A DNA stretch of 42,151 nt from Prevotellaceae bacterium (lineage in GTDB: Bacteria > Bacteroidota > Bacteroidia > Bacteroidales > Muribaculaceae), in NCBI GenBank assembly GCA_021772015.1, contig JAETNS010000021.1, positions 1 to 42,151 of the forward strand. The letters run 5' to 3'. The notes beneath the pieces were generated by a model. The model did not search any database and was not told where the DNA came from. It was given only the letters and a program-made list of their open reading frames with translations. Made by a program: the position numbers and the translations under genes. Below, one piece after another: positions 1 to 42,151 of the stretch. The first letter of the stretch is position 1. The number at the start of each line of letters is the position of its first letter.

Positions 1-45
1 CACACCCTCATTATTTTGCTCCGAAATGCCGGTTGGGATAAACGA

Positions 46-80
46 AAAACCTCCGAAATCGTCTGGATTTCAGAGGTTTT
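46..80 (-). terminator. Rho-independent terminator of tRNA-Lys
   Basis: Arms AAAACCTC (46-53) and GAGGTTTT (73-80) pair perfectly. The stem continues with six more pairs after one mismatch, around loop GTCTG (61-65). Read on the minus strand it ends in a run of T. It lies about 25 nt past the tRNA 3' end and nothing else is close, so it most likely ends the tRNA transcript. Confidence 0.75.
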
Positions 81-103
81 CTGCATTTTGCCGTTTGGCT
101 TGG

Positions 104-176
104 TGACCCCGGAGAGGCTCGAACTCTCGACCCACTGATTAAGAGTCAGTTGCTCTACCAACTGAGCTACGGAGTC
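104..176 (-). tRNA. tRNA-Lys (anticodon CTT)
   Basis: The reverse complement folds as a complete 73-nt tRNA. The acceptor stem pairs GACTCCG with CGGGGTC with one G-T wobble. The D-arm contains AGCTCAGTTGGTAGAGC, the anticodon stem-loop is ACTGA-CTCTTAA-TCAGT, and the T-loop has GTTCGAG. Loop positions 34-36 read CTT, which decodes AAG (lysine). The gene body ends at the discriminator A at 104; the next two bases read CC, so a full CCA end does not appear to be encoded. Confidence 0.97.
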
Positions 177-217
177 TTCTATTATAAGACTTTGAGAGGT
201 ATCTCTCAAATGCGATG

Positions 218-249
218 CAAAGGTAGGTAGTTTTTTTTAATTGAGCAAA
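218..249 (-). promoter_or_regulatory. Promoter of tRNA-Lys
   Basis: On the minus strand TTTG (249-246) is followed after 20 nt by TACCTTTG (225-218). This matches the Bacteroidetes -33/-7 consensus with the usual spacing. Transcription would start about 35 nt upstream of the tRNA 5' end at 176. Confidence 0.7.
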
Positions 250-363
250 TAATTTTGAATTTTTATTTGATTTTAATTGTGAATGAAGCCTGAAATGGGC
301 TATGTGAGCCTAAAATAGAGGTTATTAAAGATTCAACGGCGGCTTGACAACTGCGGCTAAGAC

Positions 364-395
364 CGCTATTAAGAGATATCGCTATTAAGATATTA
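364..395. repeat. Two-copy 16-nt direct repeat
   Basis: CGCTATTAAGA occurs at 364-374 and again at 380-390, giving two tandem 16-nt units that differ near their ends. It lies just past the 3' end of the antiporter gene. No function is apparent. The rest of 250-425 is AT-rich and shows no gene. Confidence 0.5.
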
Positions 396-425
396 TGAGT
401 TGGAATGACAATTGGAAAAGAAGAT

Positions 426-2639
426 TCAAGGACGTGTTGAGTGACGTGACCGGTGGAGGCGGCGGAGACTTTGTAAACGTGCCCGGAGAGTACGCAACAG
501 CGAGGAAGTGGGAGTCGGGCCGGTACGTAGAGGATCTGCGAATGTTGTCAGGGAATCATCAAAGATGGTTATTGTGTCATCAGGATTGAGACGAGCGTCG
601 GCGGCTTGGACCGGATAAATCAGCAACAGGTTATTGCGGTCGAAATAACGTTGCAGGAAAAGGGCCGTGTCGGTCATCTCGGGAATGTAGCTGACCGAGT
701 CGCGACGCGCCCCGATGACAACGAGCAGATCGTCGTCAAGCACCCGGTTGGCCAACAACATGAAGTCATCCATGCCGTCAGCCGGACGGTATTCATGGCG
801 TATGCCAAGCCCCGTGTGTCCTATCACATTGGCGATCAAAGCGCGCCCCTGGGTGTTGGCGCAGAAGATAAGCCGGCAACCGACTTCATTGGCCAGAGAG
901 GTCAAAGCTTCAACCCATTGGCGGAAACCGGTCTCATACTCCGCCTTGGCCGGGACAAACACGACGATGCGTGTGACGGTGTTGACAGGGATATAACATC
1001 TCGACAACACGACCATCTGGTTTGTGCCTTTGATAAGCTGCTCGATCTTTGATCCCAGGAAGGTGTCGATGACATTAGCCTTACGGTGCATCCCCATGAC
1101 GATTGAGGTTATATCCCGTTCGTTTATCGTGTTGAGGATTCCGGCGACAGTGTTGAGGTCATATCTCTCGATAGTCTCCATCGCCACTTCCACATCCGCA
1201 GCCGCCCCCTTGGCAAGAGCCAGGGAATTTGCTCCCATCTCCTTTGAGGCACGGGAATTGTCATTGCGGACATGCAGGGCAAAAAAGCGGTCAGCCCTCA
1301 GCCCTTCTTTTCTCCGACGCATCAGCAACGCCAGTTCGGCCAGCGACGCGGCAGTGATCGGATTGGCCACCGGCACAAGGATATTACCCACCACAGGGAC
1401 TGCCTGTGTCGAAGCCGCATCAGGAGCCCCAAGCATCCTGAGCTTGATTCTGGTCGCCGCCCGCGATGTCACGATCGGGGCGATCGCGCAGGTGACGAGA
1501 ATGACCAACACAGTACCGTTGAGTATCGTCTCGTCCATCATCCTTGAACCGTCGGGCAGCACCATGTTATATCCGATCGTCACAACCGCGAGAGCCACCG
1601 CCGTATGGGCCGTCGTCAATCCGAACATCACTCCGCGGTCAGAAGAGTCCATACCGTAGGCGTGTTGCGCCACATACGCGGCAAGCCATTTGCTCGCCAA
1701 GGCGACCACAAGCATCACTGATGCCACCCATAGCGTACTGCCCTTCACTATCACCCCCAGATTTATCATCATTCCTATCCCTATCAGGAAGTAGGGAATA
1801 AAAAGGGCATTCCCCACAAACTCTATGGAGTTCATCAGCGGAGAATTGGAAGGCACATACCTGTTAAGAACCAATCCGGCGAAAAAAGCGCCGAGCACAG
1901 GCTCCAGACCGACGACACCCGACAACCACGCCGAGAGGAAAACCATCGCGAGAATGAACACATATTGGGTCACCTTCTCCGAGTAGTTCTTGAAAAACCA
2001 TCGTGTCAGGCGAGGATACGCATACAGCACCACGCCGCAATACACCCCCGATTTCGCGACCAGCCATAACAATGCTCCCACGCTGAACTCCCCGGTCTCC
2101 TCGATATTGACGGCTGCCGCCAGCACCAACAGCGCCCCGATGACGCAGACTATTGTCGCCACCACCGAGATCAGCACCGCCGGCGACTTGGTTATACCCA
2201 GTCGAGCCGCCACAGGATAGGCTATCAACGTATGGGACGCATACATCGATGCCAACAAAAATGCCGTAAGCCAAGGTGTATGAAGCACATACACACTGGC
2301 CGCGACCCCCATGACCATAGGTATCAGGAAGGTCAACGCCCCAAAGACCGCCCCCTTGCGCAGATTAAGCCGCAGGTGGAACATGTCGATCTCCAATCCC
2401 GCCAGGAACATCAGGTAAAGCAACCCGACCTGACCGAATATGTTGAACGAGCTGTCGCGGTCAAGGATATTCAGCCCGAACGGACCGACAGCCACTCCCG
2501 CGACGATCATACCTATGATATGCGGGATCTTCAGCCTGTTCAATATCACCGGCGCAAGCAGGATGATGAACAGCACTATCAGGAAAATAGTGACAGGGCT
2601 GGTCACCAAAGGCGCGGTAATGGACAGGATGGGAGGCAT
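426..2639 (-). CDS. CPA2-family cation:proton antiporter with a C-terminal cytoplasmic domain
   Basis: An inner-membrane exchanger of 737 residues. Residues about 15-400 are almost continuous hydrophobic segments with the Na+/H+ exchanger pattern, including the early RLKIPHIIGMIVAGVAVGP stretch and the central SHTLIAYPVAARLGI motif seen in KefB/NhaS3-like CPA2 proteins. From about residue 410 the chain is soluble and resembles tandem universal-stress-like folds, as in many Bacteroidetes antiporters. It ends in an Arg/Ser-rich tail. Ion specificity (Na+ or K+) cannot be read from sequence. The gene starts 26 nt after asd stops on the same strand, so it is probably the last gene of the ruvX-def-ettA-asd run. 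Start ATG at 2639; no obvious Shine-Dalgarno. Confidence 0.9.
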   Translation of the reverse strand: MPPILSITAPLVTSPVTIFLIVLFIILLAPVILNRLKIPHIIGMIVAGVAVGPFGLNILDRDSSFNIFGQVGLLYLMFLAGLEIDMFHLRLNLRKGAVFGALTFLIPMVMGVAASVYVLHTPWLTAFLLASMYASHTLIAYPVAARLGITKSPAVLISVVATIVCVIGALLVLAAAVNIEETGEFSVGALLWLVAKSGVYCGVVLYAYPRLTRWFFKNYSEKVTQYVFILAMVFLSAWLSGVVGLEPVLGAFFAGLVLNRYVPSNSPLMNSIEFVGNALFIPYFLIGIGMMINLGVIVKGSTLWVASVMLVVALASKWLAAYVAQHAYGMDSSDRGVMFGLTTAHTAVALAVVTIGYNMVLPDGSRMMDETILNGTVLVILVTCAIAPIVTSRAATRIKLRMLGAPDAASTQAVPVVGNILVPVANPITAASLAELALLMRRRKEGLRADRFFALHVRNDNSRASKEMGANSLALAKGAAADVEVAMETIERYDLNTVAGILNTINERDITSIVMGMHRKANVIDTFLGSKIEQLIKGTNQMVVLSRCYIPVNTVTRIVVFVPAKAEYETGFRQWVEALTSLANEVGCRLIFCANTQGRALIANVIGHTGLGIRHEYRPADGMDDFMLLANRVLDDDLLVVIGARRDSVSYIPEMTDTALFLQRYFDRNNLLLIYPVQAADARLNPDDTITIFDDSLTTFADPLRTGPTPTSSLLRTLRARLQSLRRLHRSRHSTRP

Positions 2640-2665
2640 CGCAGTCTTGTTTTTTTATACTTGTT

Positions 2666-3673
2666 TCAGGAATGAGCCATAAGATACTCCGCGATCTGCA
2701 CGGCATTGAGGGCGGCACCCTTGCGTATCTGGTCGCTGACAGTCCAGAAGGCCAAGGAATTGTCTCCGGCCAGATCCTGACGTATGCGCCCGACATATAC
2801 CGGGTCGGTTCCGGCAAGTCCAAGAGGCATCGGATAGACTTTGGCGGCAGGATCATCCATGACCACAACCCCGGGAGCCGCCGCGAAAGCCTCACGCGCC
2901 TCCTCTACGGTCAGAGGTTTCTCGGTCTCGACCCATATCGCTTCGGAATGGGCGCGAAGCACCGGCACCCTGACGCATGTCGCGCTCACCCTGACCGTCG
3001 GGTCATGCAGGATCTTGCGGGTCTCATTGACCATCTTCATCTCCTCCTTGGTGTAACCGTTGTCGGTGAACACATCAATATGCGGTATCACATTGTAGGC
3101 AAGTTGCGTCACGAACTTCTCGACCTTCGGCTCACGTCCGGCAGCCAGGTCGGCATACTGGCTGACAAGCTCATCCATCGCTGCTGCTCCCGCACCGGAA
3201 GCCGACTGGTAAGTAGCCACATGTATCCGTCTTACCTTCGCCAGCCTGTCGATCGGGGCAAGAGCGACAACCATCTGTATGGTGGTGCAGTTGGGATTGC
3301 CGATGATCCGCCGGGGAGCGTCGAGGGCATCAGCCCCGTTGACCTCAGGGACAACAAGCGGCACGTCGGGATCCATCCTGAAGGCGCTCGAATTGTCAAT
3401 CATCATCGCCCCGAGGGCAGTTATCGTCTCCGCATACTCGCGTGATGTCCCCGCACCGGCCGAAGTCAGGGCGAAATCTATACCCCGGAACAATTCCGGG
3501 TCATGGGTCAATTCCTGTATCGTGATCTCCTTCCCCCGGAAAGACACTTTCCTTCCCGCCGAACGGGAAGAACCGAACAAGCGCAGGTCGTCTATCGGAA
3601 ATGCCCGCTGGTCAAGGATTTTGAGAAATTCCTGACCGACAGCGCCACTGGCGCCAACTATTGCGATATTCAT
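2666..3673 (-). CDS. asd: Aspartate-semialdehyde dehydrogenase
   Basis: Reduces L-aspartyl-4-phosphate to aspartate semialdehyde with NADPH, the branch point to lysine/diaminopimelate, threonine and methionine. The 335-residue length is typical. The N-terminal GASGAVGQ (7-14) is the NADP-binding turn. The nucleophilic cysteine is C129 in GNPNCTT, and the acid/base histidine is probably H242 in LRAHSEA. It lies 29 nt after ettA and 26 nt before the antiporter gene on the same strand, which suggests co-transcription. No other lysine- or threonine-pathway gene is in the window. Confidence 0.97.
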
Positions 3674-3702
3674 TGGTCTATAATAATATTGGAAGATAAG
3701 TC

Positions 3703-5403
3703 TTAGTCGGCCATCAGCTTGCGGTAACGGCGGCGCGGCAGCTCCTTACCCCCGTTCTGGGCCTTTTTGTATTCTTCGTAATCGGAATAGGAACCCTGGT
3801 AGAAGACAACCTTGCCGTCACCCTCGAACGAAAGGATATGAGTGCAGATCCTGTCAAGGAACCAACGGTCGTGGCTGACCACCACGGCGCATCCGGCGAA
3901 ATTCTCCAGACCCTCCTCAAGGGCGCGCAAAGTGTTGACATCGATATCATTGGTCGGCTCGTCGAGCAGCAACACATTCCCCTCCTCTTTCAGGGCCATA
4001 GCCAGATGAAGACGGTTGCGTTCTCCACCGGAGAGGACTCCGATCTTCTTCTCCTGATCAGCTCCCGCGAAATTGAACTTCGACAGATAGGCACGGGCGT
4101 TCACGTCGCGACCACCCATACGGAAACTCTCGACTCCCTGCGAGATCACCTGGTAAACCGTATGGTCAGGAACCAGATCATGGTGACGCTGATCGACATA
4201 CGCCACTTTCACAGTCTCGCCGACCTCGAACGATCCGGCATCGGGCTTCTCCTGATCCATGATCAGGCGGAACAACGTTGTCTTCCCCGCGCCGTTGGGG
4301 CCGATCACCCCTACTATACCGTTGGGGGGCAAAGCAAACTCAAGGTCTTTGAACAGCAACTTCTTGCCGAACGACTTCTCAAGCCCTTTTGCCTCTATCA
4401 CCTTGTTGCCCAGACGCGGTCCGTTGGGGATGAAGATCTCCAGCTTCTCCTCGCGCTCCTTCTGGTCTTGGTTGAGCAGACGGTCATAGCTCGACAGACG
4501 GGCTTTCCCCTTGGCCTGACGGGCTTTAGGAGCCATGCGCACCCATTCCAGCTCCCTTTCGAGAGTCTTGCGGCGTTTGCTGGCCTGCTTCTCTTCCTGG
4601 GCCATACGCTTTGTCTTCTGGTCGAGCCATGAAGAGTAGTTTCCTTTCCAGGGAATACCCTCCCCACGGTCCAGCTCAAGGATCCACCCGGCTACATGGT
4701 CGAGGAAATAGCGGTCATGGGTGATGGCGATGACCGTGCCCGGATACTGCTGCAGGTGCTGCTCCAGCCAGTCGATCGACTCCGCGTCAAGGTGGTTGGT
4801 CGGCTCGTCGAGCAACAACACGTCCGGCTGCTGCAACAGCAGGCGGCAGAGGGCCACACGGCGACGCTCACCCCCCGAGAGGGTATCGACCTTCTGGTCA
4901 TCCGGCGGACACTGCAGAGCATCCATCGCCCTTTCGAGTTTCGAGTCTATGTTCCACGCGTCACACGCGTCGAGCGCGTCCTGAAGCTCTCCTTGACGCT
5001 GGATCAGTTTGTCCATCTTGTCGGGATCTTCCAGCACATCCGGGTCGGCGAAGGCAGCGTTCACCTCGTCGAACTCCTGCAAAAGGTCCATCACCGGCTT
5101 GACACCCTCGCGGACGACCTCGATCACCGTCTTTTCGGGATCGAGCTTCGGCTCCTGCTCGAGATAACCGACAGAATAGCCCGGAGAGAAAACAACCTCA
5201 CCCTGATAATCCTTGTCGATTCCGGCAATGATCTTCAGCAACGACGATTTTCCCGAGCCGTTAAGACCGATGATGCCGATCTTAGCACCATAGAAAAACG
5301 ACAGGTATATGTTTTTAAGGACCTGTTTCTGGGGAGGATAAGTCTTTGATACCCCCACCATCGAGAATATGATCTTCTTGTCTTCTGGATTTGGAGCAGC
5401 CAT
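3703..5403 (-). CDS. ettA: ABC-F ATPase, EttA-type translational throttle
   Basis: A cytosolic ABC-F protein; EttA binds the ribosomal E site and gates elongation according to ATP/ADP. It has two ABC domains: Walker A at 46-53 (GLNGSGKS) and about 368-375 (GPNGAGKT), signature LSGGER twice, and Walker B with catalytic E200 and E482. The linker between them has the basic arm ([20 protein letters not shown], about 283-302) characteristic of EttA rather than Uup or YheS. No transmembrane segments. I choose ATG 5403 (566 residues, [10 protein letters not shown]). The upstream in-frame ATG at 5433 would add 10 residues and overlap def. With 5403, def stops 4 nt before this start, which suggests coupled translation. 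Confidence 0.95.
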
Positions 5404-5407
5404 GATG

Positions 5408-5977
5408 TCAGTTTTTGCGTTTGCGGGGGGCATACTTCGCCGGATAGTCGCAGCGTGTCTTCCCCTCCATTATATTATGGAGTTTGCCACGGATGAATTG
5501 CTTCCGCAGCGGCGATATATGATCTATATAAAGATTGCCGTCGAGATGATCGATCTCATGCTGTACGATGCGGGCGAGGAAGCCGGAGATCTCCTCCTCA
5601 TGCGGTTGGAAATCCTCGTCGACCCATTTCAGGCGGATGTGCTCGACCCTCTTGACATCCTCGCTGATTCCCGGCAGACTAAGGCAGCCCTCTGATCTGC
5701 TGACCTTCTCGCCGTCGAGGATCTCAAGTTCAGGATTGATTATCACGAGCTTGCGCCCCTTGCATTCAGGAAACGTCTCGCTCACCGGATCCGCGTCGAT
5801 GACTACCAGGTCGATGTTACGCCCGATCTGTGGAGCCGCCAGCCCCACACCGTCTGAGGCATACATCGTCTCGAACATGTCGGCCACAAGCGTCTTCAAG
5901 TCGGGATAACCCTCCTCTACCGGCTCCGAAAGGTTCCGGAGCGTCGGATGGCCGTAAAGATATACAGGTAATTTCAT
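5408..5977 (-). CDS. def: Peptide deformylase
   Basis: Removes the N-formyl group from nascent proteins. All three metallopeptidase motifs are present: GVGLAAPQIG (43-52), EGCLS (97-101, metal ligand C98) and QHEIDHLDG (139-147, ligands H140 and H144 with catalytic E141). Length of 189 residues is normal. It sits 45 nt after ruvX and 4 nt before ettA on the same strand, so this is likely one operon linking ribosome-associated functions. Confidence 0.97.
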   Translation of the reverse strand: MKLPVYLYGHPTLRNLSEPVEEGYPDLKTLVADMFETMYASDGVGLAAPQIGRNIDLVVIDADPVSETFPECKGRKLVIINPELEILDGEKVSRSEGCLSLPGISEDVKRVEHIRLKWVDEDFQPHEEEISGFLARIVQHEIDHLDGNLYIDHISPLRKQFIRGKLHNIMEGKTRCDYPAKYAPRKRKN

Positions 5978-6022
5978 TTATTCTGTTGATGTTTTTTGTC
6001 TTTGATAAACAGGGAGCGGCAA

Positions 6023-6442
6023 TCAGGAGAAACGCAGACTGTCGAGATAATCGTTCAGGATAATGCAGGCAGCCATCACGTCGGCGTTCTCTTTCTGCCG
6101 CCGGTCTGATTTTTTCATGCCCGACTCGATCATCGCGCGGTGGGCCAGCACAGTGGTGAACCGCTCGTCGTACATCTCGAACCTCATCTCCGGGAACGCA
6201 TTCTTCAACCGCCCCAGCGCGGGAAGAAGATAGCGTTGCGACTCCGACGGATTCCCGTCAAGGTTTCTCGGCAGCCCGACAATCACCGCGTCGACCTGCT
6301 CCTTGCTGAAATATCCACGCAGAAACTCCTCAAGTTTCGGTGTGGCGACCGTCGTCAACCCATTGGCGACGATCCTCATAGGATCCGTGACGGCGATTCC
6401 CGTCCGGACCCTTCCGAAATCCAATGCGAGCAGTCTTCCCAT
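6023..6442 (-). CDS. ruvX: YqgF/RuvX-family RNase H-like nuclease
   Basis: Putative Holliday junction resolvase or pre-16S rRNA processing nuclease; both roles have been assigned to the family and sequence cannot decide. It has the YqgF RNase H fold: LLALDFGRVRTGIAVTD at the N-terminus with the first catalytic Asp (D8), the central VDAIVVGLPRNLDG segment (read here as AVIVGLPRNLDG), DERFTT, and the late ENADVMAA segment with the last acidic residue. I use ATG 6442 (139 residues) because the family begins MGRLLALDFG. An in-frame ATG at 6478 adds 12 atypical residues and lies upstream of a consensus -7 box (6458-6451). First gene of the minus-strand cluster. Confidence 0.9.
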   Translation of the reverse strand: MGRLLALDFGRVRTGIAVTDPMRIVANGLTTVATPKLEEFLRGYFSKEQVDAVIVGLPRNLDGNPSESQRYLLPALGRLKNAFPEMRFEMYDERFTTVLAHRAMIESGMKKSDRRQKENADVMAACIILNDYLDSLRFS

Positions 6443-6450
6443 ATTCAGTG

Positions 6451-6458
6451 CAAAGTTA
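6451..6458 (-). promoter_or_regulatory. -7 box before ruvX
   Basis: On the minus strand the sequence reads TAACTTTG, a match to TAnnTTTG, only 8 nt before ATG 6442. No convincing TTG is found about 20 nt upstream. If used, transcription would begin within a few bases of the start codon. Confidence 0.4.
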
Positions 6459-6541
6459 CGAAAAAATACGGAATACACCTTGTTTTAGCCCCTAAACGCA
6501 GCCGGCGTGTTAACAACCATAAATTTATTGATGACCAAATG

Positions 6542-6597
6542 GCACATGTGCAAAAACATGTTAAACCAGGCGCATTTTTCCGCCATGAAACATGTTT
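6542..6597. promoter_or_regulatory. Cluster of three CATG-centred palindromes
   Basis: GCACATGTGC (6542-6551), AACATGTT (6555-6562) and AAACATGTTT (6588-6597) are perfect palindromes. The last occupies the expected -33 position of the leader promoter at 6616-6623. They could be operator sites for a dimeric regulator; no regulator can be named. Confidence 0.4.
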
Positions 6598-6623
6598 TAT
6601 AACACAAAAACATCCTACATTTG
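6588..6623 (+). promoter_or_regulatory. Promoter of leader module A
   Basis: The -7 box TACATTTG (6616-6623) matches TAnnTTTG. The -33 region is AAACATGTTT, with ATG (6592-6594) standing in for TTG at 21 nt. The homologous module at 12119-12234 has AAACTTG in the same place, which supports the assignment. Confidence 0.5.
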
Positions 6624-6628
6624 CATCA

Positions 6629-6692
6629 GTTTTTCATGGTATTAGATTTAAGGTAAGAAGATTATTCGTCGTGACGACGAGTAATTTTTTTT
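6629..6692 (+). ncRNA. Leader module A: candidate small RNA upstream of psd
   Basis: A short unit bounded by a promoter (-7 at 6616-6623) and an intrinsic terminator (6661-6692), with no ORF of note. It shares the core TTTTTCATRGTATTAGATT followed by an AAGRTAA-like segment with module B upstream of tnaA. The approximate 5' end is placed about 6 nt after the -7 box, predicting a transcript of about 64 nt. It may be an independent small RNA or a prematurely terminated leader of psd. I could not compare it with known RNA families. Confidence 0.5.
6661..6692 (+). terminator. Intrinsic terminator of leader module A
   Basis: ATTATTCGTC (6661-6670) pairs with GACGAGTAAT (6676-6685), ten pairs with one T-G wobble, loop GTGAC. 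Eight T follow (6685-6692). Its T-tract runs straight into the -33 TTTG of the psd promoter. Confidence 0.8.
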
Positions 6693-6720
6693 GTACTTGT
6701 GAAAAAAACAGCTAACTTTG
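6690..6720 (+). promoter_or_regulatory. Promoter of the psd operon
   Basis: TTTG (6690-6693), 19 nt, then TAACTTTG (6713-6720): a full Bacteroidetes consensus. It begins inside the T-tract of the preceding terminator. An 11-bp inverted repeat (6703-6713 and 6764-6774, AAAAAACAGCT and its complement) flanks the -7 box and start region. The 5' leader to ATG 6803 would be about 75 nt. Confidence 0.75.
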
Positions 6721-6802
6721 TAAACTGAAATCAAAAGAACGGCTGGCTGATACATTTTTTAGCAGCTGTTTTTTGACAAAACCACCACTGACCCACCTGT
6801 CG

Positions 6803-7474
6803 ATGAGAGTTAAGATCCACCGCGAAGGCACGAACATACTGATCATTTTGCTGGCAGTACTGCTGCTGGTGAACGTGCCATTGTGGATATGGCTTATAGA
6901 CTACATCTGGATCCCGATCACTGTCCTGGCGGCCTCAACTGTCTTCTACCTCTTGGTGGTCAACTTTTTCCGTTCCCCCCACCGCAATTTTCAGGGAAAT
7001 CCCGACAAGGTGGTAGTCGCTTCCGCCGACGGCAAGGTGGTAGCCCTTGAGGAGGTCTACGAACCGGAGTACCTCAAATGTGACTGCATACAGCTTTCAG
7101 TCTTTATGTCGCCCATGAATGTCCACGCCAACTGGTTTCCCGTTGACGGAGAAGTCATCTACTACAAACATCACCCCGGACGCTTCATGGCCGCGTATCT
7201 CCCCAAGTCAAGCACCGAAAACGAGCGTTCGACCGTGGTGATCCGAACCAAAGAGGGTCAGCTCGTGTTGATGCGACAGGTAGCCGGAGCCATGGCCCGG
7301 CGCATCGTGACCTACGCCCGCCCAGGAGACGAGGCTTCAATCGAAGACCATATGGGCTTCATCAAATTCGGATCCCGCGTAGACCTCTACCTGCCGAAAT
7401 CGACAACTATCCTGACGAAGCTCGGCGACAAGACTATCGGCGGCATCACAGAAGTCGGCCGGCTCAATCCATAA
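6803..7474 (+). CDS. psd: Phosphatidylserine decarboxylase proenzyme (short, archaetidylserine-decarboxylase-like type)
   Basis: Converts phosphatidylserine to phosphatidylethanolamine at the inner membrane. Two hydrophobic segments near the N-terminus (about 12-55) anchor it. The self-cleavage site that makes the pyruvoyl group is Gly190-Ser191 in IKFGSRVDLY, as in the short Psd class (instead of LGST in the long E. coli type). The HANWFPVDGEV region is also typical. I chose ATG 6803 (223 residues, MRVKIHREG), the family's usual beginning; an in-frame TTG at 6773 would add 10 residues. pssA follows after 12 nt, so substrate and product steps are co-transcribed. Confidence 0.93.
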   Translation: MRVKIHREGTNILIILLAVLLLVNVPLWIWLIDYIWIPITVLAASTVFYLLVVNFFRSPHRNFQGNPDKVVVASADGKVVALEEVYEPEYLKCDCIQLSVFMSPMNVHANWFPVDGEVIYYKHHPGRFMAAYLPKSSTENERSTVVIRTKEGQLVLMRQVAGAMARRIVTYARPGDEASIEDHMGFIKFGSRVDLYLPKSTTILTKLGDKTIGGITEVGRLNP

Positions 7475-7486
7475 GAGATTGCCATA

Positions 7487-8236
7487 ATGTTTTTAAGAAA
7501 GATCATAACTTCCGTACCCAACACACTGACCCTCTGCAACCTCGTGTCAGGCTGTCTGGCTTGCATATGCGCATTCTCGTTTGACAGCGACATCCAGGCC
7601 CTCGGAGGTCTCAACGGCCGCCAGCTCGCATGGATATTGGTCGGGCTTGCCGCCGTATTCGATTTCTTCGACGGCGCAGCCGCCCGTTGGCTCCATGCCC
7701 CCTCCCCTCTCGGAAAAGAGCTTGACTCTTTGGCCGACCTTGTCAGCTTCGGAGTGGCCCCCTCTCTGCTGCTTTACAATATCCTGAGCGTCTGGACCGG
7801 CTCATGGTGGATCCCCTTCGTGGCCCTGTTCATCCCCGCAATGGGAGCATTGCGGCTGGCCAAGTTCAACCTCGACGACTCGCAGGCCACAGAATTCAAA
7901 GGTCTGCCGATACCGGCAAACGCCATCTTCTGGATAGGCGCTACCGCCTGGATGCAATCCCACGCCTCCCAATGGATGCACACTCATGTCTACTGGGGCA
8001 ACCTTATTGTCAGTTCGGTGATAATCATTGTGGCCCTGCTGATGGTCTCCAACATGAGAATGTTCTCCCTGAAGCTCAAGAACTTCCGCATAGGCGACAA
8101 TCTGCTGCGATATATCCTGCTTGTCGCCGCCGTGGCGTTTGTCGCGATATTCGGGGTGGAAGGCTTCGCCTACACCATCATCCTTTACTTCCTCTTGTCT
8201 GCATTCGCCCTGACCCGCATCGGCCAAGCCGCCTGA
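7487..8236 (+). CDS. pssA: CDP-diacylglycerol--serine O-phosphatidyltransferase
   Basis: Makes phosphatidylserine from CDP-diacylglycerol and L-serine, the step before Psd. The CDP-alcohol phosphatidyltransferase signature is complete: DG, AR, G, then two Asp (DFFDGAAARW followed by GKELDSLAD, about residues 64-87). Several membrane segments follow (about 95-240). The 249-residue length fits the Gram-positive/Bacteroidetes PssA class, not the larger PLD-like E. coli enzyme. It is 12 nt after psd. Confidence 0.95.
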   Translation: MFLRKIITSVPNTLTLCNLVSGCLACICAFSFDSDIQALGGLNGRQLAWILVGLAAVFDFFDGAAARWLHAPSPLGKELDSLADLVSFGVAPSLLLYNILSVWTGSWWIPFVALFIPAMGALRLAKFNLDDSQATEFKGLPIPANAIFWIGATAWMQSHASQWMHTHVYWGNLIVSSVIIIVALLMVSNMRMFSLKLKNFRIGDNLLRYILLVAAVAFVAIFGVEGFAYTIILYFLLSAFALTRIGQAA

Positions 8237-8273
8237 CAGACTTACGCCAACCAAACACACCTCTTTATTGCCC

Positions 8274-8648
8274 ATGTCTTTGTTTTTAATAATCTTCCTT
8301 ATAATAATATTTTACCTCTTCATACGTCCCGCATGGAGAGTCTGGAAAGCCGTCAACTCGGCCCGCAGACAAGCCCGCGAGATGAATGACGCATTCCGGC
8401 GCGCCGCCGGAATCGACCCGCAGGAAGAGCGCGCCCAGGAGGCTGCCCGCAAGAAAGCCTCGCGCAAAGGAGGATGGACCTCTCCCCGCCCCAAACCGAA
8501 GAAAATAGATCCCGCCGTAGGGGAATATGTCAAATTCCAGGAAGTGACCGTTGAAAGCACCTCACAGACAACTGATGACACACAAGCCCCGAAGACAACC
8601 CTTGTCGAACAACAGATTGAAGATGTGAAATGGGAGGACATAGTATGA
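8274..8648 (+). CDS. DUF4834-like small membrane protein of unknown function
   Basis: A 124-residue protein with one N-terminal membrane segment (about 2-22, MSLFLIIFLIIIFYLFIRP), then a basic, Arg/Ala/Lys-rich helical stretch (about 25-80) and an acidic tail ending WEDIV. This layout matches the Bacteroidetes family DUF4834 as I recall it; the function is unknown. I use ATG 8274 rather than TTG 8268. The gene lies 37 nt after pssA and its stop overlaps the next start (ATGA, 8645-8648), which suggests coupled translation and a link to the phospholipid cluster. Confidence 0.75.
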   Translation: MSLFLIIFLIIIFYLFIRPAWRVWKAVNSARRQAREMNDAFRRAAGIDPQEERAQEAARKKASRKGGWTSPRPKPKKIDPAVGEYVKFQEVTVESTSQTTDDTQAPKTTLVEQQIEDVKWEDIV

Positions 8649-9364
8649 AAACCACCAACTACATCCCCCCGCTGTATGAATTTCTTTCGGAACTTGGTCG
8701 CCGGCAGGACCGCCAATGGTTCAAGGACAACAAAAGCCTCTACGACGATCTGCGCGGAATGTGGATCGCCGACATCGACAGGCTCATCAACCTGTGCGGT
8801 CAATGGTGGCCGCAGGTGAAAACCCAGACAGGCAAGGAATCTGTGTACCGCATCTACCGCGACACACGCTTCTCGCCTGACAAATCCCCCTTCAAGACCT
8901 ACTTCTCGGCCACAGTATCTCCACGTGGTCGCTCCTCCTCGGCCGCCCACCTGCCGGGCTACTATATCCAGGTCGGCCCCGGGCGCGACGGAGGAGCCAC
9001 CGACGGATACGAGGCAGATGCGAGCGGCCTGTATGGCGGCCTCTGGTGTCCGGAAAGCGCGATACTTAAAAAGCTGCGCAAAGCAATCATCGACAACATC
9101 GACGAGTTCGAGGAGATAATCAACGAGCCACAGCTCAAGCAGCTCTTCCCGGGATGGTACGGACCGCAGCTCAAGACCGTCCCCAAAGGTTACGACCGCG
9201 ACCATCCCCAGGCCGCGTTGCTGCGCCTGAAAGAATATGGCAAATTCAAACCCGAAGGAATTGAATTTTTCAGCGATCCATCCTGGCCGGAGAAAGCCGC
9301 CGGATATTTCCAGGTCTTGTACCCGTTGCTGAATTTCCTCGAATATTCCATAAACGAGGAGTAA
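8645..9364 (+). CDS. DUF2461 (TIGR02453) family protein
   Basis: A soluble 239-residue protein of unknown function. It has the family's early motif (FLSELGRRQDRQWFKDNK), the following VYRIYRDTRFSPDKSPFKTY block (about 63-82) and YYIQVGPGRDGGATDGYEA. No catalytic residues are established for the family as far as I know. Start ATG 8645 overlaps the upstream stop in an ATGA arrangement. An upstream in-frame start (8630) would overlap more and adds only five residues. Confidence 0.85.
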   Translation: MKTTNYIPPLYEFLSELGRRQDRQWFKDNKSLYDDLRGMWIADIDRLINLCGQWWPQVKTQTGKESVYRIYRDTRFSPDKSPFKTYFSATVSPRGRSSSAAHLPGYYIQVGPGRDGGATDGYEADASGLYGGLWCPESAILKKLRKAIIDNIDEFEEIINEPQLKQLFPGWYGPQLKTVPKGYDRDHPQAALLRLKEYGKFKPEGIEFFSDPSWPEKAAGYFQVLYPLLNFLEYSINEE

Positions 9365-9412
9365 GCTGACAAAAACAATCATCTCCGCCGCCCTGAATCT
9401 GTGAAAATTTCG

Positions 9413-9420
9413 TATCTTTG
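9413..9420 (+). promoter_or_regulatory. -7 box before pfkA
   Basis: TATCTTTG matches TAnnTTTG and lies 45 nt before the pfkA start. The -33 side is weak: CTG at 9393-9395 is the nearest candidate, 17 nt away. Confidence 0.4.
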
Positions 9421-9465
9421 CCCCGGAGATTCACTATCTGAAACAACATCAAACACATAAGAGTC

Positions 9466-10446
9466 ATGGCAGAAATCAAATGTATCGGCATACTGACATC
9501 CGGAGGTGACGCGCCGGGAATGAACGCCGCAATCCGAGCCGTCACCCGCGCGGCCATATTCGGCGGATTCAAAGTCAAAGGCATCTACCGTGGATACCGT
9601 GGACTGGTGACCGACGAAATCGTCGAGTTCACCACCGCCAACGTCTCCAACATCATCCAGAGGGGAGGCACAATACTCAAGACCGCCCGATGCAAGGAAT
9701 TCCAGACCCCGGAAGGACGCCAGCTCGCATACGACACACTCAAACGCCACGGCATAGACGCATTGGTTGTAATCGGCGGTGACGGCTCACTGACCGGAGC
9801 ACGCATTTTCGCCAATGAGTTCAATCTCCCCATCATCGGGCTTCCCGGCACCATCGACAACGATCTCTACGGCACTGACACCACCATCGGCTACGATACC
9901 GCCCTGAACACCATCATGGAGTGTGTCGACAAGATCCGCGACACCGCCACCTCCCATGAACGCCTCTTCTTCATCGAGGTCATGGGGCGCGACGCAGGCT
10001 TCCTCGCCCTCAACGGAGCCATCGCCTCCGGAGCAGAAGCCGCCATCATCCCCGAGATATCCACCGAGGCCGACCAACTCGCCGACCTGATATCCAACGG
10101 ATTCCGCAAAAGCAAGAACTCATCGATAGTACTGGTCGCTGAAAGCCCCGTCACCGGCGGCGCGATGGCCATCGCAAAACGAGTCGAGGAGGAATACCCC
10201 CAATATGACGTGCGCGTCTCGATTCTCGGACACCTCCAGCGGGGCGGCTCCCCGACAGCCCACGACCGCATCCTCGCCTCACGCATGGGAGCAGCGGCCA
10301 TAGACGCTTTGCTCGATGACCAGCGCAACGTAATGATCGGCATCAAGAACGACGAGATCGTCTACGTCCCCTTCGTAAAAGCCATCAAGAACGACAAGCC
10401 TATCAACCGCGACCTGCTCAACACCCTGCGCCGTCTCTCCATCTGA
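9466..10446 (+). CDS. pfkA: ATP-dependent 6-phosphofructokinase
   Basis: Phosphorylates fructose 6-phosphate in glycolysis. The 326-residue protein has [13 protein letters not shown] (12-24), GGDGS (104-108) and [12 protein letters not shown] (127-138, with the catalytic Asp in TIDND), and the later [13 protein letters not shown] segment. Gly in the fourth position of GGDGS and PGTIDND rather than PKTIDND are features of ATP- rather than pyrophosphate-dependent enzymes. It stands alone between the DUF2461 gene (102 nt before) and a terminator. Confidence 0.96.
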
Positions 10447-10461
10447 CATATACCGAAAGTA

Positions 10462-10478
10462 AGAGGGTGTTTAACAAC
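10462..10478 (+). repeat. Copy 1 of the dispersed 17-nt motif
   Basis: AGAGGGTGTTTAACAAC differs at one base from the motif at 17447 and 42036. It is followed by ACACCC, so GGGTGT...ACACCC can form a short hairpin just after pfkA. Confidence 0.6.
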
Positions 10479-10497
10479 ACACCCCCGATATACAACA

Positions 10498-10540
10498 GGC
10501 CATCCGGATCAAAGCCCTAAGCTGTTCCGGATGGCCTTCT
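10498..10540 (+). terminator. Terminator of pfkA
   Basis: GGCCATCCGGA (10498-10508) and TCCGGATGGCC (10526-10536) form a perfect 11-bp stem with a 17-nt loop, followed by TTCTGTAT. The T-tract is short. The stem resembles the central part of the inverted repeat at 12466-12541. Confidence 0.6.
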
Positions 10541-10565
10541 GTATGATCCGCGTAATCTACGAGAG
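10537..10565 (+). repeat. Degenerate copy of the 29-nt ATCTGCG...GCGAGAG repeat
   Basis: These 29 nt match 12513-12541 at 23 positions, in the same orientation, and end in the shared CGAGAG. As at 12513, a CCATCCGGA-type hairpin lies immediately upstream. With the other copies it brackets tnaA. Confidence 0.6.
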
Positions 10566-10616
10566 CTTTACAGCTGAAAGAGATCCGGCGTGATCAGGAT
10601 TCTCCGATTGAGGTAT

Positions 10617-11996
10617 TCAAGCGTCGGCAGGAGCCAGCTTGACTGTGAAGTGGCGCATCAGCTCGGCCTCCCAGACAATACGCAGACCGCGGGTGATCGA
10701 CTCGCGGCGGTCATAGACATTCTTGAGGGCGACGGCGATGACATCCATGTGGTTGTCGGTGTAGACGCGGCGCGGTATGGCCAGACGCAACAGGTCGAGA
10801 CCACCGAAACGGTTCTCACGGGTCACGGGATCACGGTCGGCAAGGATATAGCCGATCTCGCATCCTCTGATCCCGGCCTCACGGTAAAGCTCCACGGTCA
10901 GTGTCTGCGCCGGGAACTCCTCACGCGGGACATGAGTCAGCACCTTCGACGCGTCGACGAAGATCGCATGACCGCCGGCAGGCCGCTGGTAAGGGATCCC
11001 GAACTCATCGAGGCGTTTGGCCAGATACTCGACCTGATGGATGCGGGTATGCAGATTGTCAAACTCCGTGTTCTCTTCAAGGCCGACGGCGAGCGCGTCC
11101 ATGTCGCGGCCGTTCATTCCTCCGTATGTCAGATAACCTTCAAACGGGATGCAGAAACGCTTCGCGCCCTCATACCAATCCTCATGACGGGTAGCAATGA
11201 AACCGCCCATGTTGACAATGCCGTCTTTCTTGGCCGACATGGTCATAGCGTCGGCAAGGGAGAAGATCTCCTTGACGATCTCCTTGATGGAACGGTCAGC
11301 CTGCCCCTCCTCACGTGTCTTGATGAAATAAGCGTTCTCAGCGAAGCGGGCCGAGTCGAGAACGACACGCTTGCCCCATTTGTCAGCCACGCGGCGGACA
11401 TCGCGCAGATTCTGCAGCGATACAGGCTGGCCACCGGCGGTGTTGTTGGTGATGGTGACTATGATGAACGGTATTTTGTCGTGGTGCTCCTCCAGAGCCT
11501 TCTCCAGTTTGGCGATATCGACATTCCCTTTGAAGGGGACCTCCAGCTGGGTGTCTTTCGCCTCATCGACAGTGCAGTCGAGCGCGAACGCCTTGCGGCT
11601 CTCGATATGCCCCTTGGTGGTGTCGAAATGGGAGTTTCCGGGTACAATGTCACCCTCCTTGACAAGATGGCTGAAAAGCACATTCTCGGCGGCACGGCCC
11701 TGATGGGTGGGTATGAAATAGTCGAACCCCGTAAGGCGGTTGACGACATCTTTCAGGCGGAAGAAAGACCGCGCTCCCGCGTAGCTTTCGTCACCCATCA
11801 TCATCGCGGCCCATTGGCGGTCGCTCATCGCGCCGGTCCCGGAGTCGGTCAGCAGGTCAATGTAGACCTGGTCGGCCCGGAGCTGGAAGACATTGTAATG
11901 CGCATCACGGAGCCACTGCTCGCGCTCCTCGCGCGTGCTCTTGCGGATAGGCTCGACCATCTTGATTTTCCAGGATTCAGCAAAAGGTAATTCCAT
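10617..11996 (-). CDS. tnaA: Tryptophanase (tryptophan indole-lyase)
   Basis: PLP enzyme that splits L-tryptophan into indole, pyruvate and ammonia. Its close relative is tyrosine phenol-lyase, so specificity residues matter. The PLP lysine is K257 in MSAKKD. Position 125 is Asp in HFDTT (tryptophanase type; Thr in the phenol-lyase). Position 381 is Ile in CEIG, where the phenol-lyase has the phenol-binding Arg. H449 in MRHFT matches the tryptophanase C-terminal His. The 459-residue length is normal. No tryptophan permease is adjacent and no TnaC-like leader peptide is evident. The gene is preceded by a promoter at 12084-12114 and leader module B. Confidence 0.93.
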   Translation of the reverse strand: MELPFAESWKIKMVEPIRKSTREEREQWLRDAHYNVFQLRADQVYIDLLTDSGTGAMSDRQWAAMMMGDESYAGARSFFRLKDVVNRLTGFDYFIPTHQGRAAENVLFSHLVKEGDIVPGNSHFDTTKGHIESRKAFALDCTVDEAKDTQLEVPFKGNVDIAKLEKALEEHHDKIPFIIVTITNNTAGGQPVSLQNLRDVRRVADKWGKRVVLDSARFAENAYFIKTREEGQADRSIKEIVKEIFSLADAMTMSAKKDGIVNMGGFIATRHEDWYEGAKRFCIPFEGYLTYGGMNGRDMDALAVGLEENTEFDNLHTRIHQVEYLAKRLDEFGIPYQRPAGGHAIFVDASKVLTHVPREEFPAQTLTVELYREAGIRGCEIGYILADRDPVTRENRFGGLDLLRLAIPRRVYTDNHMDVIAVALKNVYDRRESITRGLRIVWEAELMRHFTVKLAPADA

Positions 11997-12083
11997 GGTT
12001 TTGATCAGTTGAAAAGTGAAGGTATCTTTTGATTTAAGGTATTATAGTTCCATCCGTGATTCCAAGGCGGAATTTTACGGAGC

Positions 12084-12114
12084 GCAAGTTAGTCAAAAAA
12101 TCCGTGGTACGCAA
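12084..12114 (-). promoter_or_regulatory. Probable proximal promoter of tnaA
   Basis: On the minus strand TTG (12114-12112) is followed after exactly 20 nt by TAACTTGC (12091-12084), a near match to TAnnTTTG. It begins five bases past the T-tract of the upstream terminator. The tnaA leader would be about 80 nt. Confidence 0.45.
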
Positions 12115-12118
12115 GAGG

Positions 12119-12151
12119 AAAAAAATAAAAGGTCGTTTCACAACGACCTTT
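12119..12151 (-). terminator. Intrinsic terminator of leader module B
   Basis: On the minus strand AAAGGTCGTT pairs with AACGACCTTT (12151-12142 and 12137-12128), ten perfect pairs closed by a GTGA tetraloop, followed by TATTTTTTT (12127-12119). It is a textbook terminator lying 122 nt upstream of the tnaA start on the same strand. Confidence 0.85.
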
Positions 12152-12193
12152 CTCCTTTAAACCTTTATCTTAATCTAATACTATGAAAAACAC
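12119..12193 (-). ncRNA. Leader module B: candidate small RNA upstream of tnaA
   Basis: Homologous to module A (6629-6692). Both share TTTGCAT at the -7 box, then GTTTTTCAT, then GTATTAGATT and an AAGATAA-like segment, and both end in a hairpin with a GTGA-containing loop and a T-tract. The predicted transcript is about 75 nt. No start codon with an ORF of useful length is present, and there is no Trp codon array, so a TnaC-like peptide is unlikely. It could be a stand-alone RNA or an attenuator for tnaA. Confidence 0.55.
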
Positions 12194-12199
12194 ACAATG

Positions 12200-12234
12200 C
12201 AAAGTTCGTCATTAATTTTGAAACTTGCAAGTTT
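12200..12234 (-). promoter_or_regulatory. Promoter of leader module B with palindromic -33
   Basis: TTG (12230-12228) is followed after 20 nt by GAACTTTG (12207-12200). The -33 element lies inside a perfect 14-nt palindrome, AAACTTGCAAGTTT (12221-12234), which could bind a regulator. Confidence 0.6.
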
Positions 12235-12401
12235 TTTGTGAAATATTTTCTTACTCAATCGGCTTCCGCCATACAGGCGCGCATGATCTTCGCTGATAAT
12301 CAAAAAATTATATCTCAAGCCGAGGATCGGCCAATCACTTATTTAACAATAATTAACTCACGAAAGCCAACATTTTGAATGTTATCCCACGAAGTCTTTT
12401 C

Positions 12402-12636
12402 GATTCCACGGAAAGCGGTACGCTCCGCTCTCCGAGTGTTTTGCCTCACGCAGATCAATAAAAGGCTCTCGCAGATTACACGGATTACACAGATTAGCCA
12501 TCCGGACGGCTTATCTGCGTAATCCGTGTAATCTGCGAGAGTTTTCTTGTTATCTGCGGGAAATCTGCGTAATCTGCGAGAGGTTCCGGCGGGGAGCGGA
12601 GCGAACCGCTTTCCGCAGAATCGTCTCCGTGGAATC
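12402..12636. repeat. Nested inverted-repeat element between tnaA and bioB
   Basis: Outer arms 12402-12434 and 12590-12622 are 33 nt each and match at 29 positions as inverted repeats. Inner arms 12466-12494 and 12513-12541 are 29 nt each with one mismatch, around an 18-nt centre containing CCATCCGGA. A third, direct partial copy of the inner unit lies at 12552-12582. A second GATTCCACGG end (on the minus strand) reaches 12636 and overlaps the bioB stop codon. No ORF is present. It resembles a MITE- or REP-like element; the family is not identified. The remaining gap 12235-12401 shows nothing recognisable. Confidence 0.8.
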
Positions 12637-13603
12637 AGAAATCGTAATCCGCGCTCGACACTAAAGATTTGTCATCAACGACCTTCGAACCTATGGTTGT
12701 CAGCAGGTCGCCGACAATCCCCCCGTTGACCCCGATCTGAAGAGCGCGGAGCTGGGTATCCCGGCCAAGCTTGGCGCGCCCTCCGGCAAACCTTATGAAG
12801 ACACGCGGATGGATGAAACGGAAGATGGCGATCGTGTCAAGTATCTCCTCCTCGGTAAGAGGGGAGGCATTTTCAAGCGGCGTCCCGGCTATCGGACAAA
12901 GCAGGTTGATCGGGATGGAGCATGGCTTCACACGGCGAAGCTCCAAAGCAAGCTCCACCCGTTGGCGGACGGTCTCCCCCATTCCTATTATCCCTCCGCT
13001 GCATACCTCGAAACCTATCTCACGGGCGATCTCTATGGTCTTGATCTTGTCCTCTACCGTATGGGTCGAACACAATGCGGGAAAATACGACGGAGCCGCC
13101 TCAAGATTACAATGGTAACGTCTTACACCCGCGTCATATAGTTTCTGCAGCTCCTCGCGGCCCAACAGCCCCATAGAGGCGCATAGTCCCATACCTCCTT
13201 TCTCCGAAAGTTCCCGGTAATAATCGCAGACCCGGTCAAGGGAGGCTCCTTTCATGGCGCGCCCGCTTGTGACCAATGAAAAACGGCGTATACCCTGCGA
13301 GCGGTTGTAATCGGCCACCCTCATGCATTCCTCCCGGCTTATCAGCGGGTAAATCTCCGCCGATGTCTTGTAATGGGCCGACTGGGCACACCATTTGCAA
13401 TTCTCGGAGCATTTGCCGGAGCGGGCATTGACGATCGAACAGGAATCAAACACCCTCGGACACAAAGCACGCGTTATCTCGCGAGCGCTTTCCCAGAGTT
13501 CTTCATGTTGTGATGGGTCGATGTCACAGAGGCTCATGGCCTCTCCGGCGGTGATTTCCTCTCCGCCAAGCACCTTGTTTTTAAGCGATTTAATATCAAC
13601 CAT
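12635..13603 (-). CDS. bioB: Biotin synthase
   Basis: Radical-SAM enzyme that inserts sulfur into dethiobiotin in the last step of biotin synthesis. The 322-residue protein has the radical-SAM cluster motif CSENCKWC (C65, C69, C72) and the BioB-type sequences VFDSCSIVNARSGKCSENC (split here as SCSIVNARSGKC) and YHCNLEAAPSYF. GIIGMGET and NLLCPIAGTPLE are also family-typical. No other bio gene is in the window. Its 3' end runs into the inverted-repeat element, and it is divergent from the secreted-protein gene at 13757. Confidence 0.95.
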   Translation of the reverse strand: MVDIKSLKNKVLGGEEITAGEAMSLCDIDPSQHEELWESAREITRALCPRVFDSCSIVNARSGKCSENCKWCAQSAHYKTSAEIYPLISREECMRVADYNRSQGIRRFSLVTSGRAMKGASLDRVCDYYRELSEKGGMGLCASMGLLGREELQKLYDAGVRRYHCNLEAAPSYFPALCSTHTVEDKIKTIEIAREIGFEVCSGGIIGMGETVRQRVELALELRRVKPCSIPINLLCPIAGTPLENASPLTEEEILDTIAIFRFIHPRVFIRFAGGRAKLGRDTQLRALQIGVNGGIVGDLLTTIGSKVVDDKSLVSSADYDF

Positions 13604-13625
13604 GATTACAGACTGTATTTCAGCG

Positions 13626-13633
13626 CAAATTTA
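13626..13633 (-). promoter_or_regulatory. -7 box before bioB
   Basis: The minus strand reads TAAATTTG, a TAnnTTTG match 22 nt before the bioB start. No clear -33 TTG is seen at the right distance. Confidence 0.4.
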
Positions 13634-13639
13634 CTAAAT

Positions 13640-13674
13640 TTTGTTTCCTTAACCCGGATTTTTTTGTAATTTTG
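13640..13674 (+). promoter_or_regulatory. Candidate promoter of the secreted-protein gene at 13757
   Basis: TAATTTTG (13667-13674) is a full -7 match. The nearest TTTG (13640-13643) is 23 nt away, slightly longer than usual. It runs back to back with the bioB -7 box. Confidence 0.45.
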
Positions 13675-13756
13675 CGATATCATGTATTCTCACATCGGCT
13701 GTGTGGATTCCCTTTATATAACCGGACTGACTGTTTAACAACCATATTAAGTGCTT

Positions 13757-16700
13757 ATGCTAAAGAAGTTACCCCTCTTGCTGACAGGATTGGCGACTGC
13801 CGGTGTCATAACCGCGATCGGATTCGTCGCAAGCAAAGACAACATGATTGTCCCATCTTCCGCCGAAAAGTCACCCACGGCAGCTCCAATGCTGACCAAG
13901 CTCGGCTCCACCAAGACCATCCCCTTGCGCGCGCCTGAAGGCGGCTACACCGCTCCGGTGACTTTCACACCTACCCAGGAGCAGTTCGCCGAATGCACAA
14001 TCATCGATGTGAACGACGACGGCACCAAGTGGAAACTCGATGACGGATATTTCAAATATACTTACAATTCCTCAAACGCCGCCGATGACTGGTGCATCCT
14101 CCCGGCGATGAACCTTGATGGCGGCACATACAAGATCACTTACACCTACCGCACACGCTCTGACCAGGAGAACTTCAGGATGTGTGTCGGCCAGTCGACC
14201 GATCCCGAATCCATGACAGTGACGGTCATGGAAAAGACCGGCTATTCCAACCAGACCGATGTCACCGAGAGCCGCACAGTGGAGCTCGCCGCCGGAGAAT
14301 GGCATATCGGGCTTTACGCTTTCTCCGAAAAGTATAAGTTCGCCATAATGTTCAAGAATATCTCGATAGAGAAACTTGACATGAGCGCGCCCAAATCTCC
14401 CGCCCTGTCACTGGAGGCCGACGGTCTGGACTGCACTGTTACTGTGACGCTCCCGGCCGAGACCCTCGGCGGGGAGCCACTGACAGCCTCGGCTGTCAGC
14501 GCGACCGTCCTCCTCGATGAGCAGCCCATCAAGAACGGAACCTTCTCCGGCGCTCCCGGCGATTCTCAGGCTTTCACTTTCAATGTGGAAAGCAGCGGCA
14601 ACCATACCATCTCGGCTATCGCGACCGTCGACGGAGTTGAGTCAGAGCCTGCGGCCATTGACCACAAGTTCTCAAAGAAGCAACCCGTCCCCACCCCGAT
14701 GGGATATACTTTCCTTCCCGACAACGATGAGTTCGACTGGTGCACTGTCATCAACTCAAATGACGACAACACAACATGGGCATGGGGTGATACCGGATTC
14801 CCGTATGAAGGCAATGCCGGCGACGGATCTTTCCGTTACATGTATTCCTATTACAATACCGGTGATGACTGGATCATACTACCGGCTTTCGAGGCTGGAG
14901 AAGCAGGAGCCAGGAAACTCACTTTCAATGTGGCCACAAAATACGACAATGAATCCCTGGAAGTATGCATGGCCTATGAACCTACCGTAGAGGCCCTCAG
15001 CCAGAATGTGGTCTGGAAGAAAGAAAACTTCCAGTATCCCGACGGGTTCGAGACGATGGAAGCCATCTTCCCTGTCGAGGAAGGACGTGAATTCTATATC
15101 GCGTTACATGCCATCTCACCGGCAAGTGCTTCATTCCTTTATGTGCAGAACGTATGTGTCAATGAGACCGACGGCTCCGCGCCTCAGGCCGGAAGCCTGT
15201 CTGATCCGACTTTCGACGGTGGGGACGGCACTGTCACCCTGACTTTCCCGACCAAAAACCTCGGTGGCGGCGACATGGACGCATCCACCGCCATATATGC
15301 AGACCTCATGCTTGACGGGGAGCCTTACGGAGAACCGCTCCAAGGCACTGCCGGAGAAAGCAAGCAAATTGAATTCAGCGGTCTTTCTCTTGGAAGCCAT
15401 ACTCTCACAGCCACAACATACGCTTTTGGAGAGAATGATGAGAAAATCGGCAACCAGGCGGCATCAATCTCATTCAAATGCCGTATCTCCTCCTCCTTCT
15501 CCTATCAGGTTCCCCTCGAGCTGCCTCTCAACTCAGAGGTGGTCGACAATTTCCTGATCATCGATGCCAACGAGGACGGCAAGACATGGACAGGCGAGAC
15601 AGGATGGTTCATCTATGAGTACCATGCATCCAACCAGGCTGACGACTGGTTCATATCCCCCGCTGTTGAAATAACAGACATATCCACTCTCTATGAAATA
15701 GGAGTCAGCGCCAAATGTCAGTCAGGCAGCATGCCGGAGACTCTGGAGATATTCATCGGACGCGAACAAAGCGTCGCCGGAATGACCACCCAGGTCGTGG
15801 CTCCAACAGAAGTCACCAATGAGGGCGTTACCTGGAAAGTATTCGATAACACAATAGCCATCAATGAGCCGGGACGCTACTATGTAGGGGTACATTGCCT
15901 ATCAGAGGCCAACAAGTACAACCTCATGGCCAACACTCTGATTTTCAAGGCCAGTGAAGCTACCAACAACAGCCCCGGAGCTGTCACCGACCTTGCCGGC
16001 GACGGACTGGAGACAGGCGAGCTGATGGCCGATGTCACTTTCAGGTTCCCGACCACCAGCATTGGCGGGGAGACCATCGACCCCGAGACCGATCTGACCG
16101 CCACAATCGTCTCCTCGACAGAAACAAAGACTGTTGAAGGGAAACCGGGCCAGGAGGCAACCTTGAGGATCGCCTGCCCCGCAGGAAAGAGCGATGTCAC
16201 CGTCACCGTCTCATCTGAAGCCGGACAAGGCCCGAGAAACACCATCGAGGTCAGCTGCGGACTCGACCGGCCGACCGCCCCGGTGATAACCGCCCTCACC
16301 GTATCCGAGGACAACATGAGCGTCAAGATCGACTACGCGGCCATCACGACAGGGGTGACCGGCGGCCATGTCAACCCCGACGGCATGGACTATTATCTCT
16401 GGGAATGGGACGAAGATGATGAAGACTGGTACCAGATCGATGTCACCGACCAGCTCTCCATGACTTACGAACTTGACTATCCCACCCAACCGCTGACCGC
16501 TCTCACCCTCGGCCTGCAGGCTTACAACGGCCTTAACTCCGGCTCAGCCATGACAGCGTTCTCCGTGGTGCTCGGTGTGCCCCACGCTCTGCCGATGGAG
16601 GAGACCTTCGAGCATGGAGCCCTCCATTACACCCCCGTTACCCTCAGCTCGTCGCTTGAAAGCGACTACGCTCCCGTCTGGGGAATCGTAGACCCGTCAG

Positions 16701-17308
16701 AGATCATCCCCGGCGTGACTTCGGCTGAAGGAGGATATGCCCTTTACGGCCATACATCCTTCAACCTCGGCGACTCATTCATCGGCCTGCCGAAATTCTC
16801 GACCGAAAACGTTGATGACGCTGAAATAGAGATTTCGACCTACCACCATCCCGCATCCTGCGAGCTGACTCTCATGGCCGCCACATACGGAATGGACCGG
16901 TACACTATCCTTGGCAAAGTAGAGATCCCGCAGACCACCGACGGATGGAAGAAATTCAAGTTCCCGCTTGGCGAAAGCCTTTCCAACCGCCCGTGGGTAG
17001 ACGCGCGCCTGCATGTCAACTTCACCGGCGGCAGCTCTTCGATCCCGATGATCGACTCTTATGTCATCCGCTCCGCCTCACAATCAGGTGTCGGCAATGT
17101 GTCAGACCATACTGACGGATCAGTGACCGGCGTGACCGGAGGAATCCTCTTCACAGGCTTCGGGGGCGAGACCGCCCGCGTGTTCTCACCTGCCGGAATG
17201 CAGATAACCGCAGCCGCCATCTCCGGCGACAGCCTCGTTGTCCCCGTCTCTGCCGGAATATACGTGGTAAGCGTTGGCGACAAAGCATTCAAGGTAACAG
17301 TGAAATAA
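13757..17308 (+). CDS. Large secreted modular protein with three adhesin-like beta-sandwich modules and a sorting-like C-terminus
   Basis: A 1183-residue exported protein of unknown function. It has an N-terminal hydrophobic segment (about 5-25). Three related modules follow, marked by an aspartate-rich turn then DDW-(C/I/F)-I-(L/S)-PA: ADDWCILPA near 108, GDDWIILPA near 368, ADDWFISPA near 627. These resemble the cleaved-adhesin/choice-of-anchor J fold. Each is followed by an Ig/Fn3-like stretch with a LGG or IGG motif. A fourth, diverged module begins near 941. The last about 70 residues (GVGNVSDHTD to FKVTVK) look like a type IX secretion sorting domain. I use ATG 13757; GTG 13751 is an alternative. 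Confidence 0.8.
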   Translation: MLKKLPLLLTGLATAGVITAIGFVASKDNMIVPSSAEKSPTAAPMLTKLGSTKTIPLRAPEGGYTAPVTFTPTQEQFAECTIIDVNDDGTKWKLDDGYFKYTYNSSNAADDWCILPAMNLDGGTYKITYTYRTRSDQENFRMCVGQSTDPESMTVTVMEKTGYSNQTDVTESRTVELAAGEWHIGLYAFSEKYKFAIMFKNISIEKLDMSAPKSPALSLEADGLDCTVTVTLPAETLGGEPLTASAVSATVLLDEQPIKNGTFSGAPGDSQAFTFNVESSGNHTISAIATVDGVESEPAAIDHKFSKKQPVPTPMGYTFLPDNDEFDWCTVINSNDDNTTWAWGDTGFPYEGNAGDGSFRYMYSYYNTGDDWIILPAFEAGEAGARKLTFNVATKYDNESLEVCMAYEPTVEALSQNVVWKKENFQYPDGFETMEAIFPVEEGREFYIALHAISPASASFLYVQNVCVNETDGSAPQAGSLSDPTFDGGDGTVTLTFPTKNLGGGDMDASTAIYADLMLDGEPYGEPLQGTAGESKQIEFSGLSLGSHTLTATTYAFGENDEKIGNQAASISFKCRISSSFSYQVPLELPLNSEVVDNFLIIDANEDGKTWTGETGWFIYEYHASNQADDWFISPAVEITDISTLYEIGVSAKCQSGSMPETLEIFIGREQSVAGMTTQVVAPTEVTNEGVTWKVFDNTIAINEPGRYYVGVHCLSEANKYNLMANTLIFKASEATNNSPGAVTDLAGDGLETGELMADVTFRFPTTSIGGETIDPETDLTATIVSSTETKTVEGKPGQEATLRIACPAGKSDVTVTVSSEAGQGPRNTIEVSCGLDRPTAPVITALTVSEDNMSVKIDYAAITTGVTGGHVNPDGMDYYLWEWDEDDEDWYQIDVTDQLSMTYELDYPTQPLTALTLGLQAYNGLNSGSAMTAFSVVLGVPHALPMEETFEHGALHYTPVTLSSSLESDYAPVWGIVDPSEIIPGVTSAEGGYALYGHTSFNLGDSFIGLPKFSTENVDDAEIEISTYHHPASCELTLMAATYGMDRYTILGKVEIPQTTDGWKKFKFPLGESLSNRPWVDARLHVNFTGGSSSIPMIDSYVIRSASQSGVGNVSDHTDGSVTGVTGGILFTGFGGETARVFSPAGMQITAAAISGDSLVVPVSAGIYVVSVGDKAFKVTVK

Positions 17309-17349
17309 TCCCGACGGCTTCCTGACCGGGAAGTCCACGACCCTCACAA

Positions 17350-17384
17350 CAACCGTCGCGTCAAGGCGCGACGGTTGTTTTTTT
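17350..17384 (+). terminator. Terminator after the 1183-residue secreted protein
   Basis: CAACCGTCGCG (17350-17360) and CGCGACGGTTG (17367-17377) form a perfect 11-bp stem with loop TCAAGG, followed by seven T. Confidence 0.9.
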
Positions 17385-17392
17385 ATGTTGAA

Positions 17393-17424
17393 TTTGCATA
17401 TTGGTCGAAATATTCGTAATTTTG
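17393..17424 (+). promoter_or_regulatory. Promoter of the secreted-protein gene at 17519
   Basis: TTTG (17393-17396), 20 nt, then TAATTTTG (17417-17424): full consensus. The predicted transcript starts near 17431, giving an 88-nt leader that contains the 38-nt hairpin at 17447-17484. Confidence 0.7.
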
Positions 17425-17446
17425 TCAACAAAGTGTTATCTCACTT

Positions 17447-17484
17447 AGAGGGTGTTTAATAACCGATGTTATTAAACACCCTCT
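17447..17484. repeat. Perfect 38-nt palindrome, copy 2 of the dispersed 17-nt motif
   Basis: AGAGGGTGTTTAATAAC (17447-17463) and its exact complement (17468-17484) flank CGAT. The 17-bp perfect stem lies inside the 5' leader of the next gene, 34 nt before its ATG. It is not followed by a T-tract on either strand, so a simple terminator role is doubtful. Confidence 0.85.
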
Positions 17485-17518
17485 AAAAATCCCAAACAAA
17501 TTTCAAAACTTGTAGCAG

Positions 17519-18862
17519 ATGAAAAAAATCTACATCCTTTCTTTATGCGCCATCCTCGGCGCATCCGCCGCATTGGCCGGCGGCCGTTTCAAAACAAAAA
17601 AAGGGACTCCACGCAATACCGTGATGAAGACGGAGTCATACAACCCCGTATGGAGGCCACTCACACAGACCGAATACATGTGTATCGACGGGGAATGGCT
17701 GGAGTTAGGCACCTCGACGTTCAAATATGACTCCCGAGGCAATGCCATACAGGAGGATTCAGACAATGAAGACGGCCTGTTCCGTACCGTGACAGAATAT
17801 GACGAGTACAACAACCCCGTCTCTATACTTGGCTCTGTGGACGAGGGCGCAGGATGGGAAAACAGCAACAAGCGGACATATGTCTACGACCCTGTGGTAC
17901 ATGACTTCTACATCGAACGCTTGGGATACGACTGGCAAGACGGAGAATGGGTCAGAAACTATTTCTGCGAGACAAACGTGGTAACCCGCGATGACCGTGG
18001 CAATATCATCGAGATCGTCAAATCCCTTCCCTTCATGGAGGATATGATTCCCGCATATAAAGCCGTGTGGAATTATGACGAGACGACCGGCCGTGCCAAC
18101 GAGTTTTTCTACTACTCGAACAACGCCGGTACCGCTGTGCCCGACTGGCAACTCTACGACGACACCAGTTACCACAATATCGTATGGAACGCCACCGACG
18201 GCCAGATGACCGAAAGCGATTTCGCCGACATGCTTGAAGGAGCCAACCGCATCGAGTCATGCGACGTGTTTTACGACGGAGTACTTGACGGCCATATCAT
18301 CGTTGAGTATTCCCCGGAAAATCCGGCGAGCTATCTCGTGAAAGAGACCTACGCCGATCCCTCTGTAATAGGAGCGACTCTTCAAAAGGAGATCCTTGAT
18401 GGCAACGGCAGCTTCCGCCTTACCGGATCGGAGTATTTCGACGAAGAGGGGGAACCGACTGCCGAGGCTACATATATAGCGGTTCAGGAGGTCACATTCG
18501 ACGATCATGGCAATGCAATCCTCGAGACCATGACCGAGACCTTCGAGGGGATCACCGAGCAGGTCGCCGGCAACAAGGCTGAATACACCTATGATGATAA
18601 CGGCAACCCGACCGAGATCCTTGTGAGCATATACGACTATGAGGAGGGTGATTATATCCCTGACTCCAGAATCGTGTATGGCGAATACACCGACGCTTCC
18701 GCAGGAGTGGATAATGTCAACGCAGACAACCCGACCGCCGGCTTCACTGTCTACAACCTTCAGGGGATCCTGATGATGCAGACTGACTCCGAAGAGTCTC
18801 TGTCGATCCTTCCCGCCGGCCTTTACATCATCAACGGCAAGAAACAACTTCTCAACAAATAA
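17519..18862 (+). CDS. Secreted protein with YD-like repeats and sorting-like C-terminus
   Basis: A 447-residue exported protein of unknown function. The signal peptide is MKKIYILSLCAILGASAALA. The body carries several loose repeats built on Tyr-Asp and Gly-Asn turns (YDSRGNAIQ, YDEYNNPVS, RDDRGNIIEI, FDDHGNAILE, YDDNGNPTEI), like the YD/RHS beta-strand repeats, so an extended beta structure is likely. The end (AGFTVYNLQGILM to GLYIINGKKQLLNK, about 400-447) resembles a type IX sorting domain. It has its own promoter and terminator, so it need not be co-transcribed with the preceding secreted protein, although both probably use the same export route. Confidence 0.75.
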   Translation: MKKIYILSLCAILGASAALAGGRFKTKKGTPRNTVMKTESYNPVWRPLTQTEYMCIDGEWLELGTSTFKYDSRGNAIQEDSDNEDGLFRTVTEYDEYNNPVSILGSVDEGAGWENSNKRTYVYDPVVHDFYIERLGYDWQDGEWVRNYFCETNVVTRDDRGNIIEIVKSLPFMEDMIPAYKAVWNYDETTGRANEFFYYSNNAGTAVPDWQLYDDTSYHNIVWNATDGQMTESDFADMLEGANRIESCDVFYDGVLDGHIIVEYSPENPASYLVKETYADPSVIGATLQKEILDGNGSFRLTGSEYFDEEGEPTAEATYIAVQEVTFDDHGNAILETMTETFEGITEQVAGNKAEYTYDDNGNPTEILVSIYDYEEGDYIPDSRIVYGEYTDASAGVDNVNADNPTAGFTVYNLQGILMMQTDSEESLSILPAGLYIINGKKQLLNK

Positions 18863-18893
18863 ACCATTCGCTCTAAAAGCTTCTACAAAAAAC

Positions 18894-18938
18894 AGGCGGC
18901 GCGCCGGAGTAATTTCCGTTCGCGCCGCCTTTATTTAT
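18894..18938. terminator. Bidirectional terminator between the secreted-protein gene and nifJ
   Basis: AGGCGGCGCG (18894-18903) and CGCGCCGCCT (18921-18930) form a 10-bp perfect stem. The plus strand continues TTATTTAT. The minus strand continues GTTTTTTG, so it can end both convergent transcripts. Confidence 0.85.
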
Positions 18939-18956
18939 AAGGAATTATCGGTCGGA

Positions 18957-21900
18957 TTATTCGACGATGGCAGGCGGTTCAACACCCCACTGTGCCTGCG
19001 ACAGGCGCAGGTAGTTGTTGTAACGCCAGCGGGCATTGGCCTTGGCGGCTCCGAACAGCTCGGCTGCCTCGGCGGGATACTGCTTCTGTACGGAAGCGTA
19101 ACGCACCTCACCTTTGAGGAAGTCCTCGAACTTGTCCCAGTCGGGAGTCTTGGAGTCGAGCGAGAACGGGTTCTTCCCTTCCTCTTCGAGAACGGGGTTG
19201 TAACGCCAGAGCTGCCAGTAACCGCATTCCACAGCTTTCTGCTCCTCGGCCTGCGATTTGCCCATGCCGGAGCGGAGACCGTGATTGATACAGGGGCTGT
19301 AGGCGATGATGATCGACGGGCCGTCGTAAGCCTCCGCCTCGCGGATTGCCTTTAGGGTCTGCGCCTGGTCAGCACCCATCGCCACCTGTGCGGCATAAAC
19401 ATAACCGTAGGTAGTCGCGATCAGGCCGAGGTCTTTCTTGCGGATGCGCTTGCCGGCTGCGGCAAACTTGGCGATAGCTCCGATCGGGGTGGCCTTGGAT
19501 GCCTGGCCGCCGGTATTGGAGTAAACCTCGGTGTCGAGCACGAGGATATTGACATTCTTGCCCGAAGCCAATACATGGTCGAGACCGCCGAAACCTATGT
19601 CGTAGGCCGCGCCGTCACCGGCGATGATCCACTGCGAACGCTTCACGATGAAGCCCTTCAGAGTTACAATTCCCTTGCAGATGTCACAGTCGCAAGCTGC
19701 GCAGAGAGGCACGATTGTCTCGTAAACCTCGCGGGTGGCCTGAGCGTCGTTGCGGTTGTCGAGCCACTTCTGTGCCTGCTCCTTGATTTCGGCGGAGCAG
19801 CAATCGCAAGTCAGAGCCTTCTGCATGAGATCGGCCAGACGGGCCTGCATCTTCTCGTTGGCGATTGTCATACCCAAGCCGAACTCGGCGAAGTCCTCGA
19901 AGAGGGAGTTGGCCCATGCGGGACCGTGGCCGCGGAAGTTGGTGGCGTAGGGTGTCGATGGAACCGAACCGGAGTAGATCGAGGAGCAGCCGGTAGCGTT
20001 GGCAACCATCTCATGGTCTCCATAGAGCTGTGAAATCAGCTTGACATAGGGAGTCTCGCCGCAACCGGAGCAAGCACCGGAGAATTCAAACAGCGGGGTC
20101 GCGAACTGTGAGTTCTTGACGTTGGCCTTGATATCGATGAGATCCTGCTTTGAGGCTACAGACTTGACGCAGTAGTCCCACTCTTTCTGCTTGTCGAGCT
20201 GGCTTTCGAGAGGTTTCATCTCGAGAGCCTTCACACCCTTCTTGCCGGGGCAGACATCCACACAGTTGCCGCAACCGAGACAGTCGAGGACATCGACGGC
20301 CTGAATGAAGCGCATACCTGCGAACTGCTTGCCGATGGCGGGAAGGGTCTGCTCCTCAGTCATCGGGGCGTTCTTCATCTCGTCAGCGTCGAGAAGGAAA
20401 GGACGGATGGATGCGTGGGGGCATACATAAGCACACTTGTTACACTGGATACAGTTCTCTTCGTTCCATTCGGGTACGAAAGCGGCCACGCCGCGCTTCT
20501 CATAAGCGGCCGTGCCGTTCTGCCATGTACCGTCGGGGATGTTGGCGAAGTCGGAAACCTTCAGCAAGTCGCCGTCCTGGGCGTTGATCGGGCGGACGAT
20601 CTTGTTGATGAATTCGGGATCATCGTTGGGGGCGGGAGCCTCGACCTCGAGGTTGCTCCATGCGGGATCAACGTCGAGTTTCTTGTATTCCCCACCACGG
20701 TCAACGGCAGCGTAGTTCTTGTCGACCACATCCTGCCCCTTCTTGCCGTAGCTCTTGACGATGAATTTCTTCATCTGCTCAACGGCGAGGTCAACGGGGA
20801 TAACCTCGGTGATGCGGAAGAACGCGCTCTGGAGGATAGTGTTGGTGCGGTTGCCAAGACCGATCTCCTGAGCGATCTTTGTGGCGTTGATGTAATATAC
20901 GGTGATGTTGTGGTCGGCGAAATATTTCTTGACCTTGGCGGGAAGGTTCTTGGCCAGTTCCTCACCCTCCCAGATGGTGTTGAGAAGGAAGGTGCCGTTG
21001 TCACGCAGACCACGGGTCACATCATACATGTGGAGGTAAGCCTGTACATGGCATGCGACGAAGTTAGGAGTGTTGACCAGATAGGTCGAACGGATCGGAG
21101 CGTCACCGAAACGGAGGTGGGAGCAGGTGAAACCGCCCGACTTCTTGGAGTCGTAGGCGAAGTAAGCCTGGCAGTACTTGTTGGTGTTGTCACCGATGAT
21201 CTTCACCGAGTTCTTGTTTGCGCCGACAGTACCGTCCGCGCCGAGTCCGTAGAATTTGGCCTCGAATGTCGACTTGTCACCGAGGGCGACCTCTTCGGGC
21301 AGAGGCAGCGAGGTAAAGGTCACATCATCGACGATACCGACGGTGAAGTGATCTTTGGGCATCGGAAGGGCGAGGTTCTCGAACACGCCGATGATCTGGG
21401 CGGGAGTGGTGTCCTTGGAGGCCAGACCGTAACGTCCGCCGACGATAAGAGGAGCATTCTCCTGACCGTAGAAACATTCCTTGACATCGAGGAACAGAGG
21501 TTCGCCGGTAGCTCCCGGTTCCTTGGTGCGGTCAAGCACGGCGATGCGTTTCGCGGTCTTGGGGACAGCGGCCAGGAAGTGCTTGGCCGAGAAAGGACGG
21601 TAGAGGTGGACCGAAACAAGGCCGACCTTCTCACCCTTCTCGACGAGGAAGTCGATAGCCTCCTGAGCGGCCTGGGTGACAGAACCCATCGCGATGATCA
21701 CGCGTTCTGCATCCTCTGCTCCGTAATAGTTGAACAGACCGTATTTGCGGCCGGTGATGGCGGAGATCTCATTCATATAAGACTCAACGACATCGGCCAC
21801 ATTGTTGTAGGCGGTGTTGCAAGCCTCGCGGTGCTGGAAGAAGACATCGCCGTTCTCGGCCATACCGCGCGACACGGGAGCCTGGGGGGTCAGGCCGCGC

Positions 21901-22520
21901 TGACGGAAACGGTCGAGAGCCTCGCGGTCGAGAAGGGGAGCGAGGTCATCCTGCTCCATCATCTCGATCTTCTGGATCTCATGGCTCGTACGGAATCCGT
22001 CGAAGAAGTTGACGAAAGGAATTGAGGATTTGATGGAAGCGAGATGGGCGACACCGGAGAGGTCCATCACCTCCTGGACCGAACCTTCGCAAAGCATCGC
22101 GAAACCGGTCTGGCGGACAGACATCACATCCTGATGGTCGCCGAAGATGCTGAGGGCGTGGCTCGCAAGAGTACGGGCCGACACATGGAATACACAGGGG
22201 AGCTGCTCGCCGGCGATCTTGTACATGTTGGGGATCATCAGCAACAGACCCTGCGAAGCGGTATAGGTGGTGGTAAGCGCGCCTGCCTGGAGCGAGCCGT
22301 GGACAGCGCCGGCAGCACCGCCCTCAGACTGCATCTCCTGGACCAGTACGGTCTCACCGAAAATGTTCTTACGACCTGCAGCAGCCCATTCGTCGACATA
22401 TTCAGCCATAGTCGACGAGGGGGTGATGGGATAGATTGCGGCTACCTCCGAGAACATGTAGGAGACATGGGCCGCGGCCTGGTTGCCATCACAGGTGAGG
22501 AATTTTTTTTCTTTACTCAT
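18957..22520 (-). CDS. nifJ: Pyruvate:ferredoxin (flavodoxin) oxidoreductase, single-chain
   Basis: Oxidises pyruvate to acetyl-CoA and CO2 and reduces ferredoxin, the main anaerobic pyruvate route. All domains are in one 1187-residue chain: the N-terminal pyruvate-binding YPITPSS region (30-36), the gamma-like middle domain, a two-cluster ferredoxin insert (CIQCNKCAYVCPHA and CLGCGNCVDVCPG), the proximal-cluster CSGCGETPY motif and the thiamine-diphosphate site (GDGAAYDIGFGGLDHVL to VYSNTGGQ). Between the last two is a stretch with seven extra cysteines (19670-19825). Transcribed alone toward the shared terminator. Confidence 0.96.
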   Translation of the reverse strand: MSKEKKFLTCDGNQAAAHVSYMFSEVAAIYPITPSSTMAEYVDEWAAAGRKNIFGETVLVQEMQSEGGAAGAVHGSLQAGALTTTYTASQGLLLMIPNMYKIAGEQLPCVFHVSARTLASHALSIFGDHQDVMSVRQTGFAMLCEGSVQEVMDLSGVAHLASIKSSIPFVNFFDGFRTSHEIQKIEMMEQDDLAPLLDREALDRFRQRGLTPQAPVSRGMAENGDVFFQHREACNTAYNNVADVVESYMNEISAITGRKYGLFNYYGAEDAERVIIAMGSVTQAAQEAIDFLVEKGEKVGLVSVHLYRPFSAKHFLAAVPKTAKRIAVLDRTKEPGATGEPLFLDVKECFYGQENAPLIVGGRYGLASKDTTPAQIIGVFENLALPMPKDHFTVGIVDDVTFTSLPLPEEVALGDKSTFEAKFYGLGADGTVGANKNSVKIIGDNTNKYCQAYFAYDSKKSGGFTCSHLRFGDAPIRSTYLVNTPNFVACHVQAYLHMYDVTRGLRDNGTFLLNTIWEGEELAKNLPAKVKKYFADHNITVYYINATKIAQEIGLGNRTNTILQSAFFRITEVIPVDLAVEQMKKFIVKSYGKKGQDVVDKNYAAVDRGGEYKKLDVDPAWSNLEVEAPAPNDDPEFINKIVRPINAQDGDLLKVSDFANIPDGTWQNGTAAYEKRGVAAFVPEWNEENCIQCNKCAYVCPHASIRPFLLDADEMKNAPMTEEQTLPAIGKQFAGMRFIQAVDVLDCLGCGNCVDVCPGKKGVKALEMKPLESQLDKQKEWDYCVKSVASKQDLIDIKANVKNSQFATPLFEFSGACSGCGETPYVKLISQLYGDHEMVANATGCSSIYSGSVPSTPYATNFRGHGPAWANSLFEDFAEFGLGMTIANEKMQARLADLMQKALTCDCCSAEIKEQAQKWLDNRNDAQATREVYETIVPLCAACDCDICKGIVTLKGFIVKRSQWIIAGDGAAYDIGFGGLDHVLASGKNVNILVLDTEVYSNTGGQASKATPIGAIAKFAAAGKRIRKKDLGLIATTYGYVYAAQVAMGADQAQTLKAIREAEAYDGPSIIIAYSPCINHGLRSGMGKSQAEEQKAVECGYWQLWRYNPVLEEEGKNPFSLDSKTPDWDKFEDFLKGEVRYASVQKQYPAEAAELFGAAKANARWRYNNYLRLSQAQWGVEPPAIVE

Positions 22521-22606
22521 AATGGTTTAGAAAAACAGTTTATGTTGAATTTGACGTAATCGTGTTTCGTCAATGACCGCAGGCCATACCGACCCCGATC
22601 ATCCCG

Positions 22607-22614
22607 CAAAGTTA
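22607..22614 (-). promoter_or_regulatory. -7 box before nifJ
   Basis: The minus strand reads TAACTTTG, giving a leader of about 80 nt. No good TTG lies 19-21 nt upstream. Confidence 0.45.
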
Positions 22615-22641
22615 CAAAAATTCCCCGAAAAAGCCCCTTCT

Positions 22642-22677
22642 CAAACTATAAAAACTGCTTATAATTCATATAGTTTG
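22642..22677. repeat. Inverted repeat CAAACTATA...TATAGTTTG
   Basis: Nine-base arms (22642-22650 and 22669-22677) are perfect complements with an 18-nt spacer. It lies between nifJ and the DUF1648-like gene. It could be a weak terminator for the latter or an operator for nifJ. Confidence 0.45.
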
Positions 22678-22705
22678 CGAAAAACGCGTACGAAGAGTAA
22701 ATCAC

Positions 22706-23134
22706 CTATGACTTTTTCAATTCCTTGTTCTTAAAGAAAAGGATTGTAAAGAATATTGCCCAAATAATGATTAACCCAACGAAAAAGAATTTTCCAACAT
22801 ACACACATACGGCGAGATATGCCATATTCAGAGCCACCGTAGCATTGAGCCAACCTACAATTTCGCTTACAATCTCAGCCCCCCTCTTTTTATCCTTTAA
22901 TTTCCACGGAATATTATATAACCGGGGATGCCTTTGGAGATATACAAGGCCGATAAACGTAAATATCTCAATAATCACTAAGGTTACCACACTCCAACAA
23001 GACCCATATGAGTCTGGCTCGCTGCTTAACCCCCAGTGAATCGGCACCTGCGTCCCTCTCACGATAACGGCAATGCTGACACCCAGCATGACTATTGCGA
23101 AAAAAGCTGCCAAAATGTTATTAATCTTCTTCAT
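22706..23134 (-). CDS. Small DUF1648-like membrane protein
   Basis: A 142-residue protein with about four membrane segments (near 5-25, 47-66, 90-112 and 115-135). The loop VPIHWGLSSEPDSYGS (about 31-46) matches the DUF1648 pattern (P-x-H-W ... G-x-P-D-x-Y-G). The function is unknown; related SdpI-type proteins in Bacillus act in immunity and signalling, but that cannot be extended here. The gene and the flanking gap are clearly more AT-rich than the neighbours, a possible sign of transfer. No promoter is recognised. Confidence 0.7.
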   Translation of the reverse strand: MKKINNILAAFFAIVMLGVSIAVIVRGTQVPIHWGLSSEPDSYGSCWSVVTLVIIEIFTFIGLVYLQRHPRLYNIPWKLKDKKRGAEIVSEIVGWLNATVALNMAYLAVCVYVGKFFFVGLIIIWAIFFTILFFKNKELKKS

Positions 23135-23493
23135 ATCTCAATGTAGCATATTCAAGGTTGGCTATAATCATTTTTTTAAGTTCTTGAGCAAAATGTGAGA
23201 TATAATGTGCATATCCATCAGCAACGACTGCAATATTTAAAAGTGGAGATGAGAGTTATGATTTGGGGAGTAATTGCGGAGATTTACGACACAAATTCAA
23301 AATTTAAGCACTATTGGTTAACGATGCAAATTAAACATAAAAACCTGATAATTCGAAGAGATTGCCAGGGATTTTTATCGCAATTTAACCTTCATTAACC
23401 AAATTAGCCGGGGGAATAATTTGTTCCCACAGCAAATGGTATTTAGACGTAAAATAGCTAACTTTGCCTGAAATTGAGCGTATATATCGATTG
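23135..23493. other. AT-rich gap without a convincing gene
   Basis: The stretch holds the mfd -7 box near its right end and otherwise shows no tRNA, strong hairpin or credible ORF. A 67-codon reading frame at 23195-23398 on the plus strand has no recognisable protein features. Confidence 0.6.
23459..23466 (+). promoter_or_regulatory. -7 box before mfd
   Basis: TAACTTTG matches TAnnTTTG 27 nt before ATG 23494. The -33 side lacks TTG. The box overlaps an in-frame upstream TTG (23464), which argues against that start. Confidence 0.45.
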
Positions 23494-26400
23494 ATGGACT
23501 CAAAAATTGAAAATAAACGGCTGGACAACGCCACCTCGGAGGCGGTCTGCGGGCTCGAAAGGCTCGCGGGGCAGTTTCTGTCGAAGCCGAGGGAGAAGGC
23601 GATGGCCGAGGCCCTGCGGCTCGCCCGCGAAGGGAGGGAGGTGACGCTCGGCGGTCTGGCCGGCTCGTCGGTGGCGATGCTTTTCGCGTCGCTGGCCCTG
23701 AAGGGTATGACGGGAGAAGCTCCGGCGTTGTTGGTGGCCGACTCGATGGATGATGCCGGATACCTTTACAACGACCTGGTGAAGATACTTGGTGACAAGG
23801 CGGTAATGATTTTCCCATCGGGATACCGCCGCGACATAAAGTATGGCCAGGTCGATCCTCCCCAGCAGATCCTCCGGACGGAGGCTCTCAGCCATTGGAC
23901 CACCGATCCGCAATTGCGCTTTGTCGTCTCCTATCCCGAGGCGATGGCCGAAAAAGTCGCATCCCGGAAACGGCTGACCGACAAGACAGTAACATTGACG
24001 GTAGGCCAGGAGATCGATCTTGTCAAGACCCGCAAATGGCTCCTTGACAACGGATTCATAGCGGTCGATTATGTCTATGAGCCGGGGCATTTCGCTATCC
24101 GAGGATCAATCATAGACATATTCGGCTACAGCGGCGAACTGCCATACCGTATCGACCTGTTCGGCGACGAGATCGAGTCGATCAGGACATTCAACATAGA
24201 GACCCAGCTGTCGGAAAGCAAGACAGACACCGTCGCGATAACGGCCAATGTCTCCTCGGAGGGTGACGCGGGGGAAAGCCTGCTCGACTTCATCCCACCT
24301 TCGACAATAATAGCGGCAACCGACACCGCGCGTCTCACAGGACGCGTGGAAGCCATAGCCAACGACAGCTTCTCATCCTCGGCCGTGATCGCCGGGGAAG
24401 GAGACATGCAGGCGATGAAACAGCTCGTCGACCCGGAGAAATTCGCCCGGAAGCTCAAGGAGTTCCCGTTGCTGGAATATTCCGCGGCGACCCCGCCGAC
24501 CGAGTCCGAGACCTCCATAGATTTCGGCTGCTCCCCGCAAGGACTTTACCACAAGAATTTCGATCTGATATCAGCCTCTTTCCTGAAATTCCTTGGCGAG
24601 GGGCATATGATATACATACTGACCGACTCCCTGAAACAGGCCCAGCGGCTCCACGCCATTTTCGGGGAAAGGGAGGAAGATATACCGTTTACTCCCGTCT
24701 CGGCGACCCTCCACGAGGGATTCGTCGACCACAGGATGAAACGATGCCTCTTCACCGATCATCAGATCTTCGACCGGTTCCACAAATATTCCCTCAAGAG
24801 TGACCGGGCGCGGTCGGGCAAGCTCGCCCTCTCCCTGAAAGAACTGTCGGCGATCGAGACGGGCGACTACATCGTCCATGTCGACCACGGAGTGGGGAAA
24901 TTCGGAGGTCTGCTGCGCACGCAGGTCAACGGGACGACCCAGGAGATGATCAAGCTGATCTACAAGAACAATGACTGTATTTTCGTCTCCATCCATGCCC
25001 TCCACAAGTTGGCCAAATACCGGGGAAAGGAGGGGGTCGAGCCGACAATCAACAAGCTTGGATCTGGGGCATGGAACCGCCTGAAGGAGCGGACAAAGAA
25101 CAAGCTCAAGGACATCGCCCGCGACCTGATAAAACTGTATGCGGCCCGCAAGGAGGAGAAAGGGTTCAGTTTCTCCCCCGACAGCTACCTGCAACATGAA
25201 CTGGAAGCGTCTTTCATCTACGAGGACACTCCTGACCAGCTGACCGCCACCCGCGACGTGAAGGCCGACATGGAGAGTGACCGCCCGATGGACCGCCTTA
25301 TATGCGGCGATGTGGGTTTCGGCAAGACGGAGATCGCCATCCGCGCAGCCTTCAAGGCCGCCACAGACGGCAAGCAGGTCGCCGTGCTCGTCCCGACAAC
25401 TGTGCTGGCATACCAGCATTTCAACACTTTCCGCGATCGTCTGAAGGATTTCCCCGTAAGGGTCGACTACCTGTCCCGCGCCCGGACAACCAAGCAGATC
25501 AAGGAGATACTAAAAGATCTGGCTGATGGAAAGATCGACATTCTCGTAGGCACCCACCGTCTTGTGGGGAAAGATGTGAAGTTCAAGGATCTGGGTCTTC
25601 TGGTGATCGACGAAGAGCAGAAATTCGGCGTGGCCGTCAAGGAGAAACTCAAACAGATGAAAGTCTCGGTCGACACCCTTACGATGTCGGCCACCCCGAT
25701 ACCGCGCACCCTGCAGTTCTCGCTGATGGGAGCCCGCGATCTCTCATCCATCACGACTCCTCCCCCAAACCGCTACCCGATCCTGACATCTGTCAACACC
25801 CTTACCGACGACCTGCTTGCCGAAGCGGTCAATTTCGAGATGTCGCGCAACGGACAGGTCTTCATAATCAACAACCGCATCGAGGGACTGATGCAACTCG
25901 AAGCCATGGTCAAGAGGGTGGTGCCTGACGCAAGGACGATCGTGGCCCACGGGCAGATGCCGCCGGAAAAGCTGGAACAGGCGATAATCGACTTCACCAA
26001 CCATGACTATGATGTCATGCTCGCCACCACTATCGTCGAGAGCGGCATTGACATGCCCAATGTCAACACCATGATCGTCAACAACGCCCAGAACTTCGGC
26101 CTGTCGGAGCTTCACCAGCTGCGCGGGCGTGTCGGGCGCAGCAACCGCAAGGCGTTCTGTTACCTGATGGTGCCGCCGGGCAATCCCCTGACCCCGATCG
26201 CCCGTCGCCGTCTCCAGGCCATAGAGGGATTCTCAGACCTCGGATCGGGAATACATATCGCCATGCAGGACCTCGACATACGTGGCGCGGGTAACCTTCT
26301 GGGCGCGGAGCAGAGCGGCTTCATCGCCGACCTCGGATATGAGACTTATCAGAAGATCCTGAAAGAAGCTGTCACCGAACTGCGAACCGAAGAGTTCGCC

Positions 26401-26916
26401 GGAACGTTTACCAAGGAGGAGCATGGCAATTCCCCGGAGGAGGAAACCGAATATGTTGCCGACTGCGTCATAGAGAGCGACCTCGAACTGCTTCTTCCCG
26501 CTTGGTATGTCCCCCAGGAGAGCGAGCGTATCGCGTTGTACCGTGAGCTTGACTCGATGGAGCGCGAGATGGATATATGTGAGTTCCGCTCCCGTCTCGT
26601 CGACCGTTTCGGCAAGATACCGCCGGAAGCGGCCGAGCTGACAAGAGTTCCCCGCCTGCGCCGTCTCGCCCGGCAGCTCGGCATAGAAAAAGTGGCTTTG
26701 AAGCAAGGAACGATGTACACCTACTTCGTGGACTCCCAGAATCTCGCCTACTACCAGTCCCCGATGTTCGGCAGGATGATAGCCTACCTGCAAGGCCACC
26801 TCTCCACGGTGAAGATCCGCGAGAACGGCCAGAAACGGTCATTCGCCTTCGCCAACGTACCCAATGTCGAGACCGCCGTCTCGATACTCTCGGAAATACT
26901 CAACATGGAGATATGA
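23494..26916 (+). CDS. mfd: Transcription-repair coupling factor
   Basis: A DNA translocase that removes RNA polymerase stalled at lesions and recruits UvrA. The 1140-residue chain has the UvrB-homology N-terminus, the RNA-polymerase-interacting CarD-like domain (GDYIVHVDHGVGKFGGL, near 463-480), then the RecG-like helicase: Walker A GDVGFGKTE with K611, DEEQ at 706-709, SATPIPRTLQ, and the RGRVGRS motif. The C-terminal TRCF domain is present (YVPQESERIALYREL region). I use ATG 23494; TTG 23464 would add 10 residues overlapping the -7 box. slyD follows after 65 nt. Confidence 0.96.
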   Translation: MDSKIENKRLDNATSEAVCGLERLAGQFLSKPREKAMAEALRLAREGREVTLGGLAGSSVAMLFASLALKGMTGEAPALLVADSMDDAGYLYNDLVKILGDKAVMIFPSGYRRDIKYGQVDPPQQILRTEALSHWTTDPQLRFVVSYPEAMAEKVASRKRLTDKTVTLTVGQEIDLVKTRKWLLDNGFIAVDYVYEPGHFAIRGSIIDIFGYSGELPYRIDLFGDEIESIRTFNIETQLSESKTDTVAITANVSSEGDAGESLLDFIPPSTIIAATDTARLTGRVEAIANDSFSSSAVIAGEGDMQAMKQLVDPEKFARKLKEFPLLEYSAATPPTESETSIDFGCSPQGLYHKNFDLISASFLKFLGEGHMIYILTDSLKQAQRLHAIFGEREEDIPFTPVSATLHEGFVDHRMKRCLFTDHQIFDRFHKYSLKSDRARSGKLALSLKELSAIETGDYIVHVDHGVGKFGGLLRTQVNGTTQEMIKLIYKNNDCIFVSIHALHKLAKYRGKEGVEPTINKLGSGAWNRLKERTKNKLKDIARDLIKLYAARKEEKGFSFSPDSYLQHELEASFIYEDTPDQLTATRDVKADMESDRPMDRLICGDVGFGKTEIAIRAAFKAATDGKQVAVLVPTTVLAYQHFNTFRDRLKDFPVRVDYLSRARTTKQIKEILKDLADGKIDILVGTHRLVGKDVKFKDLGLLVIDEEQKFGVAVKEKLKQMKVSVDTLTMSATPIPRTLQFSLMGARDLSSITTPPPNRYPILTSVNTLTDDLLAEAVNFEMSRNGQVFIINNRIEGLMQLEAMVKRVVPDARTIVAHGQMPPEKLEQAIIDFTNHDYDVMLATTIVESGIDMPNVNTMIVNNAQNFGLSELHQLRGRVGRSNRKAFCYLMVPPGNPLTPIARRRLQAIEGFSDLGSGIHIAMQDLDIRGAGNLLGAEQSGFIADLGYETYQKILKEAVTELRTEEFAGTFTKEEHGNSPEEETEYVADCVIESDLELLLPAWYVPQESERIALYRELDSMEREMDICEFRSRLVDRFGKIPPEAAELTRVPRLRRLARQLGIEKVALKQGTMYTYFVDSQNLAYYQSPMFGRMIAYLQGHLSTVKIRENGQKRSFAFANVPNVETAVSILSEILNMEI

Positions 26917-26932
26917 GATAATGAAGATGACT

Positions 26933-26968
26933 CATAACTCCCATTACTCCCATAATTCCCATAACACA
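26933..26968. repeat. Four tandem 9-nt units in the mfd-slyD gap
   Basis: CATAACTCC, CATTACTCC, CATAATTCC and CATAACACA follow each other without gaps. The repeat fills most of the 65-nt intergenic space. Confidence 0.7.
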
Positions 26969-26981
26969 AAAAATAACTGAC

Positions 26982-27560
26982 ATGGAAAAAATCCAACCCG
27001 GAAAATATGTCGAGCTCGGCTACGACCTCTACGCTGTCGATCCCGACGGAACCGAGAAGCTTGTCCACCAGACCGATGCCGAAGATCCCGAAAAAATCGT
27101 CTTCGGGGTAACACGCGGTGTGATCGCCCCCCTTGAAAAGGCCATAGAAGGTCTGGAAAAGGATAGCAAATTCAACGTCACCGCCACTGCCGACGAGGCT
27201 TTTGGCCCCTATGACCCCGAACAGGTCGTGACTCTCGACAAGGAACTGTTTCTGGTAGACGACAAATTCGACGACGATTTCATCAAGCCCGGCGCACTCG
27301 TGCCGATGATGACCGCCGACGGATTCCGCATCAACGGACTCGTCAAGGAGGTGACTGCCGACAAGGTGAAGATGGATTTCAACCATCCTTTGGCCGGGAA
27401 GTCGGTACGTTTCGACGGCAAGATCCTTACTGTCCGCGACGCTACCCCGGAGGAACTGAAACCTGCAGGCGGATGTGGCTGCGGATGCGACCATGACCAT
27501 TGCGACGATGGCGACGGAGGATGCTCCGACGGCTGCTGCGGCGGTGGCCATTGCCATTGA
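26982..27560 (+). CDS. slyD: FKBP-type peptidyl-prolyl isomerase, SlyD-like, with a metal-binding tail
   Basis: A cytosolic prolyl isomerase and chaperone. The 192-residue chain opens with the half-FKBP (GKYVELGYDLYAVD), has the IF-type insert (about 70-140, KFDDDFIKPGALVPM to NHPLAGK) and returns to the FKBP strand (VRFDGKILTVRDATPEE). The last 30 residues are a Gly-rich tail with eight Cys and four His, similar in style to the nickel-binding tail of E. coli SlyD. That suggests nickel or zinc handling. No hydrogenase or urease genes are in the window to confirm a nickel role. Confidence 0.9.
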   Translation: MEKIQPGKYVELGYDLYAVDPDGTEKLVHQTDAEDPEKIVFGVTRGVIAPLEKAIEGLEKDSKFNVTATADEAFGPYDPEQVVTLDKELFLVDDKFDDDFIKPGALVPMMTADGFRINGLVKEVTADKVKMDFNHPLAGKSVRFDGKILTVRDATPEELKPAGGCGCGCDHDHCDDGDGGCSDGCCGGGHCH

Positions 27561-27597
27561 TCAGCTGCCGGGCGGCGGTCTTTTGCCAATTTAACTA

Positions 27598-27634
27598 AAT
27601 TTGTGACAATCCCGCCAAGGGATTGCCACAAATT
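27598..27634. repeat. 16-bp stem-loop between slyD and ctp
   Basis: AATTTGTGACAATCCC (27598-27613) pairs with the complement at 27619-27634 with one mismatch, loop GCCAA. No T-tract follows. The imperfect -7-like TAACTTCG (27639-27646) lies just after it, so it may be an operator or a weak terminator. Confidence 0.55.
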
Positions 27635-27709
27635 GTTGTAACTTCGCGTGTCAAACAAGAGGCATACAGTCATACCTGACTGACTGTCTTCAAAGGCGTA
27701 AGCAACCAG

Positions 27710-29374
27710 ATGAGAAAGCTCCCCTTATTGATGATCGGCGTGTCGGCGGCTGCCATAGTGGCAGGCGCGGCTACCCGTAGCTCAAAAAACGACATATCCC
27801 GTAATCTCGACATCTTCACGGCGGTCTACAAAAACCTCCAGACAAGTTATGTCGACTCCATCGATGTCGACAAGTCGATCAACACCGCCATATCGGCGAT
27901 GCTCAACGAGATCGACCCATACACCGAATATATCCCCGAAAGCGAGCAAGAGGATTTCATGACTATCTCGACGGGTGAATACGGCGGTATAGGATCATAC
28001 ATCGGGACCCGCGACGGTAAGACTTTCGTGTCGGAGCCCCGCGAGGGAAGCCCCGCCCAGCGCGCCGGACTCCGTCCGGGCGACGTTTTCATCACCATTG
28101 ACGGCGACAGCGTGACAAGCCTCTCATCCGATGTGATCTCCAAACGGCTGCGCGGTCAGGCAGGCACAAAGGTGAATGTGACTGTCAACCGCCCCTACGG
28201 ATCGGCCGCATTGTCCGACACCATCCTCGCTTTCGAGATAACCCGCGAGAAAATCGATGTCGACCCTGTGCCATATTACGGAGTCGTCCGCGACGACATC
28301 GGCTACATACAGCTGACTACCTTCAACGAGAAGAGTTTCCAGGCTGTCAAGGACGCGTTGACCGACTTGAAGAAAAACCCCAAGGTAAAGTCGATAGTAC
28401 TCGACCTGCGTAACAACGGAGGAGGTCTGCTCGAAAGCGCGGTGCAGATCGTCGGCCTTTTTGTCCCCAAAGGCACAGAGGTTGTCCGCACCCGTGGAAA
28501 AGGGCTGGTCAACGAGAAGATATACAAGACCACCCACAAGCCTGTCGACACAGAGATCCCCTTGGCAGTCCTCGTCAACGGCTCGTCAGCCTCTGCCGCA
28601 GAGATCGTGACCGGAGCTATCCAGGACCTCGACCGGGGAGTCATCGTCGGTGAACGCTCCTTTGGGAAAGGACTCGTGCAGTCTACCCGCGCGATCCCTT
28701 ACAACGGTCTTATGAAGGTGACGATCGCCAAATATTACATACCGTCGGGCCGTCTCATACAGGCTATCGATTACAGCCACCGCAATCCTGACGGCACTGT
28801 CGCCCGGATCCCGGACTCCCTCACCACCGTGTGGCATACCCGCGCCGGGCGCGAGGTCAGAGACGGAGGAGGCATCACCCCCGACATAAAGGGGGTATAT
28901 CCCGAAGGGAACCGTCTGGTCTACAATATCGTCCGTGACGGCTGGAGCTTCGATTTCGCCAACCGTTACTTCGCCCGACATCCGGAGGGGATACCTGCTG
29001 AGGATTTCGAGATCACCGACACGATCTTCTCGGAATTCAAGGCATTCATCGATCCGAAGAAATTCAAATATGACCGTGCCTGCGAGCTTGTCATAGACCA
29101 GCTTGAGAAATCGGCAAAGACCGAGGGGTATCTCAACGACTCCGTTCAGTCCAGCATCGACGGCCTCCGCGCGTTGTTGCAGCATGACCTCGAACATGAC
29201 CTGAACCTCAACCGGGATATGATCGCCTCATACCTCGGGCCGGAGATGGTGATGCGCTGGCACGGTACCCGCGGATCTATCATCCAGACCCTCAAGAATG
29301 ACCAGGATGTTGACTCCGCCGCCGCCGTCCTCCATTCTCCCGACCGTTACCGCGAGATACTGCGTAAGAAATAA
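27710..29374 (+). CDS. Carboxy-terminal processing protease (S41 family)
   Basis: An envelope serine protease of 554 residues. The N-terminal hydrophobic segment (LLMIGVSAAAIVAGAA, about 5-20) exports or anchors it. A PDZ domain follows (about 90-175, including GSPAQRAGLRPGDVF and GDSVTSLSS). The catalytic S41 domain has NGSSASAAEIV with nucleophile S295, and K320 in RSFGKGLVQ, 25 residues later as in E. coli Prc. The C-terminal about 120 residues are helical and less conserved. It lies 149 nt after slyD and 69 nt before lepB. Confidence 0.94.
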   Translation: MRKLPLLMIGVSAAAIVAGAATRSSKNDISRNLDIFTAVYKNLQTSYVDSIDVDKSINTAISAMLNEIDPYTEYIPESEQEDFMTISTGEYGGIGSYIGTRDGKTFVSEPREGSPAQRAGLRPGDVFITIDGDSVTSLSSDVISKRLRGQAGTKVNVTVNRPYGSAALSDTILAFEITREKIDVDPVPYYGVVRDDIGYIQLTTFNEKSFQAVKDALTDLKKNPKVKSIVLDLRNNGGGLLESAVQIVGLFVPKGTEVVRTRGKGLVNEKIYKTTHKPVDTEIPLAVLVNGSSASAAEIVTGAIQDLDRGVIVGERSFGKGLVQSTRAIPYNGLMKVTIAKYYIPSGRLIQAIDYSHRNPDGTVARIPDSLTTVWHTRAGREVRDGGGITPDIKGVYPEGNRLVYNIVRDGWSFDFANRYFARHPEGIPAEDFEITDTIFSEFKAFIDPKKFKYDRACELVIDQLEKSAKTEGYLNDSVQSSIDGLRALLQHDLEHDLNLNRDMIASYLGPEMVMRWHGTRGSIIQTLKNDQDVDSAAAVLHSPDRYREILRKK

Positions 29375-29443
29375 ACATTTCCTGAATAGTCCGGGAAAAT
29401 CCTGTGTGTACTCTCCCTTCCTTCCAAAAATAAACCAATCCGA

Positions 29444-30907
29444 ATGAACGACAACAAAGACTTCAAGGCTGATTTCATCCGTCGCGTCAAAGACAACAAG
29501 CCGACCCGATGGGTGCGTTTCGGCATCGTCTTCCTCATATTCATCCTCTGGGTGATCTGGATGGGGAATCCCTGGCTCCTGCTGGGCGGGATTCTCCTGT
29601 TCGACATATACATAACCGGCTACATACCTTTCACATGGTGGAAACGGTCGAAAAACCCCGCCGTCAAGAGTGTCATGTCTTGGGTCGACGCGATAGTCTA
29701 CGCCTTGGTGCTGGTCTACTTCGTCTTCGCTTTCGTCGGGCAGAATTACCAGATACCATCCTCCTCTCTGGAGAAGACTCTCCTGACAGGCGACTATCTG
29801 TTTGTCGACAAGACAGCCTACGGGCCGCGTGTGCCGATGACCCCGGTGTATTTCCCGCTGGTCCACAATGAACTTCCTTTCGGACTTGGGAAAAGCTATC
29901 TCGACTCCCCCTCTGTCAAATACAAACGTCTCAAAGGACGGAGAGATATACAGGCAGGTGACATAGTGGTCTTCAACTTCCCTGCCGGAGACACCGTCAT
30001 GTCTAAAGTCTCCAATCCTGACTACTACACACTTAGGAAACTGAAAGGAGATGCCCTGCTCAACAGCGAGACAGCGGAGTTCGGCAAGAAGATATGGCGG
30101 CCCGTCGACAGGCGCGAGAACTATGTCAAGCGTTGTGTCGGACTGCCGGGACAGCGAATCAAGATCGTAGACGGGGTGATATATATCGACGGCGAACCTT
30201 TCGAGATCGTCCCGGAGAATGTGCAGTTCAACTACTTCTATCAAGTCAACGACTCCCCGCTGACAGAAGAGGAGTTCGAGCAGATGGGAATCCCGATGCT
30301 TGACCGGGGGATGGCCGAACTTGACCAGATCACTCCCGAACAGCTCGCCATGATAGGATACAAGGTCAACGAAGATGGCAGCGTACCACCCATATATGTC
30401 TCCCCGATGACACAGGCGATGGTCGAGGCTGCCGAAGCCAATCCGCGCATCGGGAAGATCGAACGTCAGCAACCGGTCCCTGAAACCCTCTACTCCCTCT
30501 ATCCGGAAGCGATTTCCGCCGACTGGACCCGTGCGAACTACGGTGGAGACAATGGTCTGCTTATCCCCAAAAAGGGAATGACCATGAAAATGAACCGGGC
30601 CGCTTGGGATATATATGGGCGTGTGATCCGTGTCTACGAAGACAACCCGACCGCTGAATTCCATGACGGGAAGTTATATATCGACGGCAAACCGCAGGAG
30701 AACTACACCTTCAAGATGGACTATTACTTCATGATGGGTGACAACCGTGACAACTCCCTCGACTCCAGATATTGGGGATTTGTCCCGGAGGACCATATAG
30801 TCGGCACCCCCCTGCGTGTGCTGATCTCGTTCGATCAGGACAAAGGCTGGTTCGACGGTAAGATCCGCTGGAACCGCATACTCAAGGATGCCAACCCCGA
30901 CATCTGA
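29444..30907 (+). CDS. lepB: Signal peptidase I (large Bacteroidetes form)
   Basis: Cleaves signal peptides from exported proteins at the inner membrane. The 487-residue protein is much longer than E. coli LepB (324). Hydrophobic segments lie near 25-60 and 80-99. Catalytic Ser is S108 in IPSSSLEKTL (Leu where many have Met), and the general-base Lys is K229 in ENYVKRCVGLPG. The final box is MGDNRDNSLDSRYWGFVPEDHIVG (about 449-472, read here in pieces). The extra central segment (about 260-400) is the insert usual in this phylum. It clusters with other envelope genes. Confidence 0.95.
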   Translation: MNDNKDFKADFIRRVKDNKPTRWVRFGIVFLIFILWVIWMGNPWLLLGGILLFDIYITGYIPFTWWKRSKNPAVKSVMSWVDAIVYALVLVYFVFAFVGQNYQIPSSSLEKTLLTGDYLFVDKTAYGPRVPMTPVYFPLVHNELPFGLGKSYLDSPSVKYKRLKGRRDIQAGDIVVFNFPAGDTVMSKVSNPDYYTLRKLKGDALLNSETAEFGKKIWRPVDRRENYVKRCVGLPGQRIKIVDGVIYIDGEPFEIVPENVQFNYFYQVNDSPLTEEEFEQMGIPMLDRGMAELDQITPEQLAMIGYKVNEDGSVPPIYVSPMTQAMVEAAEANPRIGKIERQQPVPETLYSLYPEAISADWTRANYGGDNGLLIPKKGMTMKMNRAAWDIYGRVIRVYEDNPTAEFHDGKLYIDGKPQENYTFKMDYYFMMGDNRDNSLDSRYWGFVPEDHIVGTPLRVLISFDQDKGWFDGKIRWNRILKDANPDI

Positions 30908-30925
30908 TCCAACAAGGCGTAGACC

Positions 30926-31573
30926 ATGATGGCTGAACTGCCAAGATATTTCGGATCAGTCGATTACTGGATGAGACGCGCCGCCGGAACGCCGGTGGCC
31001 AAGGATGCCTTGTTTGACAAACGCCGAAAAGAGATCCATCGCTATGATATCGCCGATGTCAACGGACCGCTGACTCTCACCCTCCCCATCGTCAAGCCCC
31101 ACGGCGTGCCTCGGGCTACATGGCGCGATGTCCGGGTCAGCGACCACGGCCAGTGGTGGCATGTCCACCGCGTCTCCCTCGAATCCGCCTATGGCCGTAC
31201 CCCCTTCTTCGAGTTTTACATCGACCGTTTCCTCCCTTTCATCTCTCGTGAGACAGTCGACCGCTTTCCCTCGGTGCTCGACCTCAATGAAGCCATTGAC
31301 AAGGAGATAGAAACCCTCCTGCTCCTCCCTCCCTCAGACCGCGTCCCTTCCCCTGATGAGAGAGGCATGGATAGCGCGGATCAGGCAGTCTTGTGTCCGA
31401 GCGAAGCGAGGACCGAAGCGAAGATAGCCGTCCCCCACTACTGGCAACCACGCCAAGACCGCTTCGGCTTCATCCCCGGCCTCTCGGTTCTTGACCTGCT
31501 TTTCTGCCTTGGCCCTGAAGCCGCTGTATGGATTCGCAAATCAATCAAAAAACACAGCCCATGCTCCCGTTAA
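30926..31573 (+). CDS. WbqC-like family protein
   Basis: A soluble 215-residue protein. It begins like WbqC proteins (LPRYFGSVDYW), has the LTLPIVKPHG segment and AYGRTPFFEFY (about 90-100), and ends in GLSVLDLLFCLGPEA. WbqC proteins are often found in O-antigen loci, but their activity is not well defined. The segment about 133-165 is Ser/Asp/Glu-rich and looks less conserved. It starts 18 nt after lepB and its last 13 nt overlap the permease gene, so the three are probably one operon. Confidence 0.75.
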   Translation: MMAELPRYFGSVDYWMRRAAGTPVAKDALFDKRRKEIHRYDIADVNGPLTLTLPIVKPHGVPRATWRDVRVSDHGQWWHVHRVSLESAYGRTPFFEFYIDRFLPFISRETVDRFPSVLDLNEAIDKEIETLLLLPPSDRVPSPDERGMDSADQAVLCPSEARTEAKIAVPHYWQPRQDRFGFIPGLSVLDLLFCLGPEAAVWIRKSIKKHSPCSR

Positions 31574-32823
31574 GAATCGCCCTCCGTTACCTCTTATCCC
31601 GCAAGAGCCACGGAGCTGTCAATGTAATCTCGGCGGTATCGATGGCCGGTGTGGCCGTGGCGGCGGCGGCTATGATCATAGTGTTGTCGGTCTTCAACGG
31701 GTTCTCGCAGCTTGTCGAAAAGAAGACAGCCAATTTCAACCCTCCCTTACTGGCAAGAATGGCCAACGGAAGGGTCATCGCCAATGCCGACTCGATAGCC
31801 GGTCTGATTGGACGGCATGCCGGCGTGGCAGCCGCATTCCCCATGATAGAGGAACAAGCATTTGCCATCTCCGAACATGGCCAGATGCCGGTGACTCTCC
31901 GCGCGTTGCCGACAGAATCGAGAAGCTTTTCGGGATTGGACAAGATACTCATCGACGGTTCCATTGACCCATACCAGGCGACTGTCTCGATTGGCGTGGC
32001 CATGAACCTCAATATCAGACCATCGGCCGAACAACGCCAACTTACCGACGGCCCCGTTACCGATTGGATACAGGTATTTGAACCCACACGGACCGGGCGC
32101 GTCAATCCGGCCAATCCCACCGGGGCATTCCGTGGCGACTCACTCCGTGTCACCGGGGTATATCAGGTCGAACAGGAGGAACAGGACCGCGATATGATGG
32201 TCATCCCGCTTACCGTCGCGCGCGACCTGCTCGACTATACTACTGAAGCCACGGCAATAGCCATATATCCCAAAGGAGATGATCGCGGCACGGACAACCT
32301 GAAAAACAATCTCATTAAAACCGCCTCTCTTCCGGCTGGATTGGTAATTCTTGACCGAATGGAGCAGGAGGCGGAGGCATACCGTATGATCGCCGTGGAG
32401 AAATGGATAACATTCCTGATGTTGCTGTTCATCCTCGCTGTAGCATCCTTCAACATAATATCGACCCTCTCGCTGATGGTGGTCGAGAAAGAGAAGAACA
32501 TGGGCATAATGTCAGCGATGGGAGCTGCCCCAAATCTCATCAAAGGTATTTTCGCCAACCAAGGATGGCTGATAACCCTCGCGGGAGGATTGGCCGGACT
32601 TATCATCGGCTCATTGCTGACCCTTGGCCAGCAGCATTTCGGCTGGATAAAGTTAAGTTCCTCCAATCCGGCAATGATGGCGGTGGACCACTATCCCGTA
32701 AGCCTCCGGACCTCAGACCTCCTGACGGTCGTCGTCGCCGTGCTCCTGACCTCCCTCCTGATCGCCGCCGTAGGCGCATGGCTATCCCGCCCCACCCATA
32801 ATTTCAAGAATCGCCAAGCCTGA
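31561..32823 (+). CDS. LolC/LolE-like ABC transporter permease (FtsX/MacB fold)
   Basis: An inner-membrane permease of 420 residues. One membrane segment near the N-terminus (about 25-47, ISAVSMAGVAVAAAAMIIVLS), a large periplasmic domain (about 50-270) and three C-terminal segments (about 280-410) form the FtsX/MacB topology. The start RIALRYLLSRKSHGAVNVIS resembles LolC/LolE, which extract lipoproteins. No ATPase partner (LolD) is in the window. I use ATG 31561; an ATG at 31528 would add 11 residues and a longer overlap with the WbqC-like gene. Confidence 0.85.
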   Translation: MLPLRIALRYLLSRKSHGAVNVISAVSMAGVAVAAAAMIIVLSVFNGFSQLVEKKTANFNPPLLARMANGRVIANADSIAGLIGRHAGVAAAFPMIEEQAFAISEHGQMPVTLRALPTESRSFSGLDKILIDGSIDPYQATVSIGVAMNLNIRPSAEQRQLTDGPVTDWIQVFEPTRTGRVNPANPTGAFRGDSLRVTGVYQVEQEEQDRDMMVIPLTVARDLLDYTTEATAIAIYPKGDDRGTDNLKNNLIKTASLPAGLVILDRMEQEAEAYRMIAVEKWITFLMLLFILAVASFNIISTLSLMVVEKEKNMGIMSAMGAAPNLIKGIFANQGWLITLAGGLAGLIIGSLLTLGQQHFGWIKLSSSNPAMMAVDHYPVSLRTSDLLTVVVAVLLTSLLIAAVGAWLSRPTHNFKNRQA

Positions 32824-33757
32824 GAAGATACTGGTCGTAGACGATGGAGCGGCCGCCGAACTCCTCCTTGTGGCGGACCATGCCTTCATTGAGGTAGCGG
32901 CCCCCATCCTCGTTGGATGTGCCGAAGTCAAACCATTTGGCATCTTTGAGGATGTCGAAGATCAGGGCGTTGTAAATGACATCCACCGCATAAAGATCTT
33001 TGCCGACATCTGTCGCGGCGGCATACTGCAGGTGAAGCACATCTCCGGCTTTGTAGATCACTGCCCCGGCGAGTATCTCGCCGGCTGCTTCCGCCACGAA
33101 AAACAATATCTCATCAGGGAATTTGTCACGCAATGACTGCATCTCCGCGCAAGTATGTACGGGGACAGTGTTGTGGCGCGTCCGGCGGTCGTCGATAATG
33201 ATCTGCCAGAAATCCGCGACATCATCAGTACTTCTGACAGTGATTCCCGCTGCATCACGCCTCTTGACCGCCCTTTTCCCAAGTCGGGAGGAATGCATCG
33301 GCCGGCTGACATCAATAACCGTCGCGAGATTGCGGCACTGAAGCTCCGCCCCCATCCTCCATAATGCATAAAGGTCCTCTTCAGCCGGATAACGGTGGTA
33401 TATATGGGGTATTGCCTTGTAAAGCAGTAGGTCGATCCCCTCCTCTCGCAGGATCGGGCGCAATGACTCCAGCCATGTCAGCGGATTGGATGGGGAAGCT
33501 CCCGACGAACGTGGGCCGAGGATGAATCCTCCGTAGGTCAGGCCGCCGTGGGAACGAAGTTCTTTCCCGTGAATTGAGGCCGGAAGAAGGGTCTCGACTT
33601 TCCCTTTCCCGTCAAATATGACATAGGAATGATCCTCAAACCTGTCGGAATGGTATTCCATGTAATCACGCGTCAGCAGGAAGGTCGCGTTGCGCGAGTC
33701 ACGGACAAACTTGTCCCACAGGGATTTCATGTCAGGGGTATATCTGCATATCTCCAT
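32804..33757 (-). CDS. GNAT/FemAB-like acyltransferase
   Basis: A 317-residue protein with two GNAT-like halves, as in FemAB and cellulose-synthesis CelD-type proteins. Features include SHGGLTYGGFILGP (about 69-82), the central basic GKRAVKRRDAAGITVR and FVAEAAGEILAGAVIYKAGDVLHLQY, followed by WFDFGTSNEDGGRYLNEGMVRHKEEFG, typical of the C-terminal half. The substrate is unknown; transfer of an amino acid or acyl group to an envelope precursor is possible. Its 3' end overlaps the convergent permease gene by 20 nt (32804-32823). Confidence 0.75.
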   Translation of the reverse strand: MEICRYTPDMKSLWDKFVRDSRNATFLLTRDYMEYHSDRFEDHSYVIFDGKGKVETLLPASIHGKELRSHGGLTYGGFILGPRSSGASPSNPLTWLESLRPILREEGIDLLLYKAIPHIYHRYPAEEDLYALWRMGAELQCRNLATVIDVSRPMHSSRLGKRAVKRRDAAGITVRSTDDVADFWQIIIDDRRTRHNTVPVHTCAEMQSLRDKFPDEILFFVAEAAGEILAGAVIYKAGDVLHLQYAAATDVGKDLYAVDVIYNALIFDILKDAKWFDFGTSNEDGGRYLNEGMVRHKEEFGGRSIVYDQYLLRLGDS

Positions 33758-33834
33758 GTCATAAACAGCTGTTCGTTAAAAAGCCTCCGGGAGGTTTGTC
33801 TTGCGCAGACATCCTCTTTGGCTGAATATGGTCG

Positions 33835-33842
33835 CAAAGTTA
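33835..33842 (-). promoter_or_regulatory. -7 box before the GNAT/FemAB-like gene
   Basis: The minus strand reads TAACTTTG, about 78 nt before the start at 33757. The nearest TTG is only 14 nt upstream, so the -33 is weak. It lies back to back with the nadB promoter. Confidence 0.4.
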
Positions 33843-33850
33843 ACCGTTTT

Positions 33851-33882
33851 TTTGGACAATTGGCGGGAAAAGGGTAATTTTG
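33851..33882 (+). promoter_or_regulatory. Promoter of nadB
   Basis: TTTG (33851-33854), 20 nt, then TAATTTTG (33875-33882). The -7 overlaps a palindrome ATTTTG-N6-CAAAAT (33877-33894), a possible operator. The leader would be under 20 nt. Confidence 0.7.
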
Positions 33883-33905
33883 CGGTAACAAAATGACTCT
33901 CACCG

Positions 33906-35480
33906 ATGACTAAGGAATATGATTACCTTGTTATAGGCAGCGGCATCGCCGGAATGAGCTTTGCCCTGAAAGTGGCCTGCGCGGAGCACAGGGTCGCCTT
34001 GGTTTGCAAATCAAAGCTTGAGGAGGCCAACACTGCCCTCGCGCAGGGAGGAGTCGCCTCGGTGACAAACCTGGAGGTGGATGACTTCGACAAACATATC
34101 CACGACACAATGGTGGCCGGCGACTGGATCAGCGATCCGGCGGCTGTCGAGAAAGTGGTCAAGGAGGCCCCCGCCCAGATAAGGCAACTCATCCGGTGGG
34201 GAGTGGATTTCGACAAAAAGGATGACGGCTCGTTTGACCTCCACCGCGAGGGAGGCCACTCGGAGTTCAGAATCCTCCACCACGCCGACAATACCGGCTT
34301 CGAAATACAGGAAAGCCTGATCAAGGCAGTCCGGGAGAATCCCTACATCGACATCTTCGAGGATCATTTCGCTGTGGAGATCATCACCCAGCACCATCTT
34401 GGGAAATTCGTCACCCGCCGGACACCCGACATCACATGCTACGGAGCATATGTCCTGACCCCGGAGGGGAATGTCGACACCTTCCTCGCCAAGGTCACAC
34501 TGATGGCCACCGGCGGCACCGGGGCTGTCTACCAGACCACCACCAATCCCCTTGTCGCCACCGGCGACGGAATAGCGATGGTCTACCGCGCCAAGGGCAC
34601 GGTAAAAGACATGGAGTTCATACAGTTCCACCCCACAGCCCTGTTTCATCCCGGCGACCGCCCGTCGTTCCTTATCACGGAGGCGATGCGCGGCTACGGA
34701 GGGATACTCCGCAACCTCAAAGGAGAACGGTTCATGGAGCGGTATGACGAACGTCTGGAACTCGCTCCCCGTGATGTCGTGGCCCGCGCGATCGACTCGG
34801 AGATGAAGCTCCACGGCGACGACCATGTCTATCTCGATGTCACCCACAAAGACCCCGAGGAGACGCGCCGCCATTTCCCCAACATATACAAGAAATGCCT
34901 CTCGCTCGGAATTGACATAACGAAAGACTACATCCCCGTGGCTCCCGCCGCCCATTACCTCTGCGGCGGTATCAAGGTCGACCTCAACGGGGAGTCGAGC
35001 ATAAAGCATCTGTATGCCGTCGGGGAATGCTCATGCACAGGTCTACATGGCGGCAACCGTCTTGCTTCCAATTCCCTGATAGAGGCTGTGGTATATGCCG
35101 ATGCCGCCGCCCGCCACGCCGCCGCGCAGCTTCCCCACTACGCGATCCGCCGGGATGTCCCGGAATGGAATGACGAGGGCACGCGCCATCCCGAAGAGAT
35201 GGTATTGATCACCCAGAGCATCCGGGAGGTCAACCAGATAATGGGAAGCTACGTCGGCATAGTTCGCTCAAACCTGCGCCTTGACCGGGCATGGAACCGC
35301 CTCGACATCCTCTATGAGGAGACCGAACGGCTCTTCAAATGCTCAAAGGTCTCCCGTGAGATATGCGAGCTGCGCAATATCATCAATGTCGGCTACCTGA
35401 TAATGCGACAGGCCAAGGAACGCAAGGAGTCACGCGGACTCCACTACACCCTTGATTATCCGACACAGAATAATTCATAA
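33906..35480 (+). CDS. nadB: L-aspartate oxidase
   Basis: An FAD enzyme that oxidises L-aspartate to iminoaspartate, the first step of de novo NAD synthesis. The 524-residue protein has the FAD-binding GSGIAGMSFAL (11-21), the flavoprotein block ATGGTGAVYQTTTNP, the substrate region EFIQFHPTALFHPG, and the C-terminal GLHGGNRLASNSLIEAVVYA. Under anaerobic conditions fumarate may be the acceptor in this enzyme family. nadA and nadC are absent from the window. The stop codon lies inside a heptamer repeat. Confidence 0.95.
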   Translation: MTKEYDYLVIGSGIAGMSFALKVACAEHRVALVCKSKLEEANTALAQGGVASVTNLEVDDFDKHIHDTMVAGDWISDPAAVEKVVKEAPAQIRQLIRWGVDFDKKDDGSFDLHREGGHSEFRILHHADNTGFEIQESLIKAVRENPYIDIFEDHFAVEIITQHHLGKFVTRRTPDITCYGAYVLTPEGNVDTFLAKVTLMATGGTGAVYQTTTNPLVATGDGIAMVYRAKGTVKDMEFIQFHPTALFHPGDRPSFLITEAMRGYGGILRNLKGERFMERYDERLELAPRDVVARAIDSEMKLHGDDHVYLDVTHKDPEETRRHFPNIYKKCLSLGIDITKDYIPVAPAAHYLCGGIKVDLNGESSIKHLYAVGECSCTGLHGGNRLASNSLIEAVVYADAAARHAAAQLPHYAIRRDVPEWNDEGTRHPEEMVLITQSIREVNQIMGSYVGIVRSNLRLDRAWNRLDILYEETERLFKCSKVSREICELRNIINVGYLIMRQAKERKESRGLHYTLDYPTQNNS

Positions 35481-35545
35481 TTCACAATTCATAATTCACA
35501 ATTGGCCATCCGGCAGGTAATTATGAATTCTAAATTCTAAATTAA
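35473..35545. repeat. AT-rich heptamer repeats and inverted copy between nadB and the DUF4294 gene
   Basis: Four heptamers alternate ATTCATA and ATTCACA (35473-35500); the first covers the nadB stop codon. After GGCCATCCGG (35504-35513) come AATTATGAATTC and AATTCTA units in inverted sense (to about 35545). The whole gap can fold back on itself. Confidence 0.7.
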
Positions 35546-35546
35546 C

Positions 35547-36308
35547 TTGCAGATCCCTCTCTCGATTCACCGGTTAATCACACTTATCTTCCTGCTGCTT
35601 TTCAGTGGGGTGTCACTTCATGCCCAAGGCCACCGCAGCCACAATACCTTCAAGGCAGCCCACGCCACTGCCACGGCGAGAGTAGTACTCCCCTCTGATC
35701 CTGTGGCCTCCGACAATGGCGACCTCGTGGATTCCCCCACAGGTGTCCGCGACATCAACAATCCGGGCAGCGGAATGCAGAAAGTGTTCCGTGGCAAATA
35801 TCATACCGTCACCCCGGAGGGGGACACCGTATTGGTCGTGATATTCAATGAGATCACAGTCTTCCCTCCGATGAAGTTCAAGAACAAGAAACAGGAGGAA
35901 TTTTATTGGCGCACCGTGCGCGATGTCAAAAAGACACTTCCCTACGCGAAACTGATCTGCGAGACCTTGCTGGAGACATATGAGTACATAGAGACATTCC
36001 CCGACCAGAAAGAGCGCGAACGCTATCTGAAAGAGATGGAGGGGGCTGTCTTCGACCAATACAAGCCTGTGTTGAAGAAATTCTCCAAAAACCAGGCAAG
36101 AATGCTTGTCAAGCTTATCCAGAGGGAAACCAACCAGAGCGGTTACGATATACTGAAAGCGTTTCTCGGATCGTTCCGCGCCACATTCTGGCAAGGGTTC
36201 GGACGACTCTTCGGTGTGAACCTCAAAGGGAAATACTCCCCGTCGACAGACGAGAATGACGCTATAATAGAACGGGTATGCACAATGGTGGAGCAGGGTC
36301 AGCTTTGA
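35547..36308 (+). CDS. DUF4294 family exported protein
   Basis: A 253-residue protein of unknown function. The signal peptide is IHRLITLIFLLLFSGVSLHAQ (about 8-28), and the mature part carries the DUF4294 core: VLVVIFNEITVFPPMKFKN (about 99-117), EFYWRTVRDVKKTLPYAK, and a lysine-rich helical end with KLIQRETNQSGYDILKAFLGS. The start is TTG 35547. No in-frame ATG precedes the signal peptide without a stop, so the non-ATG start is well supported. It sits 66 nt after nadB. Confidence 0.8.
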   Translation: MQIPLSIHRLITLIFLLLFSGVSLHAQGHRSHNTFKAAHATATARVVLPSDPVASDNGDLVDSPTGVRDINNPGSGMQKVFRGKYHTVTPEGDTVLVVIFNEITVFPPMKFKNKKQEEFYWRTVRDVKKTLPYAKLICETLLETYEYIETFPDQKERERYLKEMEGAVFDQYKPVLKKFSKNQARMLVKLIQRETNQSGYDILKAFLGSFRATFWQGFGRLFGVNLKGKYSPSTDENDAIIERVCTMVEQGQL

Positions 36309-36334
36309 CAATTGGCGGATTTTTTGTAATTTTG
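36304..36334 (+). promoter_or_regulatory. Promoter of the acyltransferase gene at 36363
   Basis: TTTG (36304-36307, overlapping the previous stop codon), 19 nt, then TAATTTTG (36327-36334). The leader would be about 23 nt. Confidence 0.7.
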
Positions 36335-36362
36335 TGGGTTAAACATCCCTTTTTTGAAACAT

Positions 36363-37307
36363 ATGTCAGACAACATAAAGGATCCTGAAGAAAAAAACGG
36401 AGCCGCATCAGAGGATAACCGTCAGAAACCTACCGTGCTCGACGCGGAAGACATCGGAAAGATGGTGCCTTTCCTGGGCAAGCATCCGCGCCTGCTCAAC
36501 TGGCTTATCCACTTCCTCCAGATGGACAAAGTCAACAAGCTCCACTCCGACAACTGCAAGACTCCCGGCCCGGGATTTGTCAGAGGATGCCTACACGATC
36601 TCGACATCACCGTAGTGGCCGAGAACGGAGAAGTGTTGCGCAACCTCCCGGAAGGAGCCTTCATCACCGTCAGCAACCACCATTTCGGAGCCCTCGACGG
36701 TATAATCCTGATAGACCTCATCGCCCGGCGCAGACCTAAATACAAGGTGATGGTCAACATGTTCCTGAACTACATATGGGCCATGCGCCCCAACTTCATA
36801 GCCGTCGACCAGACCGCTTCCTCCGACCCGAAGAAGAAAGCCGTCTCGATGGCCGGGATAAAGGAGGCGATCAAGCTTGTCCGCTCCGGCGAGCCTGTCG
36901 GCTTCTTCCCCGCAGGGGCTGTCGGCAAGGTCAACTGGCGTGGACGGCTCCAGGACCGTGAATGGCAGGAGTCGATAATCCGCCTGATCCAGCAGCTGAA
37001 AGTGCCTGTGGTGCCGATTTTCTTCCACGGCAGCCAGTCATGGTTCTTCAACTTCCTGGGCGTGACATGCTGGCAACTGCGCAGCCTGCTCCATCCCCGC
37101 GAAGTTTTCCGCAAACGCCACAAGACCTTCACCGTCACCGTCGGCGATCCCATCTCGGTCGAGGAGCAGCAAGCCCACATGGGGAGCCTCAAAGAGTTCG
37201 GCGACTTCCTGCGCCTCCAGACCTACGGCCTGCGCGACGACAAGGAGATCCGCAGCCGCGCCCGGCTCGTGATCCCGCCCGACAACAAGGAGCGGATCGA
37301 GGGCTGA
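36363..37307 (+). CDS. PlsC-like lysophospholipid/hemolysin-type acyltransferase
   Basis: A 314-residue membrane-associated acyltransferase. The HX4D motif is H107-FGAL-D112 in NHHFGALDG, with the later FFPAGAVGK motif (about 180-188) standing where PlsC has FPEG. The domain spans about 85-270; the first 30 residues are charged and disordered. It may act on phosphatidic acid, lysophospholipid or an aminolipid (compare OlsA); sequence does not decide. I use ATG 36363, preceded by a good promoter; TTG 36354 is an alternative. The sigma-54 activator gene follows after 56 nt. Confidence 0.8.
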   Translation: MSDNIKDPEEKNGAASEDNRQKPTVLDAEDIGKMVPFLGKHPRLLNWLIHFLQMDKVNKLHSDNCKTPGPGFVRGCLHDLDITVVAENGEVLRNLPEGAFITVSNHHFGALDGIILIDLIARRRPKYKVMVNMFLNYIWAMRPNFIAVDQTASSDPKKKAVSMAGIKEAIKLVRSGEPVGFFPAGAVGKVNWRGRLQDREWQESIIRLIQQLKVPVVPIFFHGSQSWFFNFLGVTCWQLRSLLHPREVFRKRHKTFTVTVGDPISVEEQQAHMGSLKEFGDFLRLQTYGLRDDKEIRSRARLVIPPDNKERIEG

Positions 37308-37363
37308 AAAAGAACCGATACGAATTTTTTTGAACAGCCGCAAGAGAGACACGACCAGCTGAA

Positions 37364-38572
37364 ATGGACGAAACGCGAATACAACAGGCAAAAGCCCGTC
37401 TGGGCATAATCGGCAACGCCCCGGCCCTGACAAAGGCAGTCGGACGCGCCCTGCGTGTCGCCCCGATCGACCTGTCAGTGCTGGTGACAGGCGAAAGTGG
37501 CGCGGGTAAAGAATTTTTCCCCGCTATCATCCATCAATACTCTTCCCGCAAGCATGCCAAATATATCGCCGTCAACTGCGGGGCGATACCGGAAGGCACC
37601 ATAGACTCCGAGCTGTTCGGCCATGAGAAAGGAGCATTCACCGGTGCGGTAAGCTCCCGAAAAGGATATTTCGAGGAGGCAAACGGCGGCACCATTTTCC
37701 TCGACGAAGTCGCGGAGCTACCCCTTACCACACAGGCGCGCCTGCTGCGTGTGCTCGAGAGCGGGGAATTTCTGAAAGTCGGCTCCTCGGAAGTACAGAA
37801 GACCAACATCCGCGTCGTTGCGGCAACCAACGTCGACATGGCCCGCGCCGTGGCCGAAGGCCGTTTCCGTGAAGACCTTTTTTACCGTCTCTCAACAGTA
37901 CAGATCGCCGTCCCGCCCCTGCGCGACCGAGGCAACGACATCGCACTGCTCGCCCGCAAGTTCGCTTCAGACTTCTCCGAGAAAAACATGACCCCGGTCA
38001 TCACTTTCTCCGACCAGGCAAAGGAGCGGCTGATGGCCTACCGTTGGCCCGGGAATGTACGCCAGCTAAAGAATGTCATCGAGCAGATGGCCCTGTTCGA
38101 GGCCGGAGAGACCATAACAGCGGAGACCCTTGCGGAATACCTGCCGGAAGCGTCGGCGAGCATGATGCCCGCCATCATGCAATCCCGGCCTCTGCCGACT
38201 GTGACAAGCCGTGGCGAAAGCGACCACACTTATGAGCGTGAACGCGAGATGCTTTTCTCCCTGATCTTCAAAATGAGAAAGGAGATCGAACAGCTCCGCG
38301 AAGATGTCGACCAGCTGCGTGGGCCGTCCACCTCGCTCATGAAAATCCATCCGACGATAATCGACACCCCGGCTGAAATCATGGACACCAGCGCGGAGGA
38401 AATGCCTCCGCGTGCCGAAACCTCAGCAATCACGGATGAAGGAATCACGGAAAAGGAAGCCATACGCCTGTCGCTTGAACGGAACTCGGGCCGGCGCAAG
38501 GCCACCGCGACCGAACTCAACATATCGGAGCGCACCCTCTACCGCAAGATTAAGGAATACGGTCTGGAATGA
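37364..38572 (+). CDS. Sigma-54-dependent transcriptional activator, AAA+ plus Fis-type HTH, no receiver domain
   Basis: A bacterial enhancer-binding protein of 402 residues. The AAA+ domain starts almost at once: Walker A GESGAGKE (43-50), the sigma-54 contact loop GAFTGA (90-95), Walker B FLDEV (112-116) and the RWPGNVRQLKN sensor region (about 227-237). The C-terminal Fis-like helix-turn-helix ends TATELNISERTLYRKIKEYG. There is no N-terminal receiver or sensor domain, so activity may be set by expression, a partner or a middle acidic linker (about 265-355). Its stop overlaps the next start (ATGA at 38569). Confidence 0.92.
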   Translation: MDETRIQQAKARLGIIGNAPALTKAVGRALRVAPIDLSVLVTGESGAGKEFFPAIIHQYSSRKHAKYIAVNCGAIPEGTIDSELFGHEKGAFTGAVSSRKGYFEEANGGTIFLDEVAELPLTTQARLLRVLESGEFLKVGSSEVQKTNIRVVAATNVDMARAVAEGRFREDLFYRLSTVQIAVPPLRDRGNDIALLARKFASDFSEKNMTPVITFSDQAKERLMAYRWPGNVRQLKNVIEQMALFEAGETITAETLAEYLPEASASMMPAIMQSRPLPTVTSRGESDHTYEREREMLFSLIFKMRKEIEQLREDVDQLRGPSTSLMKIHPTIIDTPAEIMDTSAEEMPPRAETSAITDEGITEKEAIRLSLERNSGRRKATATELNISERTLYRKIKEYGLE

Positions 38573-39099
38573 CAACAGGAAACGAAATGAAGAAACTCAT
38601 CATATTGCTGCTGATGGTCGTCAGCCTCGGGATCAGCCAAGGCTGCCGGATCAGTTACAAGTTCAATGGCGCGGCTCTTGACTACAACCTCTACAAGACC
38701 GTACATATCGGGGAATTCCCGATACGGGCCGCGCTGGTCTACGCCCCCCTCCAACAGACGTTCCAGAATGAGCTGACCGATTATGTCACCCGCAACACAC
38801 GCCTGCGGGTAGTCGACGGTGCGGCAGATCTTGAGATCGACGGGGAAATCACAGGATACAACCTGACACCGCAGGCTGTGACAGAAGATGCTTATGCCTC
38901 CATGACACGCCTCACCATCACCGTCAGGGTCAAATATGTCGATACCAAAAAGGAAGGGAACGACATTGACCAGAGCTTCTCCGCTTACCGTGACTTCGAC
39001 GCGTCACAGATGCTGATGGATGTGCAGGAGGAACTTTGCAACCAGATATCGAAAGAACTTGTCGAACTGATCTTCAACGCAACCCTCGGCAACTGGTAA
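38569..39099 (+). CDS. lptE: LptE family LPS-assembly lipoprotein
   Basis: The outer-membrane lipoprotein that plugs the LptD pore for LPS insertion. The 176-residue form has a short signal peptide (MKKLIILLLMVVSLGISQG) followed by Cys26, though the lipobox SQGC is imperfect. The early mature segment CRISYKFNGAALDYNLYKT resembles Bacteroidetes LptE. The chosen start 38569 forms an ATGA overlap with the activator gene; ATG 38587 (MKKLI) is an alternative and gives a neater signal peptide. Confidence 0.75.
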   Translation: MTTGNEMKKLIILLLMVVSLGISQGCRISYKFNGAALDYNLYKTVHIGEFPIRAALVYAPLQQTFQNELTDYVTRNTRLRVVDGAADLEIDGEITGYNLTPQAVTEDAYASMTRLTITVRVKYVDTKKEGNDIDQSFSAYRDFDASQMLMDVQEELCNQISKELVELIFNATLGNW

Positions 39100-39156
39100 C
39101 CCCTCTACAAACAAAAAGTCGCAGCCTGACAGACTGCAACAACCCACACATAGATC

Positions 39157-40026
39157 ATGAACAGCGACCAGGAAAAACTCGACTCACTGCTACAACGCCT
39201 CGCAGACCCTGCGGGCGCGACGCTTACACCCGAAGAATCGCAGTGGCTTGAGGATTTCAGGAGCCGCTATCCGTTTTTCACCCTCCCGACCTCCCAAAAA
39301 GGGCAACCCTCTCTCCGTGAAGTCGTGACAGCCCCCTCACGCGAGGCCCTCGCCCGTATGGAGGGGAAGCCTGACGCATCCCGTTTCGACAACTTCTACC
39401 CGGCCAGGAAAGGGCCTGCCACACCCACCACATCAGCTGCCATTGATGATTTCCTCAACACCTACGGACATCAGTCAGAGGAAGAGGACCAGTTGCTGGA
39501 AAGACTGATATTCAACCCGGTCCCCGACTACGCCCAGCAACTCGCCCGCGAGGAAGAAACCTCCCTCCCCTCCCACCAAGCCGCCAACCCCGACATCAAC
39601 ACGCCGGAAGCCCGGCTCAACCGCTTCATCCTCTCCCACCGCCCGGGAGACCGCCCCATCGCTACCCCGGTTTCCCGAGATTCCATCCCCGGAGTCCCGT
39701 TCCCCGAGCAAAGCGAGGGCCATTCCCAAATCCCACCCCAACCACCAATACCTACCCGGCCCTCCACGCAAACTCCTCCCGCAAGAAAGCCCCAATCCGC
39801 GCCGCAAAAAGCGGAATCGGCGAAACCCACCCCTCCGGAAGGGCTGTTATCAGAGTCTTTGGCAAAAATCTATATAAAAACCCGGCGTTACGAGCAAGCT
39901 TATGAAATTCTTAACGGATTAAGTTTGCGTTTTCCGGAAAAAAGTAGTTACTTTGCAGACCAATTGCGTTTCCTTCGGAAACTCATACTGAACGAGCGCA
40001 GGCTCCGGGCTGAAAACGACTGCTGA
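39157..40026 (+). CDS. TPR-like protein with a proline-rich linker
   Basis: A 289-residue protein I cannot assign to a named family. The N-terminal 120 residues are acidic and helical (LLQRLADPAGATLTPEESQW, then DFLNTYGH). Residues about 170-225 are rich in Pro, Ser and Gln (PPQPPIPTRPSTQTPP), probably a disordered linker. The last about 60 residues (SLAKIYIKTRRYEQAYEIL to FADQLRFLRKLIL) form a TPR-like helical hairpin. There is no signal peptide. It lies between lptE and secG, a context I recall from other Bacteroidales. Confidence 0.65.
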   Translation: MNSDQEKLDSLLQRLADPAGATLTPEESQWLEDFRSRYPFFTLPTSQKGQPSLREVVTAPSREALARMEGKPDASRFDNFYPARKGPATPTTSAAIDDFLNTYGHQSEEEDQLLERLIFNPVPDYAQQLAREEETSLPSHQAANPDINTPEARLNRFILSHRPGDRPIATPVSRDSIPGVPFPEQSEGHSQIPPQPPIPTRPSTQTPPARKPQSAPQKAESAKPTPPEGLLSESLAKIYIKTRRYEQAYEILNGLSLRFPEKSSYFADQLRFLRKLILNERRLRAENDC

Positions 40027-40048
40027 CTTGCCTCCGACCAACAAGAAA

Positions 40049-40110
40049 AATCCCAATTCATAATTTTCCTCCGAGAAAATCAAACCGACAATTTCCTCTG
40101 AGAAAAAAGT
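40049..40110. repeat. Two-copy TTTCCTCYGAGAAAA repeat upstream of secG
   Basis: TTTTCCTCCGAGAAAA (about 40064-40079) and TTTCCTCTGAGAAAA (about 40093-40107) are near-identical and partly palindromic. They lie 15-60 nt before the secG start. No -7 box is seen. Confidence 0.5.
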
Positions 40111-40121
40111 AATTACGCGAT

Positions 40122-40496
40122 ATGTATATCTTAACCATTGTATTGACCGTACTTATCTCAATCCTCCTCATCATCGTGGTACTGGTTCAGAAATCCAAAG
40201 GCGGAGGCCTTTCATCCTCTTTCGCCGGATCGAACCAGATCATGGGTGTACGCCGCACTAACGATTTCATCGAGAAAGCCACATGGACTCTCGCCGGCAT
40301 CATCTGCCTGCTCTCCATCCTCTCGGTATTCGTGATGCCGAGTGTCGTGACCGGCGCACGTGTCAAGCCCACCACAGAGATGCAGGTCATCAAGGGCACA
40401 GAGACTTCAGCTCCTGCTCCCGCCGCCGCTCCCGTGGCCGCAACTCCCGCCGAGACTGAGGCCCCCGCACAGGAAACTCCCGCAGCAGAGCAGTAA
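40122..40496 (+). CDS. secG: Preprotein translocase subunit SecG
   Basis: The small accessory subunit of the SecYEG channel. Two membrane segments (about 2-22 and 52-71) flank the conserved loop QKSKGGGLSSSFAGSNQIMG. The C-terminal about 45 residues are rich in Ala, Pro, Thr and Glu, a disordered tail longer than in E. coli. It is followed by a terminator, so it closes the transcript that starts upstream. Confidence 0.93.
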   Translation: MYILTIVLTVLISILLIIVVLVQKSKGGGLSSSFAGSNQIMGVRRTNDFIEKATWTLAGIICLLSILSVFVMPSVVTGARVKPTTEMQVIKGTETSAPAPAAAPVAATPAETEAPAQETPAAEQ

Positions 40497-40518
40497 GACC
40501 GGGAAACCGACAATACAC

Positions 40519-40550
40519 AGGGAGCGCTCAAAAGGCGCTCCCTTGATTGC
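40519..40550 (+). terminator. Terminator of secG
   Basis: AGGGAGCGC (40519-40527) and GCGCTCCCT (40535-40543) form a 9-bp perfect stem with loop TCAAAAG. The T-tract is short (TTGATTGC). Confidence 0.65.
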
Positions 40551-40572
40551 ATAACCACCTGACAGGTCGAAT

Positions 40573-42036
40573 ATGAAACCGGAATTTGTCAACATGATAG
40601 CCGAAATGGCGGATCCGCGGTTAGACAACCTGGCGGAGACCCTTGAGAACACACCCCCGGAGGTATCCATCCGCCTCAACATCTTGAAAGGAGGCGAATG
40701 TTGCCCTGTCGTCTCATTGGGAAAGGAACGAGTCGGCTGGTGGGAGAGAGGAATATACCTCTCTTCCAGACCGAGATTCACATTCGATCCGGCGGTTCAT
40801 CAGGGGCGTTACTATGTGCAGGACGCATCCTCGATGGTGACGGCTGCCGTCGCGAGGAAAATCTCTGACCTCCTGGATCGGAGGCCATTGCTCTGGCTTG
40901 ACGCATGCGCAGCTCCGGGAGGCAAGACCACAGCCGCCATTGACGGGCTTCCCGCAGGATCACTGGTAGTTGCCAACGAGTATGACTACGCCCGTGCTGA
41001 GGTTCTGAAAGAGAATGTCGCCAAGTGGGGTTATCCATCGACAGTGATCACGCGTGGCGACACATCCCGGTTCCGCCGCCTTGGCGAAACCTTCGATGTG
41101 GTGGCCATTGACGCGCCCTGCTCCGGGGAAGGGATGATGCGCAAAGACCTGACGGCGAGAGAACAATGGACTCCGGCGCTGGTAGAGGAATGCGCGGCGC
41201 GCCAGAGAGAGATAATCGCCAACCTTTGGGACTCTCTACGTCCGGGCGGCTTCCTGATCTACTCGACATGCACATTCAACTGTGTCGAGAATGAACTCAT
41301 GATCGACCATATCCGCAGGGAATACGGAGCAGAGCCTGTAGACCTGCCGGGACTCCTTGACTTGGAAGACCTTGTTGACAACGAGGTATCCATACCGGGC
41401 ATCGAACCTATACATGCTTTGCGTTTCATTCCGGGACGGATAAGGGGGGAAGGACTGTTCATGGCAGTGCTTCGCAAACCCGGCGACCTGCCTCCGGCGG
41501 CTATTGACATCTCCTTCCGGAGAAAAAAGGAGAAAGGGAAACCCGGCAAACGGCTGTCGGGAGACAAGCGGCATACAGCCAACGGGCCGGAGCGGGTCTC
41601 CATTGAAGATATCTCCAAAGCATGCAGATCATGGCTGGGCGAAAATATATCCGATGATTTCGAACTGCTTCCTTCCGAAGATGGAATCAGGGCTTTTCCA
41701 TCAATGTGGAGCGGTCTGCTGCCGATCTTCCTTAAACACCTGCAGGTGATTTCCGCCGGAGTGGAGATGGCTGTTGTCAAAGGTAAAGACATCATTCCCA
41801 CCCAGCACCTCGCCTTGAGCACGATACTCTCGCCGACAGCGTTCCCTAAAATCGAGATCAGCGAGAAAGCCGCCATCGAGTATCTTTCAAAAGAGGCGGT
41901 CAGCCTCCCTGACAACATCACGCGCGGCATTGTGATGCTGACATATGGAGGCTTCCCGCTTGGTTTTGTCAAGAATCTCGGCAACAGGTCAAACAACCTC
42001 TACCCCAAAGAGTGGAGAATCAAGTCAAAAGCATAA
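40573..42036 (+). CDS. NOL1/NOP2/Sun-family rRNA cytosine-C5 methyltransferase, RsmF-like
   Basis: An S-adenosylmethionine-dependent RNA m5C methyltransferase of 487 residues. The SAM site is DACAAPGGKT (110-119). The two active-site cysteines are C183 in DAPCSGEGMMRK and C233 in YSTCTFN. The N-terminal PUA-like region and a C-terminal domain of about 150 residues (from about 340) are as in RsmF and not in the shorter RsmB. The exact target base cannot be read from sequence. The stop overlaps the first base of copy 3 of the dispersed motif. Confidence 0.88.
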   Translation: MKPEFVNMIAEMADPRLDNLAETLENTPPEVSIRLNILKGGECCPVVSLGKERVGWWERGIYLSSRPRFTFDPAVHQGRYYVQDASSMVTAAVARKISDLLDRRPLLWLDACAAPGGKTTAAIDGLPAGSLVVANEYDYARAEVLKENVAKWGYPSTVITRGDTSRFRRLGETFDVVAIDAPCSGEGMMRKDLTAREQWTPALVEECAARQREIIANLWDSLRPGGFLIYSTCTFNCVENELMIDHIRREYGAEPVDLPGLLDLEDLVDNEVSIPGIEPIHALRFIPGRIRGEGLFMAVLRKPGDLPPAAIDISFRRKKEKGKPGKRLSGDKRHTANGPERVSIEDISKACRSWLGENISDDFELLPSEDGIRAFPSMWSGLLPIFLKHLQVISAGVEMAVVKGKDIIPTQHLALSTILSPTAFPKIEISEKAAIEYLSKEAVSLPDNITRGIVMLTYGGFPLGFVKNLGNRSNNLYPKEWRIKSKA

Positions 42037-42052
42037 GAGGGTGTTTAATAAC
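42036..42052 (+). repeat. Copy 3 of the dispersed 17-nt motif
   Basis: AGAGGGTGTTTAATAAC is identical to the left arm at 17447-17463. It is followed by ATCTGTTAAA, a degenerate right arm, so only a weak hairpin can form here. Confidence 0.7.
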
Positions 42053-42085
42053 ATCTGTTAAATTCTAACCGTTCAAGGGTGAATA

Positions 42086-42151
42086 ATGAAATCAGAGTTA
42101 AACTCATCGCATATTTTGGCCGGTTTTGCCTTTTTCGATCGTCGTGATGCC
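42086..42151 (+). CDS. Partial ORF cut by the window edge
   Basis: An open frame of 22 codons begins with ATG 42086 (MKSELNSSHILAGFAFFDRR) and runs off the window. It lies 50 nt past the dispersed motif. No family is recognised. It could be the start of a real gene, possibly of a mobile element whose end is the motif, or a chance frame. Confidence 0.3.
   Translation, partial: MKSELNSSHILAGFAFFDRRDA

Follow-up and report, generated by a model that had tools for sequence, protein, structure and literature searches.

The locus considered here raises the question of what two homologous modules upstream of psd and tnaA are, each composed of a promoter, a leader, a terminator and a further promoter, and what governs their transcription. 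In the analysed stretch of DNA of 42,151 nucleotides, designated the window, module A occupies positions 6588-6720 of the plus strand and module B positions 12234-12084 of the minus strand, coordinates which the earlier note had given correctly. As described there, both modules contain the common core TTTTTCAT[G/A]GTATTAGATT, a -7 box (TACATTTG at 6616-6623, plus strand, in module A; GAACTTTG at 12207-12200, minus strand, in module B) and a hairpin with a GTGA/TGA loop followed by a T-tract. The terminator hairpins with their T-tracts were placed at 6655-6692 (plus strand, by folding and stem comparison) and at 12117-12152 (minus strand, by folding), and the next promoter is close by, beginning inside the T-tract in module A and shortly past it in module B.

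The note had offered small RNAs or attenuators as identities, of which the former is retained and the latter is not. Both RNAs pass the gathering score of 56 for the FopS family (RF04319, Rfam 15), that of module A (subtype I, 6627-6694, plus strand) with 58.5 bits and that of module B (subtype IV, 12119-12193, minus strand) with 58.7 bits. Modules A and B are members of FopS, a family of paralogous small RNAs (sRNAs); the RNAs are new, the family is known. Like FopS of Bacteroides thetaiotaomicron, they have the same 5' core or seed, a single terminator hairpin, a promoter of their own and paralogues. The conserved single-stranded 5' core precedes one terminator hairpin in both RNAs, and that of module A (6630-6648, plus strand), delimited by conservation, corresponds to the seed region R1/R1' of the published FopS (PMC11697453). 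A promoter with a Bacteroides-type -7 box is present in both modules, that of module A being devoid of a TTG -33 box. In the genome from which the window derives (2.86 Mb, 48 contigs, 99.99% complete), a covariance-model search detected five FopS copies that exceed the gathering score and a sixth at 41.6 bits, and blastn with module A matched four places. A FopS match at E up to 0.01 was obtained in all 37 family genomes searched, the own one included, and scores above gathering in 41 of 61 genomes searched across the order. Judged by psd, the closest named relatives are uncultured genomes assigned to Porphyromonadaceae, Bacteroidales or Muribaculaceae, so that the organism most likely belongs to Muribaculaceae, whereas the literature, as represented by PMC11697453, stresses Bacteroidaceae.

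The compensatory variation of the hairpin stems is borne out by the further copies, and the check proposed in the note, a search for more copies with pairing stems, had a positive outcome: among the matches listed, 143 of 150 FopS copies can pair over 6 or more positions of the stem, with 3-6 pair types per position, a count biased towards pairing, since the search itself looked for pairing. Both RNAs fold better than shuffled sequences (module A, z -3.5, none of 200 shuffles as good; module B, z -2.5, 4 of 200 as good). The Bacteroidales-1 motif, which had been named as an alternative identity, remained below the Rfam gathering score, and within 6500-12500 a search relaxed to E of 1 gave no match to it either. 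GibS (RF04182) was rejected as an identity, the window copies reaching 37.2 and 31.3 bits where 115 would be needed for gathering; the 5' core R1 is common to GibS and FopS, but GibS is longer and has a second seed. No homology to Spot 42 of Escherichia coli was detected, the gathering-level Rfam matches in the window being tRNA and FopS only.

In B. thetaiotaomicron, FopS transcripts are short (about 65-75 nt) and repress susC-type mRNAs, and 14 of them associate with RbpB, a protein of the RRM-1 type; FopS-10 pairs through its 5' seed with the start region of the mRNA for a susC-type transporter, whose translation is thereby blocked (PMC11697453). The FopS RNAs of the window differ from these in that no RRM-1 protein was detected beside them and in that the promoter of module A contains an operator of the Cur type, described below. 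In the window's genome no RRM_1 match was found at E up to 0.001, a threshold at which the control, Bacteroides ihuae, gave a match, and RRM_1 was detected in 1 of 37 family genomes, whereas outside the family 16 of 24 genomes have it. The partnership with RbpB is a reported trait of FopS which lies outside the Rfam definition. FopS persists where RRM-1 proteins go undetected, a very divergent RRM-1 protein being possible. With respect to targets, a search of the own genome for complements of the seed yielded ten hits, six of which are the fopS genes themselves, and one of the remaining four has an ATG at the plausible start of a 287-aa secreted-looking protein. Among seed duplex energies for 28 gene starts of the window, three, including that of tnaA (-19.2), were lower than the 1% level obtained with random stretches of the window, a comparison in which the composition of gene starts is uncontrolled; owing to this composition, nothing is drawn from these energies.

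The alternative of a leader or attenuator function for psd (phosphatidylserine decarboxylase, 6803-7474, plus strand; Pfam PF02666 and NCBIfam) and tnaA (tryptophanase, 10617-11996, minus strand; NCBIfam NF053783 over cut-off and Pfam PF01212) is suggested by the fact that each module precedes its gene in the same orientation, an order which is found for both genes in the window's genome and recurs in the two nearest relatives. Against this, separate promoters come after the terminators, namely TTTG-N19-TAACTTTG for psd (6690-6720, plus strand; TTTG at 6690-6693, TAACTTTG at 6713-6720) and a putative TTG-N20-TAACTTGC for tnaA (12084-12114, minus strand; TTG at 12114-12112, TAACTTGC at 12091-12084). 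The letters of the psd promoter are conserved in three congeners (L013-L015), and a related TAAATTGC is seen in both tnaA orthologues compared. FopS stands just upstream of psd only in the three nearest of 80 psd loci from other genomes, a set in which 3 loci covered less than 300 bases upstream of psd, and four more FopS copies of the own genome are located elsewhere. As FopS has been published as a stand-alone sRNA, as the psd and tnaA promoters follow the terminators, and as the order FopS-psd occurs in 3 of 80 loci, the attenuator reading is unsupported; the modules are unlikely to be attenuators or leaders of psd or tnaA, and we give this alternative hardly any weight. A scan for sigma-70-type promoters was uninformative (5 found versus a mean of 4.4 in shuffles). 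Elsewhere in the window, positions 13751-17308 encode a large protein of 1185 aa whose sole match is a C-terminal DUF6383.

The earlier note had further described a -33 palindrome shared by the two modules, which does not hold as one feature. In module B, AAACTTGCAAGTTT (12234-12221) consists of the letters around an ordinary TTG -33 box, and in the two orthologues compared (L013 and L015) the TTG is kept and the palindrome is not; the promoter (12200-12230, minus strand) is composed of TTG at 12230-12228 and GAACTTTG and has no Cur-type box. In module A, AAACATGTTT (6588-6597) captures, out of register, the conserved dyad CATGTTTTATAACACA (6591-6606, plus strand), the orthologues of which read TATGTTTTAAAACATA in L013 and L015 and TATGTTGTAAAACATA in L014. 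The palindrome of module A is therefore wrong in the form described, yet it overlies the published site of a regulator, Cur: CATGTTTTATAACACA has 10 of the 12 arm letters of TATGTT-N4-AACATA, a dyad equal to the published Cur consensus.

An alignment of copies revealed that module A and its relatives have this dyad in common. The set of fopS promoters was made up of 154 loci among the matches listed and the copies of the own genome, which amounted to at least 150 distinct copies from 42 genomes; L265 was left out because it has no core, and three copies with a weak core were kept. Among the matches listed, the dyad was present with at least 10 of 12 letters and in one narrow register, the commonest offset placing it at roughly -34 to -19 relative to the start of the RNA, in 59 of 150 copies, and 34 of the 42 genomes had at least one such copy, while 29 other palindromes obtained by permuting the arms gave a maximum of 3 and a median of 0 in the same register. 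In a blind count over the same listed matches, comprising 36,864 six-letter palindromes with spacers of 0-8, the dyad ranked first with 55 of 150 copies at 11/12 or better; a looser count (64/163) was set aside as it contains chance core matches. The consensus of the 59 boxed copies among the matches listed is AAAA-n-TATGtTgTAtAACATA-AAA, and in 52 of them the TTTG of the -7 box stands 11 or 12 nt past the dyad. A TTG -33 box was found in 6 of these 59 copies versus 55 of the 91 listed copies which, like module B, have no core box, so that the core box and a TTG -33 seldom occur together.

Within the genus of the window, and again among the matches listed, the core box is present in all 27 copies with a ATTATTCGTCG-type stem (subtype I) and in none of 38 others, two of which carry the dyad (at least 10/12) further upstream; the Fisher value of 7e-19 for this link overstates independence, because the genus copies are related by descent. 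Subtype I copies in other genera of the family have the box in 15 of 28 cases among the matches listed. The box of module A has two mismatches, module B has no box, and the second boxed copy of the own genome matches at 11/12. Since the RNA subtypes in this genus differ in promoter type, FopS paralogues are not all alike, in contrast to B. thetaiotaomicron, for which no strong sign of sub-diversification has been described in the FopS paper (PMC11697453). A further subtype with the stem GGCTGTCGTGAGACAGCC is represented by C8:13527-13605 of the own genome and 12 more genus copies (e.g. L169, L240, L246 and L249); its promoter is conserved, near GTATAAWTACTATATTTGCACTGTG, most copies are devoid of both a Cur box and a TTG -33, and it is perhaps under another regulator.

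The exact dyad together with a -7 box was found in 90 of 149 genomes of the family, with no reversed-pattern match in any of the 149, and order-wide in 34 of 295 genomes, with a single reversed match in one genome. In a subset of the sites found, counted from 30 loci and 80 further stretches, 74 of 108 distinct exact-dyad sites lead to FopS, 13 to longer FopS-like RNAs and 21 elsewhere. The window's own genome has no exact dyad with a -7 box, and dyads with up to 2 mismatches are not enriched in it (135 versus 126 in the control), so our claims rest on near-exact, in-register sites. Four exact dyads occur in this genome, none of them before fopS, and several of its sites with 0-1 mismatches are near genes which we do not know as Cur targets. 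In L460, L461, L464, L228 and L229, exact dyads with a -7 box precede other genes, identified by eye from the protein starts as lon-type (in the divergent lon/fusA2 region), a TypA-type GTPase, glyceraldehyde-3-phosphate-dehydrogenase-like and PEP-carboxykinase-like; these are possible further Cur targets.

The published consensus of Cur/BT4338, wwwTATGTTnTAnAACATAwww (PMC3878776, PMC6989115), is identical with the fopS dyad, the central nTAn/TA included. In the genome of the window, the likely cur gene is the one at C38, the best HTH_Crp_2 match (nearest solved relative 2gau), which is taken as cur on the grounds of its box, family and conservation, its identity with the BT4338 protein being inferred. 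The fusA2 region is the one bound most strongly by Cur (PMC6989115), and BT4338 is autoregulated from a site at its own gene (PMC3878776). The dyad at 10/12 or better lies upstream of fusA2 in all 27 orthologues compared (an overlapping shift of the motif, the next best permutation, reaches 13/27), in a set of 30 of 56 matches from which three were dropped as the start was not found; the name fusA2 (EF-G2) derives from the NCBIfam best hit of a partial protein. For the likely cur gene, 21 of 29 orthologues have it over the promoter (12/29 for the next best permutation, again an overlapping shift), where it mostly sits directly after a TTTG-type -7 box; this set consisted of 30 of 53 cur-type matches, one being dropped because the anchor was not found. 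In the own genome, both fusA2 and the likely cur gene have 11 of 12 letters. A Cur orthologue is thus likely to be present in the window's genome, and the promoter of module A appears to carry a Cur-type operator, to which Cur would bind. The resemblance to the Cur/BT4338 regulon comprises the same palindrome with central TA and the occurrence of the dyad at fusA2 and a Crp-family gene as well; the regulon papers, as far as considered, do not list FopS among the members, and the fopS box is in the core promoter, whereas that of fusA2 is upstream (PMC6989115, PMC3878776). A co-occurrence of FopS and close relatives of the likely Cur in 24 genomes of other families was discarded, as it tracks relatedness and proves nothing. 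In one relative, a fopS copy without a core box, at G020:C11:358262-358329 (minus strand), is divergent from fusA2 (358592 onward, plus strand), the fusA2 box lying between them.

Our preferred reading, to which we assign a probability of roughly 0.6, is that Cur directly controls, and probably represses, the FopS subtype with an operator in its core promoter; binding, sign and transporter targets are what we infer. Modules A and B are free-standing FopS genes, each with its own promoter, a single-stranded 5' seed and a terminator hairpin, and Cur, a member of the Crp family, would bind the operator in the core promoter of subtype I and keep RNA polymerase off. With sugar in plenty, Cur would be silent, FopS on and transporter translation off; with sugar scarce, Cur would be active, FopS off and the transporters released. 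Module B, with its ordinary promoter, would not be expected to respond directly to Cur. The position of the boxes points to this sign: the fusA2 box is located about 32 nt upstream of the -7 box and upstream of the -33 TTG (sequences counted by eye), which suits activation, and the fopS box in the window's family covers the -33 region and the spacer, which suits repression. Repression is further in line with published data: compared with glucose, high-mannose N-glycan lowers FopS about 3-fold (PMC11697453), the FopS level runs counter to that of GibS, which peaks on mucin (PMC11697453), Cur targets are up on mucin (PMC10994844), glucose and fructose silence Cur (PMC10294740), and polysaccharide-utilization genes need Cur without having been seen bound by it, an intermediate regulator being offered as one explanation (PMC6989115). 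The induction of FopS by bile salts (PMC11697453) is not explained by Cur. Roc, for its part, depends on Cur and on the roc leader, and the three sRNAs overproduced in the published test of this dependence had been selected for their increase under carbon limitation (PMC10294740), a choice by which an sRNA repressed by Cur would have escaped notice.

The position of the box differs between lineages. In Bacteroides and Phocaeicola it is found (at least 9/12 letters) at -60.5 in 9 of 15 copies and in the core in one, the set being composed of copies from B. finegoldii, B. ovatus and P. massiliensis; left out beforehand were L391 (GibS), L398 (no clear FopS), two Prevotella and two phage copies, and the latter four have no box. 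In Parabacteroides distasonis, a core box is present in 3 of 4 copies. The single core box of the Bacteroides and Phocaeicola set, that of L379 (12/12), rests on its perfect match and not on the count, as one permuted palindrome scores 5 in the core register of this set. In E. coli, CRP commonly activates from sites at about -60. As the wiring differs between lineages, data from B. thetaiotaomicron are not simply transferable, and the sign of control may differ. An alternative is accordingly that Cur binds the fopS boxes but activates, so that starvation would raise FopS and shut transporters without substrate. It would fit the box at -60.5, upstream of the TTTG/TTG -33, in these 9 of 15 Bacteroidaceae copies, the activation of fusA2 by Cur from an upstream box, and MasB, a published Cur-activated sRNA (PMC10994844), but it conflicts with the coverage of the core promoter by the box in the window's family, with the lower FopS level on N-glycan than on glucose (PMC11697453) and with the need of polysaccharide-utilization locus (PUL) induction for Cur (PMC6989115); on balance, we regard activation as unlikely, if a serious contender.

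Two other explanations concern the dyad itself. It could be read by a Crp-family protein other than Cur, as the genome has further HTH_Crp_2 matches, the second of which, at C42, is well over cut-off, and as this arm spacing is shared across the Crp/Fnr family; in 21 of 29 orthologues of the C38 gene, however, the gene's own promoter has the dyad, and so has fusA2, both as published for Cur, which makes another reader of the site improbable. That the dyad is a passive remnant of the duplication of fopS with its promoter might be supposed from the recent duplication of some copies (the C27 copy is 83% identical to module A over about 144 bases in blastn). Among the matches listed, though, the letters of the box are conserved within a variable surrounding sequence, and none of the 27 subtype I copies from the genus lacks the dyad; the register in Bacteroides, moreover, is a different one. 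We therefore consider a mere remnant very improbable and retain direct control by Cur as the reading of the core-promoter box.

To our knowledge, the sRNA MasB is not related to FopS. Both are tied to Cur, MasB of B. thetaiotaomicron being directly controlled by it, but MasB is a single gene, is activated and has BT_1675 as target (PMC10994844). The closest parallel in regulatory logic is provided by Spot 42 (spf) of E. coli, where an sRNA directed against sugar-use mRNAs is itself repressed by a regulator of the Crp family (PMC3295665, PMC5991649). The likeness is restricted to the proposed logic, in which the repression of FopS by Cur is presumed, and Spot 42 is otherwise an unrelated RNA of another phylum, encoded by one gene and not by several. 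With less confidence than the preferred reading, at somewhat below even odds, we suggest that FopS is the counterpart of Spot 42 in Bacteroidota, that a Cur-FopS double-negative loop is the missing link to PUL output, that the box has moved between lineages (core promoter in Muribaculaceae and Parabacteroides, -60.5 in Bacteroides and Phocaeicola), altering size or sign of the response, and that FopS acts free of RbpB in most Muribaculaceae.

A Cur operator in FopS promoters would join two open points, the regulator of FopS and the polysaccharide-utilization genes that depend on Cur yet are unbound by it: repression of FopS could explain a higher output of polysaccharide loci without Cur at their promoters. 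The operator suggests a link between sugar supply and the control of sugar transporters and, if the reading is true, gut Bacteroidota would possess an sRNA loop for catabolite control comparable to the one in E. coli. The main text of the FopS paper, which calls a possible transcriptional regulator unknown, names Cur once in passing and does not contain the terms 'palindrom', 'inverted repeat', 'operator' or 'BT4338' (PMC11697453). In the literature covered, chiefly openly accessible journal papers, no mention was found of a link between Cur and FopS, of a Cur-type operator in a FopS subtype, of its change of register between lineages or of FopS without detectable RRM-1 proteins.

Several fopS-related loci were encountered besides. 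The phage records L400 (Bacteroides phage BX-TP2) and L386 (MT836368.1) have fopS-like genes without a Cur-type box of at least 9 letters, and a phage copy of fopS has already been mentioned in the FopS paper (PMC11697453). FopS copies with changed seeds, e.g. GTTATTCATGGTATTAGTTTTAAGG, stand behind Cur-type boxes in L179, L181, L182 and L200-L202, those of L179 and L200 having no Rfam gathering match. Finally, thirteen longer FopS-like RNAs of about 150 nt were found downstream of exact Cur-type boxes (L183, L184, L427, L430, L431, L440, L441, L490-L494 and L497). None of those scanned reached a gathering score in Rfam, two scoring 36.6 and 31.5 bits against FopS. They are composed of a variant FopS 5' core, a first hairpin, in most of them a second FopS-like core (AATGGTATTA...GGTTAATT), and a terminator, an arrangement which makes them a candidate family of two-seed sRNAs.
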